A stretch of DNA of 64,000 bases from Chrysoperla carnea (lineage: Eukaryota; Arthropoda; Insecta; Neuroptera; Chrysopidae): assembly GCF_905475395.1 (NCBI RefSeq), contig NC_058337.1, positions 110,912,368 through 110,976,367 on the forward strand, written 5' to 3'. Positions within the stretch are counted from its first letter, which is position 1. Each line of letters opens with the position of its first letter. Below are positions 1 through 64,000 of this stretch, in pieces. Made by a program: the position numbers and the translations under genes. The notes under the pieces are model-generated. The model was not told the DNA's origin and ran no database searches. It saw nothing but the letters and a program-made list of their open reading frames with translations.

Positions 1-480
1 TCTCATTTAAAAGAAGAAGTAGGTATATATAATGTTTACATCAAGGATAGAGGACCATGAAGAAGGTGGAAGCAGCGTATGATGGTATTATATTATAGTT
101 GGTTGTAGAGGCGGTTTATATTCAGTTGAAATTATGTTATTATAATAAGAACATGGGTGGTTTTACGTCTAGGGCTAGGCATGGTATTTGGTTGTAATTT
201 CTGAACGTTTGAAAATTCGATGTTGTCAACATGGTATCTAAGCCAGGGAATTAACATCAAGAGGAATGGGTATGGTCCATTATAGTATGGAAAATATTGT
301 CATAATTATTGATATTTGCATAATTTATGGGTTTTATAATCAATTTGTCGTAATCTGGTAATCGTAAAAATCGAAAATCACTACAATAATTATTTAGCTC
401 CTATCACATGATCTAATACGACTTGGTTAAATCTGATGACGATAAATAAGTGACGATAAAAAAGAGAGATCTGATGATGA
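1..480. other. AT-rich stretch without a gene
   Basis: No long reading frame, RNA gene or recognisable repeat was seen. Only short TGATGA(T)AAATAAGT-like direct repeats occur near 435-490. Confidence 0.5.
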
Positions 481-600
481 TAAATAAGTAAATATTGAGC
501 TGTGAAACGGAGACTTATGTCAATTTTTAAGCGTTACAAGCTCGGGACTAAACTTAATATACTATGTATGTTTTATATATACATGGTATAAAAATGTACT
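481..600 (+). repeat. dispersed repeat B, 3' end fragment
   Basis: The text around 516-594 (AAGCGTTACAAGCTCGGGAC, then a stretch ending in TATATACATGGTATAA) reappears at 3036-3092 in the same orientation with a few substitutions. This marks a dispersed family whose 3' boundary is the TATATACATGGTATAA block. The copy here is truncated at its 5' side. The superfamily is not recognised. Confidence 0.6.
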
Positions 601-2329
601 TTTTAGCAGTTATGAAATGACTGTCAAATACTGCGCCTACCCTTACACCTAGATATATATGTTAGTCATTGTGCTATGTATAGTTTTGATTATATAATAA
701 ACATTTCATATTCAGGAAATAAATGTTTCATATTACGGAATTACTCTGTTTTGTAGAAAGAGAAACGTGTTCAAATTATCAACACCATAAAGTATTTAAG
801 ATTTTTCTATTTAGAGTATTCTATAACATGGCTGTAGTGTGCTTAGAAATAGTCTTTATAGTTTATCTCTTATTGCAACCTCAATTACAATCTCGAACAA
901 GCATTCTTGTTCGCTTTTCTCGATTTTTTTAGTACCTCTTAAAAAAATTGCAAAAAATCGCGAAATTTTTCGATAAAACTCAGTATGTAAGGTAATTTTG
1001 ACCCAAAAAGTACGAAAATCGGGATTGCATGCATTTGATGGCTGGTCGAATAGTTTTTGAGATACGGACTAAAATCGATTAAAAACTTGCGATATCTCAG
1101 AAACTCTGCATTGTTTTTGACTTATAAACAAATATTTCTTCAAAGATCTGGTAATCCTCGATATCGTAATTTTGTAATGGTCTACTTTTCAAACAAAGTA
1201 AAATTATTATTGTTGTTGATTAAACAAAATTTATCTGGGTTAAACATTTTTGTTGTTTTTTTTGCCGTATACGTATATTTGAATAGGAATGTCCTGTATA
1301 ACGTATTTTTGACTCGTTTTTATCTTTCAAGTAAATTTTATGATTGAAATATTAAAATTATTTTGTCTTCCTTATTATTAAATTCATGAATTTATTCTAA
1401 TATATTTTTTTTGGGACAGGAGTTGAACAAAAATAATCAAAATCTTTAAAGAAAAGTATGTTTTTTTTATACTGCATGCTTATAATTTTAATAAAGCTGC
1501 CATTATGGTGATATCTCTTTATGTTAAGATCTTTATTTTTTTTCTGCAGGCTTTAATTTTCTCTATATTAATTGGAATAATAATAATTGGCAGCAATTTT
1601 GACGCCCTTTTAGTACATGAACCAGGTAACTTCACAAAAAGCTGATTTTAAAACTGGATTTTGGATATTTATTTTTTATTTGAAACAAGGTAGGACTAGC
1701 CATGTTACACTGATCATGGTACGCTAAACAGAACACCTTTTTGTAGAGCGACCCAAAAGGACTTTGATTCTGCAATTAAAGACCTTCCTATGATCAGAGT
1801 ACAAATAAAGAAAAGCTCAAATTGAAATAAAATAAGTTAATTTAACAATATTCGTTCAACAGTAATTCTCGTAACAAAAAGCATACAAAGTTTAATCCAC
1901 AATCTTGTAAAAAAAGAGTTTCAAAATCATTAATTATATATTTATATAATATAATAAAACCCTTACAAAAAATTAGACAATAAATTATTTTATAAGACCA
2001 TTAAAATAATTATATAAAACAAATAAAATATTTAATAATGTCATCTTCCGTACCTAGTAAATATACAGGGTGAGGTGTAAGTGAATATACAGTTATAAAA
2101 AGTAATAACAGTTATTGATTATTATAGTAATTAGTACAACAAATCGACCGATCTCTAAAGCATCTGGATTTTCATGATAATTGGATTCATAAATCATGGT
2201 TGAGATTTAGAAATAACTAGCTTCTGTACGCAACTATTCCGACATGGATTTTAACATTAGGTCTAGAAAGATAGGAAACATGTATGTGTAACAAAAAAAA
2301 CTAAAGTTTCATCTGTTCTCCAAATTTCA
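601..2329. other. intergenic, repeat-like AT-rich DNA
   Basis: No gene is supported. The short open frames near 723-932 and 1057-1347 are AT-rich and resemble no family. The stretch 930-1130 (runs of TCGCGAAATTTTTCG and ATCGATTAAAAAC) reads like old repeat DNA, but no second copy was found in this window. Confidence 0.5.
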
Positions 2330-2518
2330 AGTAGGTGCGCATTTTAGTTCCTTTCTTGATAATTTCACAAGAACCTAACGTTTTCTGCGATAAAATATAT
2401 GTTAATCCAGCTAATAAACTCTCTGTGTGTCAAATTTCATTGAAATTCGTTTAGCCGTTTTTGTGTTATTGAGTAAAAAACATCTAAACTTTTACATTTA
2501 TAATATTTGTAGGATTTA
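2330..2518 (+). repeat. RTE/SINE-like 3' tail
   Basis: The end reads CTCTGTGTGTCAAATTTCATT, GTTTAGCCGTTTTTGTGTTA, AAACATCTAAACTTTTACAT, then TTATAATATTTGTAGGAT. This is the common arthropod 3' tail shared by RTE-type non-LTR elements and SINEs that use their machinery. A second, shorter version lies at 44885-44985. No coding part is attached, so it is a 5'-truncated insertion. Confidence 0.5.
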
Positions 2519-2794
2519 CTTTTGAGACAGACAAATAATATATATTTTTTTGTAGTTGTATTAAAACGAAAATATTCATTAAAAACAAGTGAAAACAAAC
2601 AATTGACTGAGTTAACTGTTGAAATACCATGTATAGACAGTTTTGATTACTCTGCCACATTACATGTCCCACATATTTTACTGATATTCCCATATAATAC
2701 ATACTATGCAATTTGTAATACATACTATGAAAAGTTGTTTATTTTTTAATAAGGAACATTTTTTTTCATTTAAACTTTTGTTCTATCTCCAACG

Positions 2795-3095
2795 ATTTAC
2801 AAAATGGGTCCTACGGACCCAAGATCCAATTGACTTATGTTGCTCATTTTCGAACTCGACCTCACCTTTTACGTCCTTACCTCCTTTGATATCTCTTTTC
2901 GTTTTTGAGTTATCGAGATGACAAACGGACAGACTACAGACAGGCGGCAGACAGGAAGACAACCGAAAATGGACTAATTAGGTGATTTATGAACACCTAT
3001 ACCAAAATCTTGTTCATAGAATCAATATTTATAAGCATTACAAACTTGAGACTAAACTTAGTATACCTGGTATATTTCATATACATGGTATAATA
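2795..3095 (+). repeat. dispersed repeat B, longer copy
   Basis: This longer copy of family B contains ACAAACGGACAGACTACAGA followed by CAACCGAAAATGGACTAATT, and ends with the TATACATGGTATAA block shared with 516-594. The overlapping short frames on both strands are shadows of the repeat and not genes. Confidence 0.6.
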
Positions 3096-3531
3096 ATTAT
3101 CCTCAAAAGAAAATTGAACATTCGCAGCTTCATAGAAGTCCATATTTAGATACCTTTCAAATTTTTTGTACCAAGGAATGTTATTAATCAACGACTTATC
3201 ATAAAGAAACTAATACTTTGTATAACTATATATCCACTTCCACCCCACTCTGTACTATACATATTGGTATAGTAAAACTAACATTACACCTATAAATGTA
3301 TTTTAATATAATCATTAAAACAGATTTTTTGCCATTATCATAAATAAACTAAAGGATTGTGTTTATGTTTTTTATTATACAGGTAAGTATCTAAAATATA
3401 TTACATACGATACTACTATTTTAAAGGTATATGTTTCTATATACAGGGTGTCCTATTTAACTTACGGCTGAACTGTCACTCGAATAAAAATATAACAAGA
3501 AGATTTCAACCAAAATTTTAGAGCACAAATA

Positions 3532-3982
3532 GTCCAGTCATTATAGTAGGTTCACCTCGGAATTCGAGATACCCAGCTGTAAGTCTGTAAATAGTTGTAT
3601 ATAAACCCCCTTAAAGTTGTCTCAAAACCTACATATGGTAGGGTGTAAGCAACTATTAAATTTCAAGGTCAAAGGTCACAAAAATCGGTTTTTTGCGCTT
3701 TTTTTGGAAATATCTCATTTCCTATGGGTTTTTTGCTATTTGTATTTATTATCAATATTGTAGAATACAAAATTCTCTACAAATTTTGTTTAAAAAAATT
3801 TTTTATACGGTGAACCGTTTTCGAGATAGAGGGCGGAGAGCGCGCGGTCACCGCATCACTTCAGGCCAACCGGTGCCTCCGGTCGAAAACGCGCCATATA
3901 TAGTTGATGAACTATCAACAAATCAATGATTATAAATATTTGTCAATTTTTATTAACTATTATCTTATATTTTATCATTTTC
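3532..3982 (+). repeat. left terminal inverted repeat of the 3.5-6.5 kb element
   Basis: The reverse complement lies at 6012-6471. The arm includes a GC-rich block (3830-3895, with GAGAGCGCGCGGTCACCGCA) that stands out in an AT-rich window, and ends inside at TATTAACTATTAT..TTATCATTTT. A short open frame at 3693-3929 is entirely TIR sequence and is not regarded as a gene. Confidence 0.85.
3666..3678 (+). promoter_or_regulatory. DR1-type nuclear-receptor half-site pair in left TIR
   Basis: AGGTCAAAGGTCA is a perfect direct repeat of AGGTCA with one-base spacing, the consensus recognised by HNF4 and RXR/USP-type nuclear receptors. It is conserved in the opposite arm at 6316-6328. Any regulatory role is inference. 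Confidence 0.3.
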
Positions 3983-4252
3983 TTCATGCATTAAATCTAT
4001 ATCTATTCAATAATACTGATAACCGTTTACTAAAATTAAAAAATAATTAAGAGAAAAACTTAAATCATAATATAATTATATTCCCATTTACACTAATGAC
4101 ATTTTAAATAGAAAATAATTTAGTGCCTCTTTAAAATCTTTAAATTTTAAAATTCTTCCACTACGTCGAAAATTATACCTGGGAATTATACGGGCCCCTA
4201 TTATACACTACGGACCTTTCTATTTATAGCCAGTCGGGACAGATGTGGACAG

Positions 4253-5754
4253 ATGAAAGTTGCAGTGGATCCATTATTACTCTTCCAAAGAATTACTGTC
4301 AGCAAACAATTTGAAAGCAATCTCGAAGAATATCTTCAATATGAATTGAGTCCGTATCCAACAGCTCTATTTGATAATGATGGCATGATCAGAAAAACAA
4401 CAAAATCGTCATTGTATGACAACATGAGCCCAATTGATTTTGTTCTCAATGAAAATAATGTGACGTTCATTATTGATGGCGGATTTCTTCTTCATCATGT
4501 TGTATGGAGCAGAGAAGATACTTTTTCTATTATTTTTGATAAATACATGAATTATTAAAAAAAGGCATTACAGTTCCAAAATAATTGTTGTATTTGACGG
4601 ATATTCAGACTACTGTAAGAACGTAAAAGCTATGGAGCAGCAGAGAAGAACTGCTGCACTTTCAAAAACGTACGAAGTCTGTTTCGATGAAACAATGGTT
4701 GTACCAGTTACTGATCAAGAAAAATTCTTATCAAATCGAAATAACAAAGATAAGTTCATTAATATGTTAATTGAAAAATTACAAGCTGCAAATATTACTA
4801 CTAAACAAGCCAGAGATGATGCGGATGTTCTTATTGTTGAAACTGCAATTGAAGAATCAAAGTCTAAAAAAACTGCAGTTATAATAGGACAAGATATTGA
4901 TTTACTTGTCATTTTAATTGGGCGTACACTGTCTTACGAACAAGAAATTTTCTTTAAAAAAGTTGGGAAAGGAAATGTAAAAACGGAGATATACTCTACT
5001 AAAAGTTTTGATAATTATCCTCATTCCAAAAAACATATTTTATTTCTGCACGCATTAAGTGGCTGTGACACAACTTCTGCGCTTTTTAAAAAGGGAAAAA
5101 ATCATTTTTAAAAGTTTTTGAGAAACTGACAAATTTGGAAGAACTAGCTGCAGCATTTGAGGAAGAAAATTGTTCGGCCCAGAGATTATTAGAGAGTGGA
5201 ACTCAAACCTTATTGGCAGTCTATAATGCTCCGAAATCTGTGAAAAGTCTCGATCATCTTCGTTGTACGCATTACGTCAAGTCTACAAAACTTAATAAAT
5301 CTGTGCAGATTTCAAATTTCCACCAACAAGTGCAGCTGCTCATCAACATTTCAACCGTGTATATTATCAAGTTCAAACTTGGTTAGGACATGCTTTGGAA
5401 CCCCAGGTATGGGGTTGGGCAATGCGAAATGATTTTCTGGAGCCTATCATTACAATTTTACCACCTGCTCCAGAAGATTTGCTAAATACAATTTTCTGCA
5501 ACTGCAAAAGTGGTTGTGGTTCGCGATGCGGATGCAGGAAAGCGGGCTTGCAATGCTCTTTAGCTTGTGGCCAATGTAATGGGCAAGCTTGTCTCAATGC
5601 TCTACCATATCAGAGCGACATTAACGAAGATGAAACCTTTGATCCCGAAATCATGGAAGAACTTGAGACAAATGTCGTTGAGGACGATAATGAAGACCAG
5701 TTTGAAATTTACCAGCAGCCAGAAGACGACGATGAAGAGGAAGAAGATGTTTAA
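4253..5754 (+). pseudogene. broken FEN1/XPG (PIN-like) nuclease with CRC-type cysteine motif, element-encoded
   Basis: Four open pieces read as one protein interrupted by three frameshifts, near 4556, 5109 and 5320. Piece 1 (4253-4558) has IIDGGFLLH. The next frame, from about 4557, has IIVVFDG (4581-4601), and the piece starting at 4632 has DDADVLIVETA and VIIGQDIDLLVILIG, then LHALSGCDTTSA. This order follows XPG/FEN1 nucleases: N-terminal catalytic Asp, FDG strand, XPG-I acidic pair, D-x-D loop, and a helix-turn-helix-like G-D-T segment. Piece 4 (in frame from about 5320) has nine Cys at 5497-5592 spaced C-x-C-x3-C-x3-C-x-C-x6-C-x3-C-x2-C-x4-C-x-N, close to half of a CRC (tesmin/TSO1) domain, then an acidic tail rich in D and E. 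A missing N-terminus is suspected, because no clear start context lies before 4253. It sits wholly inside the inverted-repeat element and is probably not functional in this copy. The family assignment rests on motif order read by eye. Confidence 0.65.
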
Positions 5755-6011
5755 AATTATAAATTGTAGTTTTTGTACCCTTTATTCCATTTTTTTACTT
5801 TCAATAAAAAAAAATTTATTCATTGATATTTTTTAATAAAAAGATTAATTCATAATTTATTTGTTTTTTTTTTTCATCATGTAAGAAGTTATTAATATTA
5901 ATTAGGTTAAAATTCAAATATAATTCTTATATTTTCATTAACAATTCTGCAATTGGCAGGTAAGTGTTGTTAAACAAATTAATACTGAATAAAAAGTGGA
6001 TAAGTTAGGAA

Positions 6012-6471
6012 AAAAATGATAAAATATAATATAATAGTTAATAAAAATTGACAAATATTTATAATCATTGATTTATTGATAGTTCATCAACTATATATGG
6101 CGCGTTTTCGACCGGAGGCACCGGTTGACCTGAAGTGATGCTGTGACCGCGCGCTCTCCGCCCTTTATCTCGAAAACGGTTCACCGTATAAAAAATTTTT
6201 TTAAACAAAATTTGTAGAGAATTTTGTATTCTACAATATTGATAATAAATACAAATAGCAGAAAACCCATAGGAAATGAGATATTTTCAAAAAAAGCGCA
6301 AAAAACCGATTTTTGTGACCTTTGACCTTGAAATTTAATAGTTGCTTACACCCTACCATATGTAGGTTTTGAGACAACTTTAAGGGGGTTTATATACAAC
6401 TATTTACAGACTTACAGCTGGGTATCTCGAATTCCGAGATTCTTACCTAATTTAAGCTTAAATGACTGGAC
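6012..6471 (-). repeat. right terminal inverted repeat of the 3.5-6.5 kb element
   Basis: This is the inverted partner of 3532-3982. It shows scattered single-base differences, for example in the GC-rich block and in the CAATAAATC versus CAACAAATC stretch. The outermost shared block is AATGACTGGAC at 6461-6471. Confidence 0.85.
6316..6328 (-). promoter_or_regulatory. DR1-type half-site pair in right TIR
   Basis: TGACCTTTGACCT on the plus strand is the exact reverse complement of the motif in the left arm. Its function is unproven. Confidence 0.3.
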
Positions 6472-8424
6472 CAAAAAGATTGTTATGAGTCAAGGCTATG
6501 AGCTTGACTTCAAATAACGAGATATTTTAATAGTCAACCTTCGCTTATAACTGGTAAGTAATAGAGGGATTGTTTTCAAGGTAGCGTTGTGCATCTTAAA
6601 AAGCCGTTACAAGTTTTGTCTTCATTGCAATTTTTAGATAAACGAATACACTCAGCAGAAATTGGAAACTTAATGATTTCATATTCAACAGTCAACTGTC
6701 CTTTGTATCTAGTGAAAAACCTTTCACATTTAAATAGATACAAAGTAGCGAAAAAAAGACACAAGCCGAGAATGTAACCCGATCTACTTATTATTCGGTT
6801 TTGTGACTATAAGCACTCGGCTTTTTAACTTTTTTTCTTACTGAAATTTTTATTTTGTAATAGAAATTCGTATGGTGCCTTACTTTATATTCCTTCTGAA
6901 AAAAGTTACTAGGAAAAAAGCTGTAAGGTTTTGCTCGTAATAGTGGCCTTTGAATTTGACCTTAACCTTGACCATGAAGGTCATTTCAAGTTTAAGATGA
7001 TCCAAAGTCACCATTATTTTTCACGAGCGAAATTCTATAACTTTTGTCATAGTCCTTATTTTCTTAATAGCCGCGAGGGTCTCGAACTTTTTGAACAGCC
7101 TGTATACGTTTGTTTATTTAATTCATTGCTCACATGTAAACTTCCTATTTGTGATACGTATGTTCTATCTGGTGATTTATACAGTGTGTCTCATTTTGAG
7201 TGCAACCACCTTCATATTTTGGTAAAGGGAAGATGATAAAATCAAATTACATCGCAAAAATCACGACAATATATAACAGAGTGTTTCTTTAACTTTTTCT
7301 TAATTTTAGCAAATTATCGAAATATCAATAATCTTATAGAAGCTTAATATTTCAATAATTCACTGCGAGTCCCTTGTTTATTGCTTAAAAATCGTTGAGT
7401 CATATCATATCAAACAATTTAAGGGAAGTTTTCAAAACTTACAAGAAACCATAAAACATTCCAGGTGATTTTAATACTTCAAGAAATAGAAAAACGAAAC
7501 ACCGATATTTAATAACGAAAACATTTCTTTTCTTAATTTTGAGTTTGACTGTTAATATTTATGACTTGATTTTCATGGATTTAGGAAAAATAAACCGGAA
7601 ATAAATAAACACGGAGGAAAAGATGGAAAAAATTTCTGTAATAGTGCTAAAAAAAGCTAAAAACTTCAGAAACTAACCATATCCTATAAAGTCGACAAAC
7701 TCAACCCAACCAACTCGTAAAGACAACGGAGTATTGTGTGGGCCTATACATTTCTAACGTCAAACATTTGACTTTCTTTCACTATTAATCATTCTAAAAA
7801 CCAAGCCAAGCTAGAAATTTAAATGTTTTGCTCATACTATTGCTTTTACGTGAGAATTATCACAATTAATAAGCCTAGAAAAAGACAACTCCATTTTCTA
7901 CTTGACGGCAAATAAACTATGTGACTGTTGTATTTTTATTTTGGTAAAAACAATTGATCTTCCAAAAAGTGATTTAGAATTGTCTACATTCAAACATAGG
8001 TACATACATAAATATTTCATAAAATATTTCCTTGTTTCGAAAAAATATATCATTTATTTTCATGTTCCTAAATAATAAATAGAATATTTTTGTTTGTTAT
8101 TCATAAAAACAATAATAAATTTATTATACTGAATGAAAACCTCCCAATCCGCATAAATATTTCTAAAAATAATAAAAGACAGAAAATATTATATAGAACA
8201 CAAACAAGCAACATATCTTCTACAAGATATATGCAACCAGCAATGTATATGTGTAATTTAGAATGAGTGGGTGGGAAAAAACCAAGAGGAATCTTTAGTT
8301 CTCTATTTAATATTCATTTTACCATTTATTTGATATTTTACCACAGCAGTTACTGTTACAAAATTAATGAAGATTGCTGTAAATATATACTACTACTAAC
8401 TTCGTGGCAGTGGCGTACGAAAGT

Positions 8425-8425
<1 letters not shown>
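6472..8425. other. intergenic, probable old repeats
   Basis: No supported gene. Within 6935-6985 there are several TGACCTT/AAGGTCA half-sites (GACCTTAACCTTGACCATGA). At 7085-7107 the text CTTTTTGAACAGCCTGTATA resembles a transposon end. Two overlapping 62-residue frames at 6576-6777 (opposite strands) show no family resemblance. An 8 bp inverted pair AAGCCGAG/CTCGGCTT lies at about 6763-6825. Confidence 0.4.

Positions 8426-8457
<32 letters not shown>
8426..8457 (-). repeat. 32-nt poly-T, likely poly-A tail of a minus-strand retroelement
   Basis: An uninterrupted run of 32 T follows GTGGCAGTGGCGTACGAAAG. On the minus strand this reads TTTCGTACGCCACTGCC next to poly-A. This is consistent with the tail of a retroposed element inserted on the minus strand; the rest of the element is too decayed to define. 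Confidence 0.45.
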
Positions 8458-8461
<4 letters not shown>

Positions 8462-10814
8462 AAGTTGTAGCGTTCATCCTAAAATTAACAAAAAATAAAG
8501 AAGACTAAAAAATACAGGGTTGGGCAGAGAAGTTTATAATTTTGATAACTTCTTAAATAACATAAAACAGTATTCAAAAAAAATTAACTAAATGTAACTG
8601 GACTCGAAAATAACTCCAGTATAGTGGCGTTTTAAAAGGCTTAAACATTCTTCCAAGCAACAAACTTATATCCCGTAAAGCATTAAGTTTATGGTAGTTT
8701 TAGCTGTTCTAAAACTTATTCGTGAGTTAGTTTTACATATAAAAGACTTTTTTTCAAAATTGCCGAGGAAGCAATTGTCTTGAAAACTATTGCTTCTACG
8801 AAAAATTTTTGAATTTTTTTTTTTAAATTAACTGCCAAATAAATTTTATAATAGATAAAACTGCCATATTTGGCCTTGAATATTCTTTTTTTGCGCACAT
8901 TATTTTGTAATGGACTTTTCATAGATTCAAATAAAGATAATTCCGGTGAAAAAACTTCACTTGGATTTTTTAAGCAAATCGACTCAAGATCGTTTCTTTG
9001 TCTTATTTCTCTATTTTATACGGGTGAAAATACCATACGTATACCTACGCTACTGATCTTAATTCACCTATAAAGATACACAGAGGCTGTAGATTCAATG
9101 TTTTTGAAAGTATTTGTGTAAACTCTAATGAAAAGGGGTTAAACATGAAGATAGTAGCCATTTTATATGAAAATTGTATGTATTGGGTAGTACTTTCTCT
9201 CTGTACACCATAAGTTAAAATTATGTATAGAATAAAGTCAGTGTGTGGTGTAGTAATGTAGCTGAATCACGTGCTACTAATGAATAATCTAAAGAAAACT
9301 TCTTATATCTTTCTGTCCGTTCACGTTTTGCTTCTCTGAAACTCTCAATATGCACTGTGTAAGTAATTCCACAAAAATTCGAACAGTATATTTTTGTATA
9401 ATAAATTTATCATTAATTTATTACATCGAGATTTATGCGATAACTAAGTCTATGTGATACATTTCTTCTTTCCTTTTCTATTTCTTGCTTCTCAAACTGT
9501 AAAAATATTCCATCTACAACTTTTTTTCCTTATGAAACCAAATTATTACATTTTACAAGCTCTTGTAATTGGTCTGAAAGTTCAAATTGAAACTTTTAAT
9601 ATATCTTTTGGATTGAAGTCCGCGCATAAGCAATTCTATTTGTGTACGAGTGTTTTATCGCTTACAATATCTCCTGAATGAAAGGTAATAGCATTGTCGG
9701 ACTTGCGCCTATCATAATAACATCAAGATTTACTAAAAGAATTGTCAAAAGCAGCACGTAGAAATTTGTGCCTGAAATTTTTTTGAGAATATTCAGCAAT
9801 TGGAAATTTTTATTTTGATAATTAGTTAAATTGCAGAAAATGATTCAAACAATAATTTGTCCTCTGATCATTTTTTCTGTAAAACTAATATTTACAGAAA
9901 TATTTACGATAATTGATTTTATAAATTGATATGAATTTGAATGGTTCAAAATATTCCTTCTTGTGTAATATAATCAAATTTGGTGTAATTCAATCAATTT
10001 TTCGCGAAGAAAGCTTTTTTTGTTCAACCGACTGTATTTATCAAAGCTACTTACGTTTTCTATTTCATTATTTTAATACAAATCTGGGATCAATTTGATG
10101 TTGAGACTTTCTATTCAACTCAGTTTCAAATTAATTTACAAAATCAATGATTTCGTCAAATATTGGTTACAAAGGTTACCAGGTTACACACCTGGTTACA
10201 AAGGTTATATAAAATGAAAAGGATTTCTGTTCTGATTAAAAATATAAAGTGTCGAATACAAAACCATATCATATGATATAATATCGTATATGTACAGTGT
10301 TGTAAAATACGAGAATTTCTAAATTATAAACTAGTGAAAATTGAAGTATACTTAAAAATTCTCAGGCGTAAAACAGTAGCGAATTTTGATCTAGAATGTC
10401 CTTAATAGCAAGCTCATAAAAATATGCTCATGTATAATTATTTTTCACATCAGTTGTATTATTGTACTTAATACTTATATATCGTATGTATACATAGGTA
10501 CAATTTTTCACATATAGCTGCACATTTGTTATTTTTGTGTTTATCTTTTCGATAAAACAGATGAGTATCGATTTCGGGGTATCATAAGCTTGTCATAAAT
10601 TAAAGTATTAATAAGATTCTTTGAAAAAAATCAGTAAAACAGTTTTTAAGGTATGATTTAAAGTGTGATAGCTATAGTCCACTGGTGCAATCAACCTATA
10701 ACGTCTAGATTTAGATGAAATTCTTCAAATATATCTGAAAACCAGGGTTTTTGATGCTATCAAACTGGATCTATTCGCTTAACGCCGCAGGTCTCATTTG
10801 GCAGGCATCATACA
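8458..10814. other. intergenic AT-rich DNA
   Basis: No gene seen. Open frames up to 75 codons (for example 9454-9681) are hydrophobic AT-rich translations without family features. At 10164-10206 GGTTACAAAGGTTA occurs twice around CACCTGG, a small local repeat. Confidence 0.5.
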
Positions 10815-11032
10815 TCACACAAAGGGCCAAAAAAGGGGCGAGTTATAAGTTGAACCGTTATGTGTGTCTGTCTACGGCATCGTAGAAGACGTAAATAAAC
10901 AACTAAAAAGTAGGTGATGTTCTTCCAAATCAGCTTAGTTCAGGAGACGGTTTTTTTCTGTTTCAAGTGCTCGGGCTTCCGTAACCGAAAAATTTGTCGG
11001 AGTTTTAAATTTTATAAATTTGACTTGTAAAT
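10815..11032 (+). repeat. dispersed repeat A, partial copy
   Basis: It shares GTTATAAGTT, GTTATGTGTGTCTGTCTACG, GCATCGTAG, CCGTAACCGAAAAATTTGTC and the terminal GTCGGAGTTTTAAATTTTAT with the full copies at 16451-17108 and 24381-25093. It is shortened internally. Confidence 0.6.
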
Positions 11033-11529
11033 AAAATAGAAAACGTTTTAATATCCCAAGGTCATTAGAGAAAGTTTAAAGTTCTATCATTTCCTAATGG
11101 CAAACCCGTTACAACTATCTATACATATATTACTGTCAATATTGCTGTTAAAATACTGTAACTGCATTGTACATAGTACTAGTTTTGAAACTATAATATT
11201 ATTATATGACCAAAAGGTGATAAATTTTATATTCAGGTGTCAGTGTTAACATAGAAGATGATTCAATTTAAATGTTTCCATTCATCATGTCGTCAAGTGG
11301 TTAAATAAAATAAAATATTATATTAAAAGAAAAATTCTTAATTTATGAAAAATACAATTTTGATGAGCATGACGTTCTTAGCTCTTATTTTACTCGTAAT
11401 TCATAGAATCCATATCTGGCATGATTTTTAGTATAATCGTTTTCTGTACCATCAACCATCTTTTCTTCTTCAAAACGTAAGGGGAAAAGGTAAAAGTAAA
11501 AGAAGGTTAGGAATTTCATGTAGCTAAAA
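11033..11529. other. intergenic AT-rich DNA
   Basis: Nothing gene-like, structured or repeated was recognised here. Confidence 0.5.
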
Positions 11530-11795
11530 AAGATAGCCCTAGTGGTTCAGTTGGTTAAAGCGTAAGGAATTCAGTGTGACAAAGGTAGTTAATTTAATTA
11601 ATAACTGTGACGGGCTAGTGTAGCACATGGTATATGGATAAAGGAGGAGTATTTATCCTATCAAAATAATAGAAGAGCTTATTATTTGCAGATTATCAGG
11701 GGAAAGAGATCTTTTCGAGATCTTGATTTAGAAGTGGAGCCCCCAGCATCACACAGTAGGCATGGAATATAGAAAATTTTAAAACTACCAACAAT
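11530..11795 (+). repeat. tRNA-derived SINE-like copy 1
   Basis: The start, GCCCTAGTGGTTCAGTTGGT followed by TAAAGCG, looks like the 5' half of a tRNA with a box A (TGGTTCAGTTGG). About 75 bp downstream is CATGGTATATGG..AGGAGGAGTA. Both blocks recur in the same order, on the minus strand, at 57545-57735. A good box B was not found in either copy. It is called a SINE by structure, and the 3' limit is approximate. Confidence 0.5.
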
Positions 11796-12769
11796 TGACT
11801 TATAATGTCACATTTAGGATACTTTGTATCCATACATGGTAGAAGAAGTAACGTTCAGTGTTTGCCTAGGCAAAAGTATGACTGATTATTATTAACAATT
11901 CACGTACTTGCACTGTAATGAGGCGTGACAAATTAATAAGAACTAAGAAAATTTTTTGAGAAAGCCATGCATTGTTCTATTAACGATTACGATACTAATT
12001 TTTAAAAACTTTGATCATCAACAGAACATTTATTGATACATTCTTCAGATGATACATTCTTTATAAATCTTCCGATGATAGTCGCTCGTCAGTAAATGAC
12101 GTTGCTTTGTAATATCCACAAGGAGTTAAACTATAATAATAATAATGGGGTTAAACTTTCATTTTTCAGGCATCTATCTATAACCCACATCATTACTTTT
12201 AATTATTATTTATTTTGTAATTAAATTTTATGATGATCTATTTACACAAGGGTTTAAACTTCGTAATATCTTATTAGCCGTACATTGGATCAAACACTCT
12301 CCAAAAATTTTTCTGATTCCGCTGTATAGTAGACTTTACTTCTGTCTTTCTAAACAAATATGGTGCCCACGTATTGTATCTATAAAATAGTATCCATATT
12401 TCTATCTTGTATAGGTATATAAAATATTATAAACATTACTGCATAGATACCTAAATTAATGGATTTTCATGAAGGTATACAAGAATATGATACCTTATTC
12501 ATTTACAAAGTATAGTATCAATGTAGTTCCAAAGAGTGTCCTAGAATTAACGCAAGATTTGAATTTTATGCAATCTAATTTTTTATGTTGACAACGAAAA
12601 ATTTTTATGTTGAAAATGGAGTTCTGCACGAAAAACAATGCGTTTTTACTGTCGAGCATTGTTTTATTTACAATCAAGGTGTACAAGGCATCATTTTCGG
12701 CCAAAATTTGGTTGGAGTAATTGACCTTTATCGAATGAGCAAATAAAGAGTTAAAAAAATCAGAGAATT
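11796..12769. other. intergenic AT-rich DNA
   Basis: No supported gene. The 69-codon minus frame at 12495-12704 has no recognisable features. Confidence 0.5.
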
Positions 12770-13075
12770 AACGTAATGTATTAGTGTAATTGTAAATCTG
12801 TGTACCCGTCTATGGCATCGTAATTCCTAAGCGAGTAAAACAATTTTGATATGTTTGTTTATTTGAAAGGTAATTTAAACGAGAGTGTTTTTACCTATGT
12901 TTCAAATTCGAGCTTAGGGTTCTGCAACTGATATCAACGAGAAAAGAGGTAATGATCTTCAACAGCTGAGCAGATTTTCTATAAACATAGCCAAGAACAC
13001 ACTCGATCAAATTATATTTCAAAAAAACTAAACAAAAAACAAAATAGGTTCATCCGTTTAGGAGTACCGATGCAT
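12770..13075 (+). repeat. dispersed repeat A, diverged partial copy
   Basis: It retains CTATGGCATCGTAATTCCTA, then TTTGAAAGGTAATTTAAACG, GAGAGTGTTTTTACCTATGT and TTAGGGTTCTGCAACTGA. These match the first module of repeat A with many changes. Confidence 0.5.
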
Positions 13076-14221
13076 CCAACGTATCAATCATATCTGATTT
13101 TGTGTTGGGTGTTTCTATAAATTTTAGTTTACGTTATTATTTTACGAATTTTTTTGAAATCTGAAGCGTCATCAATGTCATCAAGCTCGCATCACTCACT
13201 GCAGCTTGGGGGAAAAATTTAAATCTTTATCAACGAAACTAAGCTGTATTTTGTCAAAATAGTCAACACCCATTCGATATAAAGTGCATAATGCTAGCAG
13301 AGCCTTGGAGCTTTATCTGATAGGCTATATTTTTTCCAAGATATGCTATTCCATATATACTTAACGAATCAGTAAAAAATATAGAACTTTTACTTGAAAA
13401 CCTGTGTTTTTTCTTTTAAAATTACTTTTGGCGTTAATTTTGAGACATCCTTTTTTCCCACTAGTCTACACTATTACAACACTATTGTGATACTCGAATT
13501 TTAATTAGAATTTCCGAGAGATGCGAAAGAGATTTAAATAATTACATAATACATATGATGTATATATCGTATTCTAATAAAAGTAAATATGTAATAGAAG
13601 ACCTTTATTTAAATTTTACTATACCTGACGATTTTATAATTATAAATAAATTACGTTTTTTTTTTCGTTTGTTTTGCTGAAATGGATGCGGGAAACTTAT
13701 TTGTTAAGTTTATGTAGTAGGTAGCCTCCAGTATCGAAGACAGTAAAAATTAACATAGATATAAATACTTTCTTTAGGGATAGCCTCCCCAGGATAAACA
13801 ACAACTGGCAGTTTTACTATGACACTAGCCAAACGTGATCGTAAAATTTAGACTTATTCGAACAATTAAACGGTCGGATTTTTAAAGTCTATCTTAGAAA
13901 CAAGAAATATTTGATGGTTTTCGATATTTGTGTGTCTACAAAAATCGAAATCTGACTTCCATCGTCTACATACTGTGATTTATATTTTACTGCTGTAAAA
14001 AAGAAAAATTAATATTATAATTTAATATTATATTATATGATTATAGATTAATGGGGAAAAACTTGTAGGAGTTATAAGAAATTCACCTGCTTCTACTAAT
14101 ATAACGACAATATTTTATTACAAATATAGAATGCAGAACAATGAAGTCATTATAAATGTATCCTTAGGTTATAGAAACCTACAATTTATGCAATATTTAT
14201 AACAAATATTGAAAAATATTA
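13076..14221. other. intergenic AT-rich DNA
   Basis: No gene, RNA or clear repeat was recognised. Pyrimidine-poor AT blocks dominate. Confidence 0.5.
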
Positions 14222-14478
14222 TACAGTGATAAGAAGAAATTCAATAACCCTCAAATTGCTTTCAAACAATTCAAGAACTGAGTTCTAGAGGACTAAAATA
14301 AAACGAATTTGGTAAAACTTCGTTACGACCGTTTCTCACCCCTCGCTTCACCTCAAAGGGTAGCGTATCAAGAAAATATCGATATTTTAGTCCGGTTGAA
14401 CTCAAAAAAACAGTAGTCCTTCATCTTAAAACATTTTAAAGTAATTTGGGGGTTGCCAAACTTTTACCTATCACTGTA
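14222..14478. mobile_element. Tc1/mariner-like MITE (~255 bp)
   Basis: The left end, TA-CAGTGATAAGAAGAAATTCA with CAATAACCCTCAAATT inside it, is inverted-repeat related to the right end, AATTTGGGGGTTGCCAAACT followed by TTTACCTATCACTG-TA. Both ends abut TA, the Tc1/mariner target site, and CAGTG(A/G)TGG-type termini are typical. There is no transposase inside, so it is non-autonomous. The arms have diverged, so the copy is not recent. Confidence 0.55.
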
Positions 14479-14684
14479 GATTGAAATTGTACATAATAAT
14501 AACATTTGATTTTCCGTGTAGGAGGTAGTTTTTAACTACGCAATAAATTTAAATAGGATAATATCCTTAATGCCCTGCTCACACGAGTTTAACAAACGTT
14601 TACCAAATTTTATAAAATGGCGTAGAGTAGGCACATAACGAACAGTACGGAGGCCTAGAACCTCCGAGAATTTTTCCTAAAGGA

Positions 14685-14955
14685 GGCCTAAACTAGCACT
14701 TGAGACGTATCTAAGAACACTCTCCATTAGATTACCTTTTTCCTTAGATCCTTCTCTAAACTGAATCGATTTTGAGAATCATCGCCTATTTCTTAGTTGT
14801 TCCGCGCACGGAACCCTAAACTTGCACTTGAAATATAGCTAAGAACACTCCTCATTAAATTACTCTTCAAACGAAACAAAAAAAGTCAAATCGCGGTCAT
14901 ATAGCGGTAAAACTTATAACACCCCTTTTTTTGTTTCGAGGGCTAAAAAAGCAAG
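14685..14955 (-). repeat. dispersed repeat A, partial minus-strand copy
   Basis: Read on the minus strand it begins with the GGGTGTTATAAGTTTTACCG type of start (14905-14935) and contains the GAGTGTTCTTAG block twice (about 14710 and 14840). It is therefore a truncated or rearranged copy. Confidence 0.55.
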
Positions 14956-16450
14956 ATGATCAGACTTAGACGTAAACGCGACTGGATTGAAGTAAACACG
15001 TTTACGTGGCTGCTAAATTTCTTATAAAACGTAAATATTTATTGCGCAGTGTACTAATAAATTCCAAATCTATATTGTAATTTATGACGTGGTACAATAT
15101 GCTAAATATTTTATTTGTACATTACAATCTTAAAAGTTTCTTCTTGGGCATTAAAGTTTATTTCATTCTTTTGCTACAAATTTTTGGAAAAGGAATTTTC
15201 TTAAGTTTTTGAATTAACACATATATTGCAAATTTTTAGTTTTAAAACAAAGATAAAAAAATTTGGTGTGAATTAGCCCAGATATGAAGTATATTTTTCG
15301 AGTAATATGGTAATTTACTTAGTAAGCTTTTGTATGTAACTGGTAACTTCTTATGTGTAGAAGCCTTTACATATTGTTGTACGGAAATAACTTCATTATA
15401 CTTTCCATACTAAACACATTCATTGCATATTTTTATTTGTAATTTAAGTAGGTTTGTTTCATTCATTACTTAAGTGAAAAAAATTCTATTTATAAAGCTT
15501 TATTTTATTCAGATAATTTATAGAAAAAATTTTTTTTATTGAGCACAAAGAAGGAATACAATTGTTTATATCCATACTACGTTTAAAGAAGGTTTTCTTG
15601 AAATAAAAAAAAATGGTGAATTGGCGTAAAATTTTGTTTCTGAAATTTATTTATGCGTTATTGTAAATTTATTTATGTATGTTGTAAATTCCTACTGAAA
15701 TCTCATATCTGAAAATCGACAATCTATATTAAATATGTTGCAACTATCAAAGCATGCTTACCATAATAACTTAAGGCTTAACTTAATATTCCCTTGGTCT
15801 CCGCATTTATTCTGAAAAATCCAAATTTATTCATGGGGCTATAAATAATTTAATCAAAATTATTCATTCAATTATAAATAAATTAACCTTGAATAGTTAC
15901 AGAATTTATCTAGAATTTGAAAGGATTTTTATTTCTCAGATTCAGTTTTGTATTTTAAAATTTTATTATTAACTGCAAAAATGAAAAACCAAAAGCAAAA
16001 CGAGTCTGAGAATGCGATACTCGAAAAACTTTTTTTTAATCTTCATTAAAAATTCTGTTGTAGATAAATTAAATCAATTAAGAAAAAATTTAAATTAAAT
16101 TTATAAATGTAGATGGGTAGCAAACTACATTGAGTATGCAAACTAAACGAGGGCTACAAATTTATTTATAGTAAATTTGATTTCAATTATAAACATTTGA
16201 GCGCTAAACGACATCCGTCTATTGATATATTTCACCGTATAGCTGGAGTACTTGGAGCTAATGGAAGTTTTTAATTGAAAAGACGGATATTCAATTAGAC
16301 TTGAGACTGATCGGACAATTAAGCAATGTACCAATAGGTACATATAAAATACTTTGGAAGAAAATTTTACGAGGGGGTTTTCTTTATTCAAAATTGGAAT
16401 TTGAACATATATTAAAGTAATGAAATATCTTACATTACTTTAATATACAA
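14956..16450. other. intergenic AT-rich DNA
   Basis: Nothing gene-like was recognised. The 82-codon minus frame at 16143-16391 has no family features. Confidence 0.5.
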
Positions 16451-17108
16451 ACAAGTGAAATTTACAAAATTTAAAAACCCCCGACAAATGTGATTTATTC
16501 CTTGTAAACCGATTTAAAAAAACTTAACTATAAAATGTTCTCAATCAAGTCGGTTCGACCATTGAGGAGCTACCGATGCCACTGAGAAACACACAGACGC
16601 ACAAATAAACACTTAAAACACTCCTTCTTAAATCAATATTAAAGTGATGGTCAAGGAGAACAGATGAGATGAAAAGGATACTCAGAGAGCTATCATTTTT
16701 TGGGACAAATTTTTGGAAATATTTTAATTGAAAGTGTAAAGAAAATATTTGAGTTGGCTTTGTTCTTTTGAATTATTGTTTTGAATTACCTAATTATTTT
16801 ACCATTGCTCTTTTCGAAATGAATAGAGCCAGGTTTATTTGACCATTCATTTCCAGAGAAATTATTTATATGTTAAAAGTATGTCATGCCTTTTCCAAAC
16901 TGAATCAATTTCGAAGATCGTCACCAATTTTTTCGGGTACTGAACCCTAAGTTCGCAATTGAAACATAGCTAATAACATTCTTCTTAAAATTACCTCTCA
17001 AATGAAACCTGAAAATATAATCCGCTTAGACGCTACGATGCCACAGACAGACACACGCACATAGCGGTCAAACTTATAACATCCCTTTTTATAGTTCGGG
17101 GGTTAAAA
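16451..17108 (-). repeat. dispersed repeat A, near full-length copy
   Basis: The left boundary is ACAAGTGAAATTTACAAAAT followed by TTAAAAACCCCCGAC. The right boundary is AGTTCGGGGGTTAAAAAT. The two ends share an inverted AACCCCCGA core. Inside, on the minus strand, there are two related modules: a first with GTTATAAG..GACCGCTATGTGCG and GGCATCGTAGCG, and a second with GTGGCATCGGTAGCTCCTC, TCGAACCGACTTGATTGAG and TATAGTTAAG. The same layout occurs at 24381-25093 in the opposite orientation. Confidence 0.7.
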
Positions 17109-17459
17109 ATAAAGAACCTCCTTATTACATATTAGCATGTACATGGAGATTAAAAAAAAACTATATAAGTGAACTGTAATATTCACTAGACTGTGTATAA
17201 CTATAATAAAATGCACGAAAGTTATATGATAATCTAATACATAAATTAAATATATTCGTACTATATAACACTAGTACGGAGGTATAAAATAGAGGAAATT
17301 AGGTCAAATAGTCATTAGTTGAGCAAAGTGTGCAACATACTGTGATGTACGGATCTAATAATCAATCATTTTTTTGAGTTTGTCGTAGATTCAAGCTTCT
17401 TTAACTAAAAATGTAACTCCGACTAAGTTATTATCTTACAAAGTTCCAATTTTACAAAC
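17109..17459. other. intergenic AT-rich DNA
   Basis: No feature was recognised. Confidence 0.5.
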
Positions 17460-18010
17460 CTTTCAATCCAATACAGCTATAGCTCGGAGTGGGCTTTTGC
17501 CACTTCGACCACTTTCCTTCGGATTGCTCAGTCCTTCACACCGGATCTCCATCGAGTGACTAGCAGCACCTTCAGGTCGTCGATAACCTGGTCCAACCAT
17601 CTGAGTCGAGACTTTCGTGCAGCGTAAAATTCGTCATGCAATATTTTCTTGGGCATCCTCCCCTCCTCCATTCTTTGCACATGTCCGAACCATCTGAGCC
17701 TCTATGATTTGATGAACTTCACAATATCTTCTCCCTTCTGGATCTCTTCGATTTCTCAGGATCCAACTTTCACTGACATATGTTATGATGGGTCGAATCG
17801 GGGTATCGTAAATAATTAGTTTGGTCTTGCGTGAAATAAGTTCGCAAGTTTCCTTTGAGTCGACGATCGACCGGTCTCTTGAAAACATTGCTGTAGTAAA
17901 AAAGAGGGTCGCTGAAAAGTATCACAGCCCTCATAATAAAAACCTTTTATTTTTACACTCAATTCCCGAACGTCCTCTATTGATTCATCCAACAAAACCA
18001 AATAGAAAAG
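17460..18010 (-). mobile_element. non-LTR retrotransposon relic, C-terminal part of reverse transcriptase ORF
   Basis: On the minus strand, 17888-17634 reads TKLIIYDTPIRPIITYVSES followed by WIL, the conserved segment just after the polymerase core in RTE/Jockey/CR1-type elements. It is followed by a degenerate MVRTCAKNGGGEDAQENIA piece. After a frameshift near 17640 the other frame gives RWLDQVIDDLKVL and DWAIRRKVVEVAKAHS, typical of the C-terminal end of such ORFs. The upstream part, 17816-18001, is in another frame. Several frameshifts make it a dead fragment about 550 bp long. Confidence 0.7.
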
Positions 18011-18954
18011 CTTACAGGTATAACTTTCAACAAATATTATTATTCATCAATTAAAATTTAGCTGTTAATTCAGCTATAAAATTTATTTTTACACAAAACT
18101 TTAATGATTTCATATATAATTAAATTAATTAAATTTAAATTCATCAAACGGAAATATTTTTTTCTCATGAAATATGTATAACCATTAATCAATCATTAAT
18201 TTATAAAATTATGCTGTCTGTATTGCCTAATCGGTACCTAAAGAAAATGAGGTAAGGTTAAAAAAATGGCATAATGAGACTAGAAGAAATTATAGAAAAC
18301 GGTGAACGAGGAAAACTAAATTCCATTTTAGAATCATTCGTAACACGTTAAACTTTGGTTAGGCAAGATCCTTTTTTAGTGTAGGTACTTATTAATATGA
18401 CAACACTAATTAAGAGAGCAAAGCATTTAGGTGAACTATCAAAGTAGGGAAATGAAATTTTTGCCTTTGCGCAAGAAAAATTAACGATAACCTGTTGCAA
18501 ATATCTAACGAAATCACATTTCCTGTTGTTGTTTAATTTGTTAATGTTTTTATTAAGATCGCTAAGTGTCCTACAAACAAAATATGTTTTTTCAAACACT
18601 AAAAGTTGAAAAAAAAAAAGCTCAAAAAAACTATCATTATTGTGGTCTCACATGTTCATCAATATTTATTTCCATTTTTTAAAAGCTTTGCTGTTATACA
18701 TACTTTTTTTGTTCGCATGACAACATGCTGGAAACATTTTAGTGAAAATTATTTTCAATAAAACTATCATACAACATTTATTAAACGAGAATCGCAAAAA
18801 TAAATGGACCTCATCACCACGGGAATATAATTAATTGATTCGTATTCCTTAGGGTTTTTATCGTTTTGTAGATGGAATATTTGATATATTTATTGATTTG
18901 ATATATTTGTATAAACTACCGCCCTCAGTGGTCCTGCAAAAAATCACAAAATTC
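18011..18954. other. intergenic AT-rich DNA
   Basis: No supported gene. The minus frame at 18348-18599 is unremarkable. Confidence 0.5.
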
Positions 18955-19200
18955 AGATAAGGTATTGGGAAAATCATTTTTCCACGTGACAAACCGGGGC
19001 CTTTAAATAGAACTACAGCCACAGGATTAAACAAGGTGTCAGCATTCGTTGAATAAAAAAGAAAGCTATTAGGAAATCTTATTTATTTACGAAAATACTA
19101 TTCAAATGTATAACTGAACTATCAAATAAAAATTAGTCCTTCCACTCTTTAATGGTCCAGTCATTTCATACTTTTTTTTTCAATATTTCGGCCTATTTAC
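18955..19200 (+). repeat. dispersed repeat D, copy 1
   Basis: It shares with 37750-37960 the ordered blocks AAAATCATTTTTCCA, GACAAACCGG, ATACTATTCAAATGTA, TGAACT and TTAATG..CAGTCATT. The superfamily is unknown. Confidence 0.5.
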
Positions 19201-22200
19201 GACTGCCATTTTGACTGCATTACTTTATAAGTGATTCTCCCGCTAAATTCTAGAACATTTTTAGAATTTGTATGAGAGATATGATATTTAAAAATTTTAT
19301 CCGATGTCGATTTTTCGAAAGTGCATAATTTTTTTCTAAATAACTGTGTAAAACTGGTTAATATTGAAAGCCTCCAGGATAATTAAAATGAGGATATATT
19401 TATACAAAGGCTCATGAAACAATTTTGGGTTTTTGCAACGAAAAATAATGTTATATCAATAAATCTAAATATAATAAAGAAATGTGCCCCCAGAAAATGT
19501 AGTGTAACACAATTTTTTCGTATTTTTTAAGTTAAATCACTTAGTTTGTGTAGGAGTTAAGGTTTTTTGTTTTTTAGAATTGAGAGGAATGAATTTATCT
19601 ACAACATTTTGTAACTTTTTCTGCTACACTGTGTACAAGACGTAATAAATGTTTTGTGAAAAAGTAATAATAATAACTTGAATGTTATTTTAAATATTTA
19701 CGACAATATAAAGTATTTAGTGCTTAAGTATTATTATTATTGTTTATAGGAATAATTCATTTTTTATATGCACGGCATTTCACCATTAATAAACCATATA
19801 ACTATGTTACGGGGCAGATAAATGTAGTAAATCATCGATTTGAGCCTTCGAAATATTGTAAGAAGCTAATACCGAGCCTCTTTGGAAACCCCACGTCCCG
19901 TTCTTCCATGTAGCTTACTGAGGCCTTTACTAGGACTAGAACGTATTTTTTTACCAAGTGAAGAAGACATTTTGTATTTTCTGAAACACTGGCATTGTAA
20001 GAATATAGCGTTCATACAATATAAAATTACCCAATGTTTGAAATTAAATATCCACATACCGGAACATGACCCACATATAACTTTTATTTTGCCGAAAAAA
20101 AACACATCAAGAAAATTAGGTAGATTGATTTCGTTACACCTCTCCCTTAACGTAACACTGGTATTCGTTCAAAATCATTTTGAACGAATAACCCCTTTTT
20201 ATTGACGAGGTCACGTACAGAAGCTCCCATAGTAATAAAATAAACTGTATTATACCAAAACTAAGCTTCGTAAAATGGTTTCTCCTTTTTCATATTTTAG
20301 AACCTAATTTAAACAGACCAGAAACATTAGTGGATAGTAAAGAAATGGAAGACGGCGTTTTACAGCAAAATCAAAGCTAACCTACATTTCTATTTGAAAA
20401 TGCACGGCATACAAAAGTCAGATAGAAGACTCGAAGTACTTGAATTGAGGAAGTTTTCAAGATAACCGAGAGAAGGACCAGGGCTGGACTAGTCCAATAT
20501 GTATCACTACGCTAGGCTATAAGGCACAGAAATATGAACACATAAAGGTGAACAGACTGATAAGTTGAGAAATGCTTGTTTTTAAAGTAATCGGTACCAA
20601 AGGATTACAATCAAGGATAACTATCACAGGATATTAACGTGGGAAGCATTCTGAAAGAATTGACAAAATCGAACAATGGCGTTATGTATCAATAGTGGTA
20701 TCTCCCAGAAAAACCAGAAACGTAAAAAATCAATTACATGAAGATTTCTGAGCGTACAGGAAGATTTACGGTACATGGACTTCGGAAAAATAGATACGCA
20801 CTTGTGCGAGGATTGGAGTAAATTTGATCAAACTTTTCAATATTTTATCTAAGTAGCAAGCAGAAGTTCTGCGTAGCAAGTAGCACATGACATTCATGTG
20901 ATATATTCTACTTAATGTGTTTTCTGGATCGAAATATTGGGTACTATCAAAAATATCATATTTTACTGCTAACTCAAACAGACACTCCATCAGACTGGAA
21001 TATCATTAATACCAAAAATAAACATTAGATATAAAGTTTAATATACTTAATTATAAAATAATACAGTTTTTAATAAAATGTGTATATAAAGTATATTAAA
21101 GATCCTTTATATAATATAATATAATAGAATAATATAAATTCATTTGATGGACTCATTTTTACTAATTATGTTTTATTGCTTACGATCCATCCATATCGTA
21201 AAGAAATTCAATTAAACGAAGAATTTATTTTATTGACTATTTTTAATCTACTTAAAACACATTGTTATTATATTTTCGTACAAGGAGTCACAAAGCTATC
21301 GCATAAAAAAAAAAGATAATAAAATATTATAATAATAGTAATAGTAATAGTTCTTTCATCTGTTCGCACCTAGCTTCTTAGCAACTAGGATATGTGGCGT
21401 CACATTAAATTGAATACGGCGCCTTTAAGAGGACATAAAGTTAAAACAAATTATATCGAAAAACAAATTATAGTGCTAATTACGCCCTTAATAAAGTTCG
21501 AAAACTGAAATCCCGACTCTCTTGCAAAATCTTGCCCTTAAAAGTATGAAAACAAGTCATCTCTGACCTGTGATAAATATCGGTACGATCCGATTTGCTA
21601 ACATGCTCGCGTGAATACAAAAAAATTTTTGATTTGTACAAATTAAATTTTCAAATAAATTACAAATTCTTTTTTATCGATTTCTCGTATATATTCTAAG
21701 CAACGTTTGTAATATTTAATAGGTTCATTGTAATAAATAATGATAGCAAAATCCTAAGTTAAAATTTAATATAGCAGTTCTAGTAGCTTAAATAAAAGCA
21801 TTGACATTCATAAATTATACTTATTGTGGTTATTTACAAACTGAAATGGATAAAGGATACTTCTAGATACATTCAAATAAATTATAGTGGCTCTTGCAGG
21901 CCATCTCTCCCCCCAGAAAATCTACCTCAAAACACTTATTTGCCTAAGTTAACAAATTAAATTCAATATTCAAGAAAATCGTTTGAAATTTCATATTGAT
22001 CGGTTACAAAAATTCTTTTTTTTTTCGTTATTAAAACATTATAAAAAATTTTCCTCCTTTAAATTTTTTTGAAAAGAACAAAAAACGCTATAATTTTTTT
22101 TAATCAAAATCACATATATTTTAATTTAATTTCCGTACATCTTCCATTAAAATAATATATATTTTCATATTAAATCTAGTAAATTATAATTCATGATAAT

Positions 22201-22614
22201 CACATTAAATCAAAAATATTGACAATAATTTCCTTTTCATTATACACGAAAAACTCGTTATATTAATATTATAAATGTAGAGGTCGCCTATGTAATTCAT
22301 TTGTTTTTATTCTAGAATGTTTTCTACCTAAAGGTGTAGTGTAGGAAATAAGTTATAAATTACCTACATAAGATTTCAATTTTTTTGTGCTTTCAAGTAA
22401 AAACAAAAGTTCATTCACTATTTAAGTTAAAAGAAAATTGCTTTTTTTTGTTCTTAATATTAGAATAAATCATTTTACATTTGTATTTGGTTTTTTGCGA
22501 AAACGGTTTAGGGATTGTATACAATAATCGCACCTATAATAAAAAAAGGGCATGAGAATAAGTAATTTTAATTTAGTGTAGTGTAAAGATATTGTACATT
22601 GTTCAAAAGATATT
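19201..22614. other. intergenic; one weak exon-like piece near 20301
   Basis: No gene can be supported. At 20301-20380, after a pyrimidine-rich TTTCATATTTTAG, there is an 80 bp open piece ending EVLQQNQS-like then TAA. Without partner exons it was not called. The two opposite-strand frames at 19866-20205 show no family features, and 20380-20760 is slightly less AT-rich but full of stops. Confidence 0.4.
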
Positions 22615-22868
22615 AGACAAAATGTTCTTTAGAGTAGTCTCATCAAAGACTCTCATGATCACAAAACTTTTTAACGAGAATGATTTAAAGAACATTTTAG
22701 TGTGGGTTAGAAAAAGCTCTACAGAAAGCCATTTTCCTAGTCATATATGTACTATAAATGTAATATATATGTGTAGCTTTGATCATGAGAGTTTTGATCG
22801 CATGCGGTTTGAAAAAGTTTCTCAGAAAGCCATTTTCCTATCTAATATTTCGGGGTCTTTGATTCAAT
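22615..22868 (+). repeat. composite repeat C, shortened copy
   Basis: The unit A is written inverted (partial, 22618-22675), then direct (22676-22785), then direct again in part (22790-22868). Each direct copy carries GAAAAAG(T/C)T..CAGAAAGCCATTTTCCTA. The same inverted-direct-direct order is found, longer, at 49567-50032. The 100-codon frame at 22592-22894 lies wholly within this repeat. Confidence 0.6.
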
Positions 22869-24380
22869 TAACTTTTGAAGTCATCAAAATTTAATATCAT
22901 ATGACTGACACGATAAAGATAAGCATAACATTTTACCTTGTTTGTGGTTAATTTATATTCCCAGTAGAGTGTAGAGTTTACTTATACCCATTTTATAAGT
23001 AAATAAATATCAAATCATGAACAGAAAATGAAATCGCTTTTTTTTCGCATAAAAACATTAATTAACAATATAGTTCAAAGCAGTACCTGAGGAAATTTTT
23101 ACGAAATTTCTTAAATGGAAGTTTTTTTAAATAAATTTGTCGATGTCGACTGTGTGTCCAGAGAAATCGAAAAAGACTCGGTTGTGGTAGTGGTAAGTTC
23201 AAATTTTGTTGAAATTTGAAAGTTAATAATTAGCTATAATCGATAAATTCTATATTAACTTAATGGTTTAGGAAATTCCGCGGGGAAAATTCGTATGAGA
23301 TAGTTACGTCGAAATTGTCATACTATCTGCCATTTTGCATTGAATAGGTATTTTCGACGCGGCTGCATCGCCACTTACCTATTTATAGATGGAAAGATGA
23401 TACGCCTCCAAAGCTTAGTCAAAAATTATCAATTTATATGAAAGTATAATTAACGAACTTTCGTTGAAAGTAGATAGGCCGACCGCTACTAATTTGCCCA
23501 TGTTTTACGATAAATTTACGTAGAAAAAGTCACATCAGAGTTATATATATTTTGGGGATTCATACATCCGCAACCAACAGAAATGTATTTTTTCTTGCAT
23601 CTCGCGGAACGTAAATGGTCGCTGTGTTTAGTTTAAATTAATCCAACATATATCTTCATTTGAAAACTTCTTCTCGATACCTCCGGATTCGATATGATCT
23701 TCATCATTTTTGTTAAAGAAGTCGGTTAAAAAACTTTACAATACCGATTACACAATATTATTGAAATTTTTTCTAAATATAGAACGTAGGTATTTCCTCT
23801 TTTCCACCAATCCTACCTACATATTTATTATTCTTATCAAATTCATATAAAATAAAATTGCAACATATTTAAATTTTTTGAAAAAGAATTGTTATGATAT
23901 AAAAGTTTTTCATAAGTATTGCCTTTGTAATATCTTCATATATGTATACATACAACTTATAAAATTGGTTACAACTTACAAGGTTTGATCTCTTTTGGAA
24001 AGGAATCTGTATGGATGATTATACAGGTTGATCCTGATTTTAAATGGCTCAATAGAATTTTTTCTTTTTTGTTGCAAACAAAATGTGCAAAAATATTTCT
24101 GTTTTACAATGACATGAAGGATAAACCACTTTATGAATATCATAATTATCTGCACACAAGTACTTAAATCAACTTTAAAAATATAGAGGTTAAATTTTCA
24201 TATTATGTCTCAATCATGAACAAGCTGTGTTGAAACATTCATATATTTATTATACCTATCTTGGTTTGAGTAACGGAGATTATTCATTGTGATCATTACA
24301 ATTAAAAAATTTTCTTGTTCGTTATTTACCGTATATTTATTTCTTTTAGCTGTTAGTTCCGTTCTATTACTAATAACTGA
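22869..24380. other. intergenic AT-rich DNA
   Basis: No gene was recognised. TATACAGGTTGATCCTGATT at 24020 resembles the outer end of insect DNA transposons, but no partner end was found. Confidence 0.45.
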
Positions 24381-25093
24381 CTTCATTTTTAACCCCCGAA
24401 CTAAAAAAAGGAGTGTTATAATTAACCGCCGAACAAAAAAAAAAAAAAAAAACGGGTGTTTGAAAAGTTTGACCGCTATGTGTGTGTGTCTATATATCCT
24501 TGTCTGTGGCATCGTATGCCTGAACGGATGAACCGATTTTAATTTTTTTGGTTTCATTTGGAAGGTAATTTAACGGAGAGTGTTCTTAGCTTCAAGTGTG
24601 AGCTCAGGATTCCGTACCCGAAAAAACTAAAAAATTGTGCGATGATTTTCTAAATTGAATCGATTCAGTTTGGAAAAGACATGACATAAAATTTTACCAT
24701 ATAAATAATTACTATGGAAATGAATGGTCAAATAATCCTGGCTCAATTCATATCGAAAAGTGAAATGGTAAAATAATTAGGTACTTCAAAACAATAATTC
24801 AAAAGAATATTCAATTAAAATATTTCCAAATTGGTCCCAAAAAATGATAGCTCTCTAGAATATCCTTTTCATCTCATCTGATTCCCTTGACGTTGACCAT
24901 CACTTTAATATTGATTAAAGAATGATCGTTATAAGTTTATAGTGTTTATCTGTGCTTCTCAGTGGCATCGTAGCCCCTCAACGGTCGAACCGACTTGATT
25001 GAGCACATTTTATAGTTAAGTTTCCAAAAATCGGCTTACAAGGAATAAATCGCATTTGTCGGGTTTTTTTTTTAATTGCGTAAATTTAACTTG
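24381..25093 (+). repeat. dispersed repeat A, full-length copy
   Basis: It starts with CTTCATTTTTAACCCCCGAA and ends with TGTCGGGTTTTTTTTTTAAT then TAAATTTAACTTG. A short duplicated false start (24391-24440) with poly-A precedes the first module, which has TTTGACCGCTATGTGTGTG and GGCATCGTATGCCTGAACGG. The middle carries CATCTCATCTGATTC and TTGACCATCACTTTAATATT. The second module has GTTATAAGTTTATAGTG and TGGCATCGTAGCCCCTCAAC. The overlapping frames at 24210-24557 are shadows. Confidence 0.7.
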
Positions 25094-27681
25094 TTTCTAA
25101 TTTATTTACTGTCGTGGTAAGTTCTATATAATTTAGGCCTATCACCAGCGGACGATCAACACACTCGTAAAATTATGATAAGTAGTTTCGAAGCTATGAG
25201 GAAACAGATGAACATACATTCATACGAACACGCATACATACTAGTCAAATACATAGTCCTCGCCGTCGTCGGTTTAAAAATAGAACTGTCCAAACCACTT
25301 ACATATAAACAAATAAAACAGATCACCTGTATATTTGTATATTATATAACAAGACTTTATAAAGAAATGAACTTGTTCATACTTTTTAGCCAGATAAAGC
25401 TGTTTTCTCTAAAGATATATACTTTTTTTTGGGTTTTATATGTATGTATCTATTATAATATGTATAGAGAACAGTTTCACTACCACTCAGACTGTGTGTC
25501 ATTTCATACAGAAGAAGAACCAAGCAGATTCAAGAAAACCAACAGCCGCATACACACATACACGCTCAACTCATCTCATCTCCTTCCCGCATGACTTCAA
25601 ACTTTTAAACGATTTCAAATGCAATAAAAATGATTTGTTGACGTTATGGGGCCACTCGATATGATATATTATTGTACTGTTATACTAGCAGTTATAGTTT
25701 TATACTATACTCTTACATAATTTTACTTCGGTTATGGAGATGATATACTTGGAAAAACGGGAAATTATTATTATGTAATACGGTGGAATTACAAGAGCAC
25801 TCAAAACGCGACCAAAAAAAGTAAAAGTTAATTATTATTTTCCTTGGAATATTAACAAGTTACTAACGTCTTCAACGCAAAGCCTTTCATTACCAGATGA
25901 CAACCTCACTTTACTTCCGGTTTACTCGGATGTCACAAACTGAAAAATATCAAAAGATAGATCTGGATCTATCTCCAGGTTGATTTAATCTGGAATAGAC
26001 AAAAGCGGGTTTAAAAACTAATCGTTTTAGTTTAAAAATGAACTGAACAGAAACAATTTCCAAAAAAGACTTTTGTAATCGTGCTTCTGAAATAAGTAGT
26101 AGCCATGATTACAGCAAGCGGAAGTAATTAGGTTCATCCTCTTATGTACTACAATATATATTAAAACAAAAGATTCAACATTGAAACTATGAAAGTACTA
26201 GATTCGTTATACACAAGTATGCAAAACTACCGGTATTTCATGAATCCAACTTATAGAATCGAAGCAGCAGGGAACAACGACTTAGTATGATTTACCAGAT
26301 ACAGGGTAAAGAGGGTTATTTATGCTTCGTGATTACTGACCGCGGCCTGTCTCCTGGATTGCATGCGATTTTACCAATATGCCAGTCCATCGAAATTTTC
26401 TTAACGGACAACAAAAACTTTTAATTTTCGTATTTCTTATTATTAAAACTTGAAACGTCAGGCTAAAAATTGTAACGTTATTTCATGAAATATGGCAATA
26501 AAATTAAATTAAGGTTCACTTTTTAAGCTTTTTGTAGTGTGTATACCTACTTCTCTAACCAGATTTTGACAAGTACTTTAAGACATTTTATTGGTATCAA
26601 TTAGCAGTGCTTTTAAAATGGAAAATTTATTTGTTACATATGAAAGGTTAATATACTTCGAAATTAGGTTTTGGTGAACTTCACTATCACTATTTGAATA
26701 TTTTATAAAAAATCTTCAGGGCTGACTATAAAAAAAAATTTAAAAAGTCAATGTTTGAGGAGCCTTTAATAATAAATCGAAATTACCCAAATCGTTTCTG
26801 TACAAATTTCAAATTATACAATATGTCTCAGAAATCCTTACTCTTTAATAAATGTTTCAACAAAAATTGTACGTATTCAAAATCGGTATTTTTTGGTACT
26901 TTGGATTGAATCAAGTATTGGGTAAACGGTAGAAGTTCACTTTTAATAAGAAAGTTTTTTCTCATAAAAAGTCGAACATTTCTTTTTGAAAATTTTTTTT
27001 GAAGTACGAATAAAAAAGGAGATAGCTAGGTATTTGGCCTCTTACGTTTTTTAAATTTTAGCTCCAATCTTGGATTTTAGATGAGTTAAACAAAAACTCA
27101 CTTTAACATTCAAAAGAGTACCACAACCAAACAGAGCTTCAAGATTCTATGAAGTTTTCATGTACTAATGTAATATTCAAACAAATCTATTCACATTGAA
27201 ACAGACCATTTTAGATTTTTTTTGAGGGCAAATTTTTTAAATTTAAACTTATTTTCTATCTCTCACGAACACGTAAGGAACATTAACGAAAACGGATTGA
27301 TCTTTAACTGGCCTTGAAAATCAATTTTTCTGTATCCAGTTTACCTTATAAGAATGATCTCATTAAAAGATGGCCAAGGAATTCTGGAACAAACTGTATA
27401 CATTGTTTTCTTCTTGAAACAGAAGAAACAAATCTATAATATTTTTGGTACAAAAGTAACAACAACTTAATAGTATAGTAACCAAATTGTAGATAAAATG
27501 GTTTTGTCTGTAATTTACGTTACAAGTTAATGTTTTCTCTTTATATACCACTTGAACAATATATATGTTATTGTTCGAGATCTGTTTAGTTTGTAACGGC
27601 CTATCTTTCACTCATTGAATGAACCTTTTAAAGTTATGTTATAAGTATACAGTGAATTCGAGTAAAAATTCAGAAATATTG
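25094..27681. other. intergenic DNA, no supported gene
   Basis: A 139-codon frame (25175-25594) is low-complexity with no motif. 25480-25610 is less AT-rich (CACACATACACGCTCAACTC) but shows no family. GATACAGGGTAAAGAGGGTT at 26300 resembles a transposon end. Confidence 0.45.
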
Positions 27682-27781
27682 AAATTCAATTTTCGTCATT
27701 GTAAGTCCTTGCTAAGAGTGACTCCAGAAACAAATTCAATTTTCGTCATTGTAAGTCCTTGCTAAGAGTGACTCCAGAAAC
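27682..27781 (+). repeat. perfect 50 bp tandem duplication
   Basis: Unit 27682-27731 is repeated without change at 27732-27781. It contains TTTCGTCATTGTAAGTCCTT and ends CTCCAGAAAC. Zero divergence indicates a very recent duplication or an assembly artefact. Confidence 0.95.
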
Positions 27782-28954
27782 AGACGTGTTATAATCACGT
27801 TTTTAGTCTGCATATTTTCGGGTATTATATAACACTAGTTAAACGTTATGTAAGGTCATTTATCATAAAGCAACAACTGAAAGTGAGAAAACGATAAGTT
27901 AGCAATGTATAGAGGGTCTTGGTTTCAGGTTTTTTGATGATTTATTATGATTTATGAAACAAAAGTAAATTTCTTAAATGTACTTCATTTCTTGTAAAAC
28001 AGGAAACCGCTTAGCAAAAATTTTTAGCTCGACATTTATTTTTCCGATCTTACTAACGTCTCATCGTTTAGTCTCATCGATTTGATAGTTCAAGGGCAGT
28101 GAAATTTATTCTTTTTGCGATAAATTCATTGAACTAATTTAACTATTCATATCACCTGGATTTAGGATTGTTAAAAGATTGGTATTACAGAGGTTTTACT
28201 TGGCTGCCAAAACCAGGACAATGTATCCACTGGGGTTTTTTTTGTTACATTCGACTTAGGGATGTTACAACTGAGTAACATTAAGAACTGCTAAATGAAG
28301 TGAATATGAAAAAAAATTGTCTTTTGGAGGAAATGAATCTAGAATGTAACTTGTTGAGGGTTAAATTATTCCTAATTTTGCCTATGAATATGTCCCTAGA
28401 AAGAACAGAAGAAATAGAAGTTTATCTTCAACTTCATCAAATAAATCATAGCCACCCCTCTAAAACAAAGACTTTTATTAAGTTCATGGTCATAGATGCA
28501 CTTATTGATCTCCAGAGATTTCTCCACATAATTCTTAATTAAGAATCATTGCATTATTAAGAAAGATAAAATTAATTTGTTTATAAAATATATAATTTTA
28601 TATAAGACAGGCATATATGAAGTGAAGTTAGTTATTATACACTGTAATATAGGACGTTATGTAATAACGATTGCATTATTTTACTCTTGGGAAATAAGAA
28701 TAAAATGAAAATGAAATGATTGAACATTTTTATCAATTCTTATCGAACGCATTGTACATACAAGGTTGGTTCGTTTACCAATACATTGCTTGATTTCTCT
28801 CGTTAAAGTTCACTTGACCTCACTAGAATAAAACGCAATCTATGACGTTGTATCATTTATGTTGGACAGTTTTGAGTAAATAAATTTAGTATAATTTTTT
28901 CTTTGGGTAGCCATTTTCCAGCAATTTTTTTAATAAAAACGTTTTTACTTCCTT
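27782..28954. other. intergenic AT-rich DNA
   Basis: No supported gene. The 80-codon frame at 28300-28542 has no recognisable domain. Confidence 0.45.
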
Positions 28955-29012
28955 GTACCGAAAAGTTTGTTGGGGGTTTTTTAAATTTTATAAATTCCAC
29001 CTGTCTGTACAG
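28955..29012 (+). repeat. dispersed repeat A, terminal fragment
   Basis: GTACCGAAAAGTTTGTTGGG followed by GGTTTTTTAAATTTTATAAA and TTCCACCTGT matches the 3' terminus of repeat A only. Confidence 0.5.
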
Positions 29013-32000
29013 CTTGTAGAGTATTTTTGTATTTTATTTTTCTTATTAAAGTAAAAAACTTTACAAGGATGTATTGACGGTTGCCAAATGCATCAAACTT
29101 TGATAATACATTGACTGTGATAAATTCACGCAAAAGTTTTCTAGAGCAGTACATTCGGCATGGTTTTTTATTAACTCCATCGTGTTTTTAAGATAAAAGA
29201 ACCAGAGGAAAACTTAAAACTAATAAACTTATTTTCGATCATTTCTAACAAATTTTAATTTATTGGCTAGCCATTATAAATCCTAACGAATTTACATATT
29301 TCTCGCTACCATGTTTAACCAAAAACTATGAATGAATACACAACTAACATATAATAATACCATTTATGAGCCACATATATATGTATGGTCGGCCATCATA
29401 TACCAGTGGTGTATTGACTGGTCTTTTCCCGAATATATATGTGTAAAACAAATAAACATAAATATATTTACTCTACGATTCATGTAGGTTAAAATCGAAA
29501 CTGGTCTTTCATTTACATAGACTGTAGGATAGACACAAATTTAGATGCCTCATATGCTTCTCCCGAGAGAAGAAAAAGAATGTTAGTGTTGATTAAAATG
29601 AGTAGTCCTTACTGGACCATTCGCCAACTTTACAACAATATATTTTGTGTGTGTCATAATATTCCTATTCATGCTTTTGGCGGAGAAAACACTTCCAATA
29701 ATCTGAAAATTGCATGTATTCCTAACAAAATCAGGCCCTTATTGAAATCGTTTTCCTTACACTCATTAAATATTTACATGAACCGAAAGATAGTGATAGA
29801 TTTGTGTGCCTCAGTTTTTCTCCCCGATCTTGGAAAAGGGTGAATATTACTTTGATCTGACTAAAATACCAACTTCAGATTCACAATACTCATTTTCATG
29901 AAGCAAATTGTTTTCTTAAATTACTACGTTTTCTTAAGAAAACAGATCTTTATCATTTTGTACTTGCAATTCTTATGGCCATGGAAGTTATACCATGATC
30001 GAAGTTTACATGACAAGGCTGGCAAAGTAGTAGCTATTTTGAAAATCGTAAATCATTTTTTTGGTATGTTTGCCAAATAAGAACCATCGGCACACTTTGT
30101 CGCCTCTAAGACAAAACAGACAAATTGAAGCATATTGACTTGTCATCATCTTTCGGACCAATAGTTGAGAACATGAACATGGATTGTAACGGGTGTAGCG
30201 TATAGTATATGTGTTACATAATTAACTTTTAGTAGCCGAACATCTGGTTATGCTTGACGATCGTGCTCTACTGGAGCATAAAAACATTCACCTTACTTAC
30301 ACTATATAGTTTTGGTTTAATGTGAGTATGAGCGGTTCTATTTTGCTATTTTATAATGCGAATGATATATACATAGTACGATATTTCTTTCTAGTTATAA
30401 CATTATTTTCTACGTGTTTTAATATTTATTGTTAATTTTTTTGGTACTGCTATATTTTCGAAGTTATATTTGCCTTTTTGTACTGCAGTAAGAGTTCCAT
30501 GGGTTTTTTTTCGATGAATTTTGTAATGTTATTTATTATAAGTGCAATACAATCTTTTACAACTGGGATTGTTTATGGCGAACAAAACATTTTCAGTATA
30601 CTCGTTGATGCAGAAAAAATTTTTTCTCAGTTACGATGAGAACATTTAAATAATTACTTGAATTTGATCAATTTTTGATTTTACCTAATCAAGCATTTGC
30701 GATTTTAATTTGGGTATTAATTTATATCTTCTCCAAACCCTAATTTAAAATTTCTACGACTTGAAGATTGAAACTATGGTATACTGTATGCTACAGGAGT
30801 AAAAAAATGACTCACGTTAGTTTTCGAAAACGTTAAAAATAGCTTGCTGTATAATTACACAACCATTTTCGTAACGTCAGGTAATTTAAAGTGATAAAAG
30901 CTCCCAAATTCCAATTTATGAAAGTTTTGATATGATGAAATCGTCATAATTGAACTCCGAAATAAGAATTTAAAAAATAACCACCCCATAAAATGGGAAA
31001 TTATTGTTTAATGTCATACAAGATTGGTTATTTGTTTTGCTATAGGAGACATACTAGTTTTGTTATAGGAAACGAATATATTATGGCCTATATATTAACC
31101 GTTCGAAAGAAAAGGGCGGAAGCGAGTGGTTAAATGTATGCTTCATTTAGAGTTGAATTGACAAAAAGTCAAGGTTGAAAATTGTCAAGGACTAGTTCGG
31201 AAACGTCTATATCGAATAAAATTCGAAATTTTTGAATGGTTCGTTGTTTGAAGATTTAATGAACGACAGTCGAAATAGCGCTAAAAATTAAATAGGAGGT
31301 GGAAACTTCAATTCCCATGGTTGGATGAACAAGCTTCTGTTTAAATCAGGAAATAAGTGATCTCTTGACATTTTATCTATTCATCGAAAAAATGAAACTT
31401 TTATCCAGCATAAATAAACACCTATCACATTTTTCATAATAACCACATTATCGATTACACAAAATAAATAATTTGCATTTTTTGAATATTTATTTTAAAT
31501 GCGATAATTAAATATCAAATAAATTAACATGATACATATTTGAATAAAAATAATTCATTTTATAATATTTTTTACTCATCCCAATAGATCTATCAATTTT
31601 TTTACATATAAACGGTAAAAAAGATGAATATTAAATTTGGTTCTAAATTTTCACACCTTGTTCCATAGATGTTCCGTAGTTTATGAATATTGACCAATGA
31701 TTTTGTCTGATTTCAGCTACCAGTATGTATACCTACATACTTGAATTGTTTTATCGAGGCTAACATTTAAAAAAACACAGTGCATTTTTTAAGCACATAG
31801 TTTAATTTAAGTAGTTCCATCTTTTAATTCTGATTTAAAATAACTTATATTTAGTAAAAGTACAAATTCTAATCAATTAAATTGTTCTGTTAGGCTCGTG
31901 AACACACTTTAAAGTTCAAAAAGTTGGCCTTGATAAAACAACTAAAGTATAGCATACAAGTTGTATTTTTTAGAGTTTTGTAGACGTATTTTGAAAAGAA

Positions 32001-35000
32001 GTTCGGCTAATTTTAACTATTCGAAAAGTTATATAATCCTTTTTTTGTATATATATGCTCTTAGAGACAGTAATTGAGACAGACTTTGGAAAGTTCAGAA
32101 AATATTAAAAGTTCTAAATCAACTTTAGGTGAAACCTCACCGAGTCACTTCGCTCCTGTTCTAGTGGAGTTATGTAGAGAAGTTTTTTCTTATGATTCGG
32201 AAAGCTTTCTGCCTTATAAGTATCAGTTTTTGGTGCAAGTTTCAAGCTATGACACAACCGTCTCGATCCTGCCTTAAATCAAACTACACTATTGCATCCC
32301 TGACTGGTCTGCTTAGATTTAAATTTTAATGACATGTCTCCTAAAGTAAACTGGCTCTTCAATTTCTAAACTACTTTCCCTGTCTTGTCTTAAGGATATA
32401 TGTGCTTATCTTAAAGTAATTTTTGGCAATCATTTCTCGCCAGTAGACACCATAAAGTCAGTTGGCAAATAGAAAACTTATGATGCCCTAATATCTTTCT
32501 CTTTTGCCTTCCTGTGCTCAGAACTTACCATCAATCGTTTCACTGAGGTGTTTGAAGGCGTAAGAATGGTTCTAGCACAGTCATATACTAAAAGGTGAGC
32601 AATTTTTAAAGTATCAACGGTATTTAATTTTTCAAGTATCATAATCAAATCTAAAACGATTAGATTGAAATCTTCCCTCGTTCACCCAATACATATTCTT
32701 ATTTCAGAGTCTCTCACAGTATAAACAGTGTTCACTCTGTACGTTTGAATCTATATATGTATATATTTTATTTAAATTACAATTCATTAAATATTCTGTT
32801 TAATAGTTTGTCATTTTATTTAGAAAATAGAATCAATCAAATACAAAATGCAAATTAGCAACATTTAATATTCATTTCGTTTACATTTAAAATGTATAAA
32901 AAACAAAAAAAAATTTAATGAAAAAACACTGTGTGTGTTTTAACTTCTCTCTGCCTATGCTTTGCCTGAGTAGGCTAACACCCATTAGCCGAAGTGTAAA
33001 TTGGGACGCAGCTTGGTGTAAGGTCAGTAGGAAACGTAGTTTTAGGTACGATGAGTGCTGTATAATATTCGGTATAATGAGGTGACATAGTTTAGGCTTC
33101 ATTGTATTATTTGTTTGTGTGCAAAAAATGTTTCTTACGATTGATTTTGTAAACATTGACCTTCAGAGAACCGTGCTTCGAATCTCCGCTAAGCCGACTC
33201 AATTGTTTTAGTGAATGATATCTTTTTCTCACTTGATAATTTAGATAAAATTCTGGAAACTTCTTCTTTGCAATTTACATTAGAAATAACAGTAACAATA
33301 GCTGAAAGTGTTCGTTTAGAAATTAGAAACTGTGTGGGGGAGCTAGTAGTTTTGTATTTATGAATATTTTTATGAATCTGTAAAAAATTCAGGTGTATCT
33401 TAACGCTACCATCCCAACATAATTATTTTTCACTTTATTTTTTCTGTTTGAGTAAGAATGCAACATTTACCAAAAAAAATTGTACAGTTAAAAGTTTTTT
33501 ATTGTTAAAAACTATTGAATTTTAATATGATACCTAAGAAGATCAAAAAATTATATAACTGAACCTACTGAAGGATATACTTGACTATTATTTAGAAAAA
33601 ACCTAAAATCAAAATATCAAACGGTTTTTTCAAGATGAGAATCTTTTTTATAAAAACTTTTAAACTCGACTCATATATTTTTCATAAATTATTATTAATT
33701 TAAATATAGAATTACATTTTATAACATTCAAATAATAAAATTTTTAATGTTATTGATTCTTTTTTTTCTTTTTATTGTTTTTAATTATAATTTTTATCTT
33801 CAAAAGCTTTAAAAACACTGTGAGTGAATTTGAATGAGTTGAGGAGTATAATAATGTGTTTTTATTATAATAATAATATAATGGATTGTTTTAATTATTT
33901 AACGTAAAAGATAATAATAAAATTTACATTAAAATAATTAGGCATTATAATTTGCTTATTAAATGATTTTAATTATAATATTAATTTAAACATAACATAT
34001 ATCTATCTATGTATATATATAGAATTTGTAATGTGTTTTTTGTACCACTGAAAATACTATAGAAATCAATTATTAATAAAATGTCATGTATTATAAAAAT
34101 ATTTTATATGTATTGTATACAGTTTGTCTTTAAAATTATTAGAAACAAGTTAAAGATTAAGCTATAATTAGTAATATATGCTGCTAAACAAACTAGCTAC
34201 AAAAGAAAAATGTAAGCAAGTAAATAAAAATTGCAAAGTAAACATTGTGGCAAGAAAATATTTTCTTGGTTCAAGAAAATTCTAATGTAGCCAAGTACTT
34301 ACTCTATCAATTTAGATATTGTATTCTAGGATATGGCACCTTCAAAAATTAAAAATCCCTAACTTTGTGTAGCGTGATAAATAAGCACAATCGAGTCACA
34401 GCATTTTCTCTCATAGGACTTACATATGACTGGGCTGCCATTTTCGAGTAAGGGGAACGTGTGAAATCAATCAAACGATGCTACGCTTTTCAGGCGTTTG
34501 GGACTAGGAAGAGAAGGGAATATCTGCCAGGAGTATGTAACGTTCGTGCGATCATTAATTTAAATACAATGCAGTTCCCTGAACTGAGCTGTAAAGATTC
34601 AGCTTCGTTTTTTGTATGGTAGGTCTGATTGTAGATAAATTTAGGGTCAATCTATGGTTCATTATTATCTTCTACAATGAATCACACATGTTTCACCTAT
34701 AGTCATACAATTTCACTTACGATTTTTACTTGAACTAGTTATAGATTAAAAAAAAGATTTTGAGGCCATTGATCAATCAATTTTTTCCCGTAATAAAAAA
34801 TAACTTTTAATATTTTTTTTTAAAACAAGTTGTATGTTTATGAAAACAATACATAAAGCCTAATTATCTACTCATTAGTAATTATTCATTTTAATTATTC
34901 AGTTCATTTTACATTAATATAGATTTTACAGTATGTTTTGATAATCGCAAGCTACATACATAAAAGTTAAAGAGCAGAAGTTAAAGTTTTTTTTTAATTT

Positions 35001-36240
35001 ATCCAAAAAATGAAAGGATGGCATTCATCTATAAAGTTCCAAGCAATCCATATTCACTGACTTTAATACAAATTAAGTTTTATCTCGGAGTTATATCTTA
35101 TTTTATCTGAAATTTTTAATTATAGAAGTTATTACTTAAATGATTTCCATAGGTATTTGTATTTGTATTTTTTTTTAAATTAAAATAATATCTGGCACGG
35201 TGTAAGCAACAGCAAAACTGTCTGGAAATTATAATTTTTACAGCTTTTTCGGGAATGCGCATTTCCATAGACATTGCTCTCAGGTGTCAGGTATATGAAA
35301 AGAAATTTCAAAAATCCAGCCGAAATAAAACTTTTTAATGAGGTTGCTCTTGTATCGTAGATTATAACATCAGAACTTCAATGTTATTCATTTAAAATAC
35401 ATGAAACACACGGTAGAATCAAACTTTAAATTATTCACAGACTGTTCGCAGTATATTAAAAAGAATAATTTATTTTTGTCTATGTGAACTAGAGAAGATT
35501 TTATTTCAACAACGTTTTCTATATGTAGGTATTACATACATTTAAAATGTTGAAGAAGAAATACATATATATTATAAATTTGTACATTCACAAAGAATTC
35601 TTCTTTCATTCATTCATTCACAAACGAATATAGAAAAAAAAAATTAGCAAGTTCATCAATAAAATTATAAAGTACTCGATTATACTTTGATAAAGTAATA
35701 ATTACAAGAGAGTATACTTTTTTTTTGTGTTGCTTCTTTCTTTAGGGAAAAAGAATTAACGTTTTTAAAAAGAATAAATATCATACAAGTGTAGAAATTA
35801 GTCCAGTAATATTATGTTTTTTCTCAAGCAGCAAAATTGTAGATGCAAAACCCAAACGTGATTTTTGTGTAGAATAATAAAACTAATCATTCTTTGAAAG
35901 CGCAAAGAAGTATTACATCTAAATATTCTCAACGCTTTCATATTTTCAACAGATTATCTTGATTAACGAATAGCGCACTTTATATCTCGATATTATGTTT
36001 CAGTGGGACAATTATTGCTGATCTTAAAGCGATTATAATGGGATAAATTTTATTATCAAAAAAATTAGACTTCCGTACCATATTTATCTAGAATTGTGAA
36101 CAGGTATTTAAACAGTTTTGAGGTAGTATTTATTAGAGTCCGTGTATTGTGAATAAGTATTTATTAGAACTACATGCGAACGAAGGGTGCTCCACTGTCG
36201 AATGCCTCAGCCAGGCCTGTCCAAGGTGTAGTAGTAAGCG
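29013..36240. other. 7 kb of intergenic AT-rich DNA
   Basis: No gene could be supported. Frames of 60-90 codons (29580-29843, 29898-30080, 32887-33156) carry no recognisable motif. 32074-32277 is a weak, uncertain protein resemblance discussed under findings. 33700-34130 is extremely AT-rich. Confidence 0.45.
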
Positions 36241-36314
36241 ATAGAGATAAATAGAGATAGCAGAAATAGCAGATAGTAGAGATAGCAGGATAGCAGATAG
36301 TAGAGACAGCAGAG
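36241..36314 (+). repeat. imperfect AGATAGCAG/ATAGTAGAG minisatellite
   Basis: Irregular repeats of AGATAGCAG, AGATAGTAG and AGAGACAGCAG fill this stretch. It is followed by GC-richer GGGCGTGCGGATTGGCTTAA. The minus frame 36207-36392 is an artefact of the repeat. Confidence 0.75.
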
Positions 36315-37749
36315 GGTGGGCGTGCGGATTGGCTTAATGGACTTAGCGGGCGGGCTAAGCATAGTATAGCTATAAATAAATAGGAACTGCAATTAATTAA
36401 GATTAATAATCGCTGATCTATAGTTATAATTTAAAAAATTGTAGGTAAAACGAAGTTTACCGGGTCATCTAGCACTAAATAAACAGTTTTAGCATGTGCA
36501 ATTTTTTGAAGTACCTACGAATCTTATGTTGTTAATTTACTGGATTATAAAGTGTAGAGAACTATGCACATTAATTTGAACCTTGTAATTTAAGATTTGT
36601 GTGTGTTTTCCTTTTTTTCTGAACAAAAGATGTTTTAAGGAATATATAACGTATACATACAATAAATTATTTAATAACATGAAAGAATATTATCTATTCT
36701 TTTTATCTAAAAGATTATCAGAGATACTTTTTTAAATTTTAGATATGCCGACATTTACTCATTTGATATGACAAAAAAGTTTTTCAACATTTTTAATAAA
36801 AGCAAACGTGAAAATCCAATTTTAATTTATAAAATTTTACAATGAATGAGTTACTCATTAACCAGAACAAATTTTTACGTATTACACTTTAAAATTAACT
36901 TAGTAATAACTTATGCTGTACTTGTACGGAGGAAATATTTTTAAAGAAGTGATGATACTTTATTACTTTTTCTAGAACATTTGGGGAAACTTGATTAAAC
37001 AATTTTTCACATTACTATCATTCCTAACGTTTGTTTTCTAATAGAAATCTTGTAACTTGTTAGATGTTAACATTCGAACATTTGAGACATTTGATGTCTT
37101 GAGACATGTAAGATGTTAACAATTATAACATTTGATTAATCAAAACTTGTTCGAAACTATAATTAATTTAATTTAATTGGCTTCTCTCTTAAACTAAAAT
37201 TTGACAATAAATGTAAAAAATAACTTTTTTAATAAATTTTAATTATCAATTAGAAATTAAAATTTTAAGACACTAAATTTTATTAACTAATAAGATAACT
37301 ATTGAAAAAATATATCTCAGCTAAAATATATCTCAAGTATATCAGATCATGTCGACAATTATCAAATTTTGTATAAAATTAGGGGTTTATTTGATTTTTT
37401 TCTTTGAAATCTTCTTTCGGTGAATTTTTACTCCATGGACAATTATTCGGTGTAAATTTTCTCCGTGGGCAACTTTCTGCGCGGAATCTTCTTGGGCAAT
37501 CTGATTTTTTGTTGTCTCGTAGCCAATTTATTTCCTTCATTGCCTACATTTAATTAAAAATAAAATTTCTCCAATTGAAAATCTTTTTTATTCTGTTAGT
37601 GTATAAAGTATTGTAGGCGGTTGTTTTAATTAAAATGGAATTTGAAAAGTCTGTAAGTAATTAGGGTAATTATAATTGTATTTCCTCTATTACCATAAAA
37701 ATTTAGACCAAGGAAAATTTTTTAGAAAAAAGCCATAATGATACTAATG
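36315..37749. other. intergenic AT-rich DNA
   Basis: Nothing recognised beyond AT-rich text and small local duplications, such as AACATTTGA.. with TTAACA around 37066-37130. Confidence 0.45.
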
Positions 37750-37960
37750 GAAAAATCATTTTTCCATACGACAAACCGGAGGATTAAAAATGAACTTTGA
37801 TATAAGTGTTAACCTGAGTTTCAGTGAAGGTTATTTAAATAAATTAATGTTATGAAACCATATTAATTTACAACAATACTGTTCAAATGTAGAATGAACT
37901 GTTTAATAACAAATAGTCCCAAATTTAATGATCAAGTCATTCTAAAGACAACTAATTTTT
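37750..37960 (+). repeat. dispersed repeat D, copy 2
   Basis: It has the ordered blocks AAAATCATTTTTCCA, ACGACAAACCGGAGG, ATACTGTTCAAATGTAGAAT and TTAATGATCAAGTCATT in common with 18955-19200. The 78-codon frame starting at 37894 overlaps it and is not called. Confidence 0.5.
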
Positions 37961-38382
37961 TCAGATTTAAGCCCACTTATAACCATCCGTATCATTTTTC
38001 CCGTCGCGTATCCCTCGATTTTGATTTTCAATTTTTAAGATGTTTATATTTTAATTTAAACAAGTATAAATTTCAATATCTTAACCCCCTGGTCAACTCG
38101 CTAGCGATGCCCTTGCTTTTGATCTCCTGAACAATTTATAATTTTCATAAATGTTACTTCAATATTAAATTCAATTCTATCTTTGACAAAAGCGTAAATT
38201 TTGAACTTTAAACATCTTCAATGATATTTGAATATTGGAGCACTTTCAAAAATTTTTATAGCAATATCGATAAAAATTGAAATCGAAATAATTTAATTAA
38301 ATTAAGAGTTCTAAAAACGTATATTTACAAAAACAAGAAACACATTTAATTTACAAGTAACTATTGAATATTTTAAATTTTA

Positions 38383-39063
38383 TTATATTCTTGTAAAAAA
38401 TATTTTTGCTTCGAAATCAATTTTATTTGTTGTTAGAGTCTGAAATTGAAAATAATTTTTGTGTTTTGAGGTTCGAATGCTTAATAGACGAATAATAATT
38501 TTTTTTACTTACAATCGTTAATAAGTTTTCATCAGCACTGTAGGATCGAATTAAAACATTTCCCTCGTGTTTAACACTTTTGCTGTGTACGATTAATGTG
38601 TTACCTTCCATTTTCGCTGTACTCTGAAAAAAATCACATAAATCTTTAAAATTTCATAAGACTTTTTTAATAATTATTTCAAAACACAATCAACAACAAT
38701 ATTTCACTTAAAAGAAAAAACCCTAAATGAAATACTCGAGTTCAATATTCGAATAATACTAACCTTTACAGGGTAGTTGTTAATAGTTTCGTCAACTTCG
38801 GAATCCAAAGTCAATGGTTGTCCACCATCAAGTGTAATTTTATTACCGTCAACGCTAATTTCTCTTGTTGTTCCAGCTTTTGGTACAAGTTTCTCAATTG
38901 CACTTTCGGGAAGATCTAAATTGGAACACATTATATATTAAGCAATTTTACAAATTTTTCAAAAATTTATAAAAAATATTCGGTACTTACGCCATGTCTT
39001 GTAAAATTCTACCAATTTTTCATGAGACTTATATTCGTATTTACCAGCAAGTGTGGATGCCAT
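38383..39063 (-). CDS. fatty-acid-binding protein family gene 1 (FABP-like, 130 aa)
   Basis: Four exons on the minus strand: 39063-38991, 38915-38764, 38623-38513 and 38439-38383. Introns of 75, 140 and 73 bp are all GT-AG (donors GTAAGT, GTTAGT, GTAAGT). The junctions are phase 1, 0 and 0, the classic FABP gene layout, and the 73 bp first exon matches the usual size. The protein starts MASTLAGKYEYKSHEKLVEF, where G-K-Y is the typical first beta strand. The helix lid carries LPESAIEKLVPKAG, and the barrel carries REISVDGNKITL, STAKMEGNTLIV and VLIRSYS. It ends with EAKIFFTRI and a TAA that overlaps an AATAAA (plus 38379-38384). FABPs are cytosolic ten-strand barrels that carry fatty acids or retinoids. 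The Arg in IRSYS fits the first ligand carboxylate Arg; the second, normally R-x-Y near the end, is K-I-F here. It is most similar to gene 3, roughly half identical by eye. The ligand is unknown. Confidence 0.9.
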
Positions 39064-39150
39064 TTTTGTATTCGTTTAAGGAATAAAAGTACTAAAACTG
39101 TGCTGTTAGTGTTTTGATTTTGTTGTAAATTTGTGTAGTTTATTTATATA
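39064..39150 (-). promoter_or_regulatory. probable core promoter and 5' leader of FABP gene 1
   Basis: On the minus strand TATAAATA lies at 39148-39141, 78 bp before the ATG. This places transcription start near 39118 and leaves a leader of about 55 nt ending AAAAATGG, a good insect start context. The start site is inferred. Confidence 0.6.
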
Positions 39151-42011
39151 CATTTAAAAAAATACTAGTGAGCAGCAGAGCTCTATTACTAAGGTTATAG
39201 TTTCCCCTCGTTAGGTTCTTCTTAATATATGACTCGTAGCAAAATTCACGATTACCTGGATTTGAACGATTTTTGATGCTATAAAAATTTTGTTTTACAT
39301 GTTTTGTGAGACTGTAAAAAAGGGAAAGGAGTAGGAAAGTGGACCACAAAAGGCACATCTTTGTCATTAGCTTATAGGTTAAAACTAACTTTCAACCACC
39401 TAACAGTGAATTTGGTAGGGGCTTGAGAGGCGTACAATAAAAGCAATACATACACATTTTGATCTCTCTAGCTCAAATTTGAGGTGCAGTAGAAGTTCGC
39501 AAAGGGTAAAAAAACGACAAAAAAAATTGTTATTTTGGATTCAAGAAAAGTAAAACGGGACTGAAAAGTTGACACCCTCTAGTCTTCATTGACACTAATC
39601 CTATATGCAGAATGTTATCCACCCAAAAAAAAATTTCAAAATTAATCCCTTCTGAAAAATCATCAATCATGCTTAGTAAAAAACAGTCTGCACCGAATTT
39701 TCTGCTTACAAGAAAAAAAAAAAAAAAAACAAATGCTTGGCCCAAAAATAACGAGAGAAGATATATAGATATATATTCTTGTCAAACATTCCTAAAACAT
39801 TTTTAAGAATTGTCTAAGGGCTACAAAACAGATTTATAACACGCACACTCTCTCCGATATCTTTCGATATCGTGCATAAGTCTATATTTATGTAGAAAAT
39901 ACGCTTAAAAAGTACTTCAAATCGACTACTACTCGTCATTATATGATTAGATAACGCATTAAAAATATAGATGAGACTCTTTACTTATATAAAAATTAAT
40001 TATATCTATGATATAATCCTTTTCTAATAATAGAACTAGAATCATATGTAAGCATCAGAGTAGTATTTCGTTCTTATCCACGGTAATAATGGCGGTTTAA
40101 CCTCCGTTTCACTGACCACGTCTATAACAGAAATAATTCTTCCAAAAATGATTTAAAGGATTGCAAGAATTATTTACTTTATACCCACACTTTCTCTAAA
40201 AATGTCGAATCCTTGACAATATTCTTGACATTGGACGGACTATACTACTGGAAGGAAGACTCTCTATCTGAAAATTATGAGAAGATTACCTATATTTAGG
40301 AGTATCAACCTCCCTAAATCCATAAGGGCTATCAATTACTTAATTAAAGTGGGCACAGAAAATATAAATATCTCTCTCCCTGCCCTGAAAAATTTAAGGC
40401 TATTCGAATTTTCAACCATTCTTAACAAGATTTTACACTGTATGAATATTTTTGAAGTGAAGATGAACTTTCGTGAAGGCTATTTGGAGCCGTATTATAT
40501 GTTCACCAATACATAGCAACAGGACAATATCAAACGAAATGAAGTTTCTTAAACTATAATACTTTATTTAAATAAGTCACTAAATTTTATGTCTCATGAA
40601 GAACAAACTGTTCCCAAGTTTGTTTGCGTTTTTTGTAATACTCAATTATTTTATTTATGCATATTGAAGAAATTTTGTAGCAAATATAAAACTCCAAAAT
40701 TAAAAATGTTTTAAAAGAGTTTTTAGTTTTAATATTTATGTTTGTTGTAATAAAAATAATTTTGATGAAATGCCAAATTTTCGTAAAGTAGTGTAGTATG
40801 TCCTTTTTGAAAAACTTTTTATATTTAGTGAGTTACTTGCATTAATATATTTTACATTATTTGCAGAAGATGATGTAACGTCTTTTTCAAAATAATGTAC
40901 ACGTCCTTAAGAAAAAAAAATACAACTAACGCATAAGTTTTTACTATAGTTTTTCGAAAATATATGTCCCTTAGATTCCTTATTGGTCTAAATATAACAT
41001 TCTAAAATATTTGATTAAGCCAATGATGTGTAGAAGACAGATACAGTTTTAATTAACAAAAAATTTTGCGAATACTAAAACCAAGTGTGTTTTTCATGGA
41101 CTTAATTTCAATTGGTTTTTACTTTGATTCCAATATTATAAAATTTCTCCCTCCCAAAACAAATAACAAGCACTTTCCTCAACACTATATGGTAGCCAAC
41201 GTCCCACTAACTTTTAAATATGGTCTGAAGAAGTAAATGGTTGCATTTATAATGTTAAAAAAAAGTTGATATCCTCATGACTTCTGCCATAGATGGAGGG
41301 GTCAGGTTAATTAAATGGGGCAATTCCGTTCATTATATCCACAAGTTGAACTAGCATTTTTTTAAACAATGTCGAAAAAATATATAAATAATATTTTCAT
41401 TTAAACATTTGTTTGCATAGCGATTGAACCATTGAAAATGCCATTGATGGAATTCTTAACAAAAATTAAACTTTTTTATGTAAATGTAACTAAAAAAATG
41501 GAATTATTTATAACATAGTTTATTGAATACTTGCTTCAAATTTTTCTATCTGTTTTTTTTTTATTAATACTATTGGTGCGATAAATTCAATACATATTTT
41601 TGTATATTGGCAATCGACTGACGTTCTGATATCATGCAAACAGCACAAAATCTTATATCCACAGTAGAATGCATATAGTGAGTGTGCCTGTTTAACTTTT
41701 GGATAAATAGTTATTGTAGTTAAACCCAAAATCGAAATTACTAATTTCATAATATTTGTACGTTCCTATATTTTGACACTTAAAACAGTGCTATTTAAAT
41801 GCACTTAAAAATTATGTCAATTACTGACCACTATTGATATCGGTTTTAACTAAAAAGAGGATAAATTTTTAAGATTTATATATCGAAAGACTACGATTTT
41901 GTCGACTTTCCTATATTTCAGGAACCAACTTTATGCATAAAGTCTGAGAATATTTAAGTATGATTAAGTTTCTGAAAAATGGAAAATAATTATTTACGAT
42001 ACTAGTGGAAT
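39151..42011. other. intergenic DNA downstream of divergent promoter
   Basis: No further FABP exon or other gene was found. The minus frame at 41520-41750 begins with a hydrophobic MKLVISILGLTTITI stretch and contains six Cys, so it could pass for a small secreted protein, but it has no promoter, splice or family support and was not called. Confidence 0.4.
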
Positions 42012-42103
42012 AACAGCATTATTAACGTACGAATGTGAAATTGGCACTACGAGTGCGTAGCACGAGTTGGACAATCACAGAAGTACGTTAATAATGCGTT
42101 ATC
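42012..42103. repeat. short inverted-repeat element with inner hairpin
   Basis: GCATTATTAACGTAC (42016-42030) and GTACGTTAATAATGC (42083-42097) are perfect 15 bp inverted repeats, and the match continues with one gap into ATAAC/GTTAT. Between them CACTACGAGTGCGTAGCACG forms a further near-palindrome. This is MITE-like, or a cruciform-forming sequence. Confidence 0.75.
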
Positions 42104-42844
42104 ATACGTGTATCGGACAAAACTTCATTTACGCCTCTAAAATATGAAAATGAACGATAAAAGGTGTCATAACTTTTTCAAAAAAATAGAAAATTAAAAA
42201 AATTACTGTAGTAACTTGTTACTAGTTTAAATGTTGACAGTAATTTGGAGTAAGTTAATGGATTAATTTCCGCACAAGTGAAGTAATGAATTCATTACCA
42301 CACTAAGGTATATTTTCCACGCATATAGAGTGAGAAAAGAACTTCTTATCTCACGGGCGTATATAAATAATTATTCTATGAATATCAACACAGTTCACTC
42401 ACAAATTTATCTTCAGTTTATACAGTTTGATCTGAAATAATTTTCCCTCCCTTCATTCCGAGGTACATGCGAGAACATGTGGTACAAGCAAGTCAGGCTG
42501 CTTTTTCTGGTAGCTGATTATTTTTCATTTTAAGGAAATACACAAAAATTTGAATTTATAATTTACTATACTTCTAAAATGAAGTATTTCGATTAATATT
42601 ATAAAAATTGAAAAGTATCGTAAACAGAGTCGCAGGAAAAAAAATTAACGCCAATTTGTAATATAATACGAAAGTGGTATAATCAGAAAGTTAATCATCT
42701 ATCCCGCAAAGGTTCACTTATAGAACGGTTTGCTCTTTTTTTTTTTTAATTTTTACATATAAAATTTTTTTCTGGATTTTAGCCAAGTTTTTAAAACTGC
42801 AAAATATATTATTATATTGTTTCTAATATCTATAATTTTTTATG
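42104..42844. other. intergenic AT-rich DNA
   Basis: No gene seen. The GTGAGATAAGAAG-like inverted text around 42330-42355 may belong to the preceding repeat. Confidence 0.4.
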
Positions 42845-42867
42845 ATTATTATTATTATTATTATTAT
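42845..42867 (+). repeat. (ATT)n microsatellite
   Basis: Seven to eight uninterrupted ATT units. Confidence 0.9.
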
Positions 42868-44013
42868 ATCATTTCCATAGATTTTCATTTTATTTTCTTT
42901 TGACCATGTTTTTATTATTATTTAGATATCAACAACTACTTCTGATCGTGTTAATAAGTTCAGATTTACAGACAGAACATTTGGCAAAATAAGTTGAAGT
43001 TTTGATCGTATAAACTGATAAGTGCTATTCGATACAATTTTAAAATAAAAGATAAGAAATAAATATATTTGCCATAAAATTGTAAAAAAAATATATTTTT
43101 TAGTGATGCCGCGGGGTATGTGCAAAGCCAGACAATAAGATGAAAAGAAATCAGATTTTCGACAGGTATTCGAGAGATTTCGATATGATAAATCAATCTA
43201 TGTCTGAGTAAAAGTGCTAATCAGAAGCCGATAACCTTTAGCCTTTCAACGTATAAATCAATCAGGTATTAATGAGTAATTATTATTTTTATTTGAATAT
43301 AAATAATATTTTAAATGATATAAAAAGAGACGCTACGAGATGATAGAAAACGCTGTTTGATAGCAAGAGACGAGAGAATATGAAACTTACGAGAATAGAA
43401 AATTCGTCGAGGTAATACAAAAAACATGTGACTTTCGTCTCGCGACAATAATAATTATTTTATTCAAAAGAATATGCATATTTTGCAAGACCTATTTAGT
43501 TATGAAAATATAGGAATATGCCCTTTTTTCGCTGATTTTATGCTCCTATCGACAGCTTTTATAAAACTGAGAGCAATTTTGTTTTCAAGAAATTATTGTA
43601 GACGTACGTGGCAATTTTTAAAAAATAATAGTTTTAATTAATATACCTATTTTATATCGACTTTAAATTCTTATTCTACCGAAACACTAAATATATACGA
43701 TTGTCAACCGATTTAATAAATCTCTACTTATTCGAAAAAGTATTTGTTTATTAACTAGAACATAAATCAACAATTATTATACAAATTAAATGAGTCATGT
43801 GTGTTTTCATTTCAAATCTACGGAAAGATAATTTTAGTATAATAAATATTGCACTTTGAAAAGTAATAATAATATTGGTATCTTTACCAATATGGAAAAT
43901 TCAACAATTTAGAATTATAGAATGTATATTTTATAAGATCTATATTCGTTGCGGGCATAACCGAACGTAGTGCCTCTCGCGGAACTATTTATAAGTTAAA
44001 TATCCATTCATGA
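42868..44013. other. intergenic AT-rich DNA
   Basis: Two overlapping minus frames near 42922-43196 are AT-rich translations without motifs; nothing else was recognised. Confidence 0.45.
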
Positions 44014-44507
44014 TAAAGTGACGGAAAAAAGTTCGGCAACCCTAACATTACTCTCAAGTGGTTCAAGATTTTTATAACTATATTGTATTGCGGACTCGTA
44101 AATTGAGCAGTGGCTGATTTTATAAAGTTTTTCAAGAAGAATATTAGGTAGGTACCTTGATTCAGCAGTCCTTGAAAGCAGTCGGTTTTAGTAATTTCTT
44201 GTTACATTTGGCTAAAAAAAGCATACACGTTTACACACCATTGAATTCCCATCTTTTCTATGGCACACATATAGCACACATACATACGTGGTAGTTTATG
44301 CGATTTTCACATTTTTAACTTTAAAATCCCTCGGAGACCCCACCCCCCATTATAGCTACCTTTAGCAGGTTTTTATGAGCGGTTTTGTCGTTAAATGATT
44401 TATATAGATTTATTTAATAGTCTTACTGAACGGATAAAAATTCCATTCACTTATCATCATTTGTTTGAAAGTATTTTGAGGTGCCGAAACTTTTTCCCAT
44501 CACTGTA
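44014..44507. mobile_element. Tc1/mariner-like non-autonomous element (~490 bp)
   Basis: Left end TA-AAGTGACGGAAAAAAGTTCG then GCAACC (44016-44041). Right end GAGGTGCCGAAACTTTTTCC then CATCACTG-TA (44479-44505). Read inward, both give (A/C)AGTGA(C/T)GG(G)AAAAAGTT(T)CGGCA(A/C)C, and both abut TA. The inside has no open reading frame. It belongs to a family related to, but distinct from, the 14.2 kb MITE. Confidence 0.6.
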
Positions 44508-44884
44508 TTACTAACATAGGCAAATTTTAAATATGCTTTACCAGCTTGATACTCGCCCGCTTCACTGGGCTTAAAAGTAAAAACCACCGCTTTATAGCCT
44601 CCACCTCTCTTGATCTTACTTATCCCCCTTCCATAACACTCGAAGAGATTGTTTTACACAGCTAAAATATATGCATTATTCATTGAGTATATCAGAAAAG
44701 ATGGCCATGAATTGTTTGGCATTTTAATTTTAAATTTTTATAGACATCTTCAATTTATGGTTCAAAATGATGACCATAAATGAAGCAGAAAAATGTCAGA
44801 TTAAATTTAATGTTTTTTATTTTTTTTTTAAATATATCTTTATAAATTATAGCACATGTGTTATTATGATGTATGATCTACATT

Positions 44885-44985
44885 ATTGTTCAGCTTCATT
44901 CAAATTTATTCATTAGTTTTTGCGTGACAACGTAACAAACAAATAAACATCCTTACTTTCACATTAATAATATATAGGGTTTGAA
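44885..44985 (+). repeat. RTE/SINE-like 3' tail, second copy
   Basis: GTTTTTGCGTGACAACGTAA, CAAACAAATAAACATCCTTA, then CTTTCACATTAATAATATAT and AGGGTT correspond to the generic tail also seen at 2330-2518. It is 5' truncated. Confidence 0.5.
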
Positions 44986-45599
44986 TTGCTAAAGCAGAAT
45001 TTTAAATTGCAATTAAAACTGGCGAAAAAAATTACATAGTATTGTAAGTACTTTGAATTTGCTCACAATCATAGAATCATTAATGTGATAAAATAAGGAA
45101 TATGACATTTTTCTTAGGTATAAATAAATATTTCCGCAATTTGAATCTGTACAAAACCAATAGATACACCGATAGATATATTTTGTATATGTTAAATTCA
45201 TCTAGAACTTTCGTTGTAGCTTAAGTTGTTTTAAAATAATTGTTATTATTGTAACGTATGCAAGTTTTATGATTGTTATTATTTTGTACAAATACAATGC
45301 ATATAGGGGAAAGAAAAGATGATACTGTAGTTTTTAGTGTTTGCAAATTCATTAAAGATGTTTACAACGGATTGTTTCTTAAATAATTCGATATTATGTT
45401 AACACTTAGCGCATAATATCACATACCCTACTTAATCTCTGCTGGCAAAAACGTTCAGGCCAGAAAATGGTATGTTCCAATTCCCGACATAAAGTGTAAC
45501 TTTTACGTATTTTGTTCACTTGGTTCATAAATGAATTATTTATTCTACAGTTTAAAGAAAAAAACAGAGGGGTTGTATGTAGATAAGGCTATTTTAGAG
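44986..45599. other. intergenic AT-rich DNA
   Basis: No feature was recognised. Confidence 0.45.
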
Positions 45600-46110
45600 T
45601 GGCTGTTCTGGGGTGGAAAAAACATAGACCAGAGGGCCCATTCTGATAGCGAATTCCCGGTCATTAACCATGAATTAGCTGGACAGTGACAGAGAAGATG
45701 AGATATCGTCTCCTGCTCCTCCCTACTGGGACAGTTCCCCCCTTCACCTAAAATTGGCTGTTTTTAAGATACAATCTTTAAGGAGCAGCAAGCCGTTTGC
45801 GATCGGATCTCCCGGATACTTTTATTGATGCTTGACATAGATGTCCGCTAGCATTGTGCCATTCGACGGCTTCACAATTTCCTGGACTGTCTCTGTGTCG
45901 CGTAACCCATACTAGGCCTACATTCATTTGTTCCGCCAGCTCACTTAATGACGTACGGCAGTCCTGCGCTACCTTTGAGGCTAGATAGACTAATCTGAAA
46001 GATTTAAGAACTGTTTGGCTGTCGGTGAAGATAATAATCTCGGTGCACCTGAGAGCGTTTGGTCTTATGCATTCATATGCTTCGAAAATAGCCAGCGCTT
46101 CTGCTTAGTA
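45600..46110 (-). mobile_element. non-LTR retrotransposon relic with RNase H domain and Cys/His tail
   Basis: On the minus strand a stop-free run from 46104 to 45778 (108 codons) begins AEALAIFEAYECIRPN, then EIIIFTDSQTVLKSF, LSELAEQMNVGLVWVTRH and GNCEAVEWHNASG. This is the order of an RNase H domain (E, D and W-V-x-x-H), with the final acidic motif degraded from N-E-x-A-D. In another frame, 45760-45600 gives NCPSREEQETISHLLCHCPA, the Cys/His-rich tail that follows RNase H in R1/I/LOA-type elements. There is a stop directly before the domain and a frameshift before the tail. It is a dead fragment with no Met start. Confidence 0.75.
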
Positions 46111-46552
46111 CAGGCTTTAATGATCCGGTAGCCGAAATGATACGGAAATCTCAAGAAAGCTGTGAAAATCCATGATTTTTTTACCTATAGAAAGGCCAAA
46201 GGGAGCTGGAAAGTTGACGCTACCAAAAAGCACTTTCTGAACACTAACTCAATATACAAACGGATTTTCAATTTAAATGGTTTGTTAAAGTGACGTCTAC
46301 ATCAAACACTTTGCTCTCCGAAGTTTAAGAGAAGAAAAAAGGTAATTTTTCCACTCTTATTCATCCTGATTCCCATGTTTTCCATCGATATATAACCCAA
46401 TACAAAGTAATTAAAAGTATTAATCAAAACAAGATAATTGTAAACAATAACCATTCGCTGGCTCGCTTTCCTCTAATAAAATAAATATTTGCCTGCCCTA
46501 GATTGTTCAGTAAGTATAATAATACTTTTTAGTGGTGAAGGTGGTTGTTGGT
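46111..46552. other. intergenic, possibly flank of the retrotransposon relic
   Basis: No reading frame of note. The AGGTAATTTTTCCACTCTTA stretch was not placed. Confidence 0.4.
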
Positions 46553-46590
46553 GTTTGTTTGTTTGTTTGTTTGTTTGTTTGTTGTTGTTT
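46553..46590 (+). repeat. (GTTT)n microsatellite
   Basis: GTTT units run from 46553 to about 46580 and then degrade to GTTGTTGTTT. The overlapping 83-codon frame rich in Val/Cys/Phe is an artefact of this and the following poly-T text. Confidence 0.9.
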
Positions 46591-47313
46591 GAATGAGTTT
46601 GTTTGTTATATATTTATTTTCAGTTTGGTTTGTTTCTTTTTATTTTATTTTATTGTATTTTTTTGTTACATTATTATTATTATAGTTCATATTCTAAAAT
46701 TGTATTTTCTTTTTGTAAAAATCATAACCAAATACAAACAACAACCAAATACTTATATTTTATTGAATCTTTTATTGTTATAAATAAATATGATATAGTT
46801 TGTGGATAGTATAGAATATTCAAAATGCATTTGTACAGTCTGTATAGTTTAAAAACTTTACAAAGTTGTCAGAGTTCTAACAGCAAGACATAATCTAATG
46901 GAAGATAACATTTAAAAAAAAAAAACAAAAACAATATCTCCTTACAATAATATAGCCGGGAAAGCATCTTTTTCTTGATATGGAGGCTTAGAAAAGTATG
47001 AAATTGGGCAAAAAATGGTCCAAACATACAACTGGTGCCTGTAGAGATTTTTACTCGAAATATGATCACATAGGTATACCTTTATCTTTTCCGTTTTTTC
47101 TCATAATTTTTCACCATAAGCCATAAACAATGGTTTTTAGCTCATACTGTCAAAATTTCAACTTGTTGTGCCTAGAAATGGGCGTTTTTAAATGTTTAAA
47201 GAAGTTTTTTTTCATTACTTTAACGTTTTCTTCCATTTGAACGTGTCGAGCTGTTAAAATATTGTAACTTGAAAAATCTTCTTCAATTTCTCTTAAGTTT
47301 GAAATAGTGAAAA
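46591..47313. other. intergenic AT-rich DNA
   Basis: Short frames around 46603-47069 are poly-T/poly-A translations; no gene was called. Confidence 0.45.
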
Positions 47314-47450
47314 GAAAGAGTGGCTATTCACTATTCACTATTTGCTAGTGAGAAATATACCACTATTTCAAATAGTAGTTATACTTTTCACTAGCAAATA
47401 GTGAAAAGTCACTAAATAATAGTGACTTTTTATACTTTTCACTAATTCGT
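47314..47450. repeat. nested CACTA/TAGTG hairpin cluster
   Basis: Perfect 18 bp inverted arms TTCACTATTTGCTAGTGA (47334-47351) and TCACTAGCAAATAGTGAA (47388-47405) enclose a smaller palindrome ACTATTTCAAATAGT (47362-47376). They are followed by another hairpin, GTCACTAAATAATAGTGAC (47408-47426). The whole stretch is built of CACTA or TAGTG units. Confidence 0.85.
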
Positions 47451-49566
47451 TTTTGGAGAGATCGTATTAATTATAAAACAGTATGTTTCTTGAAGGTATG
47501 TTTCTAAATTGGCATTCGAATGAATTAAAAATAAATTTAGAGACTATTCTTTATGATTGTTGCCGTGTATGATTATAAACTTGAACTTTTCTTACTTCTT
47601 ATTATTCCGTGTAAAGAAATCAAGTTTTTAGTCATAATTTTGACACTATTTTTAGTTACAAAAAGTTGTTTGTTTTGCCAATATTATTTGAGAATGAAAA
47701 ATGTATAGTTAAAAATGAAACCTCATTTTGTCACTAGTGATTAAAAAAACTGGTAACAAAATTTTATAGCTAAAGGCTAGCTAAGGGGAGTGTCAAAATT
47801 ATGATATTTCCAAACTGAATTACAAATAAACTTGTATATTATTAACACGATGCCTAAAAATGGTAGCTATGTTTACAGAGAGCCCATTTTACTAGAACAA
47901 ATGTTGCTCTTGACAACAAATAAATTATATCTATCATGTATCATTTGCAACATTTTAAGTTAAACATCCCTTATATTTGATATTTATCTATAGAATGGAA
48001 TATACTGATTATTTCATTCAATATTACTATATTACCAGATAATGTTTATGATAAAGTGAATTTAAATGACTGTTTTTATTACTTTTATACGGGAGTTTTA
48101 TTTTAAAATGATGTCATCTTATAATAATATCATATCAGACCATATCATACAATATGATATGAACTAGAGATCATGTTCGTTAAATATCGATAATTCGATA
48201 TAATATTAAAATCATAAAAATATCAAATGTCCTCTTTTTATCAAATTGATTATCATATTTATAATAATAAAGTGAAATTCTGCCTACCTCTTTGCTTTTT
48301 GCGTTTAACTTGAATTTTATTTGAAGTTATTTCAGTGTAGATATTTTTAAATAGCTTTAAAATTGGATTGCTTAAACTTCAGAATATACCGGCCGTGTCG
48401 CTAAATGAACAGTGCTTACGTTGATTATACTTGTTTTGAGCTAAATTAGAGGCTCTATACGACATTATTTGACGCAATAGTACCTACGCAATTTAATCGA
48501 AAACAACATCTCTCAGATCAAACCCAGCAACGCATTATATGCGTTTTGGTTAATATTTAAATTCAATTTCTCAATTTCTTCAAATAAACAATTTCTGGAT
48601 GAATTTTCAACATGCTGGAAAAGTTTGGCCTTAAAAACCCCAAAAATTGAACCTCAAAACCCCAAAAATTGAAGCTGAAAATCGAACCTTGTAGAAGTAA
48701 TATCTAAAATTGAAAACCTTTATTTTAATCCAACTTTCCTATTCGATTGGGATCTGACGAATTAAAAAATATAGAAGTATTCGGAAAAGAAGAAGAAATA
48801 AAATTAGAAGCGATTTCGCAATTCTAGTACCGTATCTTTCTACCAGAAAACCAAGATTCTACGATCAATAATCAGGATTTTATGCAGTTGATTGAACATT
48901 ATGGTTGGTTAGCTTTCTTCGCTCTGCTGGTGTGAATTCATCCTAAACATTTTACTTACTACACGATACAAAGGAATCAGAGAGTTAAGATGACATACGA
49001 AACTCGCTATATAGATAAAATTTATTTATTTGTATTGTTTCATGTTGTATGACATTGTTTATCAAAATTTAAAAGCAAATTCTTTGAATAATTATAAACG
49101 TGAACATAAATGAGAATCTTTTTTAAAAGAGAATATTAACTTTTTTACTTGTTTATTTCCATAGTAAATTTTATTATTCTTCGATAATGAAATTGTCCAT
49201 CGTTAAGTTAAAGTTATTTAAATTAAAATAAAATAACGTAATAAAATAGAAAAATACGCGTCAAATTCATTTCTTTTTTATTACATCTCGAAATACATAT
49301 TGTATGTTTGTTGGTAAAAATGAAAATCAAGAACTTTGTCAAGCCTAGACAACACATTTTGAATAATTACACTATTAACTGTGTAAAATTTTCTGAACAC
49401 TGTTTTATAAGAGAAGGTAACATCACGAAAAAACGGTTTCTAAGACAGGTAAGTTTTACATATTTCTTTTCATTTGGAAATTTGGTAAGGGTGGAGTAAG
49501 CCTAGTTTCTAAGAGCGGTTGCGCTTAGTACATTTACTAGTTCACATTACCTAAACAATCTGCGAA
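47451..49566. other. intergenic AT-rich DNA
   Basis: No supported gene. At 48633-48675 the phrase ACCCCAAAAATTGAA occurs twice in tandem. A partly palindromic ATATCATA cluster lies at 48128-48165. Confidence 0.45.
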
Positions 49567-50032
49567 AAGGACCCCACAATATTCGATAGAAAAATGGCTT
49601 TCTGTGAAACTTTTTCTAACCCATTCTAAAATGTTCTTTGGATGGTTCTTATCAAAAGCTCTCACGACCACAATACTTTTTAACTTGTAGTTTTCGAGCT
49701 ACAGAAGATCAAAGCTAAACATTCATTATAGTTATTTAGTCCGTAGCTGGAAAACTGCTCGTTTGTGGCCGTGAGAGCTTTTGATCAGAATGATTCGAAG
49801 AAGATTTTGGGTGCAGTTTGAAAGAGTTTCACAGAACGTCATTTTCCTAGTCATATAGGTACTATAAATTGAATGTATTTGTAGCTTTGATCGCCCGTAG
49901 CTCGAAAATTACTTGTAAGAAAGTTTTGTGGCCAGAAAGTTTTTGATCAGAACGCTATCAAGAACATTTTAGGGTGGGTTAAAAAAAGTTCACAGGAAGC
50001 CATTATCCTATCTTATATTGCGGGGTTCTTTC
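49567..50032. repeat. composite repeat C, long copy with inverted ends
   Basis: The left arm (49567-49733) and right arm (49861-50032) are inverted copies of one unit of about 165 bp, similar at about four positions in five by eye. Between them lies a further partial unit in the same orientation as the right arm (about 49738-49860). The termini read GGACCCCACAATATTCGATA and, inverted, GAACCCCGCAATATAAGATA. It resembles a foldback element, with no coding capacity. Confidence 0.7.
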
Positions 50033-50644
50033 TGATTTTAAAACCAATTTGAGTTATATAAATTATTATTACAATTTTGCCATTGCAAACACTGTGTCAG
50101 ATATTATTCTTACCTCTTCTACTTACCAATCGTTGACAATATTTTTAAAAATTAGAGCACGTGATCGATTTATTTTTTATCACCAACAAAACAAAGACTT
50201 TGTAAAAGCGTACGTATTTGAAATTAAATAAATTATACTTTTGATTAGCCTTTATTGAAAGGACTTCTTTTATTTAAAAAAAAAAATTTATCGTATATGT
50301 ATTTTAGATTTTTTTTTTTTACTTTATTTAAGACAAATTCTACTGCTTTTTTATACACTAAACATATTTGTGAAATAAAGGAAACATGTGTTTTCAATAG
50401 AATTGTATGTGTCCTTTATACACAGGATAAAAAAAAGGTTCATGTATTTTTTCTTTTGCTTTTTATATACTATATGATTTTTCATACACACTACATAGCT
50501 GTTCGGATAAACGTAGGTACATACAGTATAATTTTTTTTTGAATTTTTGTTAATTTTCTGGTAGAAAGCTACGGTTTTGATCTGAAAAAAATAAAAAAAC
50601 ACTTGTGAGCATCAGGGCTCCATCACTAAGAGGATTTTTCTCTC
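50033..50644. other. intergenic AT-rich DNA
   Basis: Frames at 50255-50602 on both strands are poly-T/poly-A driven and overlap each other; no gene was called. Confidence 0.45.
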
Positions 50645-50953
50645 TCATGATGTCATTTTTTGATCCCCGAACCAAAAAAAGGAGTGTTATAAGTTTGACC
50701 GCTATGTGTGTGTCTGGCTGTAATTTAATGGAGAGTGTTCTTAGATATGTTTCACATGCTTAGATGTGTTATGGTTCCGTACCCGAAACAAATAAAACGT
50801 AGGTCATGATCCTCTAAATCAGTTCAGTTTAGAGAAGGCTATAAGGAAAAGGTAATTTAATGAAGAGTGTTCTTAGATATGTTTTGAGTGCGAGTTTAGG
50901 GATCCGTAGCTGAAAAATTTGTCGGGAGTTTTATTTTGTAAATTTCACTCGTG
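50645..50953 (+). repeat. dispersed repeat A, partial copy
   Basis: The start is ATTTTTTGATCCCCGAACCA then AAAAAAGGAGTGTTATAAGT. The end is TGTCGGGAGTTTTATTTTGT then AAATTTCACTCG. Both termini are present, but the second module and the 200 bp middle are missing. The GGAGAGTGTTCTTAGATATG block is present twice. Confidence 0.65.
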
Positions 50954-52429
50954 ATAAGCAAGCACTTGACCAGAATGCCACTGTTACGTATTTATCAACA
51001 GCTATACTAGAATGGGCCTCTGTCCTAAAATTTTTTTATTTCTTTAAAAACGTGTGAAATCAATTTTTTCATAACATCAATAACTACTAACGAAAATATG
51101 TATGATTTAATTGTACAAATCGACAGGAAGGAAAAAAACACTTGGAGACGTCATAACCTGCAATTGCCATTTACACTTCATATTAAAAATTGTTTTGCAA
51201 GAATAAAAGAGAAAAATTGTTTTATGGCTTATATGTATATTTCATGTTGGTCAATCGATTTTAATTTTGATTTCAGATATTGTCATCTATTCTTGTACAT
51301 TTTCAAATTTTAACGAAAATGCATTGAAATTAATAAAAAAGACTAAATAAAATAAAGTTATTTGTCAGATTTCTAAGGATTTTATCCATCCCGATTCTTG
51401 TACTAAAATAGCAGGAAATAGAAATTTCATTTGTTGAACAGTGAGTCCCCCTTTTTATTTTATATTTATATTGTGTTTGGTAAACTCATTTGCTTTGTGC
51501 GATGTAATTTAACAAATAAAATTGTAAAAAATTGTAAATTTCGAGTTTTAGGATTTTATATTTTACAAATTTTGTTGTAGTTGTTTGACATTTTTAATCA
51601 ATGCCTTTGAGAATTATAACATGCTATATATAGAGTGGACAGTTTTAATCGTATATTGAAAAAATTTATTACGGTACTAAAATACAGGAAAAGAATTTCG
51701 AACAAAAAATATTGGACTCAAATACCTGGAGAACATCTTTTTAGACATCTTTGAATTTTAAATAGCCCATTTGGGCTATATAAGTGAACTCGTTACGGAT
51801 AAGAGAACAACAGAACTACAGAAAAGTGGGTAATTGTAAAACTACTAAATAACAGAAAAGTGGGTAGTTGTAAAACATCAGACTGCGGAGACATACCCTA
51901 AGAGTGTTCATAGATAAAAAAAAATTACTTTACTGATATAAGCCTCACACTCGTTTTTTGAGGTTTGATCAGAAAATGTCAGATTAAAGTGTATAAATTC
52001 ATCTTTAAGCTGAATTTGAGACGAAATTGTGGCGAATCAATACAATTTATTAAAAACAATGTTTCAAATAAAAATTTTTTATCTTTTCAAATCTCTTTCA
52101 GAAAATTAATTTGTAAGGATTGTACATCCTTAAGTGTCCGAGAATGTTGGTAGTCACTAGTTTTCCCTAAAGCATTTCAAGAGCAAAACAAAACAAAATA
52201 AAATTAATGATCAAATAAAAAAATATTTCTTTTTATATAAAAATCCTTACGTTTATTTCTGATTAATGTTAGGTGTGTTTTTATTTACCCGAATCAAAAT
52301 CATTAATATTTAACGCCTCATTGAGTAACAAATCATTTACAATTGCTTTTACTTTATTGTTACTTGTTTATTTGTAAATAAATTATGATAAAAAATTGCG
52401 CGTTACTCATTTTGGTAAATGATTTTAGC
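50954..52429. other. intergenic AT-rich DNA
   Basis: No supported gene. GTGGGTA(A/G)TTGTAAAAC occurs twice around 51828-51875, within the near-duplicated phrase AACAGAAAAGTGGGTA. Confidence 0.45.
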
Positions 52430-52600
52430 CACTTTTTTAACTCCCGACCTCAGGGAGGGGTTTTTATGAGTTTAATGTGTCTTTGTACCTTTGTACCTTA
52501 GTGTTTGTCTGTTGCATCGTAGCTCCTAAACGAATGAGTCGATTTTTTTTAAGATAATTTGATCAAGAGTACGACCCTTTTAAGACGGCCCTTTTACGTC
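52430..52600 (+). repeat. repeat related to family A
   Basis: TTTTTTAACTCCCGACCTCA then GGGAGGGGTTTTTATGAGTT precede GTCTGTTGCATCGTAGCTCC then TAAACGAATGAGTCGATTTT. The GCATCGTAGCTCCTAAACG core is the family A signature, but the start differs, so it is a sister family or a recombinant. Confidence 0.45.
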
Positions 52601-55135
52601 TTTTAAATGATTAAGAAAACTAGAAAGCATTATTGTTCCAGAAATTGATAAAACTTGATTTGTGTACTATTGAAACAAAAAAATATAACGAGAGGATTTA
52701 AATTAGGATTGGGAAACGAATCAGGATATAATATCTTGTAAAATACTCATTAATGTCTTCGTAGTCCCCATAAGTCCAAAGTAAATATTCCAAGGACATA
52801 AAAATCTGCTTGCTATTACGATTGAAAGTGTCTGAAATATGAACTGAAAAAAGTTCCCAGTTCTGGATATCAACTCTCGCTTACGAATTTAGCCCATGTT
52901 AAAGAAACTGCTTGTCCAATTATCAATACGATAGAATTTTTGTGTTCCTTGCAAAAAAAAATTCGGTTTTTACCAACACACATAATGGACCCTGCATATT
53001 TTTCAAAAAATCAATAAAATCAAAACAACAACAAAATTATTTCAGAATTGATGAAACTTGATTTGTAGAGTACTTTTGGTCCATCAGATTTAAAAATCGG
53101 GTTCAATTTACAATTGGGTGAGTAATTTTTGGTATATTGGTAAAAATCGACTACAAAGCTATAATTTCGGAGCCATATCGAAAGATTCTCATCTAATCGA
53201 CAAATAAACTGAATAGTTACTCTGGAAATTCTATTGACACTGCGCCATTACAAAATAAGTTTTATCCAAATCGAAGAAAATCAAATTATATCCATTTTTG
53301 CAATATTCTTCCGAGGTACTATCCAACGAGGTAGGTATTGTAATTATGTCGAAGTACTGCAATTTAATTGATATTTCAATGTCAAATTAAATATGAAAAA
53401 AATTATTTTTTTCATTGTATGACTAATAAAAATTTAAAGATAAAACAGAATTTGGAGATAAGATAATAAACGTTTATACATACAAAAAAAAAAATGTAAT
53501 CATGTTTAAAAATATTTTGATTTTTAACAAATTATCATATTTGTTTTAACAATAATTACCTAACATGCCTGCTAAAATTAGACTATTGATTTAATTTTAT
53601 TCTCAAATGTTTTTTATCAGAATGTAAATTGTAATTTTGTCATATAACTATTCCATCTGTTTGATATATTCATATTTTCTACTTATTTTACACGTAGTCT
53701 CTTTTCAAAAAAATGAAATTTTTACATACAATTATAATTTGTAATTCCAAGAGCTGCCTTATTCAGTCAATCTATGTACTCTTTCAAAAATGTTTTTATT
53801 TGACAGAACAACAAGAGTTTTTTTTCTTTGAAGCATAATAAGAATAGATAGGAATCATAACAGATAGGAAGCTGAATTGGTACAGATTTGGAGATGATTT
53901 CTTTATGTATATGTAAAATATTTATTTGCTTCACTTCTAGCCATGAATTATTTTTTGAAGTCTTATCATCTAGACGAAATTAAAAGGCGTGAACAAAACA
54001 ACAGGTGTTAAAATAAATAATCAGGGATATTAATTGTGTTTTTTAATTTCCACAAACTACCTACCTACACATTGTATTATAATTAAAAATATACTATAAT
54101 ATGATCTGGGGATCCGTATATTAAAATTCATTAATCAACATTTAACACATTCACATTAAAATGATAGAACTTAAAACTTAAATTCAACCACTTGCATACA
54201 AAAATCAACCAAATTTGTTTTTTGTGTTTTACGGAAATTTGGGTGACGATCATCCAAATGTAGACAATTTGCGCTAAGAAGTGCGTAGGTATACAAGAAA
54301 TATTATCTGAGCGCATAGTTTTTGTGCGATATCATCGATGGGGCTTTTTGTGCTTAATTTTAATGTCTCTAGATCAACAATCGTCTTTCGACATTGCAAA
54401 AATATTTTTCGCAAAATATTTATTTTTGCAAATTGCTTGAATTATTTACTGAACCGATTGATGTAAAGTTTCTTACCAAATAATACAAATATTTATATTA
54501 ACGCTGTAAACCAATCATATATTGTTTTTAGGTTTTTAAGTTCTATCATTTTAAATGTAAAACCCTATATAAGATATTTATATAATATATCTACATTACT
54601 ATTTTTCTCCTGATTGAAATGAAAATTAAAAGCGGTGAAATTAATATTTCAGGTGAATGGAGCTTTCGTAGAAATTGACGATAATACCTACTGTTCTTGA
54701 ATTTTAATTTTTTCCAACCCGCTCAAATAATCTCTATTACAAAAACGTTGTATCTATTTTAGACCTATATTTTAACGTAAATATACAATTCTTCTCCAAG
54801 ACGGGCGAAAATTTTTAAGTCTAACGAATTTACGAAATGAAAAAAAGTAAATTTCTTCCTCTTAGTAATATGCTATCGAGTATAAACTATTGTAAAATGT
54901 TTTGTTATAGTCAAGCGTAACGCACTTTCGACGAGTTGTACACAACACACACTTTATCAGAATTTTTTAATTAAAGTTAAACCGAAACATTGATTGTTGA
55001 CGAACGGTTGATAACATTTGATATTGATTGATTTGGTGTTAATAATAGCAAACAAAAAATTAATGCACAACAAAAGGTTTCTTTTACAAAACTAGTTTTT
55101 GCGATTCCACGACTATTTAAAACAAACCAGTTAAA
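52601..55135. other. intergenic DNA upstream of FABP gene 2
   Basis: No gene or clear repeat. The last 100 bp lack a convincing TATA box at the expected distance; only TATTTAAA at 55114-55121, too near the ATG at 55136, was seen. Confidence 0.45.
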
Positions 55136-56412
55136 ATGATATCATTAGTGGGAAAATACGCCTATGTGAAACAGGAAAATTTAGTTGAATTTTATAAATC
55201 ATTGAGTAAGGAAAACAAAATTATTTATAAATTTCAATACGATAATTTTCCATTAATTGTACTCGTTATGTTTAGATGTACCCGAAGCATTTGTCGACAA
55301 ATTAATACCCAAAATAAATTCATTAAAAGAATTTAAGGTCGATGGATACAAAGTTACCATAACAGGAAATTATGAAGCAACTTATATTCTTGACAAAGAA
55401 GTGGATGAAACTAATGAGTATAATTATACACTGAAGGTAATTATAAAATAATTATTTTTTAACAAAATGGTGACAATTTGATCCCTCCATCAAAATTTTT
55501 GAACCATTGAAATTTCAATTTAAATATAAAAAGCTTGCTCCTCCAAGAAACCGTTAAACTTTCATCATGACATGAATTATTTTGTCGGCATTTAAGTTGG
55601 TATTTCTAATTTTTCTAAATTTTCTATATCATTATTAAATCGTTCGAAAATAAATGGGTAATTTTAAAAAATTTATTCATCTGCAAGTCGTTAAAACGTT
55701 TTAGAGTTAATAATAGACGAAGTTTTCGAAAAACACAATCAATGCAAACAACAATTTTTGTAAAATAATTTTGGTTTCAATTTAGATTCAGATTAAATTA
55801 GTTTTTCTTTCCATATATACACGGTTTGTGTTTAAATTTAAAATACTCAAAATGTGTTTTTATTTTTTTGTAGAGCATAGCTAAAATGGAAGGGAATAAA
55901 CTAATTGTAACTAGTAGGACACCAGAACAACCAAATACAACATTGAAAAGAGTTTATGAATCCAACGATAGAGAGCTTATAATTGTAAGTAAATGTAATT
56001 TTATACTTTTCAACAAAATTGATAGGGAAATTGTATTCTCACTAATTCAGTATAGTCTTGGAATGCCTGAGGATCGCCAAGAAAATTGGGTGTTTACTCT
56101 TTGAACAGTAATTATTAATTAACATAAATAGCCAACTATGTCCGTCAAATATTTGGCGTTTATTGTGTATTTCATTTTTTTTAAATCCGTTAGAACAGAA
56201 TTAACGGACACAATAATTTCAGTTTAAAATAAAATTTTGGATGGGTACCAGATAGTAATTATTTTACAAAGATAATACATTAGAATAATATATAAGAAAA
56301 CAGGAAGAGAATGATTTTTATGTATTAGTGTTTTTCTTGTATTTTTCAGACAATGTCTTGTCAAAAAACTCCAGTAATAGCGAAATACTATTATAGAAGA
56401 GTATTGCCATGA
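55136..56412 (+). CDS. fatty-acid-binding protein family gene 2 (FABP-like, 134 aa)
   Basis: Exons are 55136-55205, 55276-55436, 55874-55984 and 56350-56412. Introns are 70, 437 and 365 bp, with donors GTAAGG, GTAATT and GTAAGT and acceptors TTTAG, TGTAG and TTCAG. Phases are 1, 0, 0, as in its paralogs. The protein begins MISLVGKYAYVKQENLVEFY, one residue shorter at the N-terminus than the others. It has VPEAFVDKLIPK in the lid, then KVDGYKVTITG, ILDKEVDETNEYNY, SIAKMEGNKLIV and LKRVYE. It ends AKYYYRRVLP, with two extra residues (LP) after the usual last strand. The Arg near residue 105 is kept and the terminal R-x-Y site is K-Y-Y. It is the longest gene of the set because of its two larger introns. 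No canonical AATAAA was seen just downstream. Reading on past the exon 1 and exon 2 donors gives frames that soon stop, which supports splicing. Confidence 0.88.
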
Positions 56413-57544
56413 AAATCACCATTTTACCAGAAAAATTTTGTTTTTATTTATTTTGTATTTATGTTTAATATACTTTATTTTGCGAAATTTTTGATAATTT
56501 TTTGTTTTTTTTAGTATATCTATATATATCACTCTTTTTACCCAGCAAAATATTTGGATCAAAAGTCCTCGTTCTGACATGTTCCTATCTGATAAGTGGC
56601 CATTGTCAATTAGTTAAACTTTCTAATTTTTATTTTCGAATGATATCTCAAATTCATTCCTTCACGTAAATCGCTTCAAGTTTTTCAATCGCTACCGTCG
56701 TCTGTCAATTATACGAAATAATAATTTTGATACGAAAAAACAATTATGGATAAAACTTTTCAGACCGTTTTTGCCAAAACTATAAGGTTTTCGAAAAAAT
56801 GTTTCGAACAAAAAATGTAACCTTTTTAATTAAGAAAAACTATTAACAGTGATTGAGTAGAATGATATTTTCATTGAGCCTGAAATCCTAGGTCAAGCAC
56901 CCTGTATAACGAATCTGTGTCTCTTTAATTGTACATTGGCTCGAAAAATACTTGAAGTAACATTTTGTTTTAAATTCTTTTTAAAATTGCTGGAATATTT
57001 CTGCCTGTGGTCATACGGAACACCTTGTATAATGCTACCAAATTTTAAATAAATTGTGTTTTTAATTTCGTATAAACGCGATAAGATTAAGCACTTTATT
57101 AATTTATGCCCCGTATAGCCTGACAACATATGCATTTGCAATTGTTTTGAAACAATTAGACTTTAATCTTTAGTTTTCAAAATAAGTGTGCAATGACTTA
57201 TCGAGTAACCCGATGCAACGTTTTTGTATTGTTTTCTTGGTGAGCAAATAACCGCAAACTATCTCAAGTACATGGCTTTGTCCTTCCAATCGTCAATTCA
57301 ACAAACAATCTATTCAAAATCAAAAATATTATCATTTAACCTTCAATCTATTATTGTTATGAATCGTACTTTAAAACTTGTTGAAAAATCCACTACGTAG
57401 ATCAAGGCTTCAATATTAAAAAATAATTTGATTTATTTAACCATTCATAGGATTTTTGAAGGAAGGGACTTCTTATTTTGGTTGCCAAATTTTATATTTA
57501 TTGTTGTTTTGTATTTTCTTTCAAAATTGCGTAAAACACTTAGG
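56413..57544. other. intergenic, with transposon-end-like motifs
   Basis: CACCCTGTATAACGAATC at 56898 and GGAACACCTTGTATAATGCT at 57018 both resemble the (T)ATACAGGGTG ends of insect DNA elements in the same orientation. No complete element was delimited, and the minus frame 56893-57141 was not called. Confidence 0.4.
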
Positions 57545-57735
57545 CTAGGTTAGTTTCAGTCATATTGGCTATCCCCGTTAGACACACTTAGGTCATAGGT
57601 TCATTGTCATCTTTTTGAGAGGCTGAGTACTCCTCCTGCATGCCATGAACTATACCAGTCCATTAAAAATACTAAGCAAATTCATTTTCGTCGTGACGGC
57701 GCTTTAACCAACTGAGCCACTAGAAGTCTCAGACA
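57545..57735 (-). repeat. tRNA-derived SINE-like copy 2
   Basis: The minus strand begins CTTCTAGTGGCTCAGTTGGT then TAAAGCGCCGTC, a good box A context. Further on are CATGGCATGCAGGAGGAGTA and CTCAGCCTCTCAAAAA, matching copy 1 at 11530-11795 in the same order. The 3' limit is uncertain. Confidence 0.5.
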
Positions 57736-58189
57736 AAATTGAAGTTGGTTTTTTTGAATAAGATTGTTTCAGTTGAAAGAGGTGTTTCATTTGTGTTAGT
57801 TTCAGTATCCACCACACTTTAATTTAACAGGAAGAGGCAGCCATAGAGCCTTAATTTTAAAATGGAGCTCAAAATTCACCCTTCAATCCTTGGCATTCAC
57901 TATGAGCACTGCAGCTTCTCTACCCGCCACAGATATATTAAAAAGGTGTGACATATAGCTATTGCCTTGATACTCAGTTTCGAAAATATATCGTAGGAAT
58001 TTTCAACGACATGTTGAAGTGGTAGTCTTTGCGCAAGACTCGCTTGAAATCAAATGGCTTGGAAACGGCAAACAGCCACAGCTCCTCATCTGCACAAAAG
58101 TACAATAAGTTTTCCGAACACACCTAATAATTAATTTTTAAAAATAGAACACACACATAAAAATTTGAATATTATTATCTTAGTTATAT
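57736..58189. other. intergenic DNA of slightly higher GC
   Basis: No motif-bearing frame was found, though 57880-58100 reads like a decayed coding repeat. Confidence 0.35.
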
Positions 58190-58440
58190 TTTAGTAATCG
58201 AAGAGTAAGTTTACGGCATTTAATATGAAAAATGGTGTCAGCCAAATGTCGCCTGTGGACTTAATGCAGCATTTCCTTCGTTCGAGATAATTTTCTATGA
58301 TTTCAGGTGCTCCAACGTTGTAGTTTTCTTGATATAGACGTGACTCTTAAGAAAATCCCACCAAAAGAAACTCTAATGGTGTATTCTTGGCTGAACGAAC
58401 GCTACCATGAGACACGTTTATAATTATCTCCAATGCTTAC
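58190..58440 (-). mobile_element. possible relic of a DDE transposase C-terminus
   Basis: On the minus strand the text from 58410 to 58330 (frame with FGGIFLR) resembles the PPRSPDLTPLDFFLWGFLK-type region of Tc1/IS630-like transposases. It is followed downstream by a GGCGACATTTGGCTGACACC end, where such ORFs often finish with a Gly-His-rich tail. Stops and substitutions are many. The call rests on weak pattern memory. Confidence 0.25.
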
Positions 58441-58872
58441 AGTTTCCTCAAACTTTTGTACAATGGTGTGAATTATTTGCATCATTGTGCAAAATTTATT
58501 TGAATGATTAAATTGGTGTAATCATCCCGTAAAAGTATATGACAGTTGTTAAAAAATTGTTATTTTTGAATATCCATTGTGAAAAATTTGAGCGTTGTTG
58601 AGCGTTAGATAAACGATTCATATGGTAAATGGATTGTTTCTAACATATGACATTTAAAACAAGCAAAAGTAGTCACAACATTCTAAATTACAGAGTTGCA
58701 AGGATAGGAAACTGCAATTGAACCACCCTTTACAATAATAAAACCGCATAAATATATTCTAATTCCACAGAAGGATTAAATCATAGGAATAATTACTTTT
58801 TGTGACACTTAAACATTCATCTTTATTTTTGTAGTATGTTATCTAATCATAAGTGATTTGAAACACATTATT

Positions 58873-58911
58873 TATAAGCTGTTGATTTTTATAAATAAGC
58901 CGGTAGTCAGT
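58873..58911 (+). promoter_or_regulatory. probable core promoter of FABP gene 3
   Basis: Two TATA candidates, TATAAG (58873) and TATAAATA (58890-58897), precede an insect-type initiator TCAGT at 58907-58911. The first TATA is 36 bp from the initiator A, a fair spacing. The resulting leader to the ATG at 58965 would be about 56 nt. Confidence 0.5.
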
Positions 58912-58964
58912 TTAAAATTTAGAATTAAAACAGTAGTATTCTAATTGTCAATACACACTCAAAA

Positions 58965-59907
58965 ATGGCAGCTTCACTTGTTGGTAAATACGAATATGAT
59001 AAAAATGAAAAAGTGGCAGATTTTTACAAAGGATTACGTATGTAGGATATATCTATCATTAGTTCTAATAATATTTTGCGTGATATATCTACTTTGATTT
59101 CGACTTTTAGATGTACCTGAAACAATGATTGAGAGACTTGTACCAAAAGCTGGAATGAAAAGAGAAATTACTGTTGATGGAAACAAAATAACAATTGTTG
59201 GTTCATCCCCTGTAACTTTCGTCTTGGATACTGAAATTGAAGAAACTAACGAACATAATTACACATTCAAGGTAAATCTCAAAATTTTAGTCTTAGAGAT
59301 ACTGATAAATTTTAGACGAAACTGTAACCCAACATTCTTAGTCATTAGCAAGGCGAACAGTACGAAAATCTCAGATAAAAGTAACTAAATAGGGTTATAA
59401 TGTTCTTCATCTTTGCTTAAAACATAAATTTTAAATAAAATTAATAGAAAAATGCTCAAAATTCTGAAAATTTTTATAAAATTTATCATCTGAGAATATC
59501 ATCTCCTACCCTCTTTTCAACCACTTGTATATTAAAATCGATCTTGTTTCAACACTAAATAGAAGCAGATTTTGGGGTTGTTCTTATTTAATAGATTCTT
59601 ATTTAATAAATATAAGCAGCTGAATAAAATCGTATATTCTGTATTTATTTCAGAGTACAGCAAAACTTGATGGTAATGTTTTAATCGTGGATAGCAAAAG
59701 TGTTAAAGACGATGTCACTCTACATCGAACCTACCAAACTAATGAAAAAGGGCTCATGGTTGTAAGTAACTATAACAAAAATTGAATTACAATTACAAAT
59801 TTCTATAAAATTTCTTTTCAATTATATCTAAAAATTCTTCATTTTTTCAGGTTCTAACCGCAGACCAAACCGATGTTGTAGCTAAGATATACTTTAAAAG
59901 AGTGTAA
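58965..59907 (+). CDS. fatty-acid-binding protein family gene 3 (FABP-like, 132 aa)
   Basis: Exons are 58965-59037, 59111-59271, 59654-59761 and 59851-59907. Introns of 73, 382 and 89 bp are GT-AG with phases 1, 0, 0. The start MAASLVGKYEYDKNEKVADF lies in an AAAAATGG context. Other segments are VPETMIERLVPKAG (helix lid), REITVDGNKITIVG, FVLDTEIEETNEHNYTFK, STAKLDGNVLIVDSKSVK, LHRTYQ and VVAKIYFKRV at the C-terminus. STAK(M/L)(D/E)GN, LIV and SKSVK are shared with gene 1, the closest paralog. Inferred role: a soluble carrier of fatty acyl ligands in the cytosol. The carboxylate-binding pair has Arg in HRTY, but Lys-Ile-Tyr in place of Arg-x-Tyr. A stop follows soon after the exon 3 donor if it is read through, consistent with splicing. 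A polyadenylation signal lies 20 bp after the stop codon. Confidence 0.9.
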
Positions 59908-59926
59908 AACAGTATTGTAAAACAGA

Positions 59927-59932
59927 AATAAA
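59927..59932 (+). terminator. AATAAA polyadenylation signal of FABP gene 3
   Basis: The canonical hexamer begins 20 bp after the TAA and overlaps a second AATAAA. Confidence 0.7.
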
Positions 59933-61127
59933 ATAAAAAAATTGCCTTGTGAATCGAAATTCAAAATCAATTATTTTCTTTCCCTTGCATTAAACTATGT
60001 AATATACATTAGTTATGAATAAAATCCTGGAGTAATGTCTCCAAAAGATAATTCCTCCCACTAATTGAGTGAGCCGGATTTCTTCAATTAGTAACAATCG
60101 CAATTTTACAGAGGACAAATATAAAATAAGACTTTGAGCAGAATTCATAAAAGTAACTTTTTTATGGCATAGAATATATTTATTAATATCTTTATTTATA
60201 TGTTTTGAAATAAAATGCACCGCTTGGAACGTTTATTAATAAAAAAAGTTATGGATACAAAATGTAACAATAATAATATATTTATAAAACAAAACGATTT
60301 TATTAATTTAACCATAGAAGTCCTCCTCACAAATCCCACAAAAATATAATATTAGCATCAACAAAACCGTCTTATAGTTCTTGTACAGCTAATCCTAATT
60401 TTTTGTTAAATTATGGATCCAGTAACGCTCAAAAAGTTGACAACCCCCTATACAAAGAATATCGAAATAATTTTAAAAAATGCATTATTAAACTACTGCC
60501 ATTTACACTTTGACAAAGTTGATATAAAATTAGTTAAATATATGAGACAAAGATAGTTTTGTGTCTATTCGAGAGCGCTTTTCCGTAAATAAATTTTAGC
60601 ACTGGAAGCATAATCCAGTATGAAAAGTCATAATAGAGGCTGTTGTTTTAAAAGTAGGTATAAACCTTAAATTCAAATTAATGACATAAATATAACATCA
60701 TTAGCCATGAAATTGGGCTATTTGGAAAACTAAATGTATGCCACTTTCATTCTAGTGGGAGTCAGCTTGACAGCTGATTTTTACTCAATATATTTTTTGT
60801 TATTCAGCTACGACTCATCTACGATTCCAAATTCATATGAAAATCAAAAATGGATGCAAAACTTTACAATGAGCCCAATATAGTGGCGATTGATACTCTT
60901 TTTACCCGACTGCCAAGTAGCTCGAAGTATTTCAACATTAAAGGTATCGTTATATTCCTCTTAAAACTCCAAATGCCCTTAGGTAAGTGGAAGTCCTATT
61001 TTCGACCTTGTAGAAACTTATCCTTAGGTGTTGCATCGTTATTCTCTCCTTTATTAACTGTGAGATAACAAAATATATTGAGTACTAGCTAGCAGTCAGT
61101 TATCAAGCTAATTTCCTCTGGCAACAG
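59933..61127. other. intergenic between FABP genes 3 and 4
   Basis: No gene was called. Frames at 59990-60220 (minus) and 60850-61068 (plus) lack motifs. Confidence 0.45.
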
Positions 61128-61287
61128 TGTAGTCAAGTAAGGTTTTCGCAACATGCCCACTTTATACTTAATTTTAGCAATCCACGATGTTTTTATGCTT
61201 AAAACTCTGTAGCCAAGTAAGGTTTTCGCAACATGCCCACTTTATACTTAATTTTAGCAATCCACGATGTTTTTACGCTTAAAATTC
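61128..61287 (+). repeat. 80 bp tandem duplication upstream of FABP gene 4
   Basis: Copies 61128-61207 and 61208-61287 (unit containing GGTTTTCGCAACATGCCCAC and ATCCACGATGTTTTTA) differ by only about three bases. The 61-codon minus frame at 61199-61384 runs through the second copy and is not considered a gene. Confidence 0.95.
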
Positions 61288-61465
61288 TGCCCGATAGAAA
61301 TAAAATGCAATTTTGTTGGCATGCTCGACGCGACATTAGAAAGCCTTTTCTTGCAATATTAGATGCATGTAAACGAAGTGTCATAAAAAAATTGTAAATT
61401 AATTTTGTTAAATTATATTACTGCAATTATGCAATTAAATGCATGTACTGCAATTAAAAATTTAA

Positions 61466-61473
61466 TATAAAAA
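61466..61473 (+). promoter_or_regulatory. TATA box of FABP gene 4
   Basis: TATAAAAA followed by G lies 94 bp before the ATG at 61560, predicting transcription start near 61497. An initiator-like TCAGT is further down at 61514. Confidence 0.6.
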
Positions 61474-61559
61474 GCCGATAATATTAGTAGTGATTTGCGT
61501 TTTATAAAACAATTCAGTTCCCATAAACACTCTCTCAGTTTTTATTTTTCTCAAGAATA

Positions 61560-62249
61560 ATGGCGTCTGCTTTCGCTGGTAATTACGAACACGAAAAAGA
61601 TGAAAATATGGAACAATATTACAAAGCTCTTGGTAAGTTTTCTTAATTTTACACCAAAATTTAAAAAGGGTAAACATTTTCGAAACTAGGTTATATAGAT
61701 GTACAAAACGAGAAAAAACAGTGCAGAAAAAATCCATCAAATACATTGTTTTAAAACGTATTCATATTGCAGGACTTCCTGATGCTGAAGTTGAAAAATA
61801 CAAGAAACCATGGCGCACAAACGTAATCGAAGTAAATGGTGATGATGTTCATGTGACAACAAATGCAAAAATTTCATATAAACTAGGTCACGATGTTGAC
61901 GAAATTCTTGCAAATGGTCATAAAGTGAAGGTAAGTTATCTAAGTTTTCGTACAGTGATTCAGCTACCAGTATTTTTATAACAGTCTCTGAGTACGCTTA
62001 TGATTTTGTTTGTTTTATTTATTTAGAGTCATGCAAGTTTGGAGGGTCCTAAATTGGTTGTAAGATCCACATCACCTGATGGCAGAAAAGGAACCAGAAC
62101 ATATGAACTCTACGATCAAGGAGTATTAATCGTAAGTTAATATTTTTAAATATTCTGGTCCATTTTTCTCAAACATTATTTTAACTTTTCAGAGCTTGGA
62201 ATTAGAAGGTTCACCAGTAGTTGGAAAAATCTACTATAAACGAAAATAG
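61560..62249 (+). CDS. fatty-acid-binding protein family gene 4 (divergent FABP-like, 130 aa)
   Basis: Exons are 61560-61632, 61773-61930, 62027-62131 and 62193-62249. Introns of 140, 96 and 61 bp are all GTAAGT/GTAAGN...AG, with phases 1, 0, 0. The protein starts MASAFAGNYEHEKDENMEQY. Helix II is LPDAEVEKYKKPW rather than the VPK-type lid of the other three. Later segments are VIEVNGDDVHVTT, ISYKLGHDVDEI, KVKSHASLEGPKLVV, GTRTYELYDQG and VVGKIYYKRK. The F-K-L-G-x-x-V-D-E-like strand (YKLGHDVDEI) is closer to general FABPs than its counterparts in genes 1-3. The Arg in TRTYE is present and the terminal motif is K-I-Y. Divergence suggests a different ligand or tissue. The exon junctions and the lack of internal stops make the gene structure secure. 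Confidence 0.9.
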
Positions 62250-62336
62250 GGACTTCGATTAAGGTTTTAATATTTGACTCTGATTTATGATACCGTGTTT
62301 TTATTTCATTTCTTAATATAATACAAGATAAGCATA

Positions 62337-62342
62337 ATTAAA
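62337..62342 (+). terminator. possible ATTAAA polyadenylation signal of FABP gene 4
   Basis: The nearest good hexamer variant, 88 bp after the stop; no AATAAA was seen before it. Confidence 0.35.
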
Positions 62343-62689
62343 TTCAGTTGTTTTATTTAAAATTATTACCCTTTTAGATCTTAAGCTTCGGTTCATTTGT
62401 AGGACTTATTTGCAATCCGTCTGCAATTGATGAATATTTGTATTTTTGTTCTTAATTAGAAGATACTGAACTACCGGCGCAGAAGGTAACGGACACACAG
62501 CGGCGTGTCTTCGCACCGCTTCTAAGAATGTCGAAAGTATCAAAGAAACGATTATCTTTCTATAAGCCTAAGAAAAAAATAAATATTCATTAGTGTAACC
62601 TGGTTGTTGGAGGTGGTCTGTTAAAAATTTGAAATATTTGTCTTTTAAAACTTTTTGAATATTTGCAAAGTCGTCGAAAGTTAGTCGCG
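62343..62689. other. short intergenic stretch
   Basis: A more GC-rich patch at 62472-62525 (GGACACACAGCGGCGTGTCT) contains an imperfect ACACAGCGGCGTGT palindrome. Nothing else was noted. Confidence 0.45.
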
Positions 62690-63086
62690 TAAATCAAATA
62701 AACCTGACTCAATTCACTTCGAAAAGTGAAAAGGTAAAATAATTAGGTAATGCAAAACAATAATTCAAAGAACAAAGTCAACTCAAATATTTTAATTTAA
62801 ATTAAAATATTTTTAAAAATTTGTCCCAAAAAATGATAGCTCTCTGAGTATCCTTTTCATTTCATCTGATGTCCTTGACCATCACTTTGGTATTAATTTT
62901 TGAAGGAGTGTTATAAGTTTAAAGTGGTTATCTGGGCGTCTGTGTATTTTTCAGTGGAATCGTAGCGCTTTTACGATCGAACCGACTTGATTGAGAACCT
63001 TTTATAGTTAAGTTTCTTAAAATCGGTTTACAAGGAATAAATCGCGTTTGTCGATTTTTTTTTAAATTTTGTAAATTTCACTTGTT
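62690..63086 (+). repeat. dispersed repeat A, 3' half copy
   Basis: It holds only the middle (AAAAAATGATAGCTCTCTGA, CCTTTTCATTTCATCTGATG) and the second module (GTTATAAGTTTAAAGTGGTT, GATCGAACCGACTTGATTGA), then the common terminus GTAAATTTCACTTGT. It starts abruptly, so it is 5' truncated. Confidence 0.65.
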
Positions 63087-64000
63087 ATATTTTTCGGCTA
63101 AAACTTTATCACCCACTTGGCATAATAGTTGTTTTTTTTTGGTGTCCCCTACATCCGATAGAAGTTTGTCGCTATATTTATGCAGCAACCTAAATCATCT
63201 TGTACCCAGGCAATGTATACTGACTACACAAATATGTGCTAGTGTGTTCAGTTATTATAGCTGAACCAATAATTCCTGAAATAATGTAATTGTTTTTAAA
63301 GCATATTCATGTACTAATATTTAAATAATTTAATTACCGAATAAATTATTTATGAATAAATATTTTTATTATTAAAAAATGGAATTAAATAATTTACTAA
63401 AAAAAATATGCATTTTCATATATGTTAAATATAAAATGTTGATAAAATTTATAAAATATAAGTTGATAAAAATTCTACCTCATAGTCACTAGTACAATAA
63501 ATACAGATTTTTAGCTCAACCATTTTAGCAGCTCGCTGAAAAGTTTGTTGTTTGTATTTGAAAGGATATAAAATTACGTGTCAAAGTTGCTATCACGTGA
63601 ATCTTTAGAAAAATTGGGAAATGAAAATTATAAAAATGAAAAAGTACTATGCATTGTGTATAAAGTAATCAATAACAATTTCTATTCTCAAAAAGTGATT
63701 GAAAATTGTCAAAGGAAATAAAAAGTTATTGGGTTGCCAGATTTTATCGACTCATTTGAACTGGCAACCTATTTTTTTGAAAAGGTAGATTGAAAACTAT
63801 GATTTTTCGTGAAAATTGTTCGTTTTCTTTTTTATCCAAGTTGGTACCCTAATTTTAACAAATTTAGAGCCGATTACATTTGAGACAGATGATTTTGAGG
63901 TCCGCTCCTTGACCATTTTACTTAACTTTAAATCTTTTACTTTTTACTTAACTTTTACTTAAATTTTAAATAAACATATAAATTAAGTTTTGAATTATTT
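63087..64000. other. AT-rich right flank
   Basis: No gene was recognised. (A)CTTTTACTTAACTTT-like near-repeats occur at 63918-63966. Confidence 0.45.

Follow-up and report, generated by a model that had tools for sequence, protein, structure and literature searches.

The element at positions 3530 to 6473 of the window (the 64,000-nucleotide stretch of Chrysoperla carnea DNA analyzed here) is very probably a copy of a cut-and-paste DNA transposon of AcademX-like type that is dead, non-autonomous and shortened by an internal deletion. It is ordinary and well explained, being derived from a type of transposon already known; new transposition chemistry is unsupported, and the false lead of a DDE-free transposon is removed. 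The features of the element are as follows.

3527..3529, no strand: target-site duplication AAA, left (copy comparison)
3530..6473, + strand: whole element, 2944 bp, very probably a non-autonomous internal-deletion derivative (ends from comparison of 17 two-ended copies)
3530..3985, + strand: left terminal inverted repeat (TIR; ungapped core of 430 nt at 3556-3985, with the outer TAGTCCAGTCATT end)
3986..4237, + strand: 5′ leader from the parent; copies L003, L015 and L049 have a leader 98-99% identical to it, which there runs into the transposase N-terminus
4238..4255, + strand: 18-nt filler at the deletion junction, providing an ATG at 4253
4253..4558, + strand: nuclease piece 1, with the catalytic Asp of IIDGGFLLH
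4551..5111, + strand: nuclease piece 2, with FDGY, DDAD, GQDIDLL and SGCDTTS
5090..5386, + strand: nuclease piece 3, past a frameshift
5299..5754, + strand: C-terminal piece, with conserved tail, Cys cluster (5497-5592) and acidic end
5755..5978, + strand: stretch of ∼224 nt between two TTAA, missing in seven other window-family copies compared
6009..6473, − strand: right terminal inverted repeat
6474..6476, no strand: target-site duplication AAA, right (copy comparison)

Structure of the window element

The preliminary description of this DNA had reported inverted and almost identical arms, and these are real: a core of 430 nt (3556-3985 and 6009-6438) is 98% complementary, and chance is excluded by the copies in the genome. 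The genome search with the arm that had been proposed as a check gave at least 40 matches, at 26 or more distinct places in the 559-Mb genome, a lower bound given that 40 of 645 candidates were scored. Within the window, a 19-bp inner end pattern was matched twice versus not once in 100 shuffles. Alignment of the copies shifted the ends from 3532 and 6471 to 3530 and 6473, each within 2 bp of its earlier position.

The single broken ORF and the motifs quoted from it are likewise there, distributed over four stop-free pieces (4253-4558, 4551-5111, 5090-5386 and 5299-5754) that differ from the intact copy L041 by three single-nucleotide indels, of which one is an insertion and two are deletions. 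The nine cysteines described earlier form a cluster at 5497-5592 with the acidic tail after it. The ∼224 nt at 5755-5978 are either a late insert or a 3′UTR that the other copies lost.

Target-site duplication

The preliminary description had called for a search for target-site duplications (TSDs) and empty sites, and both were found. A 3-bp duplication flanks 16 of 17 two-ended copies of the window family, a count that leaves out one-ended copies, ends beyond the pattern tolerance and loci represented twice; among mismatched end pairs the frequency was 5.1%. The duplication extended to 4 bp in none of the 17 copies, and when the ends were slid by 1-3 bases none of the 17 was duplicated. The sole copy lacking a TSD, L015, is internally rearranged. 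The empty site comes from the full-length family described below (the L039 family), where the copy at L019/L051 sits in a second Academ-like element with an uninterrupted sister, L045: over the 60 bases printed per side the flanks equal L045 exactly, with a duplication of TAG. This full-length copy (C6:12904400-12914000; L019, L047 and L051) is nested in the transposase ORF of that second Academ-like lineage, 22-23% identical, just ahead of its TYDLA motif.

Full-length relatives in the genome

A tblastn search of the genome with the piece at 4551-5111 gave 150 matches at E≤0.01 (150 scored of 261 candidates), including, beside window-family copies and fragments, four hits with 79% identity that lie in open frames 1,549-1,551 codons long. 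The one read whole, L039, is an element of 5,917 bp (349-6265 of its locus); its arms are 543 nt long and 99% complementary, with outer ends in addition. It has one ORF for a 1,480-aa protein, the front of which is a DDE-type transposase and the C-terminal third of which is the window's module; the order is a Cys/His-rich N-terminus (by eye), the DDE-type core, a nuclease of the XPG/FEN1/EXO1 family, the Cys cluster and the acidic tail. In three further protein searches the other three full-length copies matched L039 at 100% or nearly so. Over the 3′ 3,395 bases compared, L016, L017 and L018 are identical to the element end and then have unlike flanks, and L019 departs from them at a single base ahead of an indel close to the end; this near-identity with differing flanks gives a picture of recent transposition. 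The termini of the L039 and window families both have TAGNCCAGTCAT, and 182 nt of their arms are 76% identical, so cross-mobilization between them may be possible.

Several divergent lineages also have transposase and nuclease in this order in one ORF; their identity to L039 is 22-61%, some rows being partial. This bears on the alternative raised in the preliminary description, that a host-like nuclease gene was captured by a foldback element whose transposase lies elsewhere. The long TIRs and the lack of a transposase in the window copy would fit such a capture, but because transposase and nuclease share one ORF across divergent lineages, the nuclease was not captured by the window copy, and we regard that alternative as refuted and its residual chance as very slight. 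In one of the divergent lineages (L044, L047), which keeps the transposase-nuclease order, there is an extra stretch ahead of the nuclease's DDAD-equivalent (EEAD) and no Cys cluster. Next to another Academ-like element, L043 has a 957-aa open frame (5917-8787) matching DNA_pol_B_2 (E 5.8e-32), possibly a Polinton/Maverick.

Origin of the window copy by deletion

When the 1,480-aa protein was compared with 17 window-family copies by tblastn, mainly pieces of aa 966-1477 were found. N-terminal parts of the transposase are kept in L003 (aa 1-104), L015 (aa 1-34 and 61-120) and L049 (aa 1-92), that is, inside the window's own TIRs in 3 of 18 copies examined, which are not a random sample, L049 having been added after a match in the N-terminal search. 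Because these three same-TIR copies keep the transposase N-terminus together with the same leader DNA, we read the window element as a non-autonomous internal-deletion derivative. The deletion took out the start codon and the whole transposase, fusing the 5′ leader to the nuclease module via the 18-nt filler. A fresh derivative of the L039 family, L050, in which aa 1-137 are joined to aa 1181-1466 at 99-100% identity, shows the same deletion process on a young element.

No copy of the window TIR subfamily with a transposase core was found in a search with aa 356-624, in which all 111 candidates were scored: 76 of 76 matches were distant by more than 50 kb from the 46 places at which the subfamily is known, a set that does not comprise all of its copies. 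For the region adjacent to aa 356-624, 43 of 117 rows were checked against the known places, and the closest row was 49.7 kb away. Outside the L039 family, the closest core remnant (74% in the aa 356-624 search) is L052 2815-6571 (about C6:10752814-10756570), which has transposase aa 106-1006 in pieces at 56-75%, broken by ∼1.2 kb. Neither the window TIR nor any TIR pair was found at L052, and where its DNA overlaps the window family it is only 82-84% identical; for these reasons we rejected it as the full-length parent of the window subfamily and consider it a separate, decayed third subfamily.

The preliminary description had also proposed that transposition here proceeds by a structure-specific nuclease alone, with no DDE or HUH enzyme. 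The nuclease is indeed the only coding remnant in the window, and the other window-family copies mostly retain parts of it. This proposal is contradicted by the transposase N-terminus in the 3 of 18 copies of the same TIR family and by the DDE-type core in the same ORF of the full-length relatives; moreover, the nuclease is near-neutral in the derivatives, 11 of 12 compared being broken, truncated or both. We give it almost no credence, and return to a deletion derivative of a DDE-type element.

The transposase core

The conserved acidic residues of the transposase are D424/D427 and D590, in 7 of 7 rows, and E832, in 8 of 8; the DDE triad was assigned from conservation and position, and the window copy lacks these residues. 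The core is a weak structural match to the P element and hAT (Hermes) transposases, with a helical region between the second Asp and the Glu, which are 242 residues apart in L039. The P element was the best, weak fold match of the core, for which an RNase H-like fold is no more than a candidate; the model is itself weak (mean pLDDT 67), and plain Foldseek of it gave no PDB match at E≤0.001. P and hAT elements make 8-bp TSDs, in contrast to the 3 bp seen here, and the transposase profile had a single match among PDB sequences at E≤10 (E 0.39), which is not a transposase. The fungal family DUF6589 was matched by 3 of 8 members of the transposase core (best E 0.0019), and its four matches in the genome, none past the cut-off, include two that coincide in position with distant transposase matches; kinship of the core with DUF6589 is suggestive only.

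The nuclease module and cysteine cluster

Structure comparison places the nuclease module in the EXO1/FEN1/XPG (Rad2) family, with a predicted PIN-like fold and an acidic active site, which bears out the earlier FEN1/XPG reading. All 8 rows have D1054, D1094, D1169, D1192, D1194 and D1250; at position 1167 most have Asp and two have Glu. The K/E/R residues that follow FDG align with EXO1. The module differs from EXO1, FEN1 and XPG in being transposon-encoded, in its Cys cluster and acidic tail, and in sequence (12-18% identity in structural alignments). The cysteines had been read as a CRC (tesmin/TSO1) motif, a reading that we rejected: the PF03638 profile matched 0 of 15 nuclease sequences, 13 of them with the cluster, and its three matches in the genome (C5:8395922, C5:8396150 and C4:18051267; 5 of 5 candidates scored) are not at known element copies. 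A 48-aa Cys peptide had no PDB match at E≤10. Pattern matches in viral contigs (21) and prokaryote contigs (9) included no relative.

Classification as AcademX-like

The AcademX nuclease is said by Kapitonov and Jurka, and by Kojima in 2020, to be XPG-like in nature; in the literature searched, no paper was found with both 'Academ' and 'XPG'. According to the available excerpts of PMC10045372, AcademX has TSDs of 3 or 4 bp and AcademH of 9 or 10 bp, tied to the nuclease and helicase that they encode. The elements here encode a nuclease, and the combination of DDE-type transposase, nuclease and 3-bp TSD fits AcademX as those excerpts describe it. The ∼5.9-kb size is close to that of Academ elements curated in bivalves, for which an excerpt of PMC10294476 reports a mean of 5,565 bp, and annotated Academ is reported from insects and Daphnia in excerpts of PMC9143410, PMC9783078 and PMC8594854. 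The window copy differs in lacking the transposase and in being frameshifted. AcademH was rejected, as four full-length ORFs had no helicase family among their Pfam matches at E≤1 and the TSD is 3 bp instead of 9-10 bp.

The name Academ is a fit by architecture, TSD length and size rather than by alignment to Academ reference sequences. A DDE superfamily outside Academ that independently carries an XPG-like nuclease would have the same anatomy, and it would accord with the P element as the best fold match and with an Academ likeness known by description only. The 3-bp TSD together with the nuclease, which is the AcademX description in the excerpts of PMC10045372, and the size near the bivalve mean in the excerpt of PMC10294476 argue against such a superfamily, which we consider unlikely, and we retain the AcademX-like assignment.

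Selection on the nuclease and proposed mechanism

For the nuclease, dN/dS of the window subfamily against L039 was 0.11-0.15 in 12 of 12 comparisons, at a dS of 1.3-1.7, near saturation. Among 12 window-family copies the pooled value was ∼0.75 (pairs with at least 150 codons), with pairwise values from 0.27 to 1.67 that reflect few changes and non-independent pairs; selection keeping the nuclease in the derivatives is therefore unsupported. By these values the parental nuclease was strongly constrained, and that of the derivatives is nearly free of constraint. A complete open frame was found only in L041, which lacks 27 nt, adjoining the active-site DDAD motif, that are found in the 11 other copies and L039. 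It is improbable that derivatives with only the nuclease, L041 for example, encode a stand-alone XPG-like protein that acts in trans, via the shared TAGNCCAGTCAT ends, to raise or lower the transposition of full-length relatives.

In the mechanism that we propose, the DDE core would do the cutting and joining, the XPG-like nuclease may trim branched or flapped DNA from excision or insertion, and deletion derivatives would arise through abortive gap repair. The window copy was presumably mobilized in trans by supplied transposase, inserted with a 3-bp duplication, and then probably decayed through three single-nucleotide indels. This one genome provides a useful test case: it combines full-length elements that are nearly identical and have evidently moved recently, deletion derivatives both young and old, and an empty site, so that what the XPG-like nuclease does in Academ transposition could be studied experimentally.

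Other repeats in the window

The window also holds three members of a dispersed repeat family, which occur in both orientations (16466-16878, 24692-25071 and 62694-63069), matching stretches of which are 79-92% alike, and two-copy tandem repeats at 61128-61289 (80 bp) and 27682-27782 (50 bp).
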